Of a DNA stretch of 64,000 bases, positions 1 to 64,000 are shown piece by piece (positions within the stretch are counted from its first letter, which is position 1; every line of letters starts with the position of its first letter). The stretch is from Limnochorda sp. L945t (GTDB taxonomy: Bacteria; Bacillota; Limnochordia; Limnochordales; Geochordaceae): contig NZ_CP141615.1 of the NCBI RefSeq assembly GCF_035593305.1, positions 682,001-746,000 of the forward strand, in the 5' to 3' direction. The position numbers were made by a program, and so were the translations under genes. A model generated the notes under the pieces. It was not told the origin of the DNA. It made no database searches and saw only the letters and a program-made list of their open reading frames with translations.

Positions 1-477
1 GTCGAGGCGCAGCGGGTCGTGGCCCGCACTTCCAACGGCTCCCTGGTGCTGGAGGGGGTGCAGGCCGACGTGCTCGAGGCCCGCTCGTCCAACGGCGCCG
101 TGACGGGCAGCGTGGGCGGCGCCGAGATGGAAGTGTCGACGTCCAACGGTTCCGTGACGCTGCGGCCGCTGTGGCGGCCCGAGGGCGCCGCCCACCAGCG
201 CCTCGACGTCCAGGCGTCCAACGGTGGCGTGCGGGTCATCCTGCCGGCGGCCGTGCGCGAGGCGGCCGAGCGCAAGGAGCTCGGGCTGTCGCTGCGGGCG
301 TCGACCAACTGGGGCTCCACGCAGGTCGAGGTGCCCGGCACGGTGCTCATCACCCAGACGGCCCGCATGGGCCGCCAGCAGGTCGAACACCAGAGCCCGC
401 ACCTCGCCGAGTCGGCCCGTACGCTGCACGTCGACGTGCGCACCATCACCGGCAGCGCCAGCATCACGAGCGAGTGA
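1..477 (+). CDS. DUF4097-family beta-repeat protein, C-terminal part
   Basis: The frame is open from the first base, so the gene begins outside the window and only the last 158 codons are present. The visible part repeats short SNG-containing units (TSNGS, SSNGA, TSNGS, ASNGG) separated by alternating polar and hydrophobic residues, the pattern of the DUF4097 / YvlB beta-helix family. No membrane segment or catalytic motif is visible. A SHOCT-like protein and a holin-like membrane protein follow on the same strand, the arrangement seen around yvlB-yvlD and liaX envelope-stress operons. A role in envelope stress is inferred from that context only. Confidence 0.75.
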   Translation, partial: VEAQRVVARTSNGSLVLEGVQADVLEARSSNGAVTGSVGGAEMEVSTSNGSVTLRPLWRPEGAAHQRLDVQASNGGVRVILPAAVREAAERKELGLSLRASTNWGSTQVEVPGTVLITQTARMGRQQVEHQSPHLAESARTLHVDVRTITGSASITSE

Positions 478-508
478 AGCCGGTGCGGGGAGGAAGGGGG
501 CGGCAGGC

Positions 509-1099
509 ATGTGGCCCGATGCACCCAGCGACGAACGAGAGGAGCCGGGCGGCGTAGCCGGCGCCCGCGAGCGGCGGGGGGCAGGGGAGGAAGGCGAGAA
601 GAAGCCCCTGCCGCAGGCCTCGCCGCGCCCGGAAGAAGCCTCGCCGGGCGCCGGGAAAGCCGCGCCGTCCGGCGGCACGGGTGAGGGCGAGCCGTCCGAC
701 GACCGCCTGCGCATTCTCCGGATGGTGGAGGCGGGGCGCCTGCGCCCGGAGGAGGCGCTCCGGCTGCTCGAGGCGCTCGCGCCGGCTCCGGGCGCACCGG
801 GCGGGATAGGTACGCCCGGCGGTACCCGCGCACAGGGCGGCGCCGGCCCGCGGGGCGGCGAGATGCGAGGCAGGACGCTGCAGATCCGGGTCTTCGAAGA
901 GGGGGAGGACCGGATGCGCCTCAACATCCCGATCGCCCTGGCCCACTCGGCGCTGCGGCTCGTGCCCAGGTCGGCGGCCAGGCACCTCGAAGGGATCGAT
1001 CTGAAGGAACTCCTGGCGCAGATCGAGTGGGGGGCGTACGGCAAGATCCTGGAAGTGCGCGACGAAGACGACACCGGCGTCGAGATCGTCGTCGAATGA
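509..1099 (+). CDS. SHOCT-like domain protein
   Basis: 196-residue protein starting at an ATG that follows a purine-rich AGGAAGGGG stretch. The first 65 residues are charged and low in complexity. Residues of about 68-88 (RILRMVEAGRLRPEEALRLL) match the short helical SHOCT-like / YvlB N-terminal motif found in membrane-stress proteins. After a Gly/Pro/Ala-rich linker, the last 75 residues form a conserved-looking domain beginning LQIRVFEEGEDRMRLNIPIA, which resembles the segment after the SHOCT-like helix pair in Firmicutes proteins. There is no signal peptide. It lies between the DUF4097 gene and a holin-like gene and is probably co-transcribed with them. The molecular role is unknown. Confidence 0.65.
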   Translation: MWPDAPSDEREEPGGVAGARERRGAGEEGEKKPLPQASPRPEEASPGAGKAAPSGGTGEGEPSDDRLRILRMVEAGRLRPEEALRLLEALAPAPGAPGGIGTPGGTRAQGGAGPRGGEMRGRTLQIRVFEEGEDRMRLNIPIALAHSALRLVPRSAARHLEGIDLKELLAQIEWGAYGKILEVRDEDDTGVEIVVE

Positions 1100-1150
1100 G
1101 GGGCGAGACGTCCCGAGAACGGAAGCATCCTGGGGGGACGGGGCACCGCT

Positions 1151-1498
1151 ATGAAAGGCTGGGTGGCGCGCTGGCTCATCAACGCCGTGGCCCTTCTGAT
1201 CGTGGCCGGCATCATCAAAGGTATCGACGTCCATGGGGTCCTGGCGGCGCTGCTGGCGGCAGCCGTGCTGGGGCTGGTCAACGCGTTCATCCGGCCCCTC
1301 TTCCTGCTCCTGACCCTGCCGATCAACCTCCTGACCCTGGGCCTGTTCACCCTGGTGGTCAATGCCCTCATGCTGTGGCTGACCGCCGCCCTGGTGCCGG
1401 GGTTCTCGGTGGCGGGGCTGTGGTCGGCCCTGTGGGGGAGTCTCCTGCTCAGCATCGTCAGCGCTGCCATCGGCTGGCTCATCCAGGACGGGGCCTGA
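1151..1498 (+). CDS. Phage-holin-family (YvlD-like) membrane protein
   Basis: 115-residue protein made almost entirely of four hydrophobic segments (about residues 8-24, 29-47, 50-72 and 84-108). The sequence LVNAFIRPLFLLLTLPINLLTLGLF is split by the conserved Asn-Ala-Phe-Ile-Arg-Pro signature of the YvlD / 4-TM phage-holin-like family; here only motif NAFIRP is used for the call. Its length is typical. In Bacillus-type genomes the family sits beside yvlB-like genes, as here. These proteins are not phage remnants in this setting, and the function is not established. The gene ends the operon. Confidence 0.8.
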   Translation: MKGWVARWLINAVALLIVAGIIKGIDVHGVLAALLAAAVLGLVNAFIRPLFLLLTLPINLLTLGLFTLVVNALMLWLTAALVPGFSVAGLWSALWGSLLLSIVSAAIGWLIQDGA

Positions 1499-2147
1499 GC
1501 GAAAGCCGGCCCTGCCCTCCGGCCAGGGCGTCGCCGGAAGCAGCGCCATCGGCAGGAGGCCCTGGGCCGAGCCTGGTTCGCGCGCCAGCAGTTAGCCAGC
1601 CTTGCCCGGCAGGAGGGCTAAACACCGGTATGTAACATCACCAGCGCACAGGAAGCGCTCCCTCGCCCGAGGCGCCCGCGAGCGTCTCGGACGTCACGCA
1701 GGGCCGCCCGCAAGGAAAGGCGGCGGCCGCGGGCGCCCGGGCGGGGGCCCTCCACGGAAGGTCCGGCACCTTCACATCCCCCATACCGTTGCAAGACCCT
1801 TGGAGAGCCACGGACGGAGCTCCACCCTTTCACGCCACCTCCGGCGGCCCGGGAAGGGGGGCCGCAGCACATACGGTCGCCGGCAACATGGGTACCGCAC
1901 GGCGCCGAGGGGCCGCAGCCGGTCGAGGCGTGAGGGTCGCACCACCCGTCACAGCCGGGGAGCCGCCGGCAGGGTGAGGGAGAGCCGTTCGGGAGGCAAC
2001 GAGGATACTCTTCGAGCGTCCCCCTTCGCCCCGGAGGGCCGGCACGGCCGCCCCATCGCGGCAAGCGTCGCAGCACCGTCGTCGTGCAGTTGACGTGGCG
2101 TCGTCACAACGGCAGTGGATGCACTCCAATGAGGGGGATTCCGCTCG
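1499..2147 (+). other. Intergenic region upstream of the first barrel-like protein
   Basis: No convincing gene is seen; the open frames here lack a good ribosome site and recognisable protein sequence. A small hairpin (GAAGGT / ACCTTC) lies near 1757-1773. A TTGACG element near 2089 could be a -35 box, but I find no matching -10 at normal spacing. The region presumably carries the promoter and 5' leader of the gene at 2148. Confidence 0.4.
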
Positions 2148-3506
2148 ATGAAAAAGCTGGCTCTCGTGGTCTCGGCCGTGCTGGTGGCCGCCGTGGCCGC
2201 TCCGGCGCTGGCCCAGGACCTCCAGATCAGCGGTTCGATGGAGAGCAACCTGACCTGGCGCCAGCAGCAGTGGATGAAGGACCAGGCGCCCGACCCGGAC
2301 AACCCGGCGGGCGTGTCGGCCGCCACCACGCTGAAGCTCAACGCCGTCATGGGCAGCCCCGAGCGCGGCGTGCGGGCGTTCCTCCAGCTGGCGCCGCTCG
2401 AGGCGCGCATGCCGTTCGCCCCGGGGCCCGGGCTCTGGCAGATCTCGGTGGAGCGGGCGTTCGTGGAGGCCAACGGCAAGCTCTGGGAGGGCGGCCCCAA
2501 CACCACCGCCCGCCTCGGTAGCCTGGACGTGGGGCTCTCGCCCTACATCGCGACCTTCGACCGGGAGGGCCTGTCCATCTCCGGCCTCGGCTACGGCCCG
2601 GTCTCCGTGTCGGCCTTCGTGGGCCGGGACGCCGCGGCGCTGGAGAAAGACGCAGCGGGTAACGTGACCAAGTACGGCGATCCGTTCACCGTCTCGGGCG
2701 CCCAGGTGCGCGCCGAGCTCCTCGGCGCCGCCGGCAGCGTCACCGCGGTCAACGTCAACGGCCGCCACGACTGGGAGATCGGCGCCTCCGGCATGCCGAT
2801 GCCCTGGATCAACGTGAGCGGCACCTACGCCCGCTCCGGCGAGGGCGAGCGGCCGGCGGCCATGACCCGGCTCGACGCCGAGGCGGCCGTCATGCCCAAC
2901 CTGACTCTCAACGCCGAGTACCGCAACGTCGAGCCCGGCTTCGACCCGGCCTATCAGAAGGCCGAGTACGACCCGGCCGACGAGACCACCCGCATCGACT
3001 GGCTCGCCAACAACAAGGACGAGCGGGGCGTCGTGGTCGGCGTGCACACGGTGCAGCAGGGCGTGGACCTCAAGGCGAGCCTCGACCACTACTACAAGGC
3101 CAACGTCTTCAACCGGGACGCCTCGGTCGCGGCCAGCACGACCCTCGACGGCTTCGAGCTGGCGGCGAGCGGCGACTTCCGGCTCAACGAGGGCGTCGCC
3201 CTCCAGAAGAGCACGGTCTCCGTGGCCTACCCGATGGCCGTCACCGGCATGACCGTCACGCCCAAGTACGAGGCGACCATCGAGCCCGCAGGCATCAGCC
3301 ACGAGCTGAGCGCCGAGGCCACCGTCAACGCGGTGCCCCAGTTGCCCGGCATCGGGGTCGCGGCCCGGGTGAAGCGGGCGGCCGACAGCTCGCTCAGCTA
3401 CGGGGCGGACGTGAGCTACACGGCTCCCAACGGCCTGTCGACGGGGATCCACTACGACACGGCCAAGGGTGCCTGGGCCGAAGCGGGCCTCAAGGCGGAG
3501 TTCTGA
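2148..3506 (+). CDS. Exported beta-barrel-like protein (putative porin) 1
   Basis: 452 residues. A clear Sec signal peptide (Lys-Lys start, hydrophobic core, cleavage likely after APALA near residue 22) is followed by a long chain of alternating polar and hydrophobic residues without any transmembrane helix. The protein ends GLKAEF; a terminal Phe with alternating residues is the known C-terminal signature of outer-membrane barrels recognised by BamA. It is of porin size. An intrinsic terminator follows directly, so it is probably a single-gene unit. A similar protein is encoded 0.6 kb downstream. Assignment as an outer-membrane barrel is inference; a surface-layer protein of a single-membrane cell is the main alternative. 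Confidence 0.6.
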   Translation: MKKLALVVSAVLVAAVAAPALAQDLQISGSMESNLTWRQQQWMKDQAPDPDNPAGVSAATTLKLNAVMGSPERGVRAFLQLAPLEARMPFAPGPGLWQISVERAFVEANGKLWEGGPNTTARLGSLDVGLSPYIATFDREGLSISGLGYGPVSVSAFVGRDAAALEKDAAGNVTKYGDPFTVSGAQVRAELLGAAGSVTAVNVNGRHDWEIGASGMPMPWINVSGTYARSGEGERPAAMTRLDAEAAVMPNLTLNAEYRNVEPGFDPAYQKAEYDPADETTRIDWLANNKDERGVVVGVHTVQQGVDLKASLDHYYKANVFNRDASVAASTTLDGFELAASGDFRLNEGVALQKSTVSVAYPMAVTGMTVTPKYEATIEPAGISHELSAEATVNAVPQLPGIGVAARVKRAADSSLSYGADVSYTAPNGLSTGIHYDTAKGAWAEAGLKAEF

Positions 3507-4082
3507 CGAGGGGCTCCACGCTGCGGCGCCTGGCCGCTGCGCGCCGGGCCTGCCTTCAGGGGGCAACCACCGTGGCCGGCGTTCCGCCTCCGCACCGGCA
3601 GGCCCGGCGGGGGAAGGCTCCGGGCAAAGGCCCGGGGCCTTCCCTCTTTTTCCTGGGCCCGTGTCGGCGTGCGGCATGACTCGACAGGCCCGGCCACGGC
3701 GTACCGCGGCTACGCGATCCATGCCCGGGGCTGACAGATCCTGAGAAGGAATTCTATGCCTCGCATCGAAACCCCACGCAGCGGTGGGAGCCCGTCCCAC
3801 TCGCGACGAGCCTTTCCCGGTGGTGCGCCCCGGACCCAGTCTGCGGGAGGAAGGGGGGCCGACCAGCGCCGCGAGGGCCGGTTGCGCACGGCCGCGACCG
3901 GGGGAGGGGGCCCGCTCGTTCGGGCTGGGTGTGTGCGAGGAAGGAAACGTGGAGACTTCCCCGCGGCTCGTCCGGCCAGGAGCGGCGGGCCTGCGGGTCG
4001 TGTGTCCGACACCGGTACGCGCGTCGTCAACGTCAACGGGATCCCGTTCCTGAGCAACTCATACGTCAGAAGGAGGACCACG
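3507..4082 (+). other. Intergenic region between the two barrel-like genes
   Basis: Holds the terminator of the upstream gene near 3612-3651 and about 430 bases before the next start. An ATG at 3756 has a good ribosome site (AGAAGGAA) and is in frame with the gene at 4083, but the intervening 109 codons give a low-complexity, Arg/Gly-rich chain that would bury the signal peptide. I therefore do not use it as the start. No promoter is recognised. Confidence 0.4.
3612..3651 (+). terminator. Intrinsic terminator after barrel-like gene 1
   Basis: A 14-bp stem (GGAAGGCTCCGGGC paired with GCCCGGGGCCTTCC, one G-T pair) with an AAA loop is followed by CTCTTTTTCC. A good rho-independent terminator about 105 bases after the stop codon. 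Confidence 0.85.
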
Positions 4083-5657
4083 ATGCGCAAGACTCTGTTT
4101 GTGGTGCTGCTGGGCCTTCTGGTCGTCGCGGCACCGGCCCTGGCGGAGGAGGCGCAGCCGGCTCCGACCCTGTCCGTCGGCGGCACGTTCACCCTGAAGG
4201 CGGAGCAGGACCTGAAGGCCAGCGCTATCAACTTCGACGGCTCCGTCGACAAGGCCAGCCTGACCCTCAAGGCTGCCCAGGGCGAGCTCTGGAGTGCGAG
4301 CCTGGACATCGGCAGCCTCCTGGGCTCCGGGGCGTCGTACGGGATGTCCCAGGACGGCAAGTACCTGACGCAGTGGGTCAGGGTACAGCGTCCGGACGGC
4401 GACAAGTACTACGTGAAGGATCAGGATGACAACTACTACGGGCCGTTCACGCTGAGTAGTGATCCGAAGACGCCCGCCGGGTTTGATACGAGTGTCCCGC
4501 CGGCGCTTACAGACGCTGATGTAGCAGCGCTGGATCGCGAGATCGCCGCTAAGGGCTCGTCGTGGACGGATTTCCCCACCGGGCCCTCGGTCATCGGCGC
4601 GAAACTCGGTGCGTACCAGCTTAGCGTCAAGCCCGGCCCGCTCACGCTCACCGCGTGGGGCAACAACGCGAACCCGGGTGACAAGTCGGACCTCTTCGAG
4701 TTCATCACGTCTGCTGGTGAGGTCGGCGGCCCGAAGTTCCGGGTGGAGTCGAGCGCTCTCGGCCCGAGCCTGACGTTCGACTACGACACCAGTAGCGACG
4801 ACGATGGCAATGACGCGGCGTTCGTCTTCGGTAGCATGGACCTGGCCGGCATCGGCACGCTAGGCGCCACGTTCAAGGACGAGAACCTTACCGACAGCAC
4901 GGCGGGCATGGGCGCATCCTTCGATGTGAAGGCGCCGGTTGCCGGTCTCCTGACCGCGAAGGCCGGCGTGGCGTTCGACTTCAACGCGGGTGAGGGTAAC
5001 GACTCTCTCGCCTTCGGCGTTGGCGCCGAGGTGAAACCGATCGACCCGGTCAGCGTCGAGGTGGCGTACACCAACGACGGCCGCGGTGTGGAGAAGAACA
5101 AGCACACACAAAAGATTTCCGGCAAGGTAGCGTACGGCGAGCTGGCCAGTCTGAGCGCTTCCTCGACGACCAAAGGGGAGAACGACAAGGCGACGCTCGA
5201 CGTGAGCGCCGAGGCGAAGTACTCGCCCATCGAGCCGGTCACGCTCAACGGAAGCTTCAGCTACACGAAGGACGAGGACTCGGCGCTGGGCGATCCCGGG
5301 GACTACACCTGGCCGAATGATGTCGGCATCGGCGACATCCTGTACGGCACGTCCAAGGTGTCCCTGGGTCTCGACTACGCGCTGACGTCGGCCCTGACCG
5401 TGTCCCCGAGCGTCGAGCTCGCGAACTACACCATCAGGGTCAACGCGACTGATCCGTACAAGCCTGGCGACGAGGAACTCACCGGGAGCTCGACCACGTT
5501 CGGCGCTAAGGCTACGTATAAGTTCTCCGACAAGGCCTCGGTTAGCCTCGGCGTGAACAGCACCACCGCTGGCGAAGTGCAGAACGCGGCCAAGCAGGTC
5601 GTGCTACCTAAGGTCGAGGACGTCAAGCTCACCAGCACCCTGAGCGTGAGCTTCTGA
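4083..5657 (+). CDS. Exported beta-barrel-like protein (putative porin) 2
   Basis: 524 residues, starting at an ATG preceded by AGAAGGAGGA. The signal peptide ends near APALA (residue 21), followed by EEAQPAP. The rest alternates polar and hydrophobic residues, with many Thr/Ser/Gly/Lys and no helix-like hydrophobic stretch, and ends LSVSF, again with the terminal Phe typical of outer-membrane barrels. Three 60-base samples gave 63-65% GC against 70% in a sample from the upstream gene, so the base composition may be slightly different. It stands alone between two terminators. It is likely a paralogue in architecture of the gene at 2148, though direct sequence similarity looks weak by eye. Confidence 0.6.
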   Translation: MRKTLFVVLLGLLVVAAPALAEEAQPAPTLSVGGTFTLKAEQDLKASAINFDGSVDKASLTLKAAQGELWSASLDIGSLLGSGASYGMSQDGKYLTQWVRVQRPDGDKYYVKDQDDNYYGPFTLSSDPKTPAGFDTSVPPALTDADVAALDREIAAKGSSWTDFPTGPSVIGAKLGAYQLSVKPGPLTLTAWGNNANPGDKSDLFEFITSAGEVGGPKFRVESSALGPSLTFDYDTSSDDDGNDAAFVFGSMDLAGIGTLGATFKDENLTDSTAGMGASFDVKAPVAGLLTAKAGVAFDFNAGEGNDSLAFGVGAEVKPIDPVSVEVAYTNDGRGVEKNKHTQKISGKVAYGELASLSASSTTKGENDKATLDVSAEAKYSPIEPVTLNGSFSYTKDEDSALGDPGDYTWPNDVGIGDILYGTSKVSLGLDYALTSALTVSPSVELANYTIRVNATDPYKPGDEELTGSSTTFGAKATYKFSDKASVSLGVNSTTAGEVQNAAKQVVLPKVEDVKLTSTLSVSF

Positions 5658-5686
5658 GGCGAGGCTGGTCCGAGAGCGTCTGGAGT

Positions 5687-5721
5687 GGAGCGGTGCGCCG
5701 GGCGCACCGCTCCTTCGTTTT
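5687..5721 (+). terminator. Intrinsic terminator after barrel-like gene 2
   Basis: Perfect inverted repeat GGAGCGGTGCGCC / GGCGCACCGCTCC followed by TTCGTTTT, 30 bases after the stop codon. Confidence 0.85.
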
Positions 5722-5877
5722 GGGTGGGAGGGGGAAGGGCGGGCGGCCGGGAGTTAAGGCTGGATCTTGTATACACGGCCAGTCCGGCAGGAACGCATGG
5801 GGAGGGTCGTCGAAAACGGCTTTCGTCAGTCGAGACGAAGGCCGCCCTGGCGGCGTCCGAGGAGGCGTGGGGGTCGA

Positions 5878-6987
<1,110 letters not shown>

Positions 6988-7019
6988 CCGTCGGCCCGAT
7001 CGGGTGGGTGGACCCTCAT

Positions 7020-7049
7020 GGCCGCCCCGGAGGCGCTCCCGGGGCGGCC
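7020..7049 (+). terminator. GC-rich hairpin after ugpC
   Basis: Perfect 11-bp inverted repeat GGCCGCCCCGG / CCGGGGCGGCC around an 8-base loop, 30 bases after the ugpC stop. No T-tract follows, so termination is only likely, not certain. Confidence 0.5.
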
Positions 7050-7069
7050 GGTCCATGATCAGGGATCCT

Positions 7070-7097
7070 TTGCCAGCCTGCCAGGCCATGATATGAT
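7070..7097 (+). promoter_or_regulatory. Probable sigma-70-type promoter for the isomerase-glucokinase operon
   Basis: TTGCCA and TATGAT are separated by 16 bases, just downstream of a terminator-like hairpin and about 29 bases before the GTG start at 7126. The boxes match the consensus in 5 of 6 positions each. Confidence 0.6.
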
Positions 7098-7125
7098 CGG
7101 GCGCGTGCAAGGAGGTGGCCTACTC

Positions 7126-8259
7126 GTGGCGCAGAGCAGGGCTGCAGGAGAGGCAGGCGGCCTTACGCCGGCGGCCCTCGAGGAGATCCGGCAGCGGTTG
7201 GACGACCCGGCGGCGGTGGCGCGGCTCGATCCGTACGGGATGCTGCGCCTCATCGACGGCCTGACGGAGCAGATCCAGGCAGGCTACGACATCGGCCGCC
7301 GCGCGGCGGCCGATCCCCCCAAGGGCGGCTGGCGGTCCGTGGTGATCGCCGGCATGGGCGGTTCGGCCATCGGGGGCGATCTCGTCGGCGCGATCGCGGC
7401 CGACTTTTCGCCCGTGCCCGTGGCCGTCGCCAGGGACTACCGCATCCCGGCTTACGTCGACGGGCACACGCTGTTCGTCGCCTCCAGCTACTCCGGCAAC
7501 ACGGAGGAGACGCTGGCGGCCCAGGAGCAGGCGCAGAAGGCGGGCGCCCGCATCGTGGCGCTCACGAGCGGCGGGCGTCTGGGGGATCTGGCGGCGCAGA
7601 AGGGGTGGCCCACGGCCCGCCTCCCATCGGGGCTCCCGCCCCGGGCAGCCCTGGGCTACTCGCTGTTCGCGGCCATCGGGATCCTGGAGGCGGCCGGGCT
7701 GCTGCCCGAGATGCAGGCTCCCGTCGAACAGTCGATCCGGGCCGTCGAGGCGGTGCGGCAGCGGTGCGCCATGGCGCGTTCGTTGAAGGACAACCCGGCC
7801 AAGCAGGAAGCGCTGGAGCTGGTCGACCGGGTGCCCATCGTGTACGGCTCGAGCGGCATCGGCGCGTCGGTGGCGTACCGGTGGAAGTGCCAGTTCAACG
7901 AAAACAGCAAACACCCGGCCTACTGGACCAGCCTGCCCGAGCTCGACCACAACGAAGTGGTGGGCTGGGAGGCGCCGCCGCCGTCAGCGGCGAGGCTGCT
8001 TCGCATCCTCATGCTCGAGGTGGGCGACGAGTCGCCGCGGATGGAGCGGCGATTCGAGGCGACGAGGCGGATCCTGGAGGGGCGGGCCTCCAGCATGGTG
8101 ACGCTGCGGGGCGAGGGCGAGGGGCATCTCGCCCGGGCCCTGTCGGTGTTGCACCTGGGAGACTACGTCACCTTCTACCTGGCCATCGCCAAGGGGGTGG
8201 ACCCGACGCCGGTGCGCTTCATCGACCGCCTCAAGGCCGAGCTGGCCACCATGCGGTGA
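7126..8259 (+). CDS. Bifunctional phosphoglucose/phosphomannose isomerase
   Basis: 377-residue SIS-fold enzyme that interconverts fructose-6-phosphate with glucose-6-phosphate and mannose-6-phosphate. The SIS phosphosugar motif GMGGSAIGGD lies near residue 76, SSYSGNTEET follows near 123, and ELDHNEVVGWE near 267 carries the conserved His/Glu region of the bifunctional PGI/PMI family. I chose the GTG at 7126 because AAGGAGGTGG sits 7 bases upstream; the frame is open further upstream. The next gene is a glucokinase, so the pair would feed glucose and mannose into glycolysis. The sequence cannot show which substrate dominates. Confidence 0.88.
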   Translation: MAQSRAAGEAGGLTPAALEEIRQRLDDPAAVARLDPYGMLRLIDGLTEQIQAGYDIGRRAAADPPKGGWRSVVIAGMGGSAIGGDLVGAIAADFSPVPVAVARDYRIPAYVDGHTLFVASSYSGNTEETLAAQEQAQKAGARIVALTSGGRLGDLAAQKGWPTARLPSGLPPRAALGYSLFAAIGILEAAGLLPEMQAPVEQSIRAVEAVRQRCAMARSLKDNPAKQEALELVDRVPIVYGSSGIGASVAYRWKCQFNENSKHPAYWTSLPELDHNEVVGWEAPPPSAARLLRILMLEVGDESPRMERRFEATRRILEGRASSMVTLRGEGEGHLARALSVLHLGDYVTFYLAIAKGVDPTPVRFIDRLKAELATMR

Positions 8260-8316
8260 GGCCGGCGGGTCCGGGGCGGGCCGGGCGGAGCGCACGGCCA
8301 TGGGGGCAGAGCGGGC

Positions 8317-9354
8317 ATGCAGACGTGGGTGGTGGGAGTGGACCTGGGGGGCACCAAGATCGCCACCGGGCTGGTGGACGACCGGGGCCAGGTGATCGAG
8401 CGCCTCGAGCAGCTGACCCGGCCGGAGCAGGGCCCTCAGACGGTCATCGAGCGGATGACGCAGTCGGTCGGGGAGGTGTGCCGGCGGGCTGGCGTGCGAC
8501 CGGGCGCCGTGGAGGCAGTGACGGTGGCCTGCCCGGGCCCGCTGGATCCGGCCAGCGGCGTGGTCATCGCTGCACCCAATCTGGGCTGGCGGCACGTCGA
8601 CGTGGTCGGCCCCATGCAGGCGGCGCTCGGCGTGCCGGTCTACCTGGAGAACGACGCCAACGCCGCCGCGTTCGGCGAGTGGTGGGTGGGAGCGGGCCGG
8701 GGCACCCGGCACTTCATCTACGTGACGGTCAGCACGGGCATCGGCGGCGGGATCATCATCGACGGCGCCATCTACGGCGGGGCCCACTGGGCGGCCGGGG
8801 AGATCGGCCACACGGTGATCGTCGTGGAAAACGGCCCGCTGTGCGGGTGCGGGCGGCGCGGGTGCCTCGAGTCGGTCGCCTCCGGCACCGGCATCGCCCG
8901 CCGGGCGATCGAGGCGCTGGAGGAGGCCGGATGGCGGGAGGGAGAGGCGCCCGAGGCGGCGGACGAGCGGCCGGGCGCGCGGCTCGTACGGCTGGCGGCC
9001 GGGCGCTTCGCCGAGATCGACGCCCGCAAGGTGGCCGAGGCGGCCCGGCAGGGCGATCCGCTCGCAAAGGAGGTGCTGGACCGCACCTGGCTTTACCTCG
9101 GGGCGGGCCTTGCCAATCTGGCCAACCTCTTCGACCCGGACGCCATCGCGATCGGGGGCGGCGTCTCCCGCATCGGCGAGGCCATGATGGAGCCGCTTCG
9201 CCGGGAGCTTCGCACCCGGGCGGTGCCGGGGCCGGCCGAGGGGACGCGCCTGGTGCCGGCGCTCCTGGGCCCCAACGCCGGCGTGGTGGGGGCGGCGGCG
9301 GTGGCCCTCAAGAAGCTCGGCAAGCTCGAGGGCGTGGAGAGCCGTGCCGGGTAG
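8317..9354 (+). CDS. glcK: ROK-family glucokinase
   Basis: 345 residues; ATP-dependent phosphorylation of glucose to glucose-6-phosphate. The phosphate-binding motif DLGGTKIATG lies at residues 9-18, the catalytic ENDANAAAFGE near 111, and the ROK zinc site CGCGRRGCLE near 175. A 40-residue insert (about 205-245) between the zinc site and the last domain is common in Firmicutes glucokinases. It sits 57 bases after the sugar isomerase gene. Its last 11 bases overlap the next gene. ROK kinases can also act on mannose or N-acetylglucosamine, but the neighbourhood favours glucose. Confidence 0.85.
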   Translation: MQTWVVGVDLGGTKIATGLVDDRGQVIERLEQLTRPEQGPQTVIERMTQSVGEVCRRAGVRPGAVEAVTVACPGPLDPASGVVIAAPNLGWRHVDVVGPMQAALGVPVYLENDANAAAFGEWWVGAGRGTRHFIYVTVSTGIGGGIIIDGAIYGGAHWAAGEIGHTVIVVENGPLCGCGRRGCLESVASGTGIARRAIEALEEAGWREGEAPEAADERPGARLVRLAAGRFAEIDARKVAEAARQGDPLAKEVLDRTWLYLGAGLANLANLFDPDAIAIGGGVSRIGEAMMEPLRRELRTRAVPGPAEGTRLVPALLGPNAGVVGAAAVALKKLGKLEGVESRAG

Positions 9355-10111
9355 GCGGGCGGGCGCGGCGGCCCGGGGCGAGGAGGCCGCGGGTTTCCCC
9401 CGGATCCGGCCGGCGGGGGACGCAGCCGTCACGGTCGAGTGGGGCGAGCGGATCGACCCGCAGACCCACGCCCAGGTGCTGCGGCTGTGGCATGCCCTCG
9501 AGGAGCAGCCCGTGCCGGGGATGGTCGAGGCGGTGCCCACCTACCGCTCGGTCCTCGTGCAGTGGGATCCGGATCGGGCGGAGCGGGAGACGGTGCTCGC
9601 GGCCCTGGATGGGGCGGTGAGCCGGGCCCGGCGTCGCCGCCTCCTGGAGGGCCGCCGGGTGACCATCCCCGTGGTCTACGGCGACTGGTACGGGCCCGAC
9701 CTGCGGGAGGTCGCCCGGCACACCGGGTTTTCGCCCGGCGAAGTGGTGCGGCGCCACACCGAGCGGGAATACCGGGTCTACATGCTGGGGTTCATGCCGG
9801 GCTTCGCCTACCTCGGCGGGCTCGACCCGGCCCTCGCCACACCCCGCCGGGCGTCGCCCCGGCTCTCGGTGCCCGCAGGCTCCGTGGCCATCGGCGGCGA
9901 GCAGACCGGCATCTATGCCCTGGGCGGTTCGCCGGGAGGATGGCAGGTCATCGGGCGCACCTGGCTGGAGCTGTGGGACAGCGCCCGGGAGCCGCCGGCG
10001 CTGCTGCAGCCGGGCGATCGGGTGCGGTTCGAGGCGGTCTCGGAGGACCAGGCTCCGCCGGAGTGGGTGGAGCGGGCCCGAGCGTCGGGTTGGGAGATGG
10101 AAAGCGGCTAA
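9344..10111 (+). CDS. pxpB: 5-oxoprolinase subunit PxpB (KipI family)
   Basis: 255 residues with a GTG start overlapping glcK by 11 bases. The allophanate-hydrolase subunit 1 fold is marked by FMPGFAYLGGLDP near residue 148 and RRASPRLSVPAGSVAIGGEQTGIYA (conserved core PAGSVAIGGEQTGIY). With PxpC and PxpA it would form the ATP-dependent enzyme that opens 5-oxoproline to glutamate. The pxpC gene follows directly. In Bacillus the homologue KipI was first described as an inhibitor of the sporulation kinase KinA. No pxpA (LamB/YcsF) is visible in the window. Confidence 0.88.
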   Translation: MPGRRAGAAARGEEAAGFPRIRPAGDAAVTVEWGERIDPQTHAQVLRLWHALEEQPVPGMVEAVPTYRSVLVQWDPDRAERETVLAALDGAVSRARRRRLLEGRRVTIPVVYGDWYGPDLREVARHTGFSPGEVVRRHTEREYRVYMLGFMPGFAYLGGLDPALATPRRASPRLSVPAGSVAIGGEQTGIYALGGSPGGWQVIGRTWLELWDSAREPPALLQPGDRVRFEAVSEDQAPPEWVERARASGWEMESG

Positions 10112-11143
10112 GTGGCCTGGCTGGAAGTGCTGCACGGGGGGCTGATGACCACCGTCCAGGATGCCGGGCGGCCCGGCTTTGCGAGGATGGGGTTTGCCCC
10201 CGCCGGTGCGATGGACACGGAGATGCTGGCGGCCGCCAACGTGCTGGTCGGCAATCCGCCCGGTGCGGCCGCCCTCGAGGTGACCCTGGACGGGCCGGTC
10301 TTCACCGTGCACGGCGAGGCGATCCTGGCCCTGGCCGCCGTGGACGGGGAGTGGTTCGTGAGCGGGCCGGAGCAGCCGCTTCCGCTCTGGGAGACGGTGC
10401 TCGCGCGAGACGGGAGCCTGATCGCAGTCGGCGCGGTGCGGGCGGGCGCGAGGGCGTACCTGGCGGTGGCGGGCGGCGTCGACGTGCCGCCTGTGATGGG
10501 AAGCCGCAGCACCCACGTGCGGGCCCGCATCGGCGGCCTGGACGGGCGACCGCTCTCCGCCGGGGACCGGGTGCCCATCGGGCCTTCCCCGCGGCCGTGC
10601 GAGGAGCTGCTCGGGAGGCGAGTGCCCCCGGAGCTCCGGCCGGCGCGCCGGGCAGGGCCCATCCGGGTGATGCTGGGGCCGCAGGACGACGCCTTCACGC
10701 CCCGGGGGCTGCGCACGTTTCTCCACAGCGCCTTCCGGGTGACGGCCCGGGGCGACCGCATGGGGGTGCGGCTGATGGGGCCTCCCATCGAAGCCCGCCG
10801 GGGGTACGATATCGTCTCGGATGCCACGGCTCCCGGCAGCATCCAGGTGAGCGGCGACGGGCAGCCCATCGTCCTGCTCGCCGAGCGCCCGACGACCGGG
10901 GGGTATCCCAAGATCGCGACGGTGATCGGCGCCGATCTCGACGCGATGGGGCAGGTGCGCCCGGGGCAACATGTAAGATTCCTGAGCGTGGACGAGGCCG
11001 CGGCGCGCCGGGCGCGGGAGGAGCGCCGGCGGCGCCTGGCCGAGATCGAGTGGGCGCTGGCGCGGCAGCGCCCCGAACGAGGCGGCGCCTTCGTGGTCTC
11101 CACGGACGCCGCCGTGTATTACGTCCATCGAGAGGCAGGTTGA
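10112..11143 (+). CDS. pxpC: 5-oxoprolinase subunit PxpC (KipA family)
   Basis: 343 residues starting at the GTG directly after the pxpB stop codon, so translation is coupled. The family (allophanate-hydrolase subunit 2 / biotin-dependent carboxyltransferase-like) is shown by TTVQDAGRPGFARMG near residue 14, GAMDTEML near 32, and the late QPIVLLAERPTTGGYPKIATV region near 250. It is the partner of PxpB in cytoplasmic 5-oxoproline hydrolysis. The length is normal. Confidence 0.88.
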   Translation: MAWLEVLHGGLMTTVQDAGRPGFARMGFAPAGAMDTEMLAAANVLVGNPPGAAALEVTLDGPVFTVHGEAILALAAVDGEWFVSGPEQPLPLWETVLARDGSLIAVGAVRAGARAYLAVAGGVDVPPVMGSRSTHVRARIGGLDGRPLSAGDRVPIGPSPRPCEELLGRRVPPELRPARRAGPIRVMLGPQDDAFTPRGLRTFLHSAFRVTARGDRMGVRLMGPPIEARRGYDIVSDATAPGSIQVSGDGQPIVLLAERPTTGGYPKIATVIGADLDAMGQVRPGQHVRFLSVDEAAARRAREERRRRLAEIEWALARQRPERGGAFVVSTDAAVYYVHREAG

Positions 11144-11149
11144 TGGGGC

Positions 11150-11962
11150 GTGGAGAGTGCCGGCGGGCAACGGCCCGTCATCGGGATTTCGGCGGGGCAG
11201 CTGCGCTCGAAGGACGGCACCTTGCGGGCGTCGCTCTCCCGCGACTACGTCCGGGCCGTAGAGATGGCCGGCGGGTTGCCGGTGCTGATCCCGGTGACCG
11301 ACGACCCGCAGCTGGCGGCGGCTTACCTCGACAACCTCGACGCGTTGCTGCTCTCGGGCGGGGGCGACGTCGATCCCCACCGGTTCGGGGAGGATGCCAT
11401 GCCGGAGCTCGGCGAGGTCGACCCCGAGCGAGACGCCCTGGAGGTCGCCCTGGCCGCCGGCGCGATGCAGCGCGACATGCCGCTGCTCGGCATCTGCCGC
11501 GGCATTCAGGTCATGAACGTCGCCGCCGGGGGCACGCTCTACCAGGACGTGAGAGCACAGGTGCCGCACGCGCTGCTGCACGACCAGACGGCGCCCCGGT
11601 GGTTCCCCTGCCACGAGGTGCGGCTGGAGCCCGACAGCCTGCTGCGCCAGATCTTCCAGGCCGACACGCTGCGCGTCAACAGCTTCCATCACCAGGCGGT
11701 GCGGGTGGTGGCGCCCACCTTCCGGGTGGCGGCCAAGGCGAAGGACGCCGTGATCGAGGGCGTGGAGAGCCGGGAGCACGGCTTTTGCGTTGGCGTGCAG
11801 TGGCACCCCGAGTGCATGGTGGATCGCTACCCCGGGCAGCGGCTGCTCTTTGCGGCGCTGGTACGGGCAGCCCGCACCTACCGCGAGCGGCGGGCCTCGG
11901 CCGGCGTGGTGTCCGGGCCGGCCCCCGTGGCCGGCAGGGTTGCGATGGCGGCGCGGGGGTAA
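11150..11962 (+). CDS. Class I glutamine-amidotransferase-like hydrolase (PuuD / peptidase C26 type)
   Basis: 270 residues. The nucleophile motif LLGICRGIQVMN lies near residue 112, and QWHPE near 217 supplies the His and Glu of the triad. LLLSGGGDVDPHRFGE near 64 is typical of gamma-glutamyl-gamma-aminobutyrate hydrolases. Such enzymes cleave gamma-glutamyl bonds in the cytoplasm. It follows pxpBC by 6 bases; gamma-glutamyl and 5-oxoproline chemistry meet in glutathione and polyamine breakdown, so a shared role is plausible. The true substrate is unknown. Confidence 0.85.
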   Translation: MESAGGQRPVIGISAGQLRSKDGTLRASLSRDYVRAVEMAGGLPVLIPVTDDPQLAAAYLDNLDALLLSGGGDVDPHRFGEDAMPELGEVDPERDALEVALAAGAMQRDMPLLGICRGIQVMNVAAGGTLYQDVRAQVPHALLHDQTAPRWFPCHEVRLEPDSLLRQIFQADTLRVNSFHHQAVRVVAPTFRVAAKAKDAVIEGVESREHGFCVGVQWHPECMVDRYPGQRLLFAALVRAARTYRERRASAGVVSGPAPVAGRVAMAARG

Positions 11963-11998
11963 GCCCCGGCTTCGGGTGAAAGGCGGGCAGGGCCTTCG

Positions 11999-12586
11999 GT
12001 GCAGGCGTGGGAGGGCTCGAGCGAGAGCGCCGAAGCGACGCGCCGGATCGGCGAGGCGCTGGGGCGGCTGGCCCGGGGCGGCGACGTGGTGGCGCTATCG
12101 GGCCCGCTCGGGGCCGGCAAGACCACGCTCGTGCAGGGCGTCGCCCGGGGGCTCGGGCTCGGCGCGGCGGCGGTGGTGAGCCCGACGTTCCTCTACGTGC
12201 GGGAAGTGAAGGGCGGGCGGCTTGCCCTGTACCACGTCGACGCCTACCGCCTGGTGGGACGAGCCGGGCCCGGGGAGGCGGCCGGCTTCCTCGAGGAACT
12301 GGGTCTCTCCCACTACCTGCGCTCCGGCGGCCTCACGGTCATCGAGTGGCCGGAGCCCATCCTCGACGCCCTGCCGGCCGACCACCTGCGCATCTCCCTC
12401 GACTGGGTGGAGGACGACCCCTCGGGCGAACGACGCCAGGTGCGCGTGGAGGCGTGGGGCGAGCGGCACGAGGCGCTCGCTGCCCGACTGGCGGCCGAGC
12501 TGGGGTGGCGGCCGGCGCGGGCCGGAGCCGGCGGCGGGCAGGCCGGCGGCAGGGGCGACCAGGCGGGCGAACGCGATGGCCTTTGA
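11999..12586 (+). CDS. tsaE: tRNA t6A biosynthesis ATPase TsaE
   Basis: 195 residues. P-loop GPLGAGKTTLVQG near residue 38, PTFLYVREV near 62 and HVDAYRL near 79 are diagnostic of TsaE, which drives the TsaBD complex that installs threonylcarbamoyl on A37 of ANN-decoding tRNAs. The GTG start lies 36 bases after the previous gene. The last 30 residues are Gly/Ala-rich and beyond the usual family length of about 155. It overlaps tsaB by 11 bases and heads the cluster tsaE-tsaB-rimI-tsaD. Confidence 0.93.
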   Translation: MQAWEGSSESAEATRRIGEALGRLARGGDVVALSGPLGAGKTTLVQGVARGLGLGAAAVVSPTFLYVREVKGGRLALYHVDAYRLVGRAGPGEAAGFLEELGLSHYLRSGGLTVIEWPEPILDALPADHLRISLDWVEDDPSGERRQVRVEAWGERHEALAARLAAELGWRPARAGAGGGQAGGRGDQAGERDGL

Positions 12587-13301
12587 ACGCATCCTCGCCA
12601 TCGACACGTCCGGCCCGGCGGCCGGGGTGGCCCTTTTCGCCCGGGACGGCTGGTGGGTGCAGACCTGGCAGGGGCTCGGCGGGCGGGGTGAGCAGCTGAC
12701 CGGGGTCATCGATCGGGCCCTTGCGGAGGCCGGCTTTCGCGGTCAGGATCTGGATGGGATCGCGGTGGCCGCCGGGCCCGGTTCGTACACGGGCTTGCGG
12801 GTCGGGCTGGCGGTGGCCAAGACGCTGGCGTGGGCGTGGCAGCGGCCCCTGGCGGGTGTCGACACCCTGGCGGCGATGGCGCTCGGCGCGCTCTGGGCGG
12901 CGCCCGTCGTCGTGGCGGCCATCGACGCCCGGCACGGTGAGGTCTTCGGCGGGGTGTACGGGCGCGGGCAGGAGGCCCCGGTGGAGGCGTGGTGGGGCCC
13001 GCGGGCGGCGCCCGTGGAGGAGCTGGCCCGGGCGCTTGGAGAGGTGGCGGATCGGCGGGGGCTGGAGCGGGCCGCGGCGGCCGGCGACGGTTGCCTTGCC
13101 CACCGCGACGCGCTGGTGCGGCTCTCGCCGGTGGAGTACGTCTGGGTGCCCGAGCAGGAGAGCCGCATCGTGCAGGTGGTGTCGGTGGGCATCCTGGGCC
13201 GCTTGCAGCTCGAGACGGGCCGGCACGACGACCCGGCCGCCCTGGATGCGCGGTACTTGAAGGCGACGGAGGCCGAGCGCCGATGGCTGCAGAAGAGCTG
13301 A
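12576..13301 (+). CDS. tsaB: tRNA t6A biosynthesis protein TsaB
   Basis: 241 residues of the ASKHA fold. IDTSG at residues 8-12 and AAGPGSYTGLRVGLA near 65 are the two family signatures. TsaB is the non-catalytic partner of TsaD. The ATG start overlaps the tsaE stop, and the stop overlaps one possible start of rimI. The C-terminal domain carries ARHGEVFGGVY, as in family members. Confidence 0.93.
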   Translation: MAFERILAIDTSGPAAGVALFARDGWWVQTWQGLGGRGEQLTGVIDRALAEAGFRGQDLDGIAVAAGPGSYTGLRVGLAVAKTLAWAWQRPLAGVDTLAAMALGALWAAPVVVAAIDARHGEVFGGVYGRGQEAPVEAWWGPRAAPVEELARALGEVADRRGLERAAAAGDGCLAHRDALVRLSPVEYVWVPEQESRIVQVVSVGILGRLQLETGRHDDPAALDARYLKATEAERRWLQKS

Positions 13302-13783
13302 TGCATCGAGGCCCCCTCGACGTGACCGTCGATCCCATGCGAGTGCGAGACCTCAACGACATCATGGTGATCGAGCGGCTCTCTTTCTCCACCCCGTGGT
13401 CCAAGAGCGCCTTCTTGTCGGAGCTCCTGGAAAACGAGCGCGCCCACTACCTGGTGGCCCGGGCCGACGGCAGGGCCGTGGGGTACGTGGGCATCTGGCT
13501 CGTGGCCGACGAGGGGCACATCACCAACGTGGCGGTGCATCCCGAGTACCGCAGCCGAGGCGTGGGGCGCAAGCTCATGGAGGCCATCACGGAGCTGGCC
13601 CGCCGCAAGGGCGCCCGCCGCCTCACCCTGGAGGTGCGCAAGTCCAACCTGCGGGCCCAGCGCCTGTACGAGTCGCTGGGCTTCCAGGGCGTGGGGCTTC
13701 GCAAGGGCTACTACCGGGACAACAACGAGGACGCCATCATCATGTGGCGGGAGCTCTCCGAGGGGACCGGCCCCGGCGCATGA
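13283..13783 (+). CDS. rimI: Ribosomal-protein-alanine N-acetyltransferase RimI
   Basis: 166-residue GNAT enzyme that acetylates the N-terminus of ribosomal protein S18. The acetyl-CoA loop is VHPEYRSRGVGRKLM near residue 84, and LEVRKSNLRAQRLYESLGF near 115 is the RimI hallmark. I chose the ATG at 13283 because GGAGG lies about 10 bases upstream; an ATG at 13301 that overlaps the tsaB stop is a possible alternative. The stop overlaps the tsaD start (ATGA). Location inside the t6A cluster is common. Confidence 0.92.
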   Translation: MAAEELMHRGPLDVTVDPMRVRDLNDIMVIERLSFSTPWSKSAFLSELLENERAHYLVARADGRAVGYVGIWLVADEGHITNVAVHPEYRSRGVGRKLMEAITELARRKGARRLTLEVRKSNLRAQRLYESLGFQGVGLRKGYYRDNNEDAIIMWRELSEGTGPGA

Positions 13784-14838
13784 AGCCCTACCGGGGAGGC
13801 CTCCTGCTGGGGATCGACACGAGCTGCGACGACACCGCCGCGGCCGTGGTCAAGGACGGGCGGGAGATCCTCTCGAGTGCGGTCGCCTCCCAGGTCGAAG
13901 TCCACCGGCCCTTCGGGGGCGTGGTGCCCGAGATCGCATCCCGCCGCCACCTGGTCGCGATCCTGCCCGTGATCCGGCGGGCGCTGGACGAGGCCGGCAT
14001 CGCTCCCCAGGACCTCGACGGGGTAGCGGCCACGTACGGCCCCGGGCTGGTGGGGAGCCTGCTGGTGGGCTTCATGGCGGGCAAGGCGCTCGCCCTTGCC
14101 ATTGATCGGCCCTTCGTCGGAGTCGACCACCTGGAGGGCCACGCGAGCTCCATCTGGCTCGCCCGCCCTGCCCTCGACCAACCGGCGGTGGTGCTGGTCG
14201 CCTCGGGCGGGCACACGGAGCTTTTGTACGTGCGGCGGCCGGGCCGCTTCGAGAGCCTGGGCGGCACCCGGGACGACGCGGCGGGCGAGGCCTTCGACAA
14301 GGTGGGGCGGCTGCTCGGGCTCGGCTACCCGGCGGGCCCTGCCGTCGACCGCTTGAGCGAGCGAGGGCGGCCGGACGCGGTGCGGTTGCCGCGGGGGCTC
14401 TCCGAGGTGGATACCCTGGACCTGAGCTTCAGCGGGCTCAAGACGGCGGCGAGCCGGTACATGCTGCCGGCCGTGAGGGACGGGCGCCTTTCCCTGGAGG
14501 ACGCGGCCGCCTCGCTGCAGGAGGCTATCGTGGACGTCCTCGTGGACCGGCTGATGCGTGCGGCGGAGCGCACCGGCGCCCGGGTCGTGGCGGCCACCGG
14601 GGGCGTCGCGGCCAACCGGGGCCTGCGCCGGGCCCTCTCCCGGGCGGCGCAGGAGCGGGCGCTCGATCTCATCCTCCCGGAGCCGGCGCTCTGCACGGAC
14701 AACGGCGCCATGATCGCGGCGGCCGGCCACTTCCGGCTGCTCGACGAGGGCCCGTCGGACACGGCCCTCGCGGTCGATCCGTCGGCCCGCATCCCACAGG
14801 CGAATATCGGGGCCGATACCCCCGTCGGAAAGGGATGA
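13780..14838 (+). CDS. tsaD: tRNA N6-adenosine threonylcarbamoyltransferase TsaD
   Basis: 352 residues, a normal length. GIDTSCDDTAAAVV near residue 8, VVPEIASRRH near 47, the metal-binding HLEGH near 117, and ASGGHTELLYV near 139 are classic TsaD motifs. It transfers the threonylcarbamoyl group to A37 of tRNA. It overlaps rimI by four bases (ATGA), so the four genes from tsaE on form one coupled operon. Confidence 0.95.
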   Translation: MKPYRGGLLLGIDTSCDDTAAAVVKDGREILSSAVASQVEVHRPFGGVVPEIASRRHLVAILPVIRRALDEAGIAPQDLDGVAATYGPGLVGSLLVGFMAGKALALAIDRPFVGVDHLEGHASSIWLARPALDQPAVVLVASGGHTELLYVRRPGRFESLGGTRDDAAGEAFDKVGRLLGLGYPAGPAVDRLSERGRPDAVRLPRGLSEVDTLDLSFSGLKTAASRYMLPAVRDGRLSLEDAAASLQEAIVDVLVDRLMRAAERTGARVVAATGGVAANRGLRRALSRAAQERALDLILPEPALCTDNGAMIAAAGHFRLLDEGPSDTALAVDPSARIPQANIGADTPVGKG

Positions 14839-14844
14839 GAGGCG

Positions 14845-15528
14845 GTGCAGATTTTCCTCGACACGGCGAGCGTGGCCGAGATCCGCGAGGCGGTGAGCTG
14901 GGGCGTCGTTTCCGGGGTGACGACCAACCCGACCCTCGTCTCCAAGGAAGGGCGCCCTTTCCTGTCGGTGGTGGAGGAGATCTGCCAGATCGTGAAGGGC
15001 CCGGTCAGCGCCGAGGCGGTCAGTGAAGACGCCGACGGCATGGTCCGGGAGGCCCGGGAGCTCTCCCGGGTCGCCCCCAACGTGGTGGTGAAGATCCCCA
15101 TCACGCCGGAGGGCCTCAAGGCCGTGAGCCGGGTCTCCCGGGAAGGGATCCGCACCAACGTGACCCTGATCTTCTCGCCCCTGCAGGCGCTGCTCGCCGC
15201 CCGGGCGGGCGCCGCGTTCGTGAGCCCGTTCGTGGGGCGCCTCGACGACATCGGCCACGTGGGCATGGACGTCGTGCGCGACACCGTCGACATCTTCGAG
15301 ATCCACGGCATCGAGACCCAGGTGATCGCCGCGAGCATCCGCCACCCCGTCCACGTGCTGGAGGCGGCCAAGGCGGGCGCCCACATCGCCACGGTGCCGT
15401 TCGGCGTGCTCAAGGCGATGGTGCAGCACCCGCTGACCGACCGCGGCATCGAGCGGTTCCTGGCCGACTGGGCCAAGGTGCCGGGCGCGTCCCGTCCGGG
15501 CCAGGGCGGCGGGCCGGCCGGCTCCTGA
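14845..15528 (+). CDS. fsa: Transaldolase-like fructose-6-phosphate aldolase
   Basis: 227 residues of the short transaldolase (TalC/Fsa) family, a cytoplasmic (beta/alpha)8 barrel. [15 protein letters not shown] opens the protein, [14 protein letters not shown] lies near residue 29, and the Schiff-base lysine is Lys83 in [14 protein letters not shown]. The GTG start is 6 bases after the tsaD stop, with AGAGGCG just before it. The family includes both transaldolases and fructose-6-phosphate aldolases, and sequence alone does not separate them here. A terminator follows. Confidence 0.88.
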
Positions 15529-15685
15529 CGCGGCTGGCCGGCTGCCGGCGGAGAGACGCCGGGCCGGTGCGCCCGGCGCACCGCCTGTCCAGCTGGCAGT
15601 CCTGGGCTGGCGAGCGCGGCCTGGTGGCCGTCCCCGGCGTATGGCCCCCTGGGGGGCGCCGCAGACTAACGAGTGGCCGCTGGCG

Positions 15686-15726
15686 GGCCGCTCTGCCCCG
15701 CAAGGAGGCAGGGCGGCCGGCTTTTT
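15686..15726 (+). terminator. Intrinsic terminator between fsa and the nucleotidyltransferase gene
   Basis: GGCCGCTCTGCC pairs with GGCAGGGCGGCC (one G-T pair) around a 9-base loop and is followed by GGCTTTTTG. It lies 158 bases after fsa and only 44 bases before the next start, so it may end the t6A operon or act as an attenuator for the downstream gene. Confidence 0.75.
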
Positions 15727-15770
15727 GAGGCGGCGCTTCCAACAGCCTGCGCCGAGGACGGGAGGCTGCG

Positions 15771-18239
15771 GTGTTGAAGGCCGTCGTCATGGCAGGCGGT
15801 CAGGGCAGCCGCCTGCGCCCGCTGACCTGCGACCGGCCCAAGCCCATGGTGCCGGTGCTCAACCAGCCCATCATGGCCCATATCGTGCGGTTGCTGCAGC
15901 AAAGCGGCGTCGGGGAGATCGTGACGACGCTGCACCCCATGCCCGAACAGGTCGCCGACCACTTCGGCCGCGGCGAGACCTGGGGTGTCACCATGCACCA
16001 CCTGGTGGAAGACCGGCCGATGGGCACCGCCGGGAGCGTGGCTCGGGCCCGGGCGCTGCTCGACGGCACGGTGGTCATCATCAGCGGCGACGCCCTGACC
16101 GACCTCGACGTGGCGCCGGTGGTGGAGTTCCACCGCCGCCGGGGGGCGGCCGCCACGCTCGTGCTCAAGGCGGTGGAGGACCCTTCCGAGTACGGCATGG
16201 TCATCACGGCCGAGGACGGGCGGGTGCTGCGTTTCCTCGAAAAGCCGGCCCGGGGCCAGGTCTTCTCCGATCAGGTCAACACGGGCATCTACGTGCTCGA
16301 GGCGGACGTGCTCTCCCGGGTGCCCCCGGATCGGCCGTTCGACTTCAGCAAGGATCTCTTCCCGCTCCTGCTCGCCTCCGGGCAACCCCTCTACGGCTAC
16401 CTCACCGGGGCGTACTGGTCCGACGTCGGCAACCCGGAACAGTACCGCCAGGCCCACCTCGACGCGCTGCGAGGGCAGGTGCAGCTGCCCGCCGCGGCGG
16501 AGTGGCTCGGCTACGAGGTCGAGCCGGGCGTCTGGGTCGGCGAGCAGGCCCGGGTGGCGCCGGGCGCCCGGCTGGCGGCGCCCTGCGTCGTGGGCCCCGG
16601 TTGCGACGTGGAGGACGGGGCCGAGGTGGGGCCGTTTGCGTCGCTCGGGCCGGGGTGCTGGGTCGGGCGGGGGGCCAGCATCCGGCACAGCGTGCTCTGG
16701 AAAGGCTGCCGGGTCGGGCCCGGCGCCGAGGTGCGGGGCGCGGTGCTGGCCGACGGCGTGGTGATCGGGCGGCGGGCCCGGATCTTCGAGGGGGCGGTGG
16801 TCGGGCACGGCGCCCATGTCGGCGAGTCGGCCGTGGTGTCGACCGGAGTGCGGCTGTGGCCGGACAAGCAGGTCCCACCCCACCGCCACGTGAGCCGCTC
16901 CGTCGTCTGGGCAGGCACGGTCTCCCGGGCCGTGGTCGGCGTGCGGGGCGTCGAGGGCCTGCCCGGCGTCGAACTCACGCCCGAGATGGCGGCGGGGGTC
17001 GCGGGGGCGTTTGCGAGCTTGCTTGCGGCGGAGAGCACGGTGGCGGTGGCGGACGCCGGCGGGCGCGCCGCCCGGGCCCTGGCGGCGGCGGCTGCGGCCG
17101 GGGCGGCGTCGGCAGGTGCCCGGGTGGTCTGGCTCGGGCCGGCCGCTTCGCCCGAGGTGCGGGCGCTGCTGGCGGGCGGCGAGGACGAGGGGCCCGGCGG
17201 CATGCAGCTCGCCGGAGCCCTGTACGTGGACCAGGACGACGGCGAGGCGGGCGAAGCGCCTGCGCGGCTTCGGATGTGGGACGCCTCCGGCCGCGACCCG
17301 GCGCCCGAGCGGGCGAGGGCCGTGGACCAGGCCTTCCGGCGGGACGAGTGGCGCCGGGTCGGGCCGGAGGCGATGGGGCCCATCGGCCCGTACGAAGGCT
17401 TGCGGCGGCGGGCCCGGGAGCGATACGTGGAGTCGGTCGCCAAACGGGTCAGGGAGCTGCTGTTGGCCCTGGACGAGGCCGGCCGGTCCGCGGATGGCGC
17501 CGACGCCGAGCCCCCCTTGGTGGGGGTGGCCGGGCCCTCGTCCCCCGGGCGAGACCTCCTGGTAGCAGCGCTGCAAGCCTGCGGCATGGAGCCGGTGGCA
17601 GTCCCGGTGCCGGGCGGCGGGCGCAAGGGGACACCGGGCGTCGTGGCGATAGCCCGGGTGAGCCCGTCGGGGGAGCGCGTGGAGCTCTGGGAGCACGACG
17701 GCCGGCCCGTGGCCGAATCCGTCGTACACGCGCTCTGGGCGCTGTGGCCGGGCGGGCCCGTCGTGGCACTCCCGGTCGAGGCCAGCGACGTGGCCGAAAC
17801 CGTGGCGAGGGCGTGGGGACGCCGGGTGGAACGCATCTCGCCGTACGCAGGCCACCCGAGCGACGGCGCCGGCCTCACCGCTGCCGACGGCGTCGCCACG
17901 GCGTGCCTGGCCTGCGCCCTGGCCGCCCGGTTGGGCCGCATCGAGCACGTGCTCCTCGACGGCCGTCCTGCCCCCAGCCGGCTCGAGCTGGCGGTGCCCG
18001 TGGCGTGGAACGAGATCGGCCAGGTGATGCGGCGCCTGGCAGAGCAGTTGGGAGCCACGGCCGAACCGCCCGTCGACGGGCTGAAAGTGCGTCACCCCCG
18101 CGGGTGGGCGCTCGTCCGCCCCGACGCCCTGCAGCCCCTGGTACGCCTGCAGGTCGAGGCGGCCACGCTCGACGACGCCCGGGACCTCCTCGAGCAGTAC
18201 GCCGCCTACGTGCGCACCGCCTCGTCCCCTGCTCCGTGA
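15771..18239 (+). CDS. Sugar nucleotidyltransferase fused to left-handed helix and phosphomutase-like domains
   Basis: 822 residues. Residues 1-230 are a nucleotidyltransferase: MAGGQGSRLRPLT near 6, KPMVPVLNQP near 22, GDALTDLD near 107. Residues of about 245-360 contain hexapeptide-type repeats (left-handed beta helix). The remainder resembles the phosphohexomutase fold of mannose-1-phosphate guanylyltransferase/phosphomannomutase fusions. The mutase part lacks the Ser-His-Asn active-site loop; GALYVDQDD stands where that loop is expected, so it is probably not catalytic. This degeneration is also seen in related actinobacterial and Firmicutes fusions. The likely product is GDP-mannose or another NDP-sugar for envelope polysaccharide. 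Start GTG with GGGAGG upstream. Confidence 0.78.
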   Translation: MLKAVVMAGGQGSRLRPLTCDRPKPMVPVLNQPIMAHIVRLLQQSGVGEIVTTLHPMPEQVADHFGRGETWGVTMHHLVEDRPMGTAGSVARARALLDGTVVIISGDALTDLDVAPVVEFHRRRGAAATLVLKAVEDPSEYGMVITAEDGRVLRFLEKPARGQVFSDQVNTGIYVLEADVLSRVPPDRPFDFSKDLFPLLLASGQPLYGYLTGAYWSDVGNPEQYRQAHLDALRGQVQLPAAAEWLGYEVEPGVWVGEQARVAPGARLAAPCVVGPGCDVEDGAEVGPFASLGPGCWVGRGASIRHSVLWKGCRVGPGAEVRGAVLADGVVIGRRARIFEGAVVGHGAHVGESAVVSTGVRLWPDKQVPPHRHVSRSVVWAGTVSRAVVGVRGVEGLPGVELTPEMAAGVAGAFASLLAAESTVAVADAGGRAARALAAAAAAGAASAGARVVWLGPAASPEVRALLAGGEDEGPGGMQLAGALYVDQDDGEAGEAPARLRMWDASGRDPAPERARAVDQAFRRDEWRRVGPEAMGPIGPYEGLRRRARERYVESVAKRVRELLLALDEAGRSADGADAEPPLVGVAGPSSPGRDLLVAALQACGMEPVAVPVPGGGRKGTPGVVAIARVSPSGERVELWEHDGRPVAESVVHALWALWPGGPVVALPVEASDVAETVARAWGRRVERISPYAGHPSDGAGLTAADGVATACLACALAARLGRIEHVLLDGRPAPSRLELAVPVAWNEIGQVMRRLAEQLGATAEPPVDGLKVRHPRGWALVRPDALQPLVRLQVEAATLDDARDLLEQYAAYVRTASSPAP

Positions 18240-18385
18240 CCCGAGGCGCTCTCCCGAGGCGCTCAAGCCCATGCCTGCCGCTGCCGTGCCCGGATGCCCC
18301 GCGCCTAAATAGCCGCCGGGCGCCGGCCGAATCCTGGAACGTGGTAGGAACCTCGAACCCGTTCGAAGAAAGGCGGCCGGGGACC

Positions 18386-19486
18386 ATGGGGGAGGATGGA
18401 GGGCCCGGGAGAGCGTTGCCACGGCGGTCTCGGTGGTCTTCTTGCAAGCTGTTGCTCGCGCTCGCGGGCGCGGCGCTGCCCGCTCTCCTCCACCTCGGCG
18501 TTCTGGCGGCGCCTGTCCCCGCCTCGGCGCGGGGCTGGGAGCGCCTGGGCACGCAGGTGGCGCCGGCGCCGGCGGTATTGCAGCTGGCGGCGGCGGATCT
18601 CGACGGCGACGGGCGCGCCGAGCTCGTGATGGTCGGCCGCGACTACGAGCGCCAGGAGGCCCGCCTGTACGTCCTCGCGTGGCCGGGCGCCCTCCCCGAA
18701 GGCGCGGCCCGCGACGGGCCGGGAGAAAGCAGGCAGCTTTTCCATGTGGCCGCGGCGAGCCCGCCGTTCGCCCACCCCCTGAGCCACGTCACGCTGGCGG
18801 TGGGGCCGTTTACCCGCCCGCAAGGGCCCGAGATCCTGGTGGCCACCAACAGCCATCTCGTCGTGTGGCACTGGACCGGCGGCAAGCTGGAGCGCGCCTG
18901 GGAGGGCAACTACTCCGCCCGCGTGCAGGACCTGGCCCCGGTCGAGCTGCCCGGCGAGCCGGCCGCCCTCGCCCTGGTCTACGTGGAGACCAGGCCGGCG
19001 TGGCACTACCTGCTCCGGGTGTGGCACTGGAACGGCAACGCCATGGAGCCGGTCGCCGGCCCCTTCCCCATCGGGCCCGTGCGGGCCATGAGCTCGGGGG
19101 ACCTGGGCGGGGACGGCGAGAGCGAGGTCGTGGTCGAGACCGGGGAGGGCAACAAGGGGGGCCGGATCGAAGTCTGGCGGTGGACGGGTAGCGCCTTCGT
19201 CCAGGCGGGCTCCGCAGCCCTGCGCGACGCTCCGGCTTTCGGCCTGGAGGCCGGGCGGGTGCCGGAGGCGGACCCGAGCAAGGACCTCCTGCTCGTGGCG
19301 GACGACAAAGGGCGGACGGCGCTGTACGAATGGACCTCCAAGGGGTTCAGCCGGGTGGGGGGCGTCGTCACGCTGGGATGGAGCCTCGGCGCGGCGACGC
19401 TCGGCGACCTGGACGGGGACGGCCGGACCGAGGCGGTGGTCGCCGAATACCCCAATCTGCTGCACGTGTTGCGGTGGGTCCCCTGA
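18386..19486 (+). CDS. Exported FG-GAP / VCBS-repeat protein
   Basis: 366 residues. A basic start and a hydrophobic stretch near residues 22-48 form a signal peptide ending in ASA. Three calcium-binding-like repeats are visible: AADLDGDGRAELVMVG near 69, SGDLGGDGESEVVVE near 235 and LGDLDGDGRTEAVVAE near 337. Such repeats build beta-propellers on the cell surface. No enzymatic motif is seen. It lies alone between the nucleotidyltransferase gene and nagA. The function is unknown; adhesion or surface sensing would be a guess. Confidence 0.65.
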   Translation: MGEDGGPGRALPRRSRWSSCKLLLALAGAALPALLHLGVLAAPVPASARGWERLGTQVAPAPAVLQLAAADLDGDGRAELVMVGRDYERQEARLYVLAWPGALPEGAARDGPGESRQLFHVAAASPPFAHPLSHVTLAVGPFTRPQGPEILVATNSHLVVWHWTGGKLERAWEGNYSARVQDLAPVELPGEPAALALVYVETRPAWHYLLRVWHWNGNAMEPVAGPFPIGPVRAMSSGDLGGDGESEVVVETGEGNKGGRIEVWRWTGSAFVQAGSAALRDAPAFGLEAGRVPEADPSKDLLLVADDKGRTALYEWTSKGFSRVGGVVTLGWSLGAATLGDLDGDGRTEAVVAEYPNLLHVLRWVP

Positions 19487-19561
19487 GCGTGGCGGCACGA
19501 GGGCGCGCCTGAGGAAGACGAGCCGGGTGGGGTCACCACGGCGGTGAAGGAGCGGTAGAGC

Positions 19562-20854
19562 GTGGCGCAGCGGGAGCGGGCTCCTGAACGGACGACGGTG
19601 ATCGAGGGCGGAACCCTCATCCATCCTCTGCGGCCGGCCGTGCCCGACGGGGCGGTGGTCATCCGGGGCGACACCATCGTGTACGCCGGGCCCATGGCCG
19701 AACTCGACGCGGCGGTGCCGCCGGACGCCACGAGGGTGGACGCTTCGGGGGGGTACGTGGTGCCCGGGTGGGTCGACGTCCACGTTCACGGGGGCGGCGG
19801 AGCCGACACCATGGACGCTTCTCCCGAGGGCTTGCGGCGGATGACCCTGGCCCACGCGGCGGCGGGGACGACGGCGCTGCTTTGCACGACGGTGACGGCG
19901 TCGCTCGAGCAGACGGTCGAGGCCGAGCGGGCCGTGGCCGAGGCGTACCGGATGCAGCGGCGCTGGTGGAAGCAGGCGCCCGGATCGCAGGTGACCGGCC
20001 CGGGCGATCCCGAGGCCTGGGGAGCCCGCATCGCCGGGATCCACCTGGAGGGGCCCTACCTCAACCCCGAACGCAAAGGCGCCCAAAACCCGGCCTACAT
20101 GCGGGACCCGGATCTGGCCGAGCTCCAACGGATGCTCGACGCGTCGAAGGCCGCGGACGGCGAGGTCCTGCTCCGCCTGGTGACGATGGCGCCCGAACGA
20201 GCCGGCAGCGAGGCGGCCATCCGGTGGCTGGCCGCACACGGCGTCCAGGTGGCGGTGGGCCACTCGGCCGCCGAGGGCGAGGTGCTGGAGCGGGCCATCG
20301 AGGCAGGCGCCGGCCAGGTGACCCACCTCTTCAACGGCATGGCGCCTTTCCACCACCGGACGCCGGGGCTGGCCGGTGCGGCGCTGGCGGACGAACGGCT
20401 GGTCGCCCAGCTCATCGCCGACGGCGTGCACGTGCACCCGGTAGCGCTCAAGGTCGCGTACCGGGCCCGAGGAGCTCGCGGCATCGCGCTCATCACGGAT
20501 GCCCTGGCGCCCATGGGCCTGGGGGAGGGGCGCTTCCGGCTCGGCGACTTCGAGGTCGTGGTCAAGGACGGCGCTTGCCGCCTGCCGGACGGGACGCTGG
20601 CGGGGAGCATCCTGGGGTTGGGCCAGGCCGTCCAGCACATGGTGCGGTGGGCGGGGGCGACGCTGGCCGACGCGGTGGCGATGGCGAGCTGGACGCCCGC
20701 CCTGTCCGTGGGGCTCGGCGGGGAGCTGGGGAGCCTGCGGCCGGGCGCCCGGGGGGACGTGGCGGTGCTCGATGCCGGCTCCCTCGAGGTGCGCACCACC
20801 ATCGTGGCCGGCCACGTGGTCTACCAGCGCGAAGTTGCCCGCGCCTCCCCGTGA
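19562..20854 (+). CDS. nagA: N-acetylglucosamine-6-phosphate deacetylase
   Basis: 430 residues; removes acetate from GlcNAc-6-phosphate in amino-sugar use and wall recycling. The amidohydrolase metal motif DVHVHGGGG lies near residue 72. HLEGPYLNPERKGAQNP near 161 carries the catalytic-site Glu, VAVGHSAA near 230 and VTHLFNGMAPFHHR near 253 supply His ligands, and ITDALAPMG near 311 the catalytic Asp. The GTG start follows GAAGGAGCGG. No nagB or PTS gene is adjacent. Confidence 0.93.
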   Translation: MAQRERAPERTTVIEGGTLIHPLRPAVPDGAVVIRGDTIVYAGPMAELDAAVPPDATRVDASGGYVVPGWVDVHVHGGGGADTMDASPEGLRRMTLAHAAAGTTALLCTTVTASLEQTVEAERAVAEAYRMQRRWWKQAPGSQVTGPGDPEAWGARIAGIHLEGPYLNPERKGAQNPAYMRDPDLAELQRMLDASKAADGEVLLRLVTMAPERAGSEAAIRWLAAHGVQVAVGHSAAEGEVLERAIEAGAGQVTHLFNGMAPFHHRTPGLAGAALADERLVAQLIADGVHVHPVALKVAYRARGARGIALITDALAPMGLGEGRFRLGDFEVVVKDGACRLPDGTLAGSILGLGQAVQHMVRWAGATLADAVAMASWTPALSVGLGGELGSLRPGARGDVAVLDAGSLEVRTTIVAGHVVYQREVARASP

Positions 20855-20951
20855 GGCTTGCCCCCGAGGGCCGGCCCGCCCCCTGAACGGGCCCGTTGCG
20901 GCTCTGGTAAGATAGAGGGGCCGCAACAGGCGGCTCGAAGGAAGGCTTCCG

Positions 20952-21893
20952 GTGGAAGCAGCCATGCAAACGCAGGTGCCCCGGGAGGAGCAACCGGCCA
21001 CCCGCCCGGTCTTCGTCATCGTGACGGGGCTGTCGGGAGCGGGGAAGACCGAGGCGATGCGGGCCCTCGAGGATCTCGGCTTCTTCTGCGTCGACAACCT
21101 CCCGCCGGCCCTCATCCCGACCTTCGCGGAGCTGTGCCAGCAGTCGGGCCGCATCGAAAAGGCGGCACTGGTGAGCGACGCCCGGGGTGGGGAGTTCTTC
21201 GACGATCTGTTCGAGGCCCTCAAGAGCCTGGAGCGCCGCAGGATCTGGTATCGCATCCTGTTCCTCGAGGCGTCCGACGAGGTGCTGGTGCGCCGCTTCA
21301 AGGAGACACGGCGCCGCCACCCCCTCGCCCCGGAGGGCAGCGTGCTGGACGGGATCCGGGCCGAGCGCCAGCGCCTGGAGCCGCTGCGGGGGCGCTCGGA
21401 CATCATCATCGACACGTCGTCCCTGACCCCGCGGCAGCTGCGGGAGCAGATCGGCAACCAGGCCCGGGCCCTGGCGCCGACCCGGGGCCTGGCGGTGACG
21501 GTGGTATCGTTCGGTTACGCCCGGGGCATCCCCATCGACGCCGACCTGATCTTCGACGTGCGGTTCCTGCCCAACCCGCACTACGTGCCGGCGCTGCAGC
21601 CGCTCACGGGCAACGACCCGCGGGTGGAGGAGTACGTCTTCGGGTGGCCGGTGGCGCAGGAGTTCATGGAGCGGCTCGGGCGGTTCGTCGACTTCCTGCT
21701 GCCGCAGTTCGTCAACGAGGGCAAGAGCCATCTGCTCATCGGCATCGGGTGCACCGGGGGGCGCCACCGCTCCGTGGCCGTCGCCAACCGGCTCGCCCGG
21801 CACCTCAGGGCGGCGGGCTACGAGGCGGTCGCCAAGCATCGGGACGTCGACCGGCCGGGCACGGACCCGGATCCCGGGGTCGAGACGCCGTGA
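20952..21893 (+). CDS. rapZ: RNase adapter / nucleotide-binding protein RapZ (YvcJ)
   Basis: 313 residues. The P-loop GLSGAGKTEAMRALEDLGF near residue 26 and the C-terminal GCTGGRHRSVAVANRLA near 262 are diagnostic. The Firmicutes member YvcJ binds GTP and affects competence; the E. coli member guides RNase E to GlmZ. The GTG at 20952 was preferred because GAAGGAAGG lies 5 bases upstream; an ATG at 20964 is possible. The stop codon overlaps the yvcK start (GTGA). Confidence 0.92.
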   Translation: MEAAMQTQVPREEQPATRPVFVIVTGLSGAGKTEAMRALEDLGFFCVDNLPPALIPTFAELCQQSGRIEKAALVSDARGGEFFDDLFEALKSLERRRIWYRILFLEASDEVLVRRFKETRRRHPLAPEGSVLDGIRAERQRLEPLRGRSDIIIDTSSLTPRQLREQIGNQARALAPTRGLAVTVVSFGYARGIPIDADLIFDVRFLPNPHYVPALQPLTGNDPRVEEYVFGWPVAQEFMERLGRFVDFLLPQFVNEGKSHLLIGIGCTGGRHRSVAVANRLARHLRAAGYEAVAKHRDVDRPGTDPDPGVETP

Positions 21894-23221
21894 ACGGGCG
21901 CTGGCAGGAGGCCTGGCGCTGGGTACTGCCCGGCACGGGCCTCAAGCGCTGGGGCGCCCTGGTGCTGGCCGGGACGCTGATGGCTGCCGCAGGCGGAGCG
22001 GCGTACGGGCGAGGCGTCGGGGGCGAGGCCGGGCTCCTGGCGGTGCTCGGGGGCGCCGTGGTGGCGCTCGTGGCGCTGCGGGAGACGGTGATGGCCGTGG
22101 CCGGTACGCTTGCGCCCGAGCGCACGCGGTTTCTGGCCGACGTGATGCGCCAGCGGCGGGAGCGGGAGCGGGGCCCCCGGGCCGTGGTGCTGGGCGGCGG
22201 TACGGGTCTTGCGACGCTGCTGCGGGGTCTCAAGTTGTACAGCGACCGCCTGACGGCCGTGGTCACGGTGGCCGACGACGGCGGGAGCTCGGGGCGGCTG
22301 CGCCAGGAGATGGGCATCCTGCCGCCGGGCGACATCCGCAACACGCTGGTGGCGATGGCGGATACGGAGCCGCTCCTGGAGCGGCTGTTCCAGTACCGGT
22401 TCACCCGCGGGGAGGGGCTGTCGGGGCACAGCTTCGGCAACCTGTTCATCGCGGCCATGTCCGACATCACCGGCGACTTTCAGGAGGCCATCCGGCAGTT
22501 CAGCCGGGTCCTGGCCGTGAGGGGCCAGGTGTTGCCGTCGACCCTGCAGGCGGTGCGGCTGCGAGCGGTTTACTCCGACGGGTCGTCGGTGGTGGGGGAG
22601 AGCGAGATTCCCAAGGCGAGGCGGCCCATCCGGCGGGTGTACCTGGTGCCGCCCAACGTGAAAGCCGTGCCCGAGGCGATCGAGGCCATCGAGGCGGCCG
22701 ACATCGTGGTGCTCGGCCCGGGGAGCCTTTACACGAGCGTCATCCCCAACCTGCTGGTCGAGGACGTGGCGGCGGCCCTGCGGCGCACTTCGGCGCTGCG
22801 GCTGTACGTCTGCAACGTGATGACCCAGCCGGGGGAGACGGACGGGTACCGGGCCTCGGACCACGTGCGGGCCATCTTGCAGCACGTGCCGGGCCCGCGG
22901 GTCGTCGACTGCGTGCTGGTCAACACCGGCGAGGTGCCGGCCCACCTGCTGGAGCGCTACCTGGCCGAGGGGGCGCGGCCCGTCGAGGCGGACGTGGCGG
23001 AGATGCAGGGGATGGGGCTCGTGGTGGTGAGCGGCCCGCTCATCTCGCTCACCCAGGTGGTGCGCCACGACCCGGTGCGCCTCGCTGAGGCGGTGGCGGC
23101 CCTGGCCGGCCTGGGGCGGCAGGTGGGAGAGCCGGGCGAGCACCTGACCGTCGAGGAGGTGCTGGCGAGGGGCCAGCAAAGAGGCCGGACGGGGCTGCGC
23201 CGCCACGTGCTGCTGGTGTGA
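21890..23221 (+). CDS. yvcK: Gluconeogenesis factor YvcK with N-terminal membrane segment
   Basis: 443 residues. The YvcK/CofD-like domain begins near residue 98 with VVLGGGTGLATLLRGLK and continues with VTVADDGGSSGRLR and LPPGDIRNTLVA. Before it are about 95 residues with two hydrophobic stretches (about 22-38 and 44-62), a membrane-anchored form also known in some Firmicutes. YvcK is needed for growth on gluconeogenic carbon and for cell-wall homeostasis in Bacillus, and binds UDP-sugars. It is translationally coupled to rapZ. The usual next gene, whiA, is missing here. Confidence 0.92.
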   Translation: MNGRWQEAWRWVLPGTGLKRWGALVLAGTLMAAAGGAAYGRGVGGEAGLLAVLGGAVVALVALRETVMAVAGTLAPERTRFLADVMRQRRERERGPRAVVLGGGTGLATLLRGLKLYSDRLTAVVTVADDGGSSGRLRQEMGILPPGDIRNTLVAMADTEPLLERLFQYRFTRGEGLSGHSFGNLFIAAMSDITGDFQEAIRQFSRVLAVRGQVLPSTLQAVRLRAVYSDGSSVVGESEIPKARRPIRRVYLVPPNVKAVPEAIEAIEAADIVVLGPGSLYTSVIPNLLVEDVAAALRRTSALRLYVCNVMTQPGETDGYRASDHVRAILQHVPGPRVVDCVLVNTGEVPAHLLERYLAEGARPVEADVAEMQGMGLVVVSGPLISLTQVVRHDPVRLAEAVAALAGLGRQVGEPGEHLTVEEVLARGQQRGRTGLRRHVLLV

Positions 23222-23370
23222 GGGCAGGCCTGCGGCCCGGAGCTTTGACGCGCAGGGGAGAAGGATCGAGCGGAAGCGTGACGAAAGCGGAGGTCCGGGC
23301 ATAGAGGGAGGAGAGGGGGAGCGCGTGTCGCCGCTACCGCCGGTTCTGGTGCAACTGCGCGCGGTTTTTG

Positions 23371-23419
23371 TTTGTCCCGGTCGGGACGTTTTCGGTCCCC
23401 CGCTGGCGGGTTTTGTCCC
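23371..23419 (+). promoter_or_regulatory. Probable CggR operator
   Basis: Upstream of cggR, three half-sites (TGTCCC at 23373, GGTCCC at 23394, TGTCCC at 23414) are spaced 21 and 20 bases. The middle unit reads CGGGAC-N6-GGTC. The known Bacillus subtilis CggR operator consists of CGGGAC-N6-TGTC units repeated every 20 bases. The match in sequence and period suggests that CggR represses its own glycolytic operon from here. Confidence 0.6.
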
Positions 23420-23460
23420 TTTTCCCCCGGTGCGGCCTCCGGGGCGGGAAGGCGCATGAG

Positions 23461-24555
23461 ATGACACCGAGCCTTTCGTTGATGCTCAAGGTGGCGCCGG
23501 AGCTCTCCGAGGTCATCGAGCGGCGCTACATCGTGCTGCGCAACGTAGCCTTCTTGCAGCCCGTGGGCCGGCGGGGGCTGGCGGCCCGGCTGCGCTGGCC
23601 GGAGCGCATGGTGCGCAACGAGGTCGATTTCCTGCGTTACCACGGTTTCCTCGACCTGGCTCCCGACGGTATGCGGGTGAGCGCGGAAGGGCAGCAGCTG
23701 CTCAACGAGCTCAAGGATCTGGTGAGGGAGCTGCGGGGCCTCTTCGACGTGGAGCAGCGCCTGGCCAGGCGGCTCGGCCTGCAGCGGGTGATCGTGGTAC
23801 CCGGGGATGCCGACGTCGACGAGACTGCCAAGAAGGAGATCGCCCGGGCCACGGCGCGCTTCCTCAAGGAGGTCTTGCGGGAGGGCCAGGTGCTGGCGGT
23901 CACCGGAGGGACGACCCTGGCGGAGGTGGCGCGCAGCCTCCCCGAGGAGTCGGTGCCGCTGGGCATCACGGTGATACCGGGCCGGGGCGGGCTCGGCGAG
24001 GACGTGGAGCTCCAGGCCAACACCGTGGCGGCCGAGATCGCCCGCCGGCTGCGGGCCAACTACCGGCTGCTGCACGTACCGGACGACCTTCCCGACGAGG
24101 CGGTCAACTCCGTCGTCTCCCAACCCCAGGTGAGGGAGCTCCTGGCACTGATCCGCCGGGCCGACATCGTGCTGCACGGCGTCGGCACGGCGGAGGAGAT
24201 GGCGCGGCGCCGGCGGCTCGGCGCGGCCGACGTGGAGAAGCTGCGGCGGCTGGGCGCGGTAGGCGAAGCCTTTGGGTATTACTTTGATCGGCAGGGGCGT
24301 CCCGTCTACCAGACGGGGACGTTCGGGCTGCGCCTGGAGGACCTGGCGGGCTGCGGCCAGGTCGTCATCGTCGGCGGTGGTCGCAGCAAAGCGGAGGCGG
24401 CGCTGGCGGTGATCTCCACCCGCTACCAGGACGTGCTGATCACCGACGAGGGAGCGGCGCTGCGGATGCTGGAGCTGCTGGAGGTCGGGCAGGACGTCTC
24501 GCAGACGTCCTTGCCTGCGGCGGCAGACGGAGCCTGGGGGGTCAAGACGGGCTGA
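23461..24555 (+). CDS. cggR: Central glycolytic genes regulator CggR (SorC family)
   Basis: 364 residues. The N-terminal 90 residues form a winged-helix region (RRGLAARLRWPERMVRNEVD), and the rest is a SorC sugar-phosphate-binding domain with VTGGTTLAEVA near residue 148. In Bacillus, CggR represses gapA-pgk-tpi-pgm-eno until fructose-1,6-bisphosphate binds. Its position directly ahead of gap, pgk, tpiA and eno, with an operator-like repeat just upstream, fits that role. The frame is open upstream, but the ATG at 23461 gives the family's normal length and has GGGAAGG before it. Confidence 0.92.
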   Translation: MTPSLSLMLKVAPELSEVIERRYIVLRNVAFLQPVGRRGLAARLRWPERMVRNEVDFLRYHGFLDLAPDGMRVSAEGQQLLNELKDLVRELRGLFDVEQRLARRLGLQRVIVVPGDADVDETAKKEIARATARFLKEVLREGQVLAVTGGTTLAEVARSLPEESVPLGITVIPGRGGLGEDVELQANTVAAEIARRLRANYRLLHVPDDLPDEAVNSVVSQPQVRELLALIRRADIVLHGVGTAEEMARRRRLGAADVEKLRRLGAVGEAFGYYFDRQGRPVYQTGTFGLRLEDLAGCGQVVIVGGGRSKAEAALAVISTRYQDVLITDEGAALRMLELLEVGQDVSQTSLPAAADGAWGVKTG

Positions 24556-25644
<1,089 letters not shown>

Positions 25645-25693
25645 TCGAGGCGCCCTTTCCTTGTTTCGCCCCATGGAAAGAGGTGGCTTCACG

Positions 25694-26893
<1,200 letters not shown>

Positions 26894-26908
26894 GAGCGAC
26901 GCGCTCGC

Positions 26909-28989
<2,081 letters not shown>

Positions 28990-29003
28990 GACCTGGTTCG
29001 TTG

Positions 29004-29012
29004 TGGTACAAT
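29004..29012 (+). promoter_or_regulatory. Extended -10 element ahead of secG
   Basis: TGGTACAAT matches an extended -10 box. It lies in the gap between eno and secG, 41 bases before the secG start. No good -35 box is seen. Confidence 0.4.
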
Positions 29013-29053
29013 GGCGCTGTCCGCGCTCACGAGACGGAGGCGAGGGGTCTTTC

Positions 29054-29275
29054 GTGCGAACCTTCCTTTTCGTGCTGCAGCTGATCGTGGCCGTCGCCCT
29101 CACCGCGGTGGTCATCCTGCAGCCCAGCAAAGGCGAGGGGCTCGGCTCCATCGGCGGCGGCGCCCAGATGTTCTTCCGTAAAGCGAAAGGGTGGGAGCTG
29201 ATTCTGGAACGGGCCACCGCCGTTCTCGCGGTGCTGTTCATGGGGCTGTCGGTGGCTCTGGCAGCGATCCACTGA
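29054..29275 (+). CDS. secG: Preprotein translocase subunit SecG
   Basis: 73 residues with two membrane segments (about 4-21 and 51-70) around the conserved loop [15 protein letters not shown]. It is part of the SecYEG channel in the cytoplasmic membrane. The GTG start follows GGAGGCGAGG. The position after eno is conserved in many Firmicutes. Confidence 0.92.
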
Positions 29276-29282
29276 CCGGGGC

Positions 29283-29310
29283 GGCGGCCGGGCTCCGATC
29301 CCCGGCCGCC
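29283..29310 (+). terminator. GC-rich hairpin between secG and hppA
   Basis: Perfect 10-bp stem GGCGGCCGGG / CCCGGCCGCC with an 8-base loop, 7 bases after secG. There is no T-tract, so it may be a weak terminator or an RNA-stabilising structure. Confidence 0.4.
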
Positions 29311-29337
29311 TCTGACGAGGGAGGTCGGCCCGCCGCA

Positions 29338-31392
29338 ATGGAGTCGCTCTCGTGGGCACCCGTCGGCGCGATGGGTGCCGGCGGTCTCGCGTTGGTTTTC
29401 GCAGCCTACTTCTTCGCCCGGGTGCGGTCCCACGAGCCCGGGACGGCACGGATGCAGGAGATCGCCGGTGCCATTCAGGAAGGCGCCATGGCCTTCCTGG
29501 GGCGAGAGTACCGGACGCTGGTGGCTTTCGTGGTGATCATGGCCACGGTCATCCTCGTCGGCGGCATCCTGACCCCGGCCGAGAGCCTGCAGCCGCTGAC
29601 CGCCGTGGCGTTTCTGGCGGGAGCCACCGCCAGCGCGACGGCCGGCTACATCGGCATGCGCTCGGCAACCCGGGCCAACGTGCGCACGGCCCACGCCGCG
29701 ACCAACGGGCTCAACCGGGCGCTCGACGTCGCGTTCTCCGGAGGCGCGGTGATGGGGCTCACCGTGGTGGGGCTCGGTCTGCTGGGGCTGGGGCTCGTGA
29801 CGGCCATCTTCGCCGATCCCCGTGACCCGATCACGTTCAACATCGTCAACGGGTTCGGTTTCGGCGCGAGCTCCATCGCCCTGTTCGCCCGTGTCGGAGG
29901 CGGGATCTACACCAAGGCCGCCGACGTGGGGGCCGACCTGGTGGGCAAGGTGGAGGCCGGGATCCCGGAGGACGACCCCCGCAACCCCGCGGTCATCGCC
30001 GACAACGTGGGGGACAACGTGGGGGACGTGGCCGGGATGGGCGCCGACCTCTTCGAGTCGTACGTCGCTTCCGTCATCGCCGCGATGGCCATCGGCGCAA
30101 GCCTGGCGCAGGGAGCGGAGGAGCGCCTGGGGTTCATCGCGCTGCCGCTGTTGCTGGCGGCCCTCGGCATCGTGGCTTCCATCGTCGCGGCGTTCATGGT
30201 GCGCACCGGCGAGCAGGGCAACCCCCGCGTGGCCTTGCGGAACGGCACGTGGATCGCGGCGGGCCTGGTGGCGGCGGGTTCGTACTTCGTGATCGCCTCG
30301 CTCTTGCCCGAGACGCCGGACATGACGCCGTTCGGGCTGTGGATGGCGACGCTGTCGGGCCTGGTGGTGGGCATCGCCATCGGGGTGATCACGGAGTATT
30401 ACACGTCGGCCGACTACCGGCCGGTCCGGGACATCGCCGAGGCGTCGGTGACGGGTACGGCCACCAACATCATCTCGGGCCTGGCCAACGGGATGATCAG
30501 CACCGCCTGGCCGATCCTCCTCATCGCCCTCGGCACGTGGGTTGCTTACCGCTACGCCGGGCTCTACGGCATCGCGATGTCGGCGGTCGGGATGCTGGCG
30601 ACCACCGGCATGACCGTCTCGGTGGACGCTTACGGGCCGGTGGCCGACAACGCCGGGGGCATCGCGGAGATGGCCCACCTGGATCCGAAGGTGCGGCGCG
30701 TGACGGACACCCTCGACTCGGTCGGCAACACGACGGCGGCCGTGGCGAAGGGCTTCGCCATCGGGTCGGCGGCGCTGACGGCGCTGGCGCTCTTCTCGGC
30801 GTACAAGACGGCGGCGCACATCGACGTCATCGACGTGACCGACGCCCGCGTGATCGCGGGGCTGTTGGTCGGGGGCATGATTCCCTTCCTGTTCGCCGCG
30901 CTGGCCATGCGCGCCGTGGGGCGGGCCGCCTTCCAGATGATCCAGGAGGTGCGCCGCCAGTTCCGGGAGATCCCGGGCATCATGGAGGGCAAGGCCCGGC
31001 CGGAGTACGCCCGGTGCGTGAGCATCAGCACGGGGGCCGCGCTCAAGGAGATGATCGTGCCCGGCTCCATGGCGGTCATCGTGCCCCTCGCCACCGGGAT
31101 CGTGCTGGGCAAGGAGGCGCTGGGAGGACTGCTCGCCGGCTCGACGGTGACGGGCGTGCTGCTCGCGGTCATGATGGCCAATGCGGGCGGCGCGTGGGAC
31201 AACGCCAAGAAGTTCATCGAGGGCGGCGAGTACGGTGGGAAGGGTTCGGACGCCCACAGGGCGGCCGTGGTGGGCGACACGGTGGGCGATCCGTTCAAGG
31301 ACACGGCCGGCCCGTCCATGAACATCCTCATCAAGCTGATGGCCATCGTCTCCCTGGTCTTCGCGCCGATCTTCGGCGCAGGGCTGCTCTGA
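29338..31392 (+). CDS. hppA: K+-dependent membrane-bound pyrophosphatase
   Basis: 684 residues with about 16 hydrophobic segments. It hydrolyses pyrophosphate and pumps H+ or Na+ across the membrane. The substrate motif [11 protein letters not shown] lies near residue 199 and DNVGDNVGD near 222. In [11 protein letters not shown] the residue near 467 is Ala, where K+-independent enzymes have Lys, so this one should need K+. Sequence does not settle whether it moves Na+, H+ or both. The ATG has GGGAGG upstream. It is separated from secG by a hairpin and followed by a strong inverted repeat. Confidence 0.93.
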
Positions 31393-31434
31393 AAGCGCCG
31401 GGAAGCGCCGGGGACCGGGCGAGAGCGCAACGAG

Positions 31435-31470
31435 AGAGGGGCTCCGGGACCGGGATCCCGGAGCCCCTCT
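31435..31470 (+). terminator. Strong inverted repeat shared by hppA and tmRNA
   Basis: Perfect 15-bp stem AGAGGGGCTCCGGGA / TCCCGGAGCCCCTCT with a 6-base loop, lying between the convergent hppA (plus) and tmRNA (minus) genes. It has little T-tract on either side, but its position suggests bidirectional termination. Confidence 0.65.
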
Positions 31471-31496
31471 GCGCGTCGTGCCACCGTCCAAGAAAA

Positions 31497-31856
31497 TGGT
31501 GGAGGTGGGCGGAGTTGCACCGCCGTCCATGAGCGAGGCCACCACGGCACCTACGAGCGTATCCCCCGTTTGCCGGTGCTCGCCGCTGCCCGATCCCGAG
31601 GGCCGGATATGACAGCCGCCAGCTCCCTAGGGTTTCCCCCGGCCGCCCGGGAGCGAGGCAACCGGGGTATCTCGCTCAGATGACGCTCGGCCCTGCGGCG
31701 GCGAGAGGACCGTCAGGCGAGCGTGGCGCCGCCTTACGCGGCAGCCAGTGCGTACTCAGGCTCGGCAGTTATTGACTGCCCTGCGGATTTACGAGTCGCA
31801 GGAGCTCGGCTCGCAGCCATGGCCACCCGCACCCATGTCGAAGCTGACTCACCCCC
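31497..31856 (-). ncRNA. ssrA: Transfer-messenger RNA (tmRNA)
   Basis: The minus strand begins GGGGGTGAGTCAGCTTCGAC and ends in an encoded CCA. The first seven bases pair with CACCTCC before ACCA, and a T-arm (GGTGCAACTCC) precedes the end. The total is 360 bases. The tag reading frame ends ...AEPEYALAAA then TAA, with the YALAA degradation signal; the exact resume codon is uncertain. tmRNA rescues stalled ribosomes together with SmpB, which is encoded just upstream on the same strand. Confidence 0.92.
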
Positions 31857-31904
31857 ACGAACGCAACGACCGGAAGGTGACGGGTCGAGCCCTGACCTGC
31901 CTCG

Positions 31905-31933
31905 AGCTTAATCGCAACGCCGGTGCGTGTCAA
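31905..31933 (-). promoter_or_regulatory. Promoter of ssrA
   Basis: On the minus strand a perfect TTGACA (31928-31933) and TAAGCT (31905-31910) are separated by 17 bases. The start site would lie some 40 bases before the mature 5' end, leaving a leader for RNase P to remove. Confidence 0.65.
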
Positions 31934-31971
31934 TGGCGCGCCCGTCCTGCCGCGCACCTGCTGCCCGCTTC

Positions 31972-32442
31972 TCAGCTGCCCGCCCTGCGCCTCTCGGCGA
32001 GCGCCTGGTCGATCCGGCGCTGCTGCTCCCGGCGGGCGACGGCCTCTCGCCGGTCGTACTCCTTGCGGCCCCGGGCCAGCGCCAGCTCCACCTTGGCGAT
32101 GCCCCGCTCGTTGAAGTAAATCCGCAGGGGGACGATCGTCAGGCCTTTCTCCGCCACCCGGCCCGCCAGGCGAGCGATCTCCCGCTTGTGCAGGAGCAGC
32201 TTGCGGGGGCGGGTCGGATCGTGGTCGAAGTAGTTGCCTGCCTGGTAAGCGCTGATGTGGGCGCCATGCAGGAAGAGCTCGCCTTCCTTGATCCGGGCGT
32301 AGCTGTCTCGCAACTGGGCGCGCCCGAGCCGCAGCGACTTGACCTCGCTGCCGGTCAGCACCAGCCCCGCCTCCACGGTTTCGAGGATCTCGTAATCGTG
32401 GCGGGCCTTACGGTTTTCACAGACGGTCTTGGGCTGCGCCAT
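31972..32442 (-). CDS. smpB: SsrA-binding protein SmpB
   Basis: 156 residues. NRKARHDYEILETVEAGLVL near the start, GSEVKSLR near 33 and KRKEYD-like GRKEYDRRE near 126 are family signatures. The basic C-terminal tail enters the decoding centre during trans-translation. The ATG has TAGGAGAG upstream; the frame is open further back but without family similarity. It lies directly before ssrA on the same strand. Confidence 0.95.
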   Translation of the reverse strand: MAQPKTVCENRKARHDYEILETVEAGLVLTGSEVKSLRLGRAQLRDSYARIKEGELFLHGAHISAYQAGNYFDHDPTRPRKLLLHKREIARLAGRVAEKGLTIVPLRIYFNERGIAKVELALARGRKEYDRREAVARREQQRRIDQALAERRRAGS

Positions 32443-32555
32443 GGCTCTCCTATGATAGCGAGCGGGGCTCTGCCAGGCAACGGCTCGCCTGGACGGCGCC
32501 GGGTTGCCAGACAGCCTTCCCCGGCAGGGCCGGGCGCGACCGGTATCGGACTTTC

Positions 32556-32564
32556 TGGTATACT
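32556..32564 (+). promoter_or_regulatory. Extended -10 promoter for the ABC exporter operon
   Basis: TGGTATACT matches an extended -10 box (TATACT is 5 of 6) and lies 58 bases before the ATPase start. The -35 region (GCGACC) is weak. Confidence 0.5.
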
Positions 32565-32621
32565 GGGCGGCGGGTGCGGCCAACACCACCCGGTAACCGG
32601 TCAGGGGGGCACGGGCCCGTC

Positions 32622-33575
32622 ATGATCGTGCGCACGCAACATCTGACCAAACGTTATGGCTCCCTGGTGGCCGTGGACGACCTCGAGTTGCACGTGGACG
32701 AGGGGGAGATCTACGGTTTCCTCGGCCCCAACGGAGCGGGCAAGACGACGACCCTCATGATGCTGTTGGGTCTCGTGCAGCCCACCAGCGGGGAGATCTG
32801 GATCTTCGGACGCCCCCTCGCCAAGGATCCCCTCGGCATTCGCCGGCGCATCGGCGTCGTGTCGGAGTCCCATTACCTTTACGAAGAGATGACGGCGCAG
32901 GAGTACCTGGAGTTTTTCGCCAGGCTCTACCAGGTACCGGGCGCCCGCCGGCGGATCGACGAGCTGCTCGAGCGCCTGGGCCTGGCCGAGCGCCGGGGGC
33001 AGCTCGTGGGCGGCTACTCCAAGGGCATGAAGCAGAAGTTGAGCATCATCCGGGCGCTGTTGCACGACCCCGATCTGCTGCTGTTGGACGAGCCCGTCTC
33101 GTCGCTCGACCCTTACGGCGTGCGGCAGGTCCGGGACCTCATCCTGGAGGAGAACCGCCGGGGCAAGACGCTCATCATCTCCTCCCACATCCTCTCCGAG
33201 ATCGAACGCACCTGCCACCGCGTCGGCATCATGCACCGCGGGCGGCTGCTCGCCGAGGATACCATGGATGGCCTTCGCCAGCGGCTCTCCGCCGAGCAGC
33301 ACCTGGAGGTGGAGCTCGAGCGGGTCGACGACGGGATCGTGCAGGCGGTGCGGTCGGTCGACGGGGTGACCGAGGTGGAGCAGCCCGCTCCTGCGACGCT
33401 GTCGATCCGGCTCCGCTCCGGGGCCGACCTGCGCCCGCTCATCTCCCGCAGCATCGCGGGAGCCGGGGGCGTGGTGCTGGGGATGCGGACCCGGGAGATG
33501 TCGCTGGAGGACGCGTTCGTGACCATCACGGAGAAAAACATCTCGCTGCTGGCGCAAGAGAGGGTGGCCTCATGA
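32622..33575 (+). CDS. ABC transporter ATPase (ABC-2 export type)
   Basis: 317 residues. Walker A GPNGAGKTT near residue 36, signature GGYSKGMKQKLSIIRA near 132, Walker B LLLLDEPVSSLDP near 152, and SSHILSEIERTCHRVG near 187. The last 90 residues are the C-terminal extension common in ABC-2 exporter ATPases. It would drive the permease encoded next, whose start overlaps its stop by four bases (ATGA). The substrate is unknown. Confidence 0.88.
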   Translation: MIVRTQHLTKRYGSLVAVDDLELHVDEGEIYGFLGPNGAGKTTTLMMLLGLVQPTSGEIWIFGRPLAKDPLGIRRRIGVVSESHYLYEEMTAQEYLEFFARLYQVPGARRRIDELLERLGLAERRGQLVGGYSKGMKQKLSIIRALLHDPDLLLLDEPVSSLDPYGVRQVRDLILEENRRGKTLIISSHILSEIERTCHRVGIMHRGRLLAEDTMDGLRQRLSAEQHLEVELERVDDGIVQAVRSVDGVTEVEQPAPATLSIRLRSGADLRPLISRSIAGAGGVVLGMRTREMSLEDAFVTITEKNISLLAQERVAS

Positions 33576-34459
33576 GCTCGACGCCGGTGCCGGCTGCAGC
33601 CTCGACGGTGGATGCCTCGCCTGCCCCGGCCGGCAAGCTGAGCCGGGCGCGGATCGTCTGGTCCATCGCCGGACGCGACCTGCGCTCCCACCTCTTCGGG
33701 TTGTCCCTTTACGTGGTGGTGGCGCTGGTCCTGCTGGGCATCTCTCACTTCGCGGTACGCAACGCCCTCTGGCAGGTCGACCAAAACGGCCTGATGGTGC
33801 TGGGCAACCCCATCAACTACCCCTTCTTCCTGGCGCTGTGGCTGTCGGCGGTCTACCTCGGGTTGATGGCGGCGGTCGCCATCGCCAGAGAACGGGACAA
33901 CGGCACGCTCGAGGTGCTTTTCTACGGGCCGGTGGACAGCCTGAGCTACCTCCTGGGCAAGTTCGTGCAGCCCATGATCTCGTTCGTGGTGGTGGCGGCT
34001 TTCTATCTGGCCTACTTCGCCGCCAGCGCCTGGTACACCAACCTGGGCTTCACCGGCGGCATCGTGCAGCTGCTGGTGCTGGCGCTGGTGCTGACGGGCT
34101 GCGTGGTGGCGTTCGGGCTGGCGATCTCGGCCATGAGCCGCCGGGTCTTCCTGGCGGTCATCGGCTTCTTGGGCCTCATGCTGCTCTTCACCCTGTTCAG
34201 CGTGGCGCAGGCGGTACTCCTGGCCATCCCGGCCGAGCGGCTCACCGACGTGCTGGCGTTGGCCCGGACGCTCGTCGACAGCGTCCAGCGCGGGCTGCAG
34301 TGGCTGTCGCCCCTGGCCTACTTCTCTCGGGGGAGCGCGGCGCTGTTGATTGGGGAGTGGCAGGATTACCTGATCGCCGTCGGGTCGAGCCTGGTCTACA
34401 CGGCGGTGCTGGTCGCGCTGGCGGTCTTCGCCTTCCAGCGCAAGGGGGTGCGGCGATGA
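33572..34459 (+). CDS. ABC-2 type permease
   Basis: 295 residues with six hydrophobic segments (about 40-60, 84-104, 130-152, 160-182, 188-212, 262-286) after a 25-residue Ala/Pro-rich cytoplasmic start. ARERDNGTLEVLFYGPVDSL near 105 is the conserved cytoplasmic loop of ABC-2/NosY-like permeases. It is coupled to the ATPase before it and to the surface protein after it by ATGA overlaps. It probably exports a lipid, polymer or peptide. Confidence 0.82.
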   Translation: MSSTPVPAAASTVDASPAPAGKLSRARIVWSIAGRDLRSHLFGLSLYVVVALVLLGISHFAVRNALWQVDQNGLMVLGNPINYPFFLALWLSAVYLGLMAAVAIARERDNGTLEVLFYGPVDSLSYLLGKFVQPMISFVVVAAFYLAYFAASAWYTNLGFTGGIVQLLVLALVLTGCVVAFGLAISAMSRRVFLAVIGFLGLMLLFTLFSVAQAVLLAIPAERLTDVLALARTLVDSVQRGLQWLSPLAYFSRGSAALLIGEWQDYLIAVGSSLVYTAVLVALAVFAFQRKGVRR

Positions 34460-35847
34460 TGCGCGCGGTGCGGCGCGACAAGGACAAGGCGCTCGTCGCC
34501 CGGGGCCTGGCCCTGGCTCTTGCCGGCCTGGCGGTCCTCTCGGGGATCGGAGCGGTGGGCACACCGGCCGCACGGGCGGCCGAACCGGTCAAGGAGCGGC
34601 AGGTGGTGTACGGCATTACCCCGTGGACCGGCAAGGAGTACGGCGGCACCTTCGCTCCGAAGATGGTGGACACCCTCTTCCTCAGCGCGGGCGACCGGCA
34701 CATCCTCGACGTGCTGGAGACCGACGTCTACTACTGGCCCATCACGCAGGAGTTCATGGCGGACTGGATGGGGTATCGCAAGGAGATCCCCGGCAAGCTG
34801 GAAGTTCGTCAAGATGGCCGGGTCGTGGCGACGCTCGCCAAGCAGCCGTACACGTTCGTCTACCCGGAGGGGTACTTCGGCGGGCAGGTGCAACTGGCCA
34901 CGGGGGAAGAGGCGAAGAAGGCGTTCGCCGGCTACCAGAAGGCCATCGACGACTACTACAAGGCGGCCGACGAGTACCGCAAGGCCGAGGAGGCCTGGCG
35001 GGCCGAGATGAGCCGGATCCTCGATCAGGTGCAGAAGACCGGCAAGCCGGCCGATCCGGCCAAGCTCCCCAAGGCTCCGGAGGCGCCTCAGCCGCCGAAG
35101 CTCCTGGTCATGCAGCCGTCGGAGGGGTACGTGATCGACCTGCCGGCCGGTCGCTACGAGTTGCGGGTGCTGGACGACAAGGGGCAGGAAGTGGCCGGGA
35201 CGCGAAAGCGCCTCGAGGTCTTCGCTGCGCGCCGGTCGGGAGTCGGGTACCAGATCATCCCGGAGAGCAAGTGGACGGTGCCGGTGGAGGCGGGCGACCC
35301 CACCCAGGCGCTATACGTGTCGACCGAGGCCACCTTCTACCTCAAGGCGTTCGATGCCCGGGAGTTCAACCGCTACGCTTACAGCCGGATGACGGAGCTC
35401 TCCAAGCCGCTGGCAGGCTCGGGGCAGCAGAGCGCCTGGCAGTGGGTACTGGGGGAAGAGCGCCAGGGCGTGAAGCTGGAGGTCTTGCAGGATGGGCGGG
35501 TCGTGCAGACCGTCGAGCCCAAGCCGTACTACGTGCAGCAGTCGCCCGGCTACGCCCTCGGGTACAAGATCGTCGACTTCGACCCGTCGAAGCCCGAGTT
35601 CGAGGGGCGGCAGCCCTCGTTCGTCGCCTACAAGGTGCACCTGAAGCTCGAGCCGGGTGCTCACTTCGCCCTGAGGCTGGTGGACAAGGACGGCCGCCCG
35701 CTACCCGGGAGCGGTCGCGAGGTGCGGGCCGTGCGGGCCGACCCGCTTTGGCCCCTGTACGCCTGGCCGGCGCTGCCTCTGGTCGCCGGGCTGGGGATTG
35801 CCACGTGGCGACGGAGGCTCAAGCCCCGGCAGATCCTGGAGGGGTGA
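34456..35847 (+). CDS. Anchored surface protein of the ABC exporter operon, unrecognised family
   Basis: 463 residues. A basic start and signal peptide (cleavage likely after AARA near residue 42) lead to a large extracellular part and a single C-terminal membrane segment (about 435-451) followed by a basic tail, WRRRLKPRQILEG. Residues of about 150-190 are Lys/Glu/Tyr-rich and likely helical or coiled-coil, followed by a Pro-rich stretch. Two halves begin with similar phrases: KLEVRQDGRVVATLAKQPY near 114 and KLEVLQDGRVVQTVEPKPYY near 340, which suggests an internal duplication. The coupled start implies that it works with the exporter. I do not recognise the family. Confidence 0.6.
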   Translation: MMRAVRRDKDKALVARGLALALAGLAVLSGIGAVGTPAARAAEPVKERQVVYGITPWTGKEYGGTFAPKMVDTLFLSAGDRHILDVLETDVYYWPITQEFMADWMGYRKEIPGKLEVRQDGRVVATLAKQPYTFVYPEGYFGGQVQLATGEEAKKAFAGYQKAIDDYYKAADEYRKAEEAWRAEMSRILDQVQKTGKPADPAKLPKAPEAPQPPKLLVMQPSEGYVIDLPAGRYELRVLDDKGQEVAGTRKRLEVFAARRSGVGYQIIPESKWTVPVEAGDPTQALYVSTEATFYLKAFDAREFNRYAYSRMTELSKPLAGSGQQSAWQWVLGEERQGVKLEVLQDGRVVQTVEPKPYYVQQSPGYALGYKIVDFDPSKPEFEGRQPSFVAYKVHLKLEPGAHFALRLVDKDGRPLPGSGREVRAVRADPLWPLYAWPALPLVAGLGIATWRRRLKPRQILEG

Positions 35848-35926
35848 GCCGGGCGAGCCTCGCAGGGATCGGGAGCGGGGCGTGAGCACGGCTCCTTCAG
35901 AGCGCCCTCCGGCGAGCCGATAGCAA

Positions 35927-35969
35927 GGGGTGGCGAGGTCTTCGGACGGCCTCGCCACCCCTTTCGTTT
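35927..35969 (+). terminator. Intrinsic terminator of the ABC exporter operon
   Basis: Perfect 12-bp stem GGGGTGGCGAGG / CCTCGCCACCCC with an 11-base loop, followed by TTTCGTTT. Confidence 0.85.
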
Positions 35970-36060
35970 CCGGTAACGCAGGAAGATCTGGGTTTTTCCC
36001 GAAACGTCTCCTCGTCTGTCGGCGACATGCCGCAGGATGCCGGCAGAGGATCCGAAGGCC

Positions 36061-36102
36061 CGGCCGTACCGGTGCGGGAGGCACCGGTTCGCCGGTTTTT
36101 TT
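36061..36102 (+). terminator. Attenuator-like terminator just before the amidase gene
   Basis: Perfect 8-bp stem ACCGGTGC / GCACCGGT with a GGGAG loop, extended by further partial pairing, then TCGCCGG and seven T. It ends 27 bases before the amidase start and lies 92 bases after another terminator. Any amidase promoter in the 35970-36060 gap would therefore be read through it, which points to conditional termination. The leader does not match a riboswitch class I can name. Confidence 0.7.
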
Positions 36103-36129
36103 GTCCGGCGGCTCTGTCAGGAGTTGGAG

Positions 36130-38742
36130 ATGCAAGGAAGCCTTACCAGTTGCGCCGGCAAGACGCACCATGCCTTGCGCCGGGTGGCCCGGCTCCTCGC
36201 ATGCGGGGTGGCCGCCCTGGTGCTCGCCGCCAGCCGCGAGCCCGTGCTGGGAGCGGGGTCGGGGAGCGGCGCGGGGGCCTGGGCGCTGGTCTGGGTCGAC
36301 GGCCGCCCGGTACCGGGCGATCAGGGCGCCTACATGGTCAACGGGACCTTGATGCTGCCGGCCCGCGTGCTGGAGCAAGCCGGGGCTACGCTCCGGTGGG
36401 ACGCCCGCACGAAGACCGCCACCCTGGCCCGTGACGGGCATCAGGCGCGCGCCACGGTCGGACAGGCATGGCTCGCCGCCGGGGGCAAGCGGGTGCTCAT
36501 GCCCCAGCCCCCCGAGCTGGTGGACGGGCAGCTGATGGTGCCCATCCGGGCCGTCGCGCAGGCTCTCGGTATCACCGTGCGTTGGGACGGCAAGACGGGC
36601 CGGGTGGACCTCGAGACAGCACCGGCCGCGCGCGTCGCGGCGGGCGGTGCGGGCGCGAGCGGCGCCGCAAAGAAGCAAGCGACACCGGCTCCGGCAAAGC
36701 CCGTGCCGGCCCCGGCAAAGCCCGTGCCGGCCCCGGCAAAGCCCGTGCCGGCCCCGGCTACCGCTCCTCCCGCGGCCAAGGGATCCCCGGCGCCTTCGCC
36801 GGGGCGCTACGAGCCCCCTCCGCCGCCGGCACCGCCTCCCTTGCCGGGGGCTACGGAGGATCGGGTGAAGGTGGCCGTTGCCCTGGCGACTCCGAGCGGG
36901 AAGGCCGTCAAGGCCGCGGCCCCCGGGACGGCAGCCCCCCAGCCGCCCACGCGAGCGGGGGCGGCGGTGGCCGCGGCCACGGCAACGCCGAGCGTTCCCG
37001 ATACGGAGGAGCCCTCCCAGATGCGGCGGCCCGGCGACGCGGCTTCGGAGGGCGCGCCGGCTGAGCCGGGCGAGGTGACGGGGGTGCTGGTGCGCCGCGA
37101 CGGCGGCCGGGCCCGCGTCGAGGTGCTGAGCCACGGGCCGGTCAAGCTCGAGTCCGCTCCGACCGTGCTGCGGGATCCGCCGCGCCTCGTGCTGGACATC
37201 GCCAACGCCCGGCTGACCGCTCCCACGAGCGAGTACCCCGCCAGCGGCGCCCTGGTGAAGGGGGTCCGGCTGGGACAGCCGTCTCCCGGCGTCGTGCGGG
37301 TGGCGGTGGACCTCACGGCGGCCGTGGGATTCGAGTTGGAGAAGGATCCGGAGGACGGGCACGTTTCCGTCACTCTCCACTACGCGGTGACCGGCGTGCA
37401 CTGGCTGTGGGACGCGGCCGGCCGGGGCCAGGTGTGGCTCGAGATGTCCGGCCTTGCTCCCGTGAAGACGAGCGTGCTGAGCGATCCGCTGCGCCTCGCG
37501 GTCGACCTGCAGAAGGCCACCCTGGTCGCCCCGGCCGGCGAGTGGGAGGTGAGCCAGGGGCCGGTGCGCCGGTACCGGGTCAGCCAGTACCAGCCCGACG
37601 TGGTGCGGGTCGTCATGGAGCTGGCACAGCCTGTCCAGCCCCGGGTGATCACCTCGCTCGACCTCACCCGGCAACTGCTGGCAAGCCAGGCGGCGGCGCC
37701 GCTTCCTGCCGGCGGTGAGACAGCTCGGGGGTCGGCCGAGCCCGCCGGCCCCGGCGGGGCTCCTCCCACGGTCGATCTGGTGCTCGACGTGTACAGCCGG
37801 ATCACCCAGATCGCCGTCCGGCCGCTGGGCTCAGGCGGCGCCAGCGTGACGGTGCACGCGACGGGCCCGGTGGAGCCCAGGGCGTTTTACCTGAGGCGGC
37901 CGGATCGGCTGGTGCTGGACATCCCCGGGGCGGTCGTCGATCCCTCGCTGCGGACGGGGACGGGCGCCATCCAGGTCCCGAAGGACGGCAGCCTGGCCCG
38001 GGCGGTACGGGTCGGGCAGTTCTTGCCGCGCAGCGCCCGGGTAGTAGTCGAGCTGGAGCGGCCCGTCGGCTTCCAGGTGTTCAGCGCGGACGAGCGGGAG
38101 ACCGCCATCATCGCACTGGGCAACCAGCCCCTGCAGGGACGGGTGGTGGCCATCGATCCCGGGCACGGAGGGTTCGACCCCGGCGCCATCGGGGCGAGCG
38201 GCACGCCGGAGAAGGTGTACAACCTCGACATCGGGAGGCGGGTCGGCAAGCTGCTCGAGTCGGTGGGGGTGGAGGTGGCCCTGACCCGGCGGGACGACAC
38301 GTTCGTCGGGCTGGACGACCGGGTCGAGCTGGCGAAGAAGTTGAAGGCGGAGGTGTTCGTCAGCATCCACCACAACGCCTCGACGTCCACGCTCGGGTCG
38401 GGCACCGAGGTGTTTTACTCGCCCAACCACCCGGCCAGCCAGCGGCTGGCGGAGTTGTTGTACGACGCGTTGCTGGACAAGCTCCACCAGGCAGGCCGGG
38501 GCCTGGAGATGCGGGGCGATCTGCGGGTGCTGCGGCTCGCGCCCATGCCGGCGGCTCTCGTAGAGGTGGCGTTCGTGGACAACGCCCAGGAGGAGCGCCG
38601 GCTGATGGATCCCGGCTTTCGCCAGCAGGCCGCCGATGCCATCTTTTCCGCTATCGTGAGTTTTCTGAGCCAGACTGGTCATGATACCGTAGGGAAGGTA
38701 AATGCCCAGATGCTGGCTGCCGAGGGCCGGCAGGCCCATTGA
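36130..38742 (+). CDS. Multidomain N-acetylmuramoyl-L-alanine amidase
   Basis: 870 residues. A signal anchor lies near residues 20-40. Two copper-amine-oxidase-N-like modules follow (about 55-160; MVNGTLMLPARVLEQAGATL and LVDGQLMVPIRAVAQALGI), then a Pro/Ala linker with three PAKPVPA repeats. At least three AMIN-like domains follow (about 315-420, 420-520, 555-665). The C-terminal Amidase_3 domain starts near 674: AIDPGHGGFDPGA, SIHHNAS near 747, and LVEVAFVDN near 813 give the zinc ligands and catalytic Glu. It cleaves peptidoglycan between muramic acid and the stem peptide outside the membrane. It is unusually large for the family. The stop overlaps the next start. Confidence 0.88.
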   Translation: MQGSLTSCAGKTHHALRRVARLLACGVAALVLAASREPVLGAGSGSGAGAWALVWVDGRPVPGDQGAYMVNGTLMLPARVLEQAGATLRWDARTKTATLARDGHQARATVGQAWLAAGGKRVLMPQPPELVDGQLMVPIRAVAQALGITVRWDGKTGRVDLETAPAARVAAGGAGASGAAKKQATPAPAKPVPAPAKPVPAPAKPVPAPATAPPAAKGSPAPSPGRYEPPPPPAPPPLPGATEDRVKVAVALATPSGKAVKAAAPGTAAPQPPTRAGAAVAAATATPSVPDTEEPSQMRRPGDAASEGAPAEPGEVTGVLVRRDGGRARVEVLSHGPVKLESAPTVLRDPPRLVLDIANARLTAPTSEYPASGALVKGVRLGQPSPGVVRVAVDLTAAVGFELEKDPEDGHVSVTLHYAVTGVHWLWDAAGRGQVWLEMSGLAPVKTSVLSDPLRLAVDLQKATLVAPAGEWEVSQGPVRRYRVSQYQPDVVRVVMELAQPVQPRVITSLDLTRQLLASQAAAPLPAGGETARGSAEPAGPGGAPPTVDLVLDVYSRITQIAVRPLGSGGASVTVHATGPVEPRAFYLRRPDRLVLDIPGAVVDPSLRTGTGAIQVPKDGSLARAVRVGQFLPRSARVVVELERPVGFQVFSADERETAIIALGNQPLQGRVVAIDPGHGGFDPGAIGASGTPEKVYNLDIGRRVGKLLESVGVEVALTRRDDTFVGLDDRVELAKKLKAEVFVSIHHNASTSTLGSGTEVFYSPNHPASQRLAELLYDALLDKLHQAGRGLEMRGDLRVLRLAPMPAALVEVAFVDNAQEERRLMDPGFRQQAADAIFSAIVSFLSQTGHDTVGKVNAQMLAAEGRQAH
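36691..36753 (+). repeat. Three perfect 21-base tandem repeats inside the amidase gene
   Basis: Units begin at 36691, 36712 and 36733 and each encodes PAKPVPA. The repeats are identical at DNA level, which points to recent expansion of the linker by slippage. Confidence 0.85.
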
Positions 38743-39347
38743 TGGGAAGATCGAGAAGAGGTGGCGTCGCCGTGCGCCTTGGGCGATGGGCTGCCGCCGC
38801 GCTGGCGGGGGTGATCGTGGTGGGCGGGGCGTGGTGGGCCGCCGCCAGGTGGTGGCCCCAGGCGCTGGTCAGCACCGGCCTCGCGCACCGGGTGGTGCTT
38901 TATTTCGCGGACGAGCAAGCTCTGCGGCTCGTGCCCGAGGTGCGCTACGTCCCGGCATGGCAGGATAGGCCCGTGGACCGGCTCCGCCTGCTTGCCGGTG
39001 GACCTCGTTCGGGCGGCCTGGCGCCGGTCATCCCTCCCGGAGCCCGGCCCCTGCTGGTGCGCGTAGACAACGGGCTGGCGGTGGCAGACTTTTCCCGGGA
39101 AATCGTAGAGCGCCACTGGGGCGGCTCGAGCGGCGAGCTCATGACCGTCTACGGTATCGTCAATACGCTGGCCGACTTTCCCGGGGTCAGGCAGGTGCGG
39201 ATCCTGGTGGAGGGCAAGCCGGTCGAGACGCTGGCCGGCCACGTCGACCTGTCGCAGCCCCTGACCCCGGACCTGTCGCTGGTGCGCCCGCCCGACACCA
39301 GGGGTGCCGCCCTCGGGCGAGTCACCCGTGTGCTGCCGGATTCATAG
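38742..39347 (+). CDS. gerM: GerMN-domain lipoprotein-like/membrane protein
   Basis: 201 residues. One N-terminal membrane segment (about 17-35) is followed by an extracellular GerMN domain: VVLYFADEQALRLVPEVRYV near 48, LLVRVDNGLAVADFSREIVE near 105 and NTLADFPGVRQVRILVEGK near 140. GerM is involved in sporulation and germination in Bacillus. The order gerM, murI, rph, rdgB is conserved there. The ATG overlaps the amidase stop (TGATG); a GTG at 38772 is a possible alternative start. No lipobox Cys is seen. Confidence 0.78.
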   Translation: MGRSRRGGVAVRLGRWAAAALAGVIVVGGAWWAAARWWPQALVSTGLAHRVVLYFADEQALRLVPEVRYVPAWQDRPVDRLRLLAGGPRSGGLAPVIPPGARPLLVRVDNGLAVADFSREIVERHWGGSSGELMTVYGIVNTLADFPGVRQVRILVEGKPVETLAGHVDLSQPLTPDLSLVRPPDTRGAALGRVTRVLPDS

Positions 39348-39356
39348 GTTGGGTAA

Positions 39357-40271
39357 TTGCCGGTAAGGGTAGGCGCGGCGACTTTGATCGGGATGTACGA
39401 CTCCGGGGTGGGGGGCCTCAGCGTGCTGCGGCACCTGTGGCGCCTGCTGCCCCGGGAGACGGTGCTGTACGTGGCCGACTCGGGGCGGGCACCTTACGGC
39501 GGGCGGCCCCCGGAGGAGATCGTGGCGTTCGGGGTGCAAATCGCCACGTTCCTGCGGGGAGAGGGCGCCCAGGTGCTCGTCGTGGCGTGTAACACCTCTT
39601 CGTCGGTGGCGCTTCCCGAGGTCGCGCGGGCTTTCGGCGGGCCGGTCGTCGGCATGCTGGAGCCGGCCGCCCGGGCCGTCGCCGAGCGCTGGCCCCGGGG
39701 CGGGAGCGTCGCGGTGCTGGCGACCGCCACCACGGTGGCGAGCGGCGCGTATCCCCGGGCGATCGCCGGCCAGGCCCCGGCCGTGGACGTGGTGCAGGAG
39801 GCCTGCCCGGAGTGGGTGCCGCTGGTGGAGGCGGGGCGCTTGGACGGCCCGGGGGTGGACGAGGCGGTGGCGCGCCACGTGGCGCCCCTGCTCGAGCCTC
39901 CCGGTGTGGACGGGCTGGTGCTGGGATGCACCCATTACCCGTTCCTCGAGCCGGTCATCCGGCGGGTGATGGGCCGGCTGGGGCGCTCCGGTGAGACCCC
40001 CGCCCTGCTCGACCCGGGGCTCGCCGTGGCCGAGGAGGCGGCCCGGGTGGCGGCGGCTTTCGTGACCCGGCGTCCCGAGGACCGCGGCGGCAGGCTTCCG
40101 GCGCACGAGGACGAACCGTGTACCAAAGGCTCGAGCGGCCCGTGCGGGGTCGACCGGTTTTTCACGAGCGGGTCTCCCGAGCGTTTCGCCGAGCTCTTCC
40201 AGCGCCTGGTCGGCGCGGCTCACGAGGCGTGCGGCCGTGAATGGGGCGGCGTCCAGGTGGTAAGGTGGTAA
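39357..40271 (+). CDS. murI: Glutamate racemase
   Basis: 304 residues; supplies D-glutamate for peptidoglycan. [16 protein letters not shown] near residue 11 holds the catalytic Asp region. [12 protein letters not shown] near 80 and [11 protein letters not shown] near 189 hold the two catalytic Cys. About 35 extra residues near the C-terminus ([18 protein letters not shown]) form a polar insert. The TTG start lies 9 bases after gerM. The end overlaps murD. Confidence 0.92.
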
Positions 40272-41719
40272 CACAGGCGGTCATGGCGGTACCGGTGGAA
40301 GTGCAGGCGACATACCCGGCGACCTGGCAGGGTGTGCGCGTGGCCGTGGTGGGCCTCGGCGTGGAAAACCTGCCCCTGGTGCGTTACCTGGTGGCGAGGG
40401 GTGCCAGGGTGGTGGCTGCAGACCGCAAGGACCTCGCCCAGCTCGGCAGGCGGGGCGAGGAGCTGCAACGGCTCGGCGTGGAGCTCGTGCTGGGGCCGCA
40501 CTATCTGGACGCCCTGCAAGAGGCCGAGGTCGCCTTCCTGACCCCGGGGATCCCCAAGCACTTGCCGGCCATCCAGGCGGCCCGGGCGTCCGGCGTGCGC
40601 ATCACGGGGCAGACCGACCTCTTCATGCGCCTTTGCCGGGCGCCGGTGATCGGCATCACGGGCTCGAGCGGCAAGACCACCACGACGACGCTCACCGGCC
40701 GCATGCTGCAGGCGACGGGTCGTCCCGTCTTCGTGGGCGGCAACATCGGCGAGCCGCTGATCGATCGCCTGGATCGCATCGAGCCGGGGGCGCTGGTCGT
40801 CCTCGAGCTCTCCAGCTTCCAGCTCGAGACCACGGAGGTCAGCCCCCACGGCGCGGTCGTCACCAACATCACCCCCAACCACCTGGACGTGCACCTCACG
40901 ATGGAGGCGTACATCGCGGCAAAGAGCCGGATCCTGGCCTTCCAAGCTCCGAGAGACTTCGCCGTGCTCAACGCAGCCGATCCGGTCGTCTCGGGCCTGG
41001 CGGTCCAGACCCCGGCCCAGGTGCTGTGGTTCGGCTCCCAGCGGCGGCTGCCCGGCGCCTGGGTGGAAGGCGAGCGGCTGCTCGCCCGGCTCGACGACGC
41101 CTCGGGCGAGACGGTGGAGTGCTGCCGGCGAAGCGACCTGCGACTGCGGGGCGAGCACAACGTGCAAAACGTCCTGGCCGCCTGCCTCGTGGCGCTTCGG
41201 ATGGGGGTGGCGCCCGAGGCGATCCGGGAGGTCGTGCGGAGCTTCACGGGGGTGCCGCACCGGCTCGAGGAGGTCGCACGCCTCGACGGGGTGCTGTACG
41301 TCAACGACTCCATCGCCACCACCCCGGCCCGGGCGGTGGCCGGGCTGACGGCGTTCGAGCAGCCCATCGTGCTCATCGCCGGCGGCTACGACAAGCACCT
41401 GCCGTTCGACGACTTCGCACGGGTCGCCCTGCGGCGGTGCCGGCACATCGTGCTGCTGGGCGACACCGCTCCGGTCATCGAGCGCGCCTTGCTCCGGGCG
41501 GGAGAGGAGCTGCACGTCCGGCCGAGCTACCAGCGGGTGACGAGCTTCCCGGAGGCGGTCCACGCCGCCCGCGAGGCGGCGCTCCCCGGCGACGTGGTCT
41601 TGCTCTCGCCGGCCTGCGCCAGCTACGACATGTTCCGGGACTTCGAGGAGCGCGGCGCGCGCTTCCGGGAGCTGGTGCGCGCCATGGCCCGCGACGAGCA
41701 GGAGGCGAGCAGCACCTGA
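40265..41719 (+). CDS. murD: UDP-N-acetylmuramoyl-L-alanine--D-glutamate ligase
   Basis: 484 residues from the GTG used here; adds D-glutamate to UDP-MurNAc-L-Ala in the cytoplasm. The Rossmann-like start [17 protein letters not shown] is followed by the ATP loop [36 protein letters not shown] and [13 protein letters not shown]. An ATG at 40283 is an alternative start. It overlaps murI by seven bases, and its stop overlaps the rph start. Location right after murI, which makes its substrate, makes metabolic sense. Confidence 0.92.
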
Positions 41720-42579
41720 TGCGCCCGAGCAGTACGCCCGGCCCTTCTTCCCACGACGCCGGCACCCTTGCCGGACCGGCCGCCCGCCCGGCCGCGCCCG
41801 AACGGGTAGGGCGCGCCCCCGACGCCATGCGGCCGGTGCGCATCGAGCGCCAGGTCGTGAAGTGGGCGGAGGGTTCGGCGCTCATCTCCGTCGGCGACAC
41901 GCGGGTGCTGTGCACGGCCAGCGTCGAGGAGAAGGTCCCCCTCTTCTTGCGGGGCACGGGCAACGGATGGGTGACGGCGGAGTACGCCATGCTCCCCCGC
42001 TCCACCCGAGAACGCACCCCCCGCGACATCAGCCGCGGCCGCCAGGCCGGCCGGTCTGTCGAGATCCAGCGCCTCATCGGGCGCAGCCTGCGGGCCGTCG
42101 TGGACCTGACCGCCCTCGGAGAGCGCACCGTCTGGGTCGACTGCGACGTGCTGCAGGCGGACGGCGGTACGCGCACGGCCGCCATCACCGGCGGCTTCGT
42201 GGCACTGGCCGATGCCTTGTGGTGGCTCGCCGCCCGAGAGGGGTGGGCGGCCATCCCGCTGGCCGACTTTTTGGCCGCGGTGAGCGTCGGCATCGTCGGT
42301 GGAGAGGCCAGGCTCGACCTGGAGTACGCCGAGGATTCGGTCGCCGACGTCGACATGAACGTGGTCATGACCGGCCGGGGCCAGCTGGTGGAGGTCCAGG
42401 GCACCGCCGAACACTCGCCCTTCGACGTAGCCGGGGCGGGGCGCCTGCTCGAGCTCGCCGCGGGCGGCATCCGGCGGCTCGTCCAGCTCCAGCGCGACAC
42501 CCTCTCCCCTGAGCTGGTCGCCGCGATCGACAAGCGCCGGGAGATGGGGCTGCCTGCTCGCCCCGCGATCGACGAATGA
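41719..42579 (+). CDS. rph: Ribonuclease PH
   Basis: 286 residues from the ATG that overlaps the murD stop. The phosphorolytic exonuclease that trims tRNA 3' ends is shown by [20 protein letters not shown] near residue 91, [10 protein letters not shown] near 118, [20 protein letters not shown] near 136 and [12 protein letters not shown] near 224. About 36 Pro/Ala-rich residues precede the conserved RPVRIERQ start, so the ATG at 41827, which gives the usual 250 residues, may be the real start. Confidence 0.9.
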
Positions 42580-43277
42580 CCGCCGCCGCCCCTCGGAGGC
42601 CTCGCCTGGTGCTGGCCTCCACCAACCGGGGCAAGTTGGAGGAGTACCGGGCGCTGGCCGAAAGCGGGATGCTCGACCGCCTCGTGGAGATCGTCCTGCC
42701 CGGAGAGCTGGCGTCTCACGGCCGGCCCATGCCCGAGGTGCCGGAGGAGAGCCTCGACCTCAGGGTCAACGCGGCCGCCAAGGCCCGTGCGGCGGCGGCC
42801 GCGTTCGGGCTCGTGGCCGTCGCCGACGACACGGGCCTCGAAGTGGACGCGCTGGGAGGCGCGCCCGGGCCGCGGGCCGCCCGCTGGGCGGGACCTGACG
42901 CCACGGACGCCGACCGCATCCGGCTCCTGCTCGAGCGGCTCCGGGGTGTGCCCGTGTCGCGCCGCACGGCCCGGTTTCGGTGCGCCGTCGCCGTGGCCGA
43001 GCCGCCCGCCGGCCCATCGACGCCCGGGCGGGTCTGGGTGCGAGAGGCGGCGCTGGAGGGGCAGATTGCACTCGCGCCCCGCGGAGACCGGGGGTTCGGC
43101 TACGACCCGCTCTTCGTCGTACCCGGCCTCGGCAAGACGTTCGCCGAACTGAGCCGGGAAGAGAAAAACCAGGTCAGCCACCGCGCTCGTGCCTGGCGGG
43201 CGGCGGAGCCGCTGTTGGTGCGCCTGATCGTCGCCCCCGAGAGCCCCGAGACGCTGCCCCCGCCCTTCGAAGGGTGA
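42576..43277 (+). CDS. rdgB: XTP/dITP diphosphatase (RdgB/HAM1)
   Basis: 233 residues; hydrolyses non-canonical purine triphosphates to monophosphate and pyrophosphate. [15 protein letters not shown] near residue 13, [18 protein letters not shown] near 84 and [14 protein letters not shown] near 170 are standard, with late SHRARAW. The ATG overlaps the rph stop (ATGA). An insert near 140-155 makes it about 30 residues longer than usual. Confidence 0.92.
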
Positions 43278-43311
43278 CCCCCGCCTCCATTCCCTTGTGA
43301 CGTAACGATAA

Positions 43312-43336
43312 CGGTTCTGACACACCGTTCTGGCAC
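43312..43336 (+). repeat. 12-base direct repeat upstream of the PhoX-like gene
   Basis: CGGTTCTGACAC and CCGTTCTGGCAC lie 13 bases apart (10 of 12 identical), 54 bases before the phosphatase start. Part of it (AACGGT ... ACCGTT) is also an inverted repeat. It could be a regulator site; PhoP boxes are direct repeats but with a different sequence. Confidence 0.45.
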
Positions 43337-43389
43337 GCTGGGCTTGTCCTTCCGGACGGCACACTCACGCACGGGGGGTTGGTCGCAGG

Positions 43390-44604
43390 ATGCGACGGCT
43401 ATGGCGTCACGTGGCGGGAGCAGGCATGGCGGCGTGGATGGCAGCGGCTGCAGCCCCGGCGATGGCCCTCAGCTTCACTCCGGTGCAGCCTGCCGTGGGC
43501 CCGCAGCTGGTGCTTCCCAAGGGCTTCGAGTACCAGATCCTGATCTCCGAAGGCGAGCAAATCCGCAACGGCAAGTTCCTGCGCAACAACGATCTGACGG
43601 TCTACCTCCCGCTGGACGGCTCCGATCTCGGCTGGCTCTACGTCAACCACGAACTGCGGCCCGGCGGTGGCACGCGGCTCACCGTGGCTCGCGAGGGTGA
43701 ACGGTGGAAGGTGCTGGAGGCGGTCGGCGTCGACTTCGCTTCGGTGGGCGGCACCTGGAACAACTGCGCGGGATCGTTGACGCCGTGGGGTACGATCCTC
43801 TCGGCGGAGGAGTACGAACCCCGCACGGCCGACGAGATCCCCGCCGGCATGGTCAAGGACGTCAACCGCTATGGCTGGGTGGTGGAAGTGGACCCGGTGA
43901 CGCTTCGGGTCACCAAGCATTACGCGATGGGCCGGTTCTCCCACGAGACGGCGCTGGTCATGGCGGATCGGACCACGGTCTACCTGACCGACGACTATCG
44001 CAACGGGATCCTGGCCAAGTTCGTGGCGGACAAGCCCGGGGACCTGTCGAGCGGCACGCTGTGCGTGCTGGACGCGGCCAACCGCCGCTGGATAGAGGTG
44101 CCCAAGGACCGGGCGGTGCTCAACGACGTGCGGAGCTGGGCGCTCCGGCACGGGGCCACCGGATTCGACCGGCCCGAGGACATCGAGTACAACCCTGCCG
44201 ACGGCAAGCTGTATCTCGCCATCACCGGCGACGACCGCAAGCCGGCACCGGACAACTACGGCAAGGTCGTGCGCATCGACCCGCAGACGCTGCAGATGGA
44301 GACGTTCATCCAGGGCGGGCCCGAGACGGGCATGTTCAACCCGGACAACCTGCAGTTGGACCCGCAGGGCAACCTCTGGATCTTCGAGGACAAGTACGAC
44401 GACTTCATCAACGCCCGCTACGGCAACAACGCCGTCTGGGTGGCCTCGACCAAGGACGGCAGCCTGCGGCGTTTCGCCCAGCTGCCCAACGGCTCCGAGG
44501 GAACCGGGCCGTCGTTCACGCCGGACGGCAAGACGCTCTTCTTCAGCGTCCAGCACCCGGACCCGCCGTGGAAGGCCTCGGTGGTGGCAATCCGGGGGCT
44601 CTAG
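43390..44604 (+). CDS. Exported PhoX-family (DUF839) phosphatase-like protein
   Basis: 404 residues with a signal peptide (Arg-Arg start, cleavage likely after PAMA near 26). LYVNHELRPGGGTRL near 79, GTWNNCAGSLTPWGTILSAEE near 119 (core NCAGSLTPWGTIL) and AMGRFSHETALV near 178 match the metal-site segments of PhoX, an extracytoplasmic Ca/Fe alkaline phosphatase; YNPADGKLYLAITGDDRKP near 259 and FNPDNLQLDPQGNLWIFED near 317 are further propeller blades. No clear Tat motif is seen. It is short compared with classical PhoX (about 500-650). Phosphate scavenging is likely but not proven. Confidence 0.75.
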   Translation: MRRLWRHVAGAGMAAWMAAAAAPAMALSFTPVQPAVGPQLVLPKGFEYQILISEGEQIRNGKFLRNNDLTVYLPLDGSDLGWLYVNHELRPGGGTRLTVAREGERWKVLEAVGVDFASVGGTWNNCAGSLTPWGTILSAEEYEPRTADEIPAGMVKDVNRYGWVVEVDPVTLRVTKHYAMGRFSHETALVMADRTTVYLTDDYRNGILAKFVADKPGDLSSGTLCVLDAANRRWIEVPKDRAVLNDVRSWALRHGATGFDRPEDIEYNPADGKLYLAITGDDRKPAPDNYGKVVRIDPQTLQMETFIQGGPETGMFNPDNLQLDPQGNLWIFEDKYDDFINARYGNNAVWVASTKDGSLRRFAQLPNGSEGTGPSFTPDGKTLFFSVQHPDPPWKASVVAIRGL

Positions 44605-44620
44605 TCGATGCCAGGGCAGC

Positions 44621-44644
44621 GGCCGGGCGGCGACCCGCCCGGCC
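44621..44644 (+). terminator. Hairpin between convergent PhoX-like and phosphofructokinase genes
   Basis: Perfect 10-bp stem GGCCGGGCGG / CCGCCCGGCC with a 4-base loop, between the two stop codons. It lacks T-tracts; a bidirectional terminator is likely from its position. Confidence 0.5.
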
Positions 44645-44656
44645 GGCCTGCCAGGC

Positions 44657-45829
44657 TCAGTACAAGAACATGGGCATCCCGATGAAGTCGCGCACCCTGG
44701 GCCGGTAGTTTTCGGGGTCGTAGAGGTTTTCGACGTCGACCCGCTTCTTGCCGGTCGTGATGGTGTCGATGGGCACGGTCGTGTACTTGCCGCCCTGCAG
44801 CGCCACCATCTTGCCCGTATCGCCCTTGACGATGAGCTGGACGGCCAGGTTGCCGTACGACATGGCCACCATGCGGTCGAGGGAGTCGGGCGCGCCCGAC
44901 CGCATCAAGTACGCGAGCTGCTGGTACATGGTGTTTTGGCCGGTGATCCGCTTGATCTCCTCCGACACGATGAGGCCGATGCCGCCCAGCTTGCGATGCC
45001 CGTACGCGTCGGGCTCGCCGCTCTCGATGACCTCGCCGCCCTCCATGACGGCGCCCTCCGAGATCGTCATGATGGCATAGTTGGAAGGGTTGTTGCGCTT
45101 GTCCTGCATCAGGAAGTCGCAGAGTTTATTGATGTTGAATGGCACTTCTGAAATGATGGCCCGATCCACGTAGGCCAGGTAGGCGCTGATCAGGCTCGTC
45201 TCGCCGGAGTTGCGCCCGAACAATTCAACGACGCCGATGCGCTCGTGAGAGCCGACCGACGTGCGCATGTTGGTGATGAACTCCACGCTGCGGGTCACGG
45301 CCGTGGAAAACCCGATGCAGTAGTCGGTGCCGAAGACGTCGTTGTCCATCGTCTTCGGGATGCCGACCACCGGCACGCCCTCCTTGTGCAGCCGCACGGC
45401 GTAGCTCAAGGTGTCGTCGCCGCCGATGGCCACCAGGACGTCGATCCCCAGGTGCTCGATCACCTTGAGCACGTAGTCGGTGTAATCCTTGGTGCCCTTT
45501 TCGTCGAGCGCCTTGCCCCAGGAGGAGGCCTTGAGGAAATCGGGCGCCGAGGCCGGGTCCACCTTCTGGGGGTTGGTGCGCGACGTGTGCAGCACCGTGC
45601 CGCCCGTGCGGTCGATGGTGCGCACGTCGGTGCGGTGGAGCTCCCGGATGTAGTAGTCGTGGGTGGACGGCTCGTCCAGGTCGTAATAAAGCAACCCCGC
45701 CCAGCCGCGCCGGATCCCGAAAACCCTGTACTCGTTTTCCAACGCACCCAGCACCACGGCCTTGATGCAGGGGTTGAGACCGGGGACGTCGCCCCCGCCC
45801 GTCAATACTCCCACCGTCCGTCTTGGCAT
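44657..45829 (-). CDS. pfp: 6-phosphofructokinase, probably pyrophosphate-dependent
   Basis: 390 residues. [20 protein letters not shown] opens the protein and the catalytic PKTMDND lies near 158. The motif near 136 reads GGDDT: Asp139 replaces the Gly of ATP enzymes (E. coli Gly104), and Lys159, 20 positions later, replaces Gly124. Both changes are known marks of PPi-dependent phosphofructokinases. The enzyme would phosphorylate fructose-6-phosphate with pyrophosphate, reversibly. The ATG at 45829 was chosen because AAGAGGTG lies 7 bases upstream. A membrane pyrophosphatase is encoded 14 kb away. Confidence 0.85.
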
Positions 45830-45980
45830 GCCGGTCACCTCTTACCATCGGATGGGATCCGCGATCGGACCCCGCCTTCGTTCCCTCGCTGCATACGCCG
45901 CCGACGAGGCCGGCTCCTGCTCACGCGGCGGGAGGCCGGCGCCGTTTTGAATGAATGCGGTTTCAAACGGACAGGGTGCG

Positions 45981-46793
45981 TCACGAGACGGGAGGATACC
46001 CGGCTCGGGGAGGCAGGGCGACGCTCCGTACCATGGCCAGGCGCGCCGCCACGTCCGCCCAGTTGACGACGTGCCACCACATCTCCACGTAGCGGGCGCG
46101 CCGGCTTTCGTACTGGAGGTAGTAGGCGTGTTCCCACACGTCCAGCACGAGCAGGGGGAGCGCGCCCCACTGGGACCACCATGGATGGTTCTGCGCCTGC
46201 AGGATCTCCAGGCGGCCGGCGGCGGGCGACCAGACCAGCAGGGCCCACCCGCTGCCCTCGACCTGGTTGGCCGCGGCAGAAAACTGGGCCTGGAAGGCCG
46301 CGAAGCTCCCGAAGGCGACATCGATGGCGGCGCGCAGGGCCGGGTCCGCCGGCACGCCCCCTCCGGAGGGGGCCATGTTGAGCCAGAAGAGGCTGTGCAG
46401 AAAATGGCCCGAGCCGTGGAAGGCGAGTGCCTGCTCCCACCACCGGGCCTGCTGGAAGTTGCCCAGGCGGCGGGCCTGCTGGAGAGCGAGCTCGGCCCGG
46501 TTGAGCTCTTCGACGCAGGTCCGGTGGTGGACGTCGTGATGGAGCTGCATGATCCGGGCGCTGATATAGGGCTCCAGCGCGTCGTACGGGTAGGGCAGGG
46601 GAGGTAGCCGGTGCCCGCCGATCGGGACCTCGCCGGAGAGCGCGGCAGCCCGAGGGAGCTGTAGCGGGCCGGGAGGGGCAGGCGCGACGGGTGGGGCCGG
46701 TTTGGGGGGAGGGGCCACCTCCTGGACCACGGTCTTGACCGCGCCCGCTTCACGGGCGACGAGGTACCGGCCGGTCTGGTCCTTCTCGCTCAC
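45981..46793 (-). CDS. sodA: Fe/Mn superoxide dismutase with N-terminal Pro-rich extension
   Basis: 270 residues. The SOD core starts near residue 70 (LPPLPYPYDALEPYISARIM). The metal ligands are visible in MQLHHDVHH (first His), FHGSGHFLHSLFW (second His) and LDVWEHAYYLQYE (Asp and His). The first 65 residues are unusual: a polar start and a run rich in Pro, Ala and Val, without a signal peptide. The GTG start is supported by GGGAGGTG 7 bases upstream. Fe or Mn cannot be assigned by eye. It probably has its own promoter in the gap before the divergent gntR gene. Confidence 0.88.
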   Translation of the reverse strand: MSEKDQTGRYLVAREAGAVKTVVQEVAPPPKPAPPVAPAPPGPLQLPRAAALSGEVPIGGHRLPPLPYPYDALEPYISARIMQLHHDVHHRTCVEELNRAELALQQARRLGNFQQARWWEQALAFHGSGHFLHSLFWLNMAPSGGGVPADPALRAAIDVAFGSFAAFQAQFSAAANQVEGSGWALLVWSPAAGRLEILQAQNHPWWSQWGALPLLVLDVWEHAYYLQYESRRARYVEMWWHVVNWADVAARLAMVRSVALPPRAGYPPVS

Positions 46794-46911
46794 CGGTGGA
46801 CACCTCCCGGAAAAGAGCCCGGCCACCGGCAAGGGCCGGGTTCGGGATCAGGGTAGGCGGGCGGGACGGGACGTTGACGGGACCCGGTTCCCGTTTGGCC
46901 GCCTGGGGACG

Positions 46912-46931
46912 GGCTCCCTCGACAGGGAGCC
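46912..46931 (-). promoter_or_regulatory. Hairpin in the sodA-gntR divergent gap
   Basis: Perfect 8-bp inverted repeat GGCTCCCT / AGGGAGCC with a CGAC loop, flanked by GGAC and GTCC that lengthen it. It lies between the divergent sodA and gntR genes. It may be a regulator site or an RNA structure in the sodA leader. Confidence 0.35.
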
Positions 46932-47042
46932 GGTCCCTCGCCGTCGAAAAGAGCGTGGCGGAAAGAACCGGACCGGACCGGCACACACCGTACCCCTTCG
47001 CATTCGGTCAGGTGCGCTCTCGAACGGGGGAGGGTGGAGCCC

Positions 47043-47882
47043 TTGGCGGCATCGAAGAAAGACCCCCCGCGCACGCATACGGCCCGCCGCCCGGGCGTCG
47101 ACCGCATGGCTCCCGTACCCCTGTACCTGCAGGTGCGGCGCTGGGTCGAGGAGGAGATCGAGCGCCGCCACCTCGGCCATCACGCCCGGGTGCCATCCGA
47201 GCGCGAGCTGGCCCGGCGGCTTTCCATCAGCCGCATGACGGTGCGGGCCGCCCTCGAGGGCATGATCCGCGACAACGTGCTCTACCGCGTGCCGGGCAAG
47301 GGGACCTTCGTGGCAGGAGCCCGCCTCCCCCAACACCTGCGATCGCTTACCAGCTTCACCGAAGACATGCGGGCCAGGGGGCTTCAGCCGGGCGCCCGGG
47401 TGCTGGGATTTCACCGGGTACCCGCTCCGGCCATGGTGGCCGAGCGGCTGCGCCTGGCGCCGGCAGGGCCGGTGCTCCGGTTGGAGCGCTTGCGCCTGGC
47501 TGGTGGGGAGCCCATGTGCATCGAGACGGCCCACCTTTCGGCGGAGCGGTTCGGATGGCTGGCGGATCTCGACATGACCGACCGCTCGCTGTACGCGCTG
47601 CTGCGGGAGCACCGGGTGCAGCTGGCCTGGGCCGAGCAGTCGATCAGCGCGCGGGACGCCACCCCGGAGGAGGCGTCGCTGTTGCTCATCCGGCCGGGTT
47701 CGGCCGTGCTCGTGACCGAGCGCACGACGTTCGCACAGGACGGGAGCCCCGTGGAGTACGTGGTCTCCACTTACCGCGCCGATCGGTACACGTTCCAGGT
47801 CGTGCTTCCGGCTGACTGGCCGGGATCATCGGGCAGTACCAGGTCGATTGGGGGATGCTGTCGGCCGGGGCGGTGGTCATGA
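47043..47882 (+). CDS. GntR/HutC-family regulator with a scrambled C-terminal tail
   Basis: 279 residues. The winged-helix region PLYLQVRRWVEEEIE ... VPSERELARRLSISRMTVRA lies near 24-80, and a UTRA effector domain (RSLTSFTEDMRARGLQPG onward) runs from 100 to about 255, ending YRADRYTFQVVLPAD as family members do. The last 20 residues (after PADW) are read out of frame through a sugar-permease remnant, so the native end has been replaced. It presumably controlled a sugar uptake locus now mostly lost, and perhaps xylulokinase. The TTG start follows GGGAGGGTGGAG; an ATG at 47106 is possible. Confidence 0.82.
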   Translation: MAASKKDPPRTHTARRPGVDRMAPVPLYLQVRRWVEEEIERRHLGHHARVPSERELARRLSISRMTVRAALEGMIRDNVLYRVPGKGTFVAGARLPQHLRSLTSFTEDMRARGLQPGARVLGFHRVPAPAMVAERLRLAPAGPVLRLERLRLAGGEPMCIETAHLSAERFGWLADLDMTDRSLYALLREHRVQLAWAEQSISARDATPEEASLLLIRPGSAVLVTERTTFAQDGSPVEYVVSTYRADRYTFQVVLPADWPGSSGSTRSIGGCCRPGRWS

Positions 47883-47959
47883 CGGTACCGGTGCTGGTGC
47901 TGTTCGCCGCGGTCGGGCGGGCCTTCGTCGAGGGGCTCATGGAAGGGGCGATCAAGTAG
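47822..47959 (+). pseudogene. Remnant of a sugar ABC permease (MalG/UgpE type), last 45 codons
   Basis: In a different frame from gntR, 45 codons read GIIGQYQVDWGMLSAGAVV and then MTVPVLVLFAAVGRAFVEG, finishing MEGAIK and a stop. This is the conserved C-terminal end of carbohydrate permeases of the MalG family (last membrane helix and the FVEGLTAGAVK-like tail). A stop codon lies three codons before it in frame, and there is no start. The rest of the permease, and probably a second permease and a binding protein, have been deleted between gntR and xylB. Confidence 0.85.
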
Positions 47960-47961
47960 CG

Positions 47962-49455
47962 GTGGCGGCGGTCGCGCTGGGCATCGATGCCGGCACGCAA
48001 GGCGTCAAGGCGGTGCTGGTGGAGGCGGGCGGCGCCGTTAGGGGATGCGCCGCCGAGGAGTACCCCATCGATACTCCCGCACCAGGCTGGGCGGAGCAGT
48101 GGCCCCAGGTATGGTGGGATGCGGCCTGCCGGGCGGTACGACGAGCGCTGGCCGAAAGCGGCCTGGGGCCATCGGCCGTGGCGGTGGTGGGCCTGTCGGG
48201 GCAGATGCACGGCATCGTCCTGCTCGACGGCCGTGGACGACCGATCCGCCCGGCGGTCCTCTGGGCCGATTCCCGGGCGTTGGAAGAGACCGCGGAGCTC
48301 CGGCGCCGCTTCCCGGAGATCGAGCGCCGGGCCTGCAACCCGATCATGGCGTCGTTCAGCGCGCCCAAGCTCCTCTGGCTGGCGCGGCACGAGCCCGAGA
48401 CGTGGCGGCGGGTGCGGTGTGTGCTGTTGCCCAAGGACGCCGTGCGGCTGCAGATGACCGGGGAGGCGGCGACGGATCCGAGCGACGCCTCGGGCACGCT
48501 CCTGTTCGACCTGCACCAGGGGCGGTGGATGGAGGACGTCATCCAGGCCCTGGGGCTGGATCCCGGCCGGTTTCCGCCGGTGCGGGGGTCGGGCGAGGTG
48601 GCGGGCACGCTCATCCGCGAGGCGGCCGAGGCGCTGGGGCTGAGGCCCGGGACGCCGGTCATCACCGGGGGAGCCGACATGCCCATGGGCGCGCTCGGGG
48701 CCGGGCTGGCGGGGCCGGCCACGGCGGCGGTGCTGCTCGGCACGGCGGGGCAGGTGCTGCTGGACGTGGAGCGCCCCGAGCCCCGGGCCCTGGGGCGGGC
48801 CTACTATTTCACGCACGTGCTGCCCGGGCGCTACCTGGCGATGGGAGCGCTGCTGTCGGCCGGCCTGAGCCTGCGCTGGCTCAAGCAACTGCTCGACGGG
48901 CCCTCGTACGGCGAGCTCGACCGGCTGGCCGCCGCCGAGCCGCCCGGCGCCCGAGGCCTTCTCTTCCTCCCGTATCTGGCCGGCACGGGCACGCCCCACT
49001 TCGACGCCGTAGCCCGCGCCGCCCTGGTCGGAATGGGCATGGAGCACGGCCGGGCCGCGGTGGCCCGGGCGGTGCTGGAAGGCGTGGCTCTGGGCCTGCG
49101 GGAAAGCCTGGAGACGGCGGCTTTGGCAACGGCCGGGGTCGCGGAGATCCGGGCCGGGGGCGGCGGAGCGCGAAGCCCCTTGTGGCTGCAGATCCTGGCC
49201 GACGTCCTGGGGCGGCGGGTGGTGCCGCTCGCCTTCGCCGATTCGTCGGCCCTGGGAGCCGCGCTCTTGGCAGGGGCCGGCGTGGGGCTCTTTCCCTCGG
49301 TCGAGGAGGCGCAGCGGGCCTGCGTGGCCACGGGAAACCCGGTCTTGCCGGAGGCGGGTGCCGTCTCGCACTATCAGGAGGTCTACGAGGTCTATCGAGA
49401 GGCTTACCGGGCACTCGAGCAGGTGTACGCCCATCTGGGCCGGATGCGACGCTAA
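47962..49455 (+). CDS. xylB: Xylulokinase (FGGY family)
   Basis: 497 residues; phosphorylates D-xylulose. LGIDAGTQGVKAVLVE near residue 6, LSGQMHGIVLLD near 78 (the MHG motif typical of xylulokinases), WADSRA near 100, and the second FGGY region GVALGLRESLETAA near 375. The GTG start lies two bases after the permease remnant stop, so it probably once shared that operon. No xylose isomerase gene is in the window. Confidence 0.88.
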   Translation: MAAVALGIDAGTQGVKAVLVEAGGAVRGCAAEEYPIDTPAPGWAEQWPQVWWDAACRAVRRALAESGLGPSAVAVVGLSGQMHGIVLLDGRGRPIRPAVLWADSRALEETAELRRRFPEIERRACNPIMASFSAPKLLWLARHEPETWRRVRCVLLPKDAVRLQMTGEAATDPSDASGTLLFDLHQGRWMEDVIQALGLDPGRFPPVRGSGEVAGTLIREAAEALGLRPGTPVITGGADMPMGALGAGLAGPATAAVLLGTAGQVLLDVERPEPRALGRAYYFTHVLPGRYLAMGALLSAGLSLRWLKQLLDGPSYGELDRLAAAEPPGARGLLFLPYLAGTGTPHFDAVARAALVGMGMEHGRAAVARAVLEGVALGLRESLETAALATAGVAEIRAGGGGARSPLWLQILADVLGRRVVPLAFADSSALGAALLAGAGVGLFPSVEEAQRACVATGNPVLPEAGAVSHYQEVYEVYREAYRALEQVYAHLGRMRR

Positions 49456-49529
49456 ACTGTAGGGGAGCCTGGGGCGCGGCGTCGAAAAGGGTCTGGAAAG
49501 GTCAGGAAGCCCGTGAAACGCCTGGCCGG

Positions 49530-49606
49530 TGGTCGGGGCGCCGGGACTTGAACCCGGGACCTACTGCTCCCAAAGCAGTCGCGCTGCCAAGCTGCGCCAC
49601 GCCCCG
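49530..49606 (-). tRNA. tRNA-Pro (anticodon UGG)
   Basis: The minus strand gives CGGGGCG as the 5' acceptor strand and CGCCCCG-A-CCA at the 3' end. The anticodon arm is CTGCT-TTGGGA-GCAG with anticodon TGG, and the T-arm is CCCGGGTTCAAGTCCCGG. CCA is encoded. The length is 77 bases. Confidence 0.95.
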
Positions 49607-49755
49607 CTGCCGCTCCCATGGTAAGCGAGGGGCGGCAGGCCGTCAACCGCTTGGCGGGCAGCGGGTTTGGAAAGGGGCCCCGGCGAGCCAGACTAAACCG
49701 GCGAGGGGCAGGGGGGGTGCTTGCACCGCCAGCAGAGGAGTGAGCCACGAAAACG

Positions 49756-49908
49756 ATGGACGACGACGAGCGCGGGGGACGCCAACCGCCGGCGGACGGG
49801 GCGGCCGTCGGGCAGGCGGCCATCAAGTGGGCCGGTATCGTCATCATCGTGGTCGCCATCCTGTACTTCCTGGCCCGTTACGTGATCCCCCTGGTGCCCC
49901 GAGGGTAG
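49756..49908 (+). CDS. Small single-pass membrane protein
   Basis: 50 residues. An acidic, polar N-terminus (MDDDERGG) is followed by a membrane segment (about 25-44, WAGIVIIVVAILYFLARYVI) and a short end LVPRG. No strong ribosome site is seen, but the composition is that of a real small membrane protein and the hydrophobic stretch keeps its frame to a stop. It lies between tRNA-Pro and sdhA. Function unknown. Confidence 0.5.
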   Translation: MDDDERGGRQPPADGAAVGQAAIKWAGIVIIVVAILYFLARYVIPLVPRG

Positions 49909-49935
49909 GAAAGAGGGTAGGAAAAGGGAAAGCAA

Positions 49936-49999
49936 GGTACAGGTCGTACCCACAGAGGGACGTCCGTACCTTTGCAACCAAGGCGCCACGGATTATCGT
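49936..49999 (+). promoter_or_regulatory. Inverted repeat and probable promoter of the sdh operon
   Basis: GGTAC-AGGTC-GTACC (49936-49950) is a perfect 5-bp inverted repeat. It is followed by TTGCAA (49972) and TATCGT (49994) with 16 bases between, about 50 bases before sdhA. The repeat could be an operator. Both calls rest on pattern only. Confidence 0.4.
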
Positions 50000-50049
50000 G
50001 GGCTGAGGTGGGCTGCCTGCGCCAATGTCCTGGTTTGGGGGGCTACTGC

Positions 50050-51762
50050 TTGCAAACCTACACGCACGACGTCTTGATCCTGGGAAGCGGCCTGGCCGGC
50101 TTGCGGGCGGCTCTCGAGGTGCTCCACGTCTCGGGCGGGCGGATCGACCTCGGTATCGTCTCCAAGACCCAGCTCATGCGGGCCCACTCGGTTTGCGCCG
50201 AAGGGGGTACCGCGGCCGTCTTGCGGACGGACGAAGGGGACAGCCTGGAGCTGCACGCCTGGGACACCGTCAAGGGGAGCGACTTCCTGGCCGACCAGGA
50301 CGTGGTCTTCCGCTTCGTCGAGGCGATGCCCAAGGAGATCCTGCGCCTCGAGCACTGGGGCATTCCCTGGTCCCGGCGACCTGACGGGCGGATCAACCAG
50401 CGGCCCTTCGGAGGCCACAGCTTCCCCCGGGCGACCTTTGCCGCCGACAAGACCGGGTTTTTCGAGATGCAAACGCTCTACGACACCATCCAGCGCTACG
50501 GGGGCTTCAAGCGGTACGACGAGTGGGTGGCCACGCGGATTCTGGTGAAAGACGGCACGTTCGCAGGCCTCACCGCTTGGGATCTCACCACGGGGGAGTT
50601 CGCCCTCTTCCGGGCCAAGGCCCTCATCATCGCGACCGGAGGGTTTTGCCGCATCTACGGGTTCACGACGTACTCGTACACCGTGACGGGTGACGGCATG
50701 GCGATGGCCTACCGGGCCGGCATGCCGCTCAAGGACATGGAGTTCGTGCAGTTCCACCCGACGGGGCTGGTGCCGTCGGGTATCCTCATCACGGAGGCGG
50801 CCCGGGGCGAAGGGGGCTACTTGCGCAACCGGGAAGGGCGCCGGTTCATGGAGGACTACGCGCCCAAGATGATGGAGCTCGGCCCCCGCGACATCGTGGC
50901 CAGGGCTGAGATGACGGAGATCGAGAACGGGCGAGGGTTCGAGCATCCGAGCGGGCTCGGCTACGTCGAGCTCGACCTCACGCACCTGGGGCGGGAGCGG
51001 ATCCTGGAGCGGCTGCCGCTCATTCGGGAGGTCGCCATCAAGTTCAACGGCATCGATCCCATCGAAAAGCCGTTGCCCGTGCGGCCGGCGGCCCACTACT
51101 CGATGGGCGGTATCCACACGGACATCGACGGCAAGACGCCGGTGGAGGGGATCTGGGCCGCCGGAGAGGCCGCGGCGGTGTCGCTGCACGGGGCCAACCG
51201 GCTGGGCACCAACTCCACGGCGGAGTGCCTGGTATGGGGCTCCATCACGGGGCGCAAGGCGGCGGAGCACGCCATGCACCAGCGCACCATTCCCGACGCC
51301 CCCGTCAGGGAGGCCGAAGAGGAACAGGGTCGGCTGGAGGCGCTGCTGCGCCAGCGGGGCACCGAAAACCTGTACGACATCCGGAGCCGGTTGCGCCGGC
51401 TCATGGACGAGAAAGTCGGCGTGTTCCGGGAGGAGAAGAGCCTGCGGGAGGCGCTCGACGAGGTGCGCGCCCTGAAGGCCCGGATGGGCTCCGTCAAGCT
51501 GGACGACAAGGGCTGGGTCTACAACACCGACCTGGTCTCGGCCCTGGAGCTCCAAAACATGCTGGACCTGGCGGAGGTCATCGTGCTGGGGGCCCTGGAG
51601 CGGCGGGAGTCGAGGGGGGCGCACGCCCGGCGGGACTATCCGAAACGGGACGACGAGCGTTTCCTGGCCCATACGCTCGCCTACCGCAGCGACGACGGAC
51701 CCCGCCTGGAATACCTGCCGGTGACCATCACCACCTGGAAGCCGGTCGAACGCAAGTACTGA
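50050..51762 (+). CDS. sdhA: Succinate dehydrogenase / fumarate reductase flavoprotein subunit
   Basis: 570 residues. The FAD-binding start is DVLILGSGLAGLRAAL, and SVCAEGGTAAV near 55 supplies the FAD-contact region, although the His normally used for covalent FAD is not obvious in the HSVCAEGG context beyond the His itself. FVQFHPTGLVPSG near 235, EGGYLRN near 257, and AAHYSMGGIHTD near 342 contain catalytic residues. The TTG start at 50050 has TGGGGGGCT upstream and gives the family start. The order sdhA-C-D-B differs from the CAB order of Bacillus. Confidence 0.92.
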   Translation: MQTYTHDVLILGSGLAGLRAALEVLHVSGGRIDLGIVSKTQLMRAHSVCAEGGTAAVLRTDEGDSLELHAWDTVKGSDFLADQDVVFRFVEAMPKEILRLEHWGIPWSRRPDGRINQRPFGGHSFPRATFAADKTGFFEMQTLYDTIQRYGGFKRYDEWVATRILVKDGTFAGLTAWDLTTGEFALFRAKALIIATGGFCRIYGFTTYSYTVTGDGMAMAYRAGMPLKDMEFVQFHPTGLVPSGILITEAARGEGGYLRNREGRRFMEDYAPKMMELGPRDIVARAEMTEIENGRGFEHPSGLGYVELDLTHLGRERILERLPLIREVAIKFNGIDPIEKPLPVRPAAHYSMGGIHTDIDGKTPVEGIWAAGEAAAVSLHGANRLGTNSTAECLVWGSITGRKAAEHAMHQRTIPDAPVREAEEEQGRLEALLRQRGTENLYDIRSRLRRLMDEKVGVFREEKSLREALDEVRALKARMGSVKLDDKGWVYNTDLVSALELQNMLDLAEVIVLGALERRESRGAHARRDYPKRDDERFLAHTLAYRSDDGPRLEYLPVTITTWKPVERKY

Positions 51763-51810
51763 CCGGGAACGTCCCTCCCGGCCGTGGGGATTGGAGAGGG
51801 TGAACTCGCT

Positions 51811-52272
51811 TTGGCGCAAGAAGCGACCGCCAGCGTAAGGCCCACGCCCAGGCGCCTGTCGCGCCGGCTGGGGGTGAAGGGCTGGGTCTACGCCGGGCGT
51901 TATCCCCTGGAACGCTACCTGTACACGCTGCACCGCATCGCGGGGCTGGGGCTGATGCTCTATCTCCCGCTCCACGTCTGGGTAACGGGCCAGCGGCTCA
52001 AGGGCCCCGAGGTGTGGGAAAGGACCATGGCGGCGCTGTCCACCCCCGTGTTCCGGTTCGGGGAGTTTTTGGTGCTGGCCGCCTTTCTTTTCCACGCGCT
52101 CAACGGCATCCGGTTGCTCTTGGGCCATCTCGGGTACAGCCTCGGGCGGCCGGCGACACCGGTCTATCCGTATCCTGTGGCGCTCCACCGGCAGCGGCCG
52201 CTGACCTCGATCCTCATGATCCTGGCCGGCGTGCTCATCGCCGTGGGGCTCTGGGAAATCGTGGTGGGCTAG
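51811..52272 (+). CDS. sdhC: Succinate dehydrogenase cytochrome b subunit SdhC
   Basis: 153 residues with three membrane segments (about 44-62, 85-105, 131-150). YTLHRIAGLGLMLYLPLHVW near 38 carries His residues suited to heme ligation and quinone contact, and FLFHALNGIRLL near 93 is typical of SdhC. The TTG start follows GGAGAGGGTGA 7 bases upstream. The 25 polar residues at the start are probably cytoplasmic. Confidence 0.85.
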   Translation: MAQEATASVRPTPRRLSRRLGVKGWVYAGRYPLERYLYTLHRIAGLGLMLYLPLHVWVTGQRLKGPEVWERTMAALSTPVFRFGEFLVLAAFLFHALNGIRLLLGHLGYSLGRPATPVYPYPVALHRQRPLTSILMILAGVLIAVGLWEIVVG

Positions 52273-52273
52273 C

Positions 52274-52675
52274 GTGCTAGCACGTGGGGGGCGAAGCGGT
52301 TTGCGAGAGTCGCGGCTGTGGGCCCTGCATTTGCTGTCAGGAGCGGTGCTCATCGTGCTGTTGTCGGCCCACATGGGGCTCATGCACTACGAGGGCATCC
52401 TGGCGAGCCTTGGCTGGGCGGGGGAGAACGTGCGCGGCTTCGCCTCGGTCGCCCAGCGGGCCAAGAGCACCATCTGGACCGTCTGGTACGTCTTGCTCCT
52501 GGTCTTCGCACTGTACCACGGGCTCTACGGGACCCGGCGGATCCTGCAGGAGGTCTGGCATTCGGCGCGAGCGGCCCGGGTGATCGACACGGTCGTACTC
52601 CTCTTCGGCCTGGTCGTCCTGGTCTACGGGGTGTACACGGCTGTTGCGGCCGCCCGCATGGGAGGGGCGTTTTGA
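52274..52675 (+). CDS. sdhD: Succinate dehydrogenase membrane anchor SdhD
   Basis: 133 residues with three membrane segments (about 17-34, 67-85, 104-124). SAHMGLMHYEG near 31 and FALYHGLYGTRRI near 77 contain the conserved His residues of SdhD-type anchors. It begins at a GTG one base after sdhC ends. Two separate anchor subunits indicate a type A, C or D complex rather than the single-anchor Bacillus type. Confidence 0.82.
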   Translation: MLARGGRSGLRESRLWALHLLSGAVLIVLLSAHMGLMHYEGILASLGWAGENVRGFASVAQRAKSTIWTVWYVLLLVFALYHGLYGTRRILQEVWHSARAARVIDTVVLLFGLVVLVYGVYTAVAAARMGGAF

Positions 52676-52680
52676 GGGCG

Positions 52681-53592
52681 ATGAGCAGAGCATCGGGAAG
52701 CGCTGCTGCGCCGGAGCGCGCGGCCACCGTGGAGCAGGAGGCTCCGTCTACGCCCGCGGCGGGCAAAGGGACCCCGAAGGCGGCCGGCTCCGTCACGCTG
52801 AGGGTGGCCCGGTTCGACCCGTACCGCGATACGGAGCTGCACTGGCAGACGTATCAGGTGCCCACGGTGCCGGGCATGACGGTGCTGGATGCGCTCTTCT
52901 CCGTCAAGGAGCACCAGGATGGTTCGCTGGCCTTCCGGAGCTCGTGCCGCATGGGCGTCTGCGGGTCGTGCGGGATGTTCATCAACGGCAAGCCCCGTCT
53001 CGCCTGCCAGACTCAGGTGGTGGAGCTCGGCGACACCATCGAGGTGGCGCCCCTGCCCAACCACGACGTCATCAGAGACCTGGTGCCGGACCTGACGCCG
53101 ACCTTTGAGAAGCACCGGGCGGTCAAGCCGTACCTGATCCGGCAGGATGGGGCGGAGATGGAGGCTCCGACCCGGGAGTTCCGCCAGACCCCCGAGGAGA
53201 TGGAGGCGTACCTCCAGTTCGCCTATTGCCTCAAGTGCAGCCTGTGCGTGGCGGCCTGCCCGACCGTGGCGACCGACCCGCACTTCCTGGGCCCGCAGGC
53301 GCTGGCGCAGGCCTACCGGTATACTGCGGATTCGCGGGATGGAGGCTGGGCGGAGCGGCTGCCCGTCCTCGACACGACGCACGGCGTGTACGAGTGCCAC
53401 CTGGCCGGGGCCTGCAGCGAGGCGTGCCCCAAGGGGGTCGACCCGGCGTTTGGCATCCAGCTCCTCAAGCGAACGGTGGTGCGGGGCGGGCCGGACCGGG
53501 CGCCGGCGCCCGTGATGGGGCCTCTCCCGCCGCCTTCGGACAAGACGCCTGATGGCAAGCCGAGGCTCCAGGCGCCGCCGCCTACCGTGTGA
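52681..53592 (+). CDS. sdhB: Succinate dehydrogenase / fumarate reductase iron-sulfur subunit
   Basis: 303 residues. A 2Fe-2S site is seen in CRMGVCGSCGMFINGKPRLAC (Cys spacing as in SdhB; core CRMGVCGSCG near 89). CLKCSLCVAACP near 182 and CHLAGACSEACPKG near 239 carry the cluster ligands of the C-terminal domain. The first 40 residues and the last 30 (Pro-rich) exceed the usual length. The ATG start follows GAGGG 3-7 bases upstream. Its end overlaps the convergent methyltransferase gene by 11 bases. Confidence 0.93.
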   Translation: MSRASGSAAAPERAATVEQEAPSTPAAGKGTPKAAGSVTLRVARFDPYRDTELHWQTYQVPTVPGMTVLDALFSVKEHQDGSLAFRSSCRMGVCGSCGMFINGKPRLACQTQVVELGDTIEVAPLPNHDVIRDLVPDLTPTFEKHRAVKPYLIRQDGAEMEAPTREFRQTPEEMEAYLQFAYCLKCSLCVAACPTVATDPHFLGPQALAQAYRYTADSRDGGWAERLPVLDTTHGVYECHLAGACSEACPKGVDPAFGIQLLKRTVVRGGPDRAPAPVMGPLPPPSDKTPDGKPRLQAPPPTV

Positions 53593-54208
53593 AAGGGGCG
53601 GAGCGGGTCGCCTCCGCCAGCACGAGGGGCGTCAGCGCTCCCGGCAGCGCCCGCAAGAGGCGCAGGGAAAAGCCCTGATGGCGCACAGTGGCCAGGGTGT
53701 CCCGATCGAGGTGGCAGCCGCCGCCCACGGCCGACCAGACCGGGTTGACGGCCTGTTGCACCCTTCTCCACCGGGGGTGCTCGGAAACCACGTGCTCGAG
53801 CAGCAGCAATCTCCCGCCCGGCCGGAGCACCCGCCGGGCCTCGGCCATGGCGGCGGCCGGCTGGCGGGCGGTGCAAAGCACCAGGCTGTACACCAGGGAG
53901 TCGACGGTGCCGTCTGCCAGGGGCAGGTGCTCGGCATCGCCGCCCAGGACGGCCACGGGCACGGGGGCGCGCACGGCGGCCCGGAGCAGGTAGCGGCGCA
54001 TCGCAGGGTCGGGCTCGAGGGCGAAGACGTGGTCCACACGGGCGGGGTCATAGAGCGCGAGGTTGACGCCGTCGCCCGCCCCTACCTCGAGCACCCGTCC
54101 CCGGGCCCGGCGCGTCAGCTCGCGGCGCAGCTGCCACAGGAAGGCAGGCTGTAGACGGGCGAAGACGTGGTGCATGAACCACGCGAAGGCTGGACGGCTG
54201 GTCCCCAA
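53582..54208 (-). CDS. Class I SAM-dependent methyltransferase
   Basis: 208 residues from the TTG used here. The SAM-binding motif VLEVGAGDGVNLALYDP lies near residue 36, the acidic loop FALEPDPAMRRYL near 60, GDAEHLPLADGTVDSLVYSL near 85 (motif II), and VLRPGGRLLLLEHV near 125. This is the Methyltransf_11 type, often acting on lipids or quinones. The start is uncertain: the frame is open to 54310, but the family start (RPAFAWFMHHVFARLQP) fits 54208. It is divergent from the aldo/keto reductase gene. Confidence 0.8.
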   Translation of the reverse strand: MGTSRPAFAWFMHHVFARLQPAFLWQLRRELTRRARGRVLEVGAGDGVNLALYDPARVDHVFALEPDPAMRRYLLRAAVRAPVPVAVLGGDAEHLPLADGTVDSLVYSLVLCTARQPAAAMAEARRVLRPGGRLLLLEHVVSEHPRWRRVQQAVNPVWSAVGGGCHLDRDTLATVRHQGFSLRLLRALPGALTPLVLAEATRSAPFTR

Positions 54209-54297
54209 GGGCGGATCGACCACCTCTCTTCGGCTGGTGCCGGTGCCACATTGTAGCGCGCCGGCGGAAGTAGTATGGGGGACGGGACAAGCCACGG

Positions 54298-55281
54298 ATG
54301 GGGGAAGCAACGTTGGAGTACGTGCGGCTCGGACGGGCAGGCGTCAAGGTTTCGCGGCTTTGCCTGGGGTGCATGAACTTCGGGTGGCGCACGGATGAGG
54401 GCGAGTCCATCCGGATCATCCACCGGGCGCTGGATGCGGGGGTCAACTTCCTCGACACGGCCAACGTGTACGGCAACAGGGGCGGTTCGGAGACTATCGT
54501 GGGAAAGGCGCTCAAAGGCCGGCGCGATCAGGTGGTGCTCGCGACCAAAGTTTTCGGCGAGATGGGCAGCGGTCCCAACGACCGGGGCACGAGCCGGCGG
54601 CACATCATGCAGCAGGTCGAGGCGAGCCTGCGGCGGTTGCAGACGGAGTGGATCGACCTCTACCAACTCCACCGGCCGGACCCGGATACCCCGATGGACG
54701 AGACCTTGAGCGCCCTGAACGACTTGGTGCGCCAGGGAAAGGTGCGGTATATCGGTACGTCTACCTTCCCGGCGTGGCAGCTCGTGCAAATGCTCTGGAT
54801 CAGTGACCGCATGGGCTTCGAGCGGATCGTGAGCGAGCAGCCTCCTTACAGCATCTTCGATAGGCGAGTCGAGACCGAGGTGTTGCCCGCCTGCCAGGCT
54901 CACGGCATCGGGGTGATTCCCTGGAGCCCGCTGGCCGGGGGATGGCTGGCGGGCCGGTACCGGCGAGGCGCTCCCATCCCCGAGGATGCCCGGGCGTCCG
55001 ACCCCAACCGGCGCAAGTGGATGGGCCTCGACGACGAGAAGGCAGGGCGCCGGTACGATGCGGTGGAAGAGATCGAAAAGCTGGCGAAGGAGCGGGGGGT
55101 CACCATCAGCCAGTTTGCCCTGGCCTGGGTGATGGCGCACCCGGCGGTGACGGCGCCCATCATCGGCCCCCGTACGCTCGATCAGCTGGAGGACAACCTG
55201 CGGGCCGCCGAGATCCGGCTGAGCGGCGAGGAAAAGGAGCAGGTGGACCGGGTGGTGCCGCCGGGCACGTCGCTGCTCTGA
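54298..55281 (+). CDS. Aldo/keto reductase
   Basis: 327 residues of a TIM-barrel NADPH-dependent oxidoreductase. GVNFLDTANVYGN near 51 holds the catalytic Asp and Tyr, the lysine is in VVLATKVFGEM near 79, and the His in DLYQLHRPDPDTPMD near 118. GIGVIPWSPLAGGWLAG near 200 and GPRTLDQLEDNL near 293 are cofactor-binding. The ATG is used, but a TTG at 54313 with GGGGGAAG before it is equally possible. The substrate is unknown. Confidence 0.88.
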   Translation: MGEATLEYVRLGRAGVKVSRLCLGCMNFGWRTDEGESIRIIHRALDAGVNFLDTANVYGNRGGSETIVGKALKGRRDQVVLATKVFGEMGSGPNDRGTSRRHIMQQVEASLRRLQTEWIDLYQLHRPDPDTPMDETLSALNDLVRQGKVRYIGTSTFPAWQLVQMLWISDRMGFERIVSEQPPYSIFDRRVETEVLPACQAHGIGVIPWSPLAGGWLAGRYRRGAPIPEDARASDPNRRKWMGLDDEKAGRRYDAVEEIEKLAKERGVTISQFALAWVMAHPAVTAPIIGPRTLDQLEDNLRAAEIRLSGEEKEQVDRVVPPGTSLL

Positions 55282-55336
55282 AGGCCGCGGGCTCGTTGCG
55301 AGGCGGCGCGGGCGTCCCCTGAGAGCTCCTGCTCGT

Positions 55337-55969
55337 TCAAAGCTCCTGCAAGACGTCGGCCAGGCGCTCCACCAGCGGAGCGACCTGGCCGGGGCGCGCG
55401 ACGACCCGGCAGTAGACGGCGCCCTCCTCGGGATTGATGCTCACGTGACGCAAGAGCGGGGACGCCCCCGCCTCCACGAGGCGGGTGAGCAGGCGGCGGC
55501 TTTGTTCGCCCGAGTACAGCAGGCGGTAACGATGCCCTCCGCCCGTGACCCAGGCTTCGTGGAGTGCGGCCACATCGCGGATGCGGGGAGCGAGGACGCC
55601 GGGGGCGACCAGGTAGGCGTGGGCGCGGCTGCGCAGCGGCATGTTGGGACGCCACAGCAGGTAAAGGGTGTCATGGCGCCGCCATGCCCACGAGACGGGA
55701 AAGTAGAGCAGGCTGTGGCGGGGCAGGGCGGTCAGGGTCGCCTCCACCCGGTTGAGGTCGCCCCGGCGCACCACGTAGTCGGCGCGATAGCCGATGAGGC
55801 CGCCGATCCACGTGTACCGCTGATCCTTGGGGCGAAGGGCCCGCTCGCACTCGGCCGCGGTGCCGCGGATGATGCGCCAGTTGGCCCTCCGCCCCCACAG
55901 GTACTGCAGGTACGCCGCCCCGCCCAACAAGACGAGCCACCCCATCCACGGAGCCTGCCAGGCGTTCAT
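55337..55969 (-). CDS. Hypothetical membrane-anchored protein of the cstA operon
   Basis: 210 residues. One N-terminal membrane segment (about 8-26) is followed by a basic cytoplasmic part rich in Arg and Leu. No known motif is seen; SWAWRRHDTLYLLWRPNMPL near 93 is distinctive. It begins 4 bases after the ArsA-type ATPase gene and so ends the cstA operon. It may be a partner of that ATPase at the membrane, but this is a guess. Confidence 0.55.
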   Translation of the reverse strand: MNAWQAPWMGWLVLLGGAAYLQYLWGRRANWRIIRGTAAECERALRPKDQRYTWIGGLIGYRADYVVRRGDLNRVEATLTALPRHSLLYFPVSWAWRRHDTLYLLWRPNMPLRSRAHAYLVAPGVLAPRIRDVAALHEAWVTGGGHRYRLLYSGEQSRRLLTRLVEAGASPLLRHVSINPEEGAVYCRVVARPGQVAPLVERLADVLQEL

Positions 55970-55973
55970 GACG

Positions 55974-57029
55974 TTACACCACGTAGGCGGCCACGCGCCG
56001 GAGCGCCTCGACCCCGATGGGCTCGGGGGAGAACAACGGCACGTACCGGGTGGGGTAAGGAAAGACCGGGGCAGTATCAGCTCCGCAGGCCTGGCCGGGC
56101 TCGCCGCCGCGGGGAGCCTTGTTGACCACCACCAGGGCGACCGGGATGCCGAAGGCGGCGAGCTGCTCCAGGGCCCGAGCCGTTTCGACCGTGGACAGCG
56201 GATCGGGGTTCTTCACCATCAACACCCCGCACCTTTCGGGGTCCTGTAGTGCCGCCTGCAGATGCTGCATGGCTTCCCGGTACCGTTGCAGGATCCGGCT
56301 GATGGGGTCGCGCGTCTCGTCGGAGACCAGGACGACCTCTCGTTCGCCGAGGCGGGCGCTTTGAGGCCCCAGCACGTGCTCGACGGCCCGCCGCCGGTCG
56401 AGCAGGGCCCTTCGCACCTTTTGCAGCTGCTCTGCCCACCGCACGGAGAGCCCGGGGAGCGCCAGCACTCGCAGCGTGAGCCCCGTGGGCGGGGTATCCA
56501 CCACGAGGACGTCGGCCTCCCGGGCCCGGGCGCTTTCCAGCAGCCGCCCCATCTCCTCCAGCACCGAGTGCTCCTCGACCCCGGGGGAGTAGCGCAGCGT
56601 GTCGAGATAGCCGTCGAGGTTGAGCACCTGCAGGTATCGATAGGCGTGTTGCACCTCGGAGGAGAGCTTTTCGAGGTAGCGGTCGAGCGCGCGGTCCGTG
56701 TCGACCTCGAGCGCCTCCAGGCCCGGGACGGAGGCAACGGGGGTCGGTTCGGGGCCGAGTGGTGCTCCCAGCACGTCTCCGAGGTTATGGGCCGGGTCGA
56801 TGGAGGCGGCCACCACCCGGAGTCCCTGCCGTGCGAGGTGCACCGCGAGGGCGCCCGCTACCGTGGTCTTGCCCGTACCCCCCTTGCCGAGGGTGAGCAA
56901 GAGCGTGGGCCTGGCGTAACCGGCCCCCGCGGCGTGGCCGGCGCGGCCGAGGACCGACGCCAGGGCGCTCGACGGTGGGGCCACGCGCGGCGGGCCGTCA
57001 GAGGTCGAAGAGCGCTGCAATCTCCGCAT
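55974..57029 (-). CDS. ArsA/Get3-type ATPase
   Basis: 351 residues. The deviant Walker A LGKGGTGKTTVAGALAVHL lies near residue 47, the switch region ASIDPAHNLGDVLG near 74, and the switch II-like DVLVVDTPPTGLTLRVLALP near 173. One ATPase domain is present, without the Cys residues of arsenite pumps, so this is the general ArsA family, not clearly arsenic-linked. No arsB or arsC is nearby. The ATG used overlaps the upstream small gene by 32 bases; a GTG near 56985 is possible. Its place in a cstA operon is unusual. Confidence 0.8.
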   Translation of the reverse strand: MRRLQRSSTSDGPPRVAPPSSALASVLGRAGHAAGAGYARPTLLLTLGKGGTGKTTVAGALAVHLARQGLRVVAASIDPAHNLGDVLGAPLGPEPTPVASVPGLEALEVDTDRALDRYLEKLSSEVQHAYRYLQVLNLDGYLDTLRYSPGVEEHSVLEEMGRLLESARAREADVLVVDTPPTGLTLRVLALPGLSVRWAEQLQKVRRALLDRRRAVEHVLGPQSARLGEREVVLVSDETRDPISRILQRYREAMQHLQAALQDPERCGVLMVKNPDPLSTVETARALEQLAAFGIPVALVVVNKAPRGGEPGQACGADTAPVFPYPTRYVPLFSPEPIGVEALRRVAAYVV

Positions 57030-57264
57030 AGACGTCGTCCATCTCCTGTGCCCGGGCCTTCATGACGGCAAGTTCCCGGCCCATCTCGGGCAAGAGGCGT
57101 AGCGCCAGCGGAGTGGGCGGCGACGGGAGCCCCACGAACGAGCCCAGCACCAACAGGGCGAAGACGTTTTCGAGCTCCCGCCGCTCCGCCTGGATGTAGC
57201 CCACCGCGCGCTGGCGCATCCAGTCGGCGAACAGACGGGCAACCAGCCGCAGCGGGCTTTTCAT
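56998..57264 (-). CDS. Small hypothetical protein between cstA and the ArsA-type ATPase
   Basis: 88 residues, starting one base after the cstA stop. It has a basic start, a Glu/Arg helix, a hydrophobic stretch with Pro (FALLVLGSFVGLPSPPTPLAL) that may enter the membrane, and an acidic end, EIAALFDL. cstA genes are often followed by a small YbdD/YjiX protein, but its Cys/Arg-rich signature is not present here. The family is not recognised. Confidence 0.55.
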   Translation of the reverse strand: MKSPLRLVARLFADWMRQRAVGYIQAERRELENVFALLVLGSFVGLPSPPTPLALRLLPEMGRELAVMKARAQEMDDVYAEIAALFDL

Positions 57265-57265
57265 C

Positions 57266-59020
57266 TCACCGGCCGCCTCCCACGGGCACCCTGGCCAGCT
57301 CGACCCGGCTCTCCCGGTACGAGATGGAGAAGTCGGCCAACAGCAGCAGCGAAAGCGCCGCCATCAGCACGAAGATGCCCTTGATCACGGGCGAGGCGGG
57401 CACGGCCCAGATGTACCATATCACCCCGGCGAACACCGTGATCCACAAGAACACCCCGGCTGCCACCGTAGCCCAGCGATAACCGCCCGAAGCCCGCTGC
57501 ACCTTGACGGCCCACATGGCCGACGTCAGCAGCGCGACGGCCGCCACCATCTGGTTGGCGCCTGCAAAAGCGGGCCAGACGGTATTGTAAGCGCCATCCC
57601 ACGCGAGCCAACCGGCCAGGATGACGACGATGGCGCCGCCGACCCACCGGTTGGCGATGACCCGATGGAAGCCGGGCGACGACTCCTTGAGGGGCTCGAC
57701 CAGCTCCTGCCACGTGAACCGGGCGAGGCGCGTGGCGGTGTCCATGGTCGTCATCACGAACGCGGTCACCCACAGCCCGGCAAACAGGGCCCCGAGGCGA
57801 GGGGCGAGCCCGAAGATCTGGTACAGCAACTCGCCGTAGCTCCGGTTGAACAGCCCCAACGCGCCGCCCACCGGGGCTGCCGCCTTGAGCAGGTTGTTGC
57901 CGAAGTAGATCCGGTCCGCTTTGAGCTGATCGAGCGAGATGCCCGCCTGAGCGAGCTTGTCCGCGACGGTGGACAGCACGGGCATCGCAAAGGCGCCCAT
58001 CGTGACGACGACCAGCGTGGCGAGCAAGCCCTCGGTCAGCATCCCGCCATACCCGATCGGCAGGCCGTGGCTCTCCTTGTCGATCTGCTTGGAGGTCGTG
58101 CCCGAGGCGACGAGCGAGTGAAAACCGGAGAGCGAACCGCACGCGATCACGAGCGGGATGGCCGGCCAGAAGGGCGACGGCACGCCGCCTACCGCCGGAG
58201 CGCTCCACATCGTGAACGCCGGTAGCTGAATGCCTCGGAAGGTGAAGAGGAGTGCCACGACACCGAGCCCCAGCCCCACGAAGAGGATGTACGCGTTGAG
58301 ATAGTCCCGAGGCTGGAGCAAGAGCCAGACGGGCAGGCTGGCGGCCGCCAGCGCGTACAGGCCCAGCACGACGATCCACGTATGGAAGCTGGCATGCCAG
58401 GGCCAGACGTAGCCGACCCACATGGCCAGCGCAGTCAACAGGAGCCCGAGCAGGGTGGCGACGGTAAAGTTCATCTTGTACCGGTAGTACAGCATGCCGA
58501 AGACGACGGCCGCGACGATGAAGAGCAGGCTGGAGGTGGGCACCTCGGGGTTGGCCACGAAGTTGGTGGCAGCGATGCTGATGAAGGCGGCCACGACCAG
58601 GATGAGCGTCACGTAGATGAACACCATCATGGTCCACGAGGTGCGCGGCTTCATGACCTTACCGGCGATCCACTGCACCGATTTACCCTCGCTGCGCACG
58701 GAGGCCATCACCGAGAGGTAGTCATGGACGGCGCCAATGACGACGTTGCCAAACCAGATCCACAGCAGCGCCGGCATCCATCCCCAAACCACGGCGATGG
58801 CCGGCCCGACGATGGGCCCGGCGCCCGCGATGGAGGCGAAGTGGTGGCCGAAGATGGCCAGCGGATGCCCGGGCGCGTAGTCGACGCCGTCGTACATGGC
58901 GTGGGCGGGAGTGGGGCGGCTGTCATCGGCCCGCACTACGGAGCGTTCGAGTCCCCGGCCGTAGGTGAGGTAGGAGACGACGTAGACCGCAACGCCGATC
59001 ACCAGGAGCCACGTAGTCAC
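57266..59020 (-). CDS. cstA: Carbon starvation protein CstA
   Basis: 584 residues with about 15 membrane segments. HPLAIFGHHFASIAGAGPIVGP near residue 52 (core FGHHFASIAGAGPI) and ACGSLSGFHSLVASGTTSKQ near 300 are CstA signatures. The family imports peptides or pyruvate. The GTG at 59020 was chosen because GGAGAGGAGC lies 7 bases upstream. It is somewhat shorter than E. coli CstA (about 700). It heads a four-gene operon with a small protein, an ArsA-type ATPase and an unknown protein. Confidence 0.92.
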   Translation of the reverse strand: MTTWLLVIGVAVYVVSYLTYGRGLERSVVRADDSRPTPAHAMYDGVDYAPGHPLAIFGHHFASIAGAGPIVGPAIAVVWGWMPALLWIWFGNVVIGAVHDYLSVMASVRSEGKSVQWIAGKVMKPRTSWTMMVFIYVTLILVVAAFISIAATNFVANPEVPTSSLLFIVAAVVFGMLYYRYKMNFTVATLLGLLLTALAMWVGYVWPWHASFHTWIVVLGLYALAAASLPVWLLLQPRDYLNAYILFVGLGLGVVALLFTFRGIQLPAFTMWSAPAVGGVPSPFWPAIPLVIACGSLSGFHSLVASGTTSKQIDKESHGLPIGYGGMLTEGLLATLVVVTMGAFAMPVLSTVADKLAQAGISLDQLKADRIYFGNNLLKAAAPVGGALGLFNRSYGELLYQIFGLAPRLGALFAGLWVTAFVMTTMDTATRLARFTWQELVEPLKESSPGFHRVIANRWVGGAIVVILAGWLAWDGAYNTVWPAFAGANQMVAAVALLTSAMWAVKVQRASGGYRWATVAAGVFLWITVFAGVIWYIWAVPASPVIKGIFVLMAALSLLLLADFSISYRESRVELARVPVGGGR

Positions 59021-59249
59021 CGCGCTCGCTCCTCTCCAGAACGCCTCGATGCTCTGCACTTCGGACGCGACTTCCAAGCAGGCTCTACGCGGTTGGCTCG
59101 ACGGAGGGCCGGTGCCGTCCCACCTCCCCTCCGACGCGGGCCGTGCCGGACGGGCCACGGGAGAACCCGGGGTTCAAGGGAGGCGGGAGATAGGAGGGTC
59201 GATGCGGTTGAAACCAGATGAATGCCGTGATACAGGGCTCCCGCCCATT

Positions 59250-59278
59250 ACATTACTTCGCAAACGGTCTCAGCACAA
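59250..59278 (-). promoter_or_regulatory. Candidate promoter of the cstA operon
   Basis: On the minus strand TTGTGC (59273-59278) and TAATGT (59250-59255) are separated by 17 bases in an AT-richer patch. It would give a 5' leader of about 220 bases before the cstA start. I see no riboswitch in that leader. Confidence 0.4.
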
Positions 59279-59309
59279 GCCTGCGATTCGCTCGCCGTGC
59301 TGCCGCCGT

Positions 59310-60176
59310 TCACCGAGCGGGGCTCTGCTCGCCGGGAGCCGCCATCGTCTCGGAAGCCGCCCACTCGACCACGTCCCGGAGCACCTGCTCGTGGTCGGGG
59401 TCGTTGAAGATCTCGTGGTAGACGCCCGGATACCATTTCAAGACTTTGCGGGGCTGCTCGATCCGCTCGAACACTCTCCGGCAAGTGGCAGGATCCACGA
59501 TGGGATCAGCCGCCCCCTGCAGCACCATCACGGGCATCTCCAGAGGCACCGTGCCCGCCGACTCGATGGCCGCCGCTGCCCGGGAGCACTCCACGAACCA
59601 CCGCACCGTCGCCCGCTTCGTCACCAGGGGATCCGCATCGTAGGCCCGGCCCACGGCCGGGTCGCGGCTGAGCGCCCCCGGATCGATGCCCGAGGGACGC
59701 TCGAGCGCCGGGAGGATGGAGGCCATCACGGGGGCCAGGGCCTGCTCCAGGGGGTTGAGGCGCAGTCGCAGCCGGATCCACGGCGCCGAGAGCACCAGCG
59801 CCGACAGGCGGCGAGGCCTCGAAAGGGCGTAGTGGAGCGCGATGAGACCGCCCATGCTGTGGCCGACCAGCAAGACCCGCCCGTCCGGGCGCGCCAGCTG
59901 GTCGAGGAACCGGTCCAGATCGGTCAAGTACTCCGAAAAGCGCTCGACCCACATGCGGCGCCCTTCGGAGAGCCCGTGCCCCCGCAGGTCGGGCACGAAG
60001 ACGTCGTAGCCCCGCTCGCTGAGCCATTGCCCTACGTGACGGTAGCGTCCCCCATGCTCGAAGGCCCCGTGCACCACCACGACGGGCACGGCCGTCTCCG
60101 CCTCCGCCGCCGTCCATGAGCGGTAGAACAACCGAAGCCCGTCCTCCCCCGTGAAATGCCCGGTCTTCTCGTACAT
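59310..60176 (-). CDS. Alpha/beta hydrolase (monoacylglycerol-lipase-like)
   Basis: 288 residues. VVVVHGAFEHGGRY near 33 forms the oxyanion region, GHSMGG near 104 holds the nucleophile Ser, the acid is probably the Asp of QGAADPIVD near 217, and the His lies in YHEIFND near 260. DLRGHGLSEGRR near 66 is typical of lysophospholipase / monoacylglycerol-lipase types. It lies 19 bases after dppC on the same strand, so it may be co-transcribed with the transporter. The substrate is unknown. Confidence 0.85.
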   Translation of the reverse strand: MYEKTGHFTGEDGLRLFYRSWTAAEAETAVPVVVVHGAFEHGGRYRHVGQWLSERGYDVFVPDLRGHGLSEGRRMWVERFSEYLTDLDRFLDQLARPDGRVLLVGHSMGGLIALHYALSRPRRLSALVLSAPWIRLRLRLNPLEQALAPVMASILPALERPSGIDPGALSRDPAVGRAYDADPLVTKRATVRWFVECSRAAAAIESAGTVPLEMPVMVLQGAADPIVDPATCRRVFERIEQPRKVLKWYPGVYHEIFNDPDHEQVLRDVVEWAASETMAAPGEQSPAR

Positions 60177-60195
60177 GGGGTCGCGCGGCTCCCGC

Positions 60196-61143
60196 CTATC
60201 GTCCCCGCAGATGGGGGTCGAGGATGTCCCTTAGCCCCTCGCCGCATCCGTTGATGCTCATGACCAGGAGCAGGATCGCCAGGCCCGGTATCGTCGACAC
60301 CCACCAGGCGTCCACCAGGTGGTCCCGGCCTGCCGCCACCATACTACCCCACGCGGGGACGTCCGAGGGAGCCCCCAGCCCCAGGAAGCTCAGCGAGGCC
60401 TCCATGAGCACCATGTACCCCATCCTCGAAGTGGCGACGACGAGAAGCGTGGGTGCCACGTTGGGCAGGATCTCTTTCCACAGGATCCCGGCGCTCGATC
60501 GGCCGATCGCCCTGGCCGCCTCGACGTAGTCGCGGCCTTTGTGCGCCATCGTCTCGCCGCGAGCGATCCGGAAAAACTCCACCCACGCTTTGAACGACAG
60601 CGCCAGCACGAGATTGACCAAACCCGGCCCCAGGATCCCCATCACGAGGATGGCGAACAGCAGGTACGGAAAGGCCATCAACAGATCGGCGAAACGGGAC
60701 ACCACCTGGTCGAGCCGCCCTCCGAAGTACCCTGCGGCGGTCCCCAGCGCGGTGCCCACGACCCCCGAGATGACCACGGCCGCAGCCCCGACCGCCAGCG
60801 ACAGCCTGGCGCCGTAGAAAAGCCGCGACACGATGTCGCGCCCGAGTTCATCGGTCCCGAGCCAGTGTCCCGGTGCCCACCCTGGCACGGGCCAGGGGGG
60901 CGAAAGGCGCTCCCCCAGGCTGAACGCATCCGGGCCGTACGGGGCGACGACCGGCGCCAGGACGGCCATCCCGGCGAACAGGAGCAACCCGATGGCGCCC
61001 GCGAGCGCCATGGGATGGTGACGCCAGCGGCGCAGCAGGTCGCGCGCCGGGCTCGGCCCGGGCGGCCGAGCGCCCTCGTACCCCTCCGGCACCTCCTCTT
61101 CGGCCACGGCGGCGGGTTGGGCCACGTGAGCAGCCTCGGCCAC
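60196..61143 (-). CDS. dppC: Dipeptide/oligopeptide-type ABC permease (DppC-like)
   Basis: 315 residues. A 45-residue polar start is followed by about six membrane segments; the OppC-type region LGTDELGRDIVSRLFYGARL lies near 97 and the EAA-loop EAARAIGRSSAGILWKEILPN near 206 (core EAARAIG). It contacts the ATPase through this loop. It starts 5 bases after dppB stops. The start (GTG) lacks a clear ribosome site, so it depends on coupling or is slightly different. Confidence 0.9.
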   Translation of the reverse strand: MAEAAHVAQPAAVAEEEVPEGYEGARPPGPSPARDLLRRWRHHPMALAGAIGLLLFAGMAVLAPVVAPYGPDAFSLGERLSPPWPVPGWAPGHWLGTDELGRDIVSRLFYGARLSLAVGAAAVVISGVVGTALGTAAGYFGGRLDQVVSRFADLLMAFPYLLFAILVMGILGPGLVNLVLALSFKAWVEFFRIARGETMAHKGRDYVEAARAIGRSSAGILWKEILPNVAPTLLVVATSRMGYMVLMEASLSFLGLGAPSDVPAWGSMVAAGRDHLVDAWWVSTIPGLAILLLVMSINGCGEGLRDILDPHLRGR

Positions 61144-61148
61144 GGCCG

Positions 61149-62162
61149 TCAGGCGGAGGCCATGCGCGGGTTGAGCAGCGCGTAGGCGAGGTCGACCAGT
61201 AGATTGGCGGCCAGGAAGGTCAGCGCGTAGAGCATGACCGCTCCCTGGACGACCGGGTAGTCGCGCGCGAAGATGGCCCCCACCACCAGCCTTCCGAGGC
61301 CGGGCCAGCTGAAGACCGTCTCGACGATCATGTTGCCACCCAGCAATACCCCCATCTGCAGCCCCAGCACGGTCACGGCCGGTACCAGGGCATTGCGCAG
61401 GGCATGCCGGAACACCACGTGCCACTCGTCCACCCCCTTCGCCCGGGCTACCCGGACATAGTCGGCGCGCAGTACCTCGAGCATGCTCGATCGCACGACC
61501 CGCGAGAGGATGGCCGCCAGCTCCGCTCCCAGGGTCACGGCCGGCAGGATCAGGTGCAGCACGGCCGAGCGAAACACTTCCCAGTCCCGCGCGAGCAACG
61601 CGTCGATGGTCATCCACCCCGTGACGGCCGGCACGTCCATGCCGGGGTCGAGCCGGCCCGAAGTGGGCAGCCATCCCAGCGCGACCCCGAAGACCAGGAT
61701 GAGCACGAGCCCCAGCCAGAAGGCGGGCATGGAGATCCCGGCGAACGCCGCGCCCATGGTTGCATGATCCAGGAAGCTGCGGTGGCGCAAGGCAGCGATC
61801 ACCCCCGCCGGCACCGCGACGAGCACGGCAAAGACCCCTGCTGCCACCGCCAGCTCCAGGGTCGCCGGCAGCGACTGCCCGATGAGCTCGGTCACCGGCT
61901 GGGAGTTGCGGATGGAGCGCCCCAGGTCCCCGTGCAGCAGCCTGCCGGCGAAGCGCACCGCCTGTTGCCCCAGCGGGCGGTCGAGGTCGAGCTGGGCCCG
62001 AAGCGCCTGGATTTCCTGTTGGCTGACGTTGCCGGCCTGGCCCATCATGGCGTCCACCGGGTCCCCCGGCAGCAGCCGCAACAGCAAGAACGTCAGCAAC
62101 ACGACGCCGGCTGCCAGCGGCACCGCCGATACCAGCCGGCGCACCACGCGCACGCCTTTCAC
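61149..62162 (-). CDS. dppB: Dipeptide/oligopeptide-type ABC permease (DppB-like)
   Basis: 337 residues with six membrane segments. LLRLLPGDPVDAMMG near 27, LPATLELAVAAGVFA near 98 and the EAA-loop ADYVRVARAKGVDEWHVVFR near 232 are standard for the DppB/OppB family, as is the end AYALLNPR. The GTG start follows AAGGGAGAG. It lies 31 bases after the binding-protein gene. Confidence 0.92.
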   Translation of the reverse strand: MKGVRVVRRLVSAVPLAAGVVLLTFLLLRLLPGDPVDAMMGQAGNVSQQEIQALRAQLDLDRPLGQQAVRFAGRLLHGDLGRSIRNSQPVTELIGQSLPATLELAVAAGVFAVLVAVPAGVIAALRHRSFLDHATMGAAFAGISMPAFWLGLVLILVFGVALGWLPTSGRLDPGMDVPAVTGWMTIDALLARDWEVFRSAVLHLILPAVTLGAELAAILSRVVRSSMLEVLRADYVRVARAKGVDEWHVVFRHALRNALVPAVTVLGLQMGVLLGGNMIVETVFSWPGLGRLVVGAIFARDYPVVQGAVMLYALTFLAANLLVDLAYALLNPRMASA

Positions 62163-62193
62163 CCGTACTCTCCCTTCTGGGGTGCCGTCGGCC

Positions 62194-63768
62194 TCACCGG
62201 ACGGCGTAGCCCGCCTCCTGCAGGAGCTGGCGCGCCTTGTCGGGGTCGTACGGGTAGGGCTTCAACCGTTCGTCGTAGCCGAAACCGCTCGGCAGCATGG
62301 CCGTTGCGACCCGGTGCGCGTACCCCCGGTAAAGGGCTTCGAGGATCTCGTCCCAGTCGACGGCGTAGTTGAGCGCCCGGCGAACCCGGGGATCCTTCAA
62401 GCGGTCGTTGTTGAGCTCGATCTCGTAAAGCCGCGTGCCGGGCGCCACCTTGACCTGCACGCCCCGTGCCCTCTCCAGCCGGTCGACCGCGTCGGGCGGC
62501 ACCTCCTGGATGATGTGCGCCTCCCCGGCCAGCAGGGCGGCGATGCGGCTGCCCGGTTCGGGCATCATGCGGAAGACGATCCGGCGGATCCTGGCCGGCC
62601 CGACCGGCGGGAGTTGGGGCGAACCGCCGTAGTAGCCGTCGAATCGCTCCAGCACGATGTCCCCGTCGAGGCGGCCGCGCACGAACTTGAACGGCCCCGC
62701 GCCCACGGGATGCCGGACGAACCCGGCGAGGCCCACTTGCTCCATGTACTTGTGCGGCACGATCTGCGTGTGGACGAGCAGTTGCAGGAAGACGGGGGAA
62801 GGGTTTTTCAACGTCATCTTGACGGTGTAGTCGTCCACTTTCTCGACTTTGGACAGGGGCCCCAGCAGCCCGAGCCTGGGCGACGGGCGGCCGTCGAGCC
62901 CCTTTGGGGAGAGGATGCGCTCGAACGTGAAGACCACGTCCTCGGCGGTCAACGGGTCACCGTTGTGGAAGCGGACGCCTCTGCGCAATTTGAATACATA
63001 CGTCGTGGCATGGGGCTGCTGCCACGACTCGGCGATTTCCGGGACGACCTCGCCGTCGGGGGTGCGGGTCACCAGCCCGTCGAACATGTTGCGCAGCACC
63101 GTCTCGGTGTCCCGATCCCGGTGATCGGCCGGGTCGAAGCTCTGGATACGATCGGCGCGTAAGCCCACGACGAGGGTGGTGCCGCCCTGGAGTTCCACGT
63201 CGTGGAGATTGATGCGGTTGTCGACCGAGGGGCGCCAGTTGCTCACCCGGGCCGACGCCGCCTCGATGGTGTCGAGGTAGTATCCGAAGATCCAGGGTGC
63301 ATCCTCGTACAGGATGCGCTGCGCCTTCACGTAGGCGTCCCGGGCCTTGGCCTCGTCCATGGTGGTCGACGCTGCGTCGAAGAGCCGGTCGACTTCCGGA
63401 TTGGAGTAAAACGAGAAGTTGCCGCGATCTTGCGTGCGCAGCTTGGGAATGGCCAGATCGAACGGCGAGAACGTGGCGCTTCCCCAGTCGGTGGCGTAGG
63501 CGTCTCGGGTGCCTTCTTGCGCCTCGGCGAGAAGCGTTTGGTATTCCCACACCCGGACCTGGGCGTCCACCCCGATCTGCCGCAGGTACCCTGCGATGGC
63601 CTGGAGCTCGGCCTCCCGGTTCTTGGCTCCGTCGAGCACGAGCCGGAGCACCTTGCCCTGGGCGAGCGCACCACCGGAAACGCTGCTCGACAGGCCTACC
63701 AGCAGGCTCGCCAGGAGCGCGGGCCACGCCAGAGCCTGCCCCCACCGGGACTGCGTGCGTCGAGCCAT
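62194..63768 (-). CDS. Circularly permuted dipeptide-type ABC substrate-binding protein
   Basis: 524 residues of the SBP_bac_5 (DppA/OppA) family in permuted order. A signal peptide ends near residue 36 (GALA). Residues of about 39-193 (LRLVLDGAKNREAELQAIAG through DNRINLHDVEL) correspond to what is normally the C-terminal part. After QGG, residues 196-524 correspond to the normal mature N-terminal part: TTLVVGLRADRIQSFDPAD, FDGLVTRTPDGEVVPEIAESW, GVRFHNGDPLTAEDVVFTF near 264, through RRALNYAVDWDEIL near 463. The chain stops at YDPDKARQLLQEAGY, exactly where the usual protein would continue into the part found at the front. Both termini of normal family members lie in the same lobe, so the fold can tolerate this. 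The reading frame is continuous, and the permease genes follow, so it is probably functional. Confidence 0.85.
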   Translation of the reverse strand: MARRTQSRWGQALAWPALLASLLVGLSSSVSGGALAQGKVLRLVLDGAKNREAELQAIAGYLRQIGVDAQVRVWEYQTLLAEAQEGTRDAYATDWGSATFSPFDLAIPKLRTQDRGNFSFYSNPEVDRLFDAASTTMDEAKARDAYVKAQRILYEDAPWIFGYYLDTIEAASARVSNWRPSVDNRINLHDVELQGGTTLVVGLRADRIQSFDPADHRDRDTETVLRNMFDGLVTRTPDGEVVPEIAESWQQPHATTYVFKLRRGVRFHNGDPLTAEDVVFTFERILSPKGLDGRPSPRLGLLGPLSKVEKVDDYTVKMTLKNPSPVFLQLLVHTQIVPHKYMEQVGLAGFVRHPVGAGPFKFVRGRLDGDIVLERFDGYYGGSPQLPPVGPARIRRIVFRMMPEPGSRIAALLAGEAHIIQEVPPDAVDRLERARGVQVKVAPGTRLYEIELNNDRLKDPRVRRALNYAVDWDEILEALYRGYAHRVATAMLPSGFGYDERLKPYPYDPDKARQLLQEAGYAVR

Positions 63769-63882
63769 GGCCGTCCCCTCTTTCCGTTGATGGCGTCGCG
63801 TGCTGCCCGCGGACGTGCGCGGCTCTGGGGAACCGGCGCGAGGTACGGGTGCGGCTGGGGCAGCGACTCGGCGAAGCGTACG

Positions 63883-63909
63883 AAAAACCCCGGGTCACGG
63901 ACCCCGGGG
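63883..63909 (-). terminator. Terminator or attenuator upstream of the binding-protein gene
   Basis: On the minus strand, a 7-bp stem CCCCGGG / CCCGGGG is followed by TTTTT. It lies 115 bases before the binding-protein start, so it either ends a gene outside the window or attenuates the transporter operon. Confidence 0.65.
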
Positions 63910-64000
63910 CGCTGGCAACGAGCCCCGTGGGCACGCCCCTCTGCCACGCCTGCGAGGTTAGCTGACGGGCTCGGGCAGCCGAGGTTGCCCTATCGACCTT

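Follow-up and report, generated by a model that had tools for sequence, protein, structure and literature searches.

Organization of the cstA operon

The window analyzed here is a 64,000-nucleotide stretch of the Limnochorda sp. L945t genome (contig NZ_CP141615.1, positions 682,001 to 746,000). It contains four genes encoding a CstA-family transporter, a protein of 88 amino acids (CstX), an ArsA/Get3-type ATPase and a protein of 210 amino acids (CstY), all on the minus strand and in the order cstA-cstX-arsA-cstY (Table 1). This tight arrangement, described in a first-pass annotation made from the sequence alone, was confirmed, with gaps of +1 (cstA/cstX), -32 (cstX/arsA) and +4 (arsA/cstY) bases. 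An earlier GTG at position 59158 is an alternative start for cstA that would extend its product to 630 amino acids. A promoter and terminator scan was uninformative, returning one promoter-like site within cstA and no terminator.

Table 1. Positions, in the window, of the operon genes and of motifs in their products
Feature	Position	Strand	Description
cstA	57266..59020	-	584-aa CstA-family transporter; GTG start 59020; PF02554
cstX	56998..57264	-	88 aa; hairpin of two helices predicted; distantly related to cory-CC-star proteins
arsA	55974..57029	-	351-aa single-domain ArsA/Get3-type ATPase
cstY	55337..55969	-	210 aa; N-terminal membrane helix and alpha/beta domain, CCDC47-like predicted fold
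P-loop GKGGTGKT, ArsA residues 48-55	56865..56888	-	conservation in operon ArsAs
DPAHN, ArsA residues 78-82	56784..56798	-	conservation in operon ArsAs
DTPPT, ArsA residues 178-182	56484..56498	-	conservation in operon ArsAs
Likely CstY membrane helix, ~residues 8-25	55895..55948	-	model helix 5-45; hydropathy weak in window copy
WIGG motif, CstY residues 54-57	55799..55810	-	invariant in alignment

Conservation of the gene set

A cstA-cstX-arsA-cstY operon was described by Castillo and Saier 2010 (PMC2963123), with products of about 90, 330 and 210 amino acids for cstX, arsA and cstY. The window operon is alike, with cstA, a CstX of 88 residues, a single-domain ArsA of 351 and a CstY of 210, and the names CstX and CstY, for the two proteins that the first-pass annotation had left as unknown, date from that study. 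The 88-residue protein was equated with the published CstX by its size, its position and the presence of two such genes in a Thermococcus locus (L071), as in the 2010 paper. That paper reports co-evolution and finds cstY only in five archaea, of which four also have arsA; its available text gives no fold to CstY. Among open-licence PMC articles, no other literature on CstX or CstY was found.

Homologues of the window CstY were retrieved by tblastn from Thermococcus (L071; 30%, E 1e-36) and from Archaeoglobus (L072; 35%, E 3e-32), the comparison being with the copies in these genomes; in each, the gene takes fourth place in the operon. The same gene order and strand were found at 16 of the 21 named cstY loci, spanning Thermococcus, Archaeoglobus and several bacterial phyla. 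The order recurs at all 20 loci sampled in the phylum to which the Thermococcus genome belongs; of 11 stretches read in a spirochaete sample, 5 show it. The gene order is above chance, since it recurs across phyla. The cstY gene is not archaeal only, being present in Limnochordia and several other bacterial phyla, and the four-gene set is widely conserved in archaea and bacteria; a set confined to this genome, which the first-pass annotation had named as the refuting outcome, is not what was found. Between the four proteins, pairwise distances are correlated, with r of 0.83-0.90 against a permutation maximum of 0.28, values that include shared species history.

The association is not universal. 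At five loci in spirochaetes (L088, L144-L146 and L154) and one in Hydrothermota (L089), CstY stands apart from CstA, and it may therefore have partners besides CstA. In eight genomes ArsA does not precede CstY; seven of these yielded only short P-loop matches and no ArsA of this type, a count to be read knowing that draft genomes can hide genes (the G453 contig ends inside cstA). Because CstA and CstY co-occur where ArsA of this type was not found, the ATPase is probably not needed in every genome that carries both.

CstA and its missing partner

CstA matches PF02554 (E 2.2e-127) and is the single PF02554 match of its own genome; a crude count based on hydropathy gives it 13 TM-like segments. 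The absence of the usual YbdD/YjiX partner, pointed out in the first-pass annotation, extends beyond the locus: at E<=0.01, PF04328 was found in 0 of 18 genomes searched, including that of Limnochorda, and matched 2 of 14 control genomes, E. coli among them. In a CstA tree, 35 of 49 partner rows form one branch, which has support 100/100 and includes both archaea and bacteria; the CstAs adjoining cstY at L152 and L153 fall outside it. All 10 CstY-bearing genomes searched carry CstA; this is weak evidence of partnership because CstA is common (7 of the 14 controls).

In E. coli, YbdD is needed for pyruvate uptake by CstA, and btsT, annotated as a pyruvate:H+ symporter gene, is followed by yjiX and then by the P-loop GTPase gene yjiA, an order also seen in Rahnella. 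The cstA-ybdD and btsT-yjiX-yjiA loci resemble the window operon in that a CstA-family transporter precedes a small protein and, for btsT, also a P-loop NTPase. They differ in that YjiA is an annotated GTPase and not an ArsA ATPase, in that the YbdD/YjiX and CstX profiles do not align, and in that neither ArsA nor a CstY-like gene is listed beside cstA or btsT. E. coli K-12 is not known to have an ArsA.

These comparisons bear on the proposal, put forward in PMC2963123, that ArsA energises CstA, with ATP hydrolysis driving solute transport through CstX as ArsA does for ArsB. The operon linkage, the co-evolution reported there and the conserved ATPase motifs (see below) agree with it. However, the E. 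coli transporters take up pyruvate (CstA-YbdD) or are annotated to do so (BtsT) with no ArsA listed beside them, CstAs of the same branch occur in two genomes (G452 and G453) in which ArsA of this type was not found, and CstY would be left without a role. We regard direct energisation as unlikely, and as less likely than an assembly module.

The small protein CstX

The only match of CstX in family profile searches was NF041419, "cory-CC-star", at 22.5 bits against a cut-off of 80 (E 8e-5), a profile matched at E<=1 by 16 of 17 CstX sequences. Alignment of the 17 CstX with 10 CC-star-type relatives using hhalign gave a probability of 97.7%. A C-terminal Cys-Cys is present in five cory-CC-star relatives and in none of the 17 CstX. 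Judged from these sequence comparisons, CstX is a relative of cory-CC-star proteins and not a member of the family, because it scores below the cut-off and lacks the CC end, yet the profiles align. A Cys-Cys end is also common to some CC-star proteins and YbdD/YjiX. Homology of CstX to YbdD/YjiX was rejected, the hhalign profile comparison giving a probability of 1.3%.

The model of CstX predicts two helices (residues 4-40 and 51-85) and is weak (pLDDT 76, pTM 0.41), with no Foldseek match at E<=0.001. As a possible equivalent of Asterix, CstX gained no support from this weak model without structural match, and no Asterix counterpart for CstY was found. Pairs of CstX and ArsA occur without cstA within the stretch read at four loci (L056-L059), and a plasmid search for relatives of CstX and CstY gave no match at E<=0.1.

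The ArsA ATPase

ArsA belongs to PF02374 (ArsA_ATPase, E 1.4e-45) and scores above the cut-off of TIGR00345 GET3_arsA_TRC40 (182 versus 135 bits). Its closest PDB sequence is 3ug6 (E 7e-37), an archaeal Get3, presumably from Methanocaldococcus, with the P-loop and switch stretches aligned. Within 19 operon ArsAs, G48, K49, G50, G51, G53, K54 and T55 are invariant in the segment that we take to be Walker A, as are D78, A80, H81 and N82 (P79 nearly so) in the presumed switch I, and D178, P181 and T182 (T179 nearly so) in the presumed switch II. A CxxC zinc motif is a feature of the eukaryotic-type Get3 tail-anchored targeting factor; it is absent from 18 of the 19 operon ArsAs, the sole instance (L084) lying near the C-terminus.

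The name of the ArsA family is what would suggest efflux of arsenite or another metalloid, for which CstA would be an unusual channel. However, ArsA scores 104.1 bits against the cut-off of 650 of the arsenical-pump equivalog TIGR04291 and has one domain, not two, no ars gene was recognised by eye among the translations around the operon, and arsR is absent from the operons published in PMC2963123. Arsenite export was rejected on the cut-off and the surrounding genes, and metalloid efflux at large is hardly credible.

CstY and its predicted fold

CstY has no family match in profile searches. In 22 aligned sequences, G26, R27 and N30, which follow the likely membrane helix, and W54, I55, G56 and G57 are invariant. 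Its AF2 model (pLDDT 91.2, pTM 0.85) starts with a helix spanning residues 5-45. The first-pass annotation had called the protein membrane-anchored, in agreement with this helix and with the hydropathy of 16 of the 22 sequences, in which a 19-residue peak of 1.6 or more lies within it; in the window copy, however, the highest value is only 1.1 and falls at residue 118, away from the helix. Membrane anchoring of the window CstY is plausible, not certain.

The top Foldseek match of the model is 7tm3_4, a probable CCDC47 chain (E 3.8e-6, probability 1.00, 11% identity; TM-scores of 0.64 for the query and 0.42 for the target). VIA comparison with CCDC47 structures, in which 9i78_4 was identified as CCDC47 by its residue range (76-363 versus a published 76-370), gave Z of 15.1 (203 residues) and 13.7 (200 residues), and the match to TtfA was weaker (Z 9.3 over 145 residues). 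No sequence link to either protein was detected: PF07946 (CCDC47) matches none of the 22 CstY at E<=1, and CstY has no match to the TtfA PDB chain at E<=10. PF07946 exceeded its cut-off in none of 18 genomes. It gave three sub-threshold matches there, one of them on a CstY (G004; E 0.225, 36 model positions), and such matches also occur in 2 of 14 control genomes.

CCDC47 is a subunit of the PAT chaperone complex of the ER multipass translocon, known so far only in eukaryotes. The CstY model is predicted to share with it one TM helix followed by a globular domain, the folds matching across some 200 of the 210 CstY residues. CstY shows no detectable sequence similarity to CCDC47 and has no part before the TM helix, no Asterix was found with it, and its model stops at the globular domain, without the C-terminal latch helices that come after this domain in CCDC47 and lie at the ribosome and Sec61. 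In mycobacteria, TtfA and the multipass transporter MmpL3 belong to one complex, the essential part of TtfA being residues 1-205, N-terminal TM included; TtfA resembles CstY in its N-terminal TM and its link to a transporter, of a family other than CstA.

The CCDC47-like fold predicted for CstY is new here. A 2022 Nature paper gives the PAT components as missing in prokaryotes, and a 2026 review finds no obvious bacterial homologues of the complex and describes the way in which bacteria shield marginally hydrophobic helices as largely uncharacterised. No proposed prokaryotic CCDC47 homologue was found in open-licence PMC literature, including the available text of PMC9630114, PMC12572126, PMC7505659 and PMC13261788.

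With a Get3-family ATPase, a CCDC47-like CstY and CstY loci without cstA neighbours, the genes could also form a general Get3/PAT-like targeting and insertion module with clients beyond CstA, cstA being a co-regulated major client. Against this, in archaea as in bacteria the genes are linked to a single transporter family, every CstY genome searched carries CstA, although half of the controls do too, and the CxxC is lacking from nearly all the ArsAs and the latch helices from CstY; we consider such a module quite unlikely.

A putative accessory module for CstA

We propose, with moderate confidence, that the four genes form one membrane system around CstA, in which an accessory module assembles the transporter or keeps it competent. 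CstY would have one helix in the membrane and its CCDC47/TtfA-like domain in the cytosol, where it would hold or chaperone CstA as an accessory subunit in assembly or operation. ArsA would work as a dimer, linked to the CstA-CstY complex by the CstX helical hairpin, and its ATP cycles would assemble, stabilise or switch CstA; ATP would not drive the transport stroke itself. The first-pass annotation had suggested a transport or insertion module in which the ATPase serves CstA or the membrane partner: the linkage fits service to CstA by the ATPase and the membrane protein, and the CCDC47-like predicted fold of CstY fits the insertion half, but the mechanism is one that we infer, and ArsA of this type was not found in some genomes with CstA and CstY.

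Such genomes also suit another role, in which ArsA, CstX and CstY regulate CstA, switching it off or on with energy charge, rather than assemble it. A nucleotide-binding protein and a globular domain at a transporter, and the carbon-starvation context of CstA, are compatible with a regulator; however, the fold relatives of CstY are assembly or transport partners, and we find this reading very unlikely.

An extension of the assembly module, possible but in our view doubtful, is that CstY and CCDC47 are homologous, CstY being a prokaryotic PAT-like subunit that acts on CstA with a Get3/ArsA ATPase and a hairpin adaptor, and that a transporter-assembly factor of this kind gave rise to the eukaryotic multipass-translocon chaperone. 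The question, raised in 2010, of why CstA travels with an ArsA ATPase becomes testable. A CCDC47-like protein encoded together with its likely multipass client and a Get3-family ATPase would provide a hypothesis for how CCDC47 originated, and would offer a small, genetically tractable model of chaperoning, for example in Thermococcus.

Gene content of the operon and its published precedent

Coordinates and family assignments of the four genes in the window
Feature	Coordinates	Strand	Family assignment
cstA	57266-59020, or start from 59158	minus	clear by Pfam
88-aa ORF (CstX)	56998-57264	minus	NF041419 (cory-CC-star) match below cut-off
ArsA-type ATPase	55974-57029	minus	clear by Pfam and TIGR00345
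210-aa ORF (CstY)	55337-55969	minus	no family match

From cstA to cstY, the intergenic gaps are +1, -32 and +4 nt. The make-up of the operon is the same as that of operons reported by Castillo and Saier (2010, PMC2963123), and the four-gene set is already known, having been partly described there: they count 26 cases in which CstA is accompanied by an ArsA homologue, CstX being present in 24, and describe a CstY of about 210 residues with one transmembrane segment in five archaea, four of these with arsA. Within the open-licence PMC literature searched, the presence of CstY in bacteria and the fold link of this protein appear to be new; two papers state that homologues of PAT, the eukaryotic chaperone complex containing CCDC47, are absent from prokaryotes or bacteria (PMC9630114; PMC13261788).

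Profile searches of the own genome returned a single match to PF02554 (CstA) and none to PF04328 (YbdD/YjiX) at E<=0.01, and the ArsA of the window retrieved itself and one short match (46% over 64 residues). Among named genomes, Limnochordaceae bacterium Bu05 is the closest, with 98% identity in CstY. Judged by eye from their translations, the flanks of the operon (49972-53592 and 60196-63768) hold a cluster resembling succinate dehydrogenase/fumarate reductase genes and, on the opposite side, ABC transporter genes of the oligopeptide type. The window also carries a tmRNA gene (31497-31856) and a tRNA-Pro gene (49530-49606).

ArsA and CstX

Among 19 aligned operon ArsAs, the P-loop residues G48, K49, G50, G51, G53, K54 and T55 are invariant, as are D78, A80, H81 and N82 together with D178, P181 and T182, stretches that we take to be Walker A and switch I/II. 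From the invariance of these motif residues, ATPase activity is expected. CxxC is missing from 18 of the 19 proteins. Assignment as an arsenical-pump ArsA was considered and rejected, the window protein falling far short of the curated model.

Profiles of 17 operon CstXs and of ten CC-star-type relatives, half of which end in Cys-Cys, align with 97.7% probability; eight YbdD/YjiX proteins gave no profile alignment with either set (1.3% and 0.3%, respectively). CstX is modelled with moderate confidence as a helical hairpin, for which the structure search gave no match at E<=0.001. Castillo and Saier describe CstX as a one-TM protein (PMC2963123); a hydropathy of 1.6 is reached by only 3 of the 17 operon CstXs. 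CstX stands in for YbdD in gene order only. At four loci (L056-L059), a CC-star-type CstX ending in Cys-Cys accompanies ArsA, and the stretch read contains no cstA; these genomes have CstA elsewhere. In G001, a genome of the same family, cstX contains an in-frame TAG (L033:3694-3696) inside the otherwise conserved LPSPP stretch, which is a nonsense mutation or an assembly error.

A parallel to the window order of transporter, small protein and P-loop ATPase is found in E. coli and Rahnella (L091, L092), with btsT/cstA, yjiX and a P-loop GTPase gene, which in E. coli are btsT, yjiX and yjiA. The ArsA-type ATPase and the YjiA-type GTPase both belong to the SIMIBI class. Pyruvate uptake by E. coli CstA needs YbdD, 20% of the wild-type level remaining without it (PMC5847655).

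Predicted fold of CstY

The AlphaFold2 model of CstY, built from 22 sequences (pLDDT 91.2, pTM 0.85), consists of a helix (residues 5-45), which would anchor the protein in the membrane by its first part, followed by an alpha/beta domain. Arginines directly after the helix suggest that this domain is cytosolic. Foldseek returned a single PDB match under E 0.001, 7tm3 chain 4 (E 3.8e-6, probability 1.00; TM-score 0.64 by query and 0.42 by target; 11% identity), followed by 6w6l chain 7 (E 0.03, probability 0.98). With VIA-align, for which best Z values of 7-8 are common by chance, the model gave Z 15.1 with 7tm3_4 (203 residues, 3.2 A), 13.7 with 9i78_4 (200 residues), 9.3 with TtfA, partner of the mycobacterial MmpL3 transporter (6t84, 145 residues), 8.9 with 6w6l_7 (177 residues) and 7.2 with an unrelated chain.

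By title, the entries 7tm3, 9i78 and 6w6l are ribosome-translocon complexes of kinds containing CCDC47, and the 9i78 chain range (76-363) agrees with the "residues 76-370 of CCDC47" of the paper on that entry (PMC12572126); the multipass paper checked does not name 7TM3. From entry titles and residue range, we therefore infer that the chains matched in these entries are CCDC47. Compared with CCDC47, CstY would correspond to the TM helix and globular domain, without the preceding part or the latch helices. Sequence searches gave no similarity to back this fold match; homology of the two proteins is therefore only a hypothesis, and we do not class CstY as a CCDC47 member. TtfA, CCDC47 and CstY may form one fold family; the TtfA paper makes no mention of CCDC47 (PMC6593404).

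Distribution of CstY and its companions

CstY was chosen for tracing because it is the least known part of the operon. A first profile of four sequences (the window genome and three relatives) detected it at E<=0.01 in 7 of 398 genomes of the window phylum, own genome included (five strong, two marginal). Scanning named genomes with a six-sequence alignment gave 21 loci, in Limnochordaceae, another Bacillota, Halanaerobiales, Thermococcus, Archaeoglobus, Caldisericum and other Caldisericota, Cryosericum, Dehalococcoidia, Synergistales/Synergistaceae, a Deltaproteobacterium (elsewhere given as Myxococcota), a Spirochaetes and a Hydrothermota bacterium, and bacteria whose title gives no phylum. 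By local profile searches, 16 of the 21 have cstA-cstX-arsA-cstY in order on one strand. Two loci (L085, L086) start at contig edges, and in two others (L088, L089) CstY has no cstA, CstX or ArsA neighbour. L070 and L075 lie on the same contigs as the G125 and G255 stretches, respectively. In one Halanaerobiales genome (L075/L068), cstA is followed by a 75-aa ArsA remnant with a DTAPTG stretch and then cstY, with no CstX between cstA and cstY. Seven genomes of the window phylum (L060-L066) carry cstA-cstX-arsA-arsA, some with a second CstX-like gene close by; such tandem ArsAs are as in Symbiobacterium in the 2010 paper (PMC2963123).

The phylum of the Thermococcus genome has CstY in 84 of 115 genomes, and all four genes are in order at 20/20 loci chosen from these 84. 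Among 198 genomes sampled from the phylum to which the L088 spirochaete belongs, 13 have CstY. With the genome of L088 itself and G584, whose match covers 28 residues, set aside, eleven stretches were read: five hold the full operon, two carry cstY divergently next to a cstA with neither CstX nor ArsA, and CstY stands alone in four, one of them on a 6-kb contig.

All ten CstY genomes searched for CstA, chosen mostly because the linked set was missing, contain it, which alone is weak evidence because 7 of 14 control genomes have CstA too. Eight of the ten have a CstY not preceded by ArsA; of these, G662 alone has an ArsA of this type, close to a CstA on a different contig, and the remaining seven gave short P-loop matches only. 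Genes can be missed in draft genomes: in G453, the contig stops within cstA. A CstA tree of 49 rows (leaving out two duplicate loci and 13 of the Thermococcus phylum) places 35 in one branch with 100/100 support: 32 with ArsA and CstY, L068, which has CstY alongside the ArsA remnant, and two from genomes that encode CstY at another site. Outside this branch, beside L055, fall the CstAs of L152 and L153, spirochaete loci with divergently adjacent cstY; the program gave a long-branch warning for the L152/L153/L055 region and L087-L156. Pairwise distances of the four proteins correlate at 0.83-0.90, figures that still include shared species history (permutation maximum 0.28; 34 of 44 complete loci, ten of the Thermococcus phylum being dropped to cut its weight). 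CstA thus looks the steadier companion of CstY, ArsA-CstX being separable from it.

A possible role for CstY

Castillo and Saier suggested that ATP hydrolysis by ArsA is coupled to CstA transport via CstX (PMC2963123). Direct energisation of CstA transport by ArsA is the reading we favour less, because CstA relatives appear functional without ArsA. The two fold relatives of CstY, CCDC47 and TtfA, are both membrane-anchored and act on multipass membrane proteins: CCDC47 works within the PAT chaperone (PMC12572126; PMC13261788) and TtfA is in complex with MmpL3 (PMC6593404). Given these roles and the link to CstA, we favour a model in which CstY would be an assembly or accessory subunit of CstA and ArsA-CstX would form the ATP-dependent part of the same module.

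Follow-up and report, generated by a model that had tools for sequence, protein, structure and literature searches.

The window, that is, the whole stretch of 64,000 nucleotides that was analyzed, encodes on its reverse strand a substrate-binding protein (SBP) followed by two inner-membrane permeases (Table 1). The SBP gene is an open frame that starts with ATG behind a Shine-Dalgarno-like stretch (AGAGGGG). The N terminus of its product, read by eye and without a predictor, shows a hydrophobic segment and an AxA site, and the mature protein starts at the strand VLRLVLD. Identity to orthologs is 75% and about 30% in the signal peptide, versus 95% and 81 to 84% in the mature part. The permeases carry the domains PF00528 and PF19300 in one case and PF00528 and PF12911 in the other. 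Dpp/Opp-type importers are recognized by two permeases next to the SBP, which are present here, and by two ATPases, which are not: no ATPase genes (D and F) were found adjoining this copy of the SBP. ATPases do adjoin most of its relatives, as well as a second permuted SBP of the same genome. For the importer encoded with the operon genes at 60196 to 62162 to work, its ATPases would have to be supplied by other parts of the genome.

Table 1. Features of the permuted SBP locus and further permutants with coordinates
Feature	Position	Strand	Evidence or remark
SBP of the SBP_bac_5 family, circularly permuted (group A), 524 aa	62194..63768	-	Profile, homologue and rotation evidence
Signal peptide, residues 1-36, predicted cut ALA/QGK (cut between the two), no lipobox Cys	63661..63768	-	Read from sequence
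Segment that normally ends the chain (C-terminal), residues 39-192, placed first	63193..63654	-	Matches DppA beyond residue 343
Junction, residues 193-197 (LQGGT): old C terminus NRINLHDVEL to old mature N terminus TTLVVG	63178..63192	-	
Segment that normally begins the chain (N-terminal), residues 197-521, placed last	62206..63180	-	Superposes on DppA 1-343
New C terminus, AVR-stop right after the KARQLLQEAGY helix	62194..62205	-	Position conserved in orthologs
Inner-membrane permease, DppB/OppB type, next gene	61149..62162	-	Shares 49-55% identity with its counterpart adjoining normal-order orthologs
Inner-membrane permease, DppC/OppC type	60196..61185	-	ORF open to 61674; start probably near 61150-61185, past the DppB-type stop
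Second permutant of the window genome (G000), group B, OppA-type	about C1 2,115,789-2,117,663; L010:7789-9663	+	
Group D permutants	L245:5595-7439; L249-L257	- (L245)	Conserved at about 59-66% across f51, f76 and f86

The two segments of this SBP come in swapped order. PF00496 (SBP_bac_5) matched the protein in two stretches (280.3 bits, over the curated cut-off of 32.4), with profile positions 290 to 363 lying upstream of positions 1 to 282, an order also seen in a whole-genome search with this profile. BLASTP against normal-order orthologs likewise returned a long piece (residues 198 to 520 of the window protein; 47 to 49% identity; E = 1e-97 to 1e-100) and a short one (residues 38 to 192; 42 to 49% identity; E = 1e-30 to 1e-36). 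For a rotation test, we scored the protein against an HMM of length 482 that was trained on 11 orthologs in normal order. In native order the protein matched this model in two pieces (369.6 and 147.3 bits), and un-rotated at the junction it gave a single match of 532.4 bits spanning model positions 4 to 481. The best of 200 random rotations was cut at most 1 residue from the predicted junction. The swapped matches and the rotation test thus confirm the permutation far beyond chance, which we rejected as the source of the order. A sequence-only reading of the locus had described a naturally permuted SBP_bac_5 protein, made of a signal peptide, then the segment that usually ends the chain, then the segment that usually begins it. 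The profile, BLASTP, and HMM results agree with it, and the junction that it had put near 63180 to 63195 was located at 63178 to 63192. A normal-order alignment of equal quality, the rival that it had named, fails, since the native order scores only as two pieces. The canonical segment order of SBP_bac_5 is therefore not met (PF00496 order and rotation test). Judged by its sequence, the protein is a homologous, topologically permuted variant of this family, within cluster C, and not a canonical member. Among the chains listed by PDB sequence searches, none was collinear with the protein across both segments, and the Pfam and NCBIfam scans contained no dedicated family for the permuted form.

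The finding came from a single contig, without reads, and an assembly error or chimera could in principle have joined pieces of a normal gene in the wrong order. Other assemblies leave practically no room for this. The identical order was found at full length in two other genomes of the same family (82% in G001 and 80% in G002) and in MAG Bu05 (94%), a separately assembled close relative that is apparently of the same species as Carboxydochorda subterranea L945 (PMC11456536). The sequence-only reading had proposed to look for such relatives and had named misassembly as a refutation; the latter fails on these separate assemblies. The same order recurs at 54 to 75% identity in families f24, f64, and others. 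The new termini are conserved in the orthologs, with the mature start at VLRLVLD and the stop just past EAGY, and no leftover pieces were found near the window locus. The second permutant is likewise present in other assemblies, and both permutants of the genome (A, in the window, and B) are 94 to 99% identical between the window genome and MAG Bu05. From this identity and the species assignment of Bu05, the window is inferred to derive from C. subterranea or a closely allied species, a diderm member of Limnochordales.

A true permutant could still be a decaying, nonfunctional relic whose frame merely remains open, and two orthologs do carry stops: that of permutant B in G001 (L042) has a single in-frame TGA and that of A in G286 has a TAG. 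We nevertheless find a relic highly improbable, given the substitution pattern, the conserved termini, the conserved operon, and a confident AlphaFold2 model. The dN/dS between species was 0.15 to 0.21 over the mature chain of the window protein, and 0.26 to 0.31 for the 21 codons around the junction (0.11 to 0.31 overall, with both segments and the junction considered). From these ratios, the window protein is inferred to be under purifying selection in both segments and across the junction. We conclude that it is a real and conserved natural circular permutant, which is expected to be functional, although there are no protein, binding, or transport data.

The input alignment for the AlphaFold2 model of the window protein (pLDDT of 85.2, pTM of 0.87) consisted of distant relatives (about 20 to 25% identity), with normal-order members entered as separate pieces; the model of permutant B reached a pLDDT of 96.1 and a pTM of 0.91. 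As the sequence-only reading would require, the predicted fold is two-lobed with three domains. Its alignment with known SBPs, at Z scores of 24 to 27, covers the N-terminal two thirds of those chains. Sequential structural alignment placed model residues 161 to 488 on DppA 1 to 343 (Z = 25.2, rmsd = 2.5, 318 residues) and ended where the segment order changes; the model of permutant B behaves likewise against OppA-type proteins. The sequential aligner leaves the permuted third uncovered, and the structure alignments involved only the window and related loci, with the closest relatives left out. All the sequence and fold matches listed for the window protein are cluster C proteins. In OppA-type proteins both native termini lie in domain I, and joining them should therefore be easy. 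The cut that opened the chain in the window protein falls in domain III.

Normal-order orthologs were identified in the sister families f2 and f3 of Limnochordales (L014 to L019). They occupy the same operon position as the window protein, in the order SBP, DppB-type permease, and DppC-type permease, and align with it at 42 to 51% identity in two segments (47 to 51% over the long one). In contrast to it, they keep the canonical order, with the signal peptide joined to the old N terminus. Both segments of the window protein have these same orthologs as their nearest normal-order kin, and therefore one gene was rotated rather than two genes mixed. The idea of a chimera from two different SBPs was ruled out on this ground.

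The sequence-only reading had called the protein peptide binding, a description that found no support. In DppA, an aspartate (mature D408, i.e., precursor D436) binds the amino group of the peptide (PMC12136057). The corresponding position in the window protein, by alignment to 3m8u, is Ala98, and the protein should therefore not be called a peptide-binding protein. The motif with this aspartate is also absent from the normal-order orthologs and is kept in permutant B (WGPDYDDP). The ligand of the window protein is thus probably not a simple peptide, although binding itself is inferred and there are no binding data. Given its place in the SBP slot of an importer operon, the most likely role of the protein is to capture a solute and hand it over to the two permeases. 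Permutants adjoin importer permeases in nearly all the loci that were checked.

Permuted SBPs are not restricted to this locus. When 299 genomes of the phylum were scanned with a junction profile, the matches separated cleanly: 25 spanned the full profile at E ≤ 1e-61, and the rest, at E ≥ 1e-44, covered half of it, apart from a few weaker full-span matches. Reading of the loci after this Bacillota scan led to four permuted groups, A to D, and by our own count about 29 of the 299 sampled genomes carry at least one permutant. These counts are lower bounds, since only 10 to 15 candidates per genome were scored and the rows of the profile came from A and B. Group A, which includes the window protein, occurs in families f1, f24, f29, f64, f76, and f120, group B in f1, f4, f64, and f127, and group C in f21, f34, f64, and one Actinomycetota genome (L170, L171, L172, L173, L191, L193, L210, and L244 are the group C loci). 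Outside Bacillota, an Actinomycetota scan around G353 (198 genomes) yielded one permutant, of group C by sequence, and in a Pseudomonadota scan around G354 (249 genomes) none of the nine junction-profile matches at E ≤ 1e-33 was permuted. Scanning around a Fictibacillus genome sampled Bacillota once more and found nothing further. Going by these comparisons, the window permutant is neither unique nor recent: it belongs to a conserved family, beside which there are at least three further permutant groups.

Groups A, B, and C were all opened in the same loop, at about DppA residue 343/344, in domain III. Permutant B of the window genome (G000 positions 2,115,999 to 2,117,660, in locus L010) is an OppA-type member of the family and belongs to another subfamily than A; it is conserved at 58 to 99% and heads a complete OppABCDF-type operon (SBP-B-C-D-F). 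Apart from its lone TGA, its G001 ortholog L042 is intact and conserved, which indicates recent decay or a sequencing error. Lipoboxes are present in the group C members that were read and in the group A members of f24. Group D is cut at another loop, at about DppA 201/203, so that the chain begins at about DppA residue 203. Its architecture, N(198-334)-C-N(3-199), is consistent across 11 loci, of which one is truncated at the end of its contig, and adjacent duplicate copies occur in three genomes (G301, G324, and G802). Permutants of different groups co-occur (A+B, A+B+C, or A+D) in seven genomes (G000, G108, G180, G235, G204, G301, and G324). This hints that some lineages favor permuted SBPs, although kinship was not accounted for.

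The shared loop of A, B, and C, and the presence of two or three groups in one genome (A and B in G000; A, B, and C in G108), might suggest that these three descend from one ancient permuted protein, the normal order having been regained in many lineages. Trees of the un-rotated sequences speak against it: each of the three groups lies among normal-order proteins, group A being sister to its normal-order orthologs with full support. AU tests rejected a single clade for A and C (P = 1e-4), for A and B (P = 1e-43), and for B and C (P = 8e-7), and many exact reversions would be required. A single origin is accordingly very unlikely. Since every pairing of A, B, and C is rejected, the origins number at least three; counting D, whose cut differs, they are probably four. 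This estimate is bounded by the trees, which rest on quick searches; group D sits on a long branch, and the placement of the normal-order relative L083 within group B is unresolved (support of 43).

How the order was swapped is less clear. Tandem duplication followed by fusion and trimming is the oldest of two main models of permutation, and fission with re-fusion is also accepted (PMC3320104). The in-frame tandem duplication suggested by the sequence-only reading remains plausible in that adjacent head-to-tail SBP copies exist, but no duplication intermediate (N-C-N-C or C-N-C) was found among 253 SBP frames. The duplication step is therefore inferred and the route is unproven. The missing intermediate also leaves room for the joining of two half-genes in opposite order after fission. 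Only 7 of the 253 frames hold one segment alone, and none of these, which were not followed individually, was shown to be a free half-gene. Adjacent whole duplicates were seen, on the other hand, both in group D (in the three genomes named above) and at two other loci. Fission and re-fusion thus seem unlikely. At the two other loci (L085:2828-6268 and L099:341-3568), the genes are adjacent head-to-tail duplicates of normal-order SBPs, a possible substrate for permutation by duplication. They had looked like rotated SBPs at first and were rejected as such.

Taken as a whole, the reading that we favor, with a probability of about 0.9, is that the window encodes a working, circularly permuted SBP of the Dpp/Opp type, and that permutation occurred independently at the same loop in B and C, with D permuted at another loop. 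The signal peptide, known only as a sequence pattern, would export the protein. The usual C-terminal third would come first, followed by a short new linker in lobe I and by the N-terminal two thirds, an order read from the sequence. According to the AlphaFold2 model, the chain would stop within the lobe II loop (domain III) at which the normal chain runs on, and the whole would fold into the normal two-lobed Venus flytrap. The solute that it should then bind is probably no simple peptide, and the protein should dock on the pair of adjoining permeases, both binding and transport being inferred. It appears to replace the normal-order SBP of its orthologs in the same operon, as the synteny shows. 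Group A would have been permuted once, either in an ancestor of several Bacillota families or with later spread between them; B, which is also found in the window genome, and C would have been permuted independently at the same loop, and D at a different one. The likeliest route, itself inferred, would be tandem gene duplication, fusion, and trimming, with the signal peptide kept or regained. The exported or lipid-anchored N terminus would thereby shift from lobe I to lobe II.

This shift raises the possibility that the permutations are convergent. At least four separate permutations of SBP_bac_5 in Bacillota and beyond, three of them at one loop, could have arisen because selection favors an exported or lipid-anchored N terminus on lobe II rather than lobe I, with the cause in export, tethering, or folding order. 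We put this forward tentatively and lean somewhat against it. Convergence on one loop would fit a tethering or export cause but also a simple structural tolerance.

Circular permutations in nature have often occurred only once and long ago, and are difficult to align. In SBP_bac_5, by contrast, the same operon still holds close orthologs in normal order elsewhere, and permutation has struck one loop on at least three occasions and a second loop once. With close orthologs, recurrence, and proteins that are expected to be soluble and assayable, long-standing questions become testable: which loops tolerate new termini, how much folding order or the place of the signal or lipid anchor weighs in export and docking, and by which routes permutation proceeds. 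The family is thus a natural experiment on the tolerance of proteins to re-wiring. It is also a warning, as standard domain annotation shows such permutants as two partial domains and masks the rearrangement.

The sequence-only reading knew of no such permutant. This stands for SBP_bac_5, for which we found none in the literature with a search that missed most subscription journals, but a permuted SBP of another cluster was already known. TpMglB-2 (Tp0684) of Treponema pallidum, classified as "Type Ic / Cluster Bc," is the closest precedent (PMC4990184). It is, like the window protein, a natural permuted SBP of an ABC importer that keeps the two-lobed fold, is encoded in an importer operon, and is found in a bacterial clade; it differs in its structural cluster (B/type I, against cluster C by all the listed matches of the window protein), in binding sugar, and in its cut. 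A tethering or export reason was proposed there for its permutation. In the portion of that source that was consulted, recurrent independent origins, as found for the SBP_bac_5 groups, are not described. The permuted part of TpMglB-2 is too diverged for sequence alignment, whereas the window protein has normal-order orthologs at 48 to 51% identity and the event can be read directly. With the other cluster C SBPs, namely, DppA, OppA, GbpA, and AppA (1dpp, 1ola, 3m8u, 1xoc, 5u4o, and 6npo), the window protein shares the fold, the operon partners, and, once un-rotated, homology over the full length. It differs from DppA/OppA-type proteins in the order of its segments and in its termini, which are on lobe II instead of lobe I. 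Circular permutation of SBPs was therefore known already; what is new is its occurrence in SBP_bac_5, its recurrence, and the close normal-order orthologs in the same operon.
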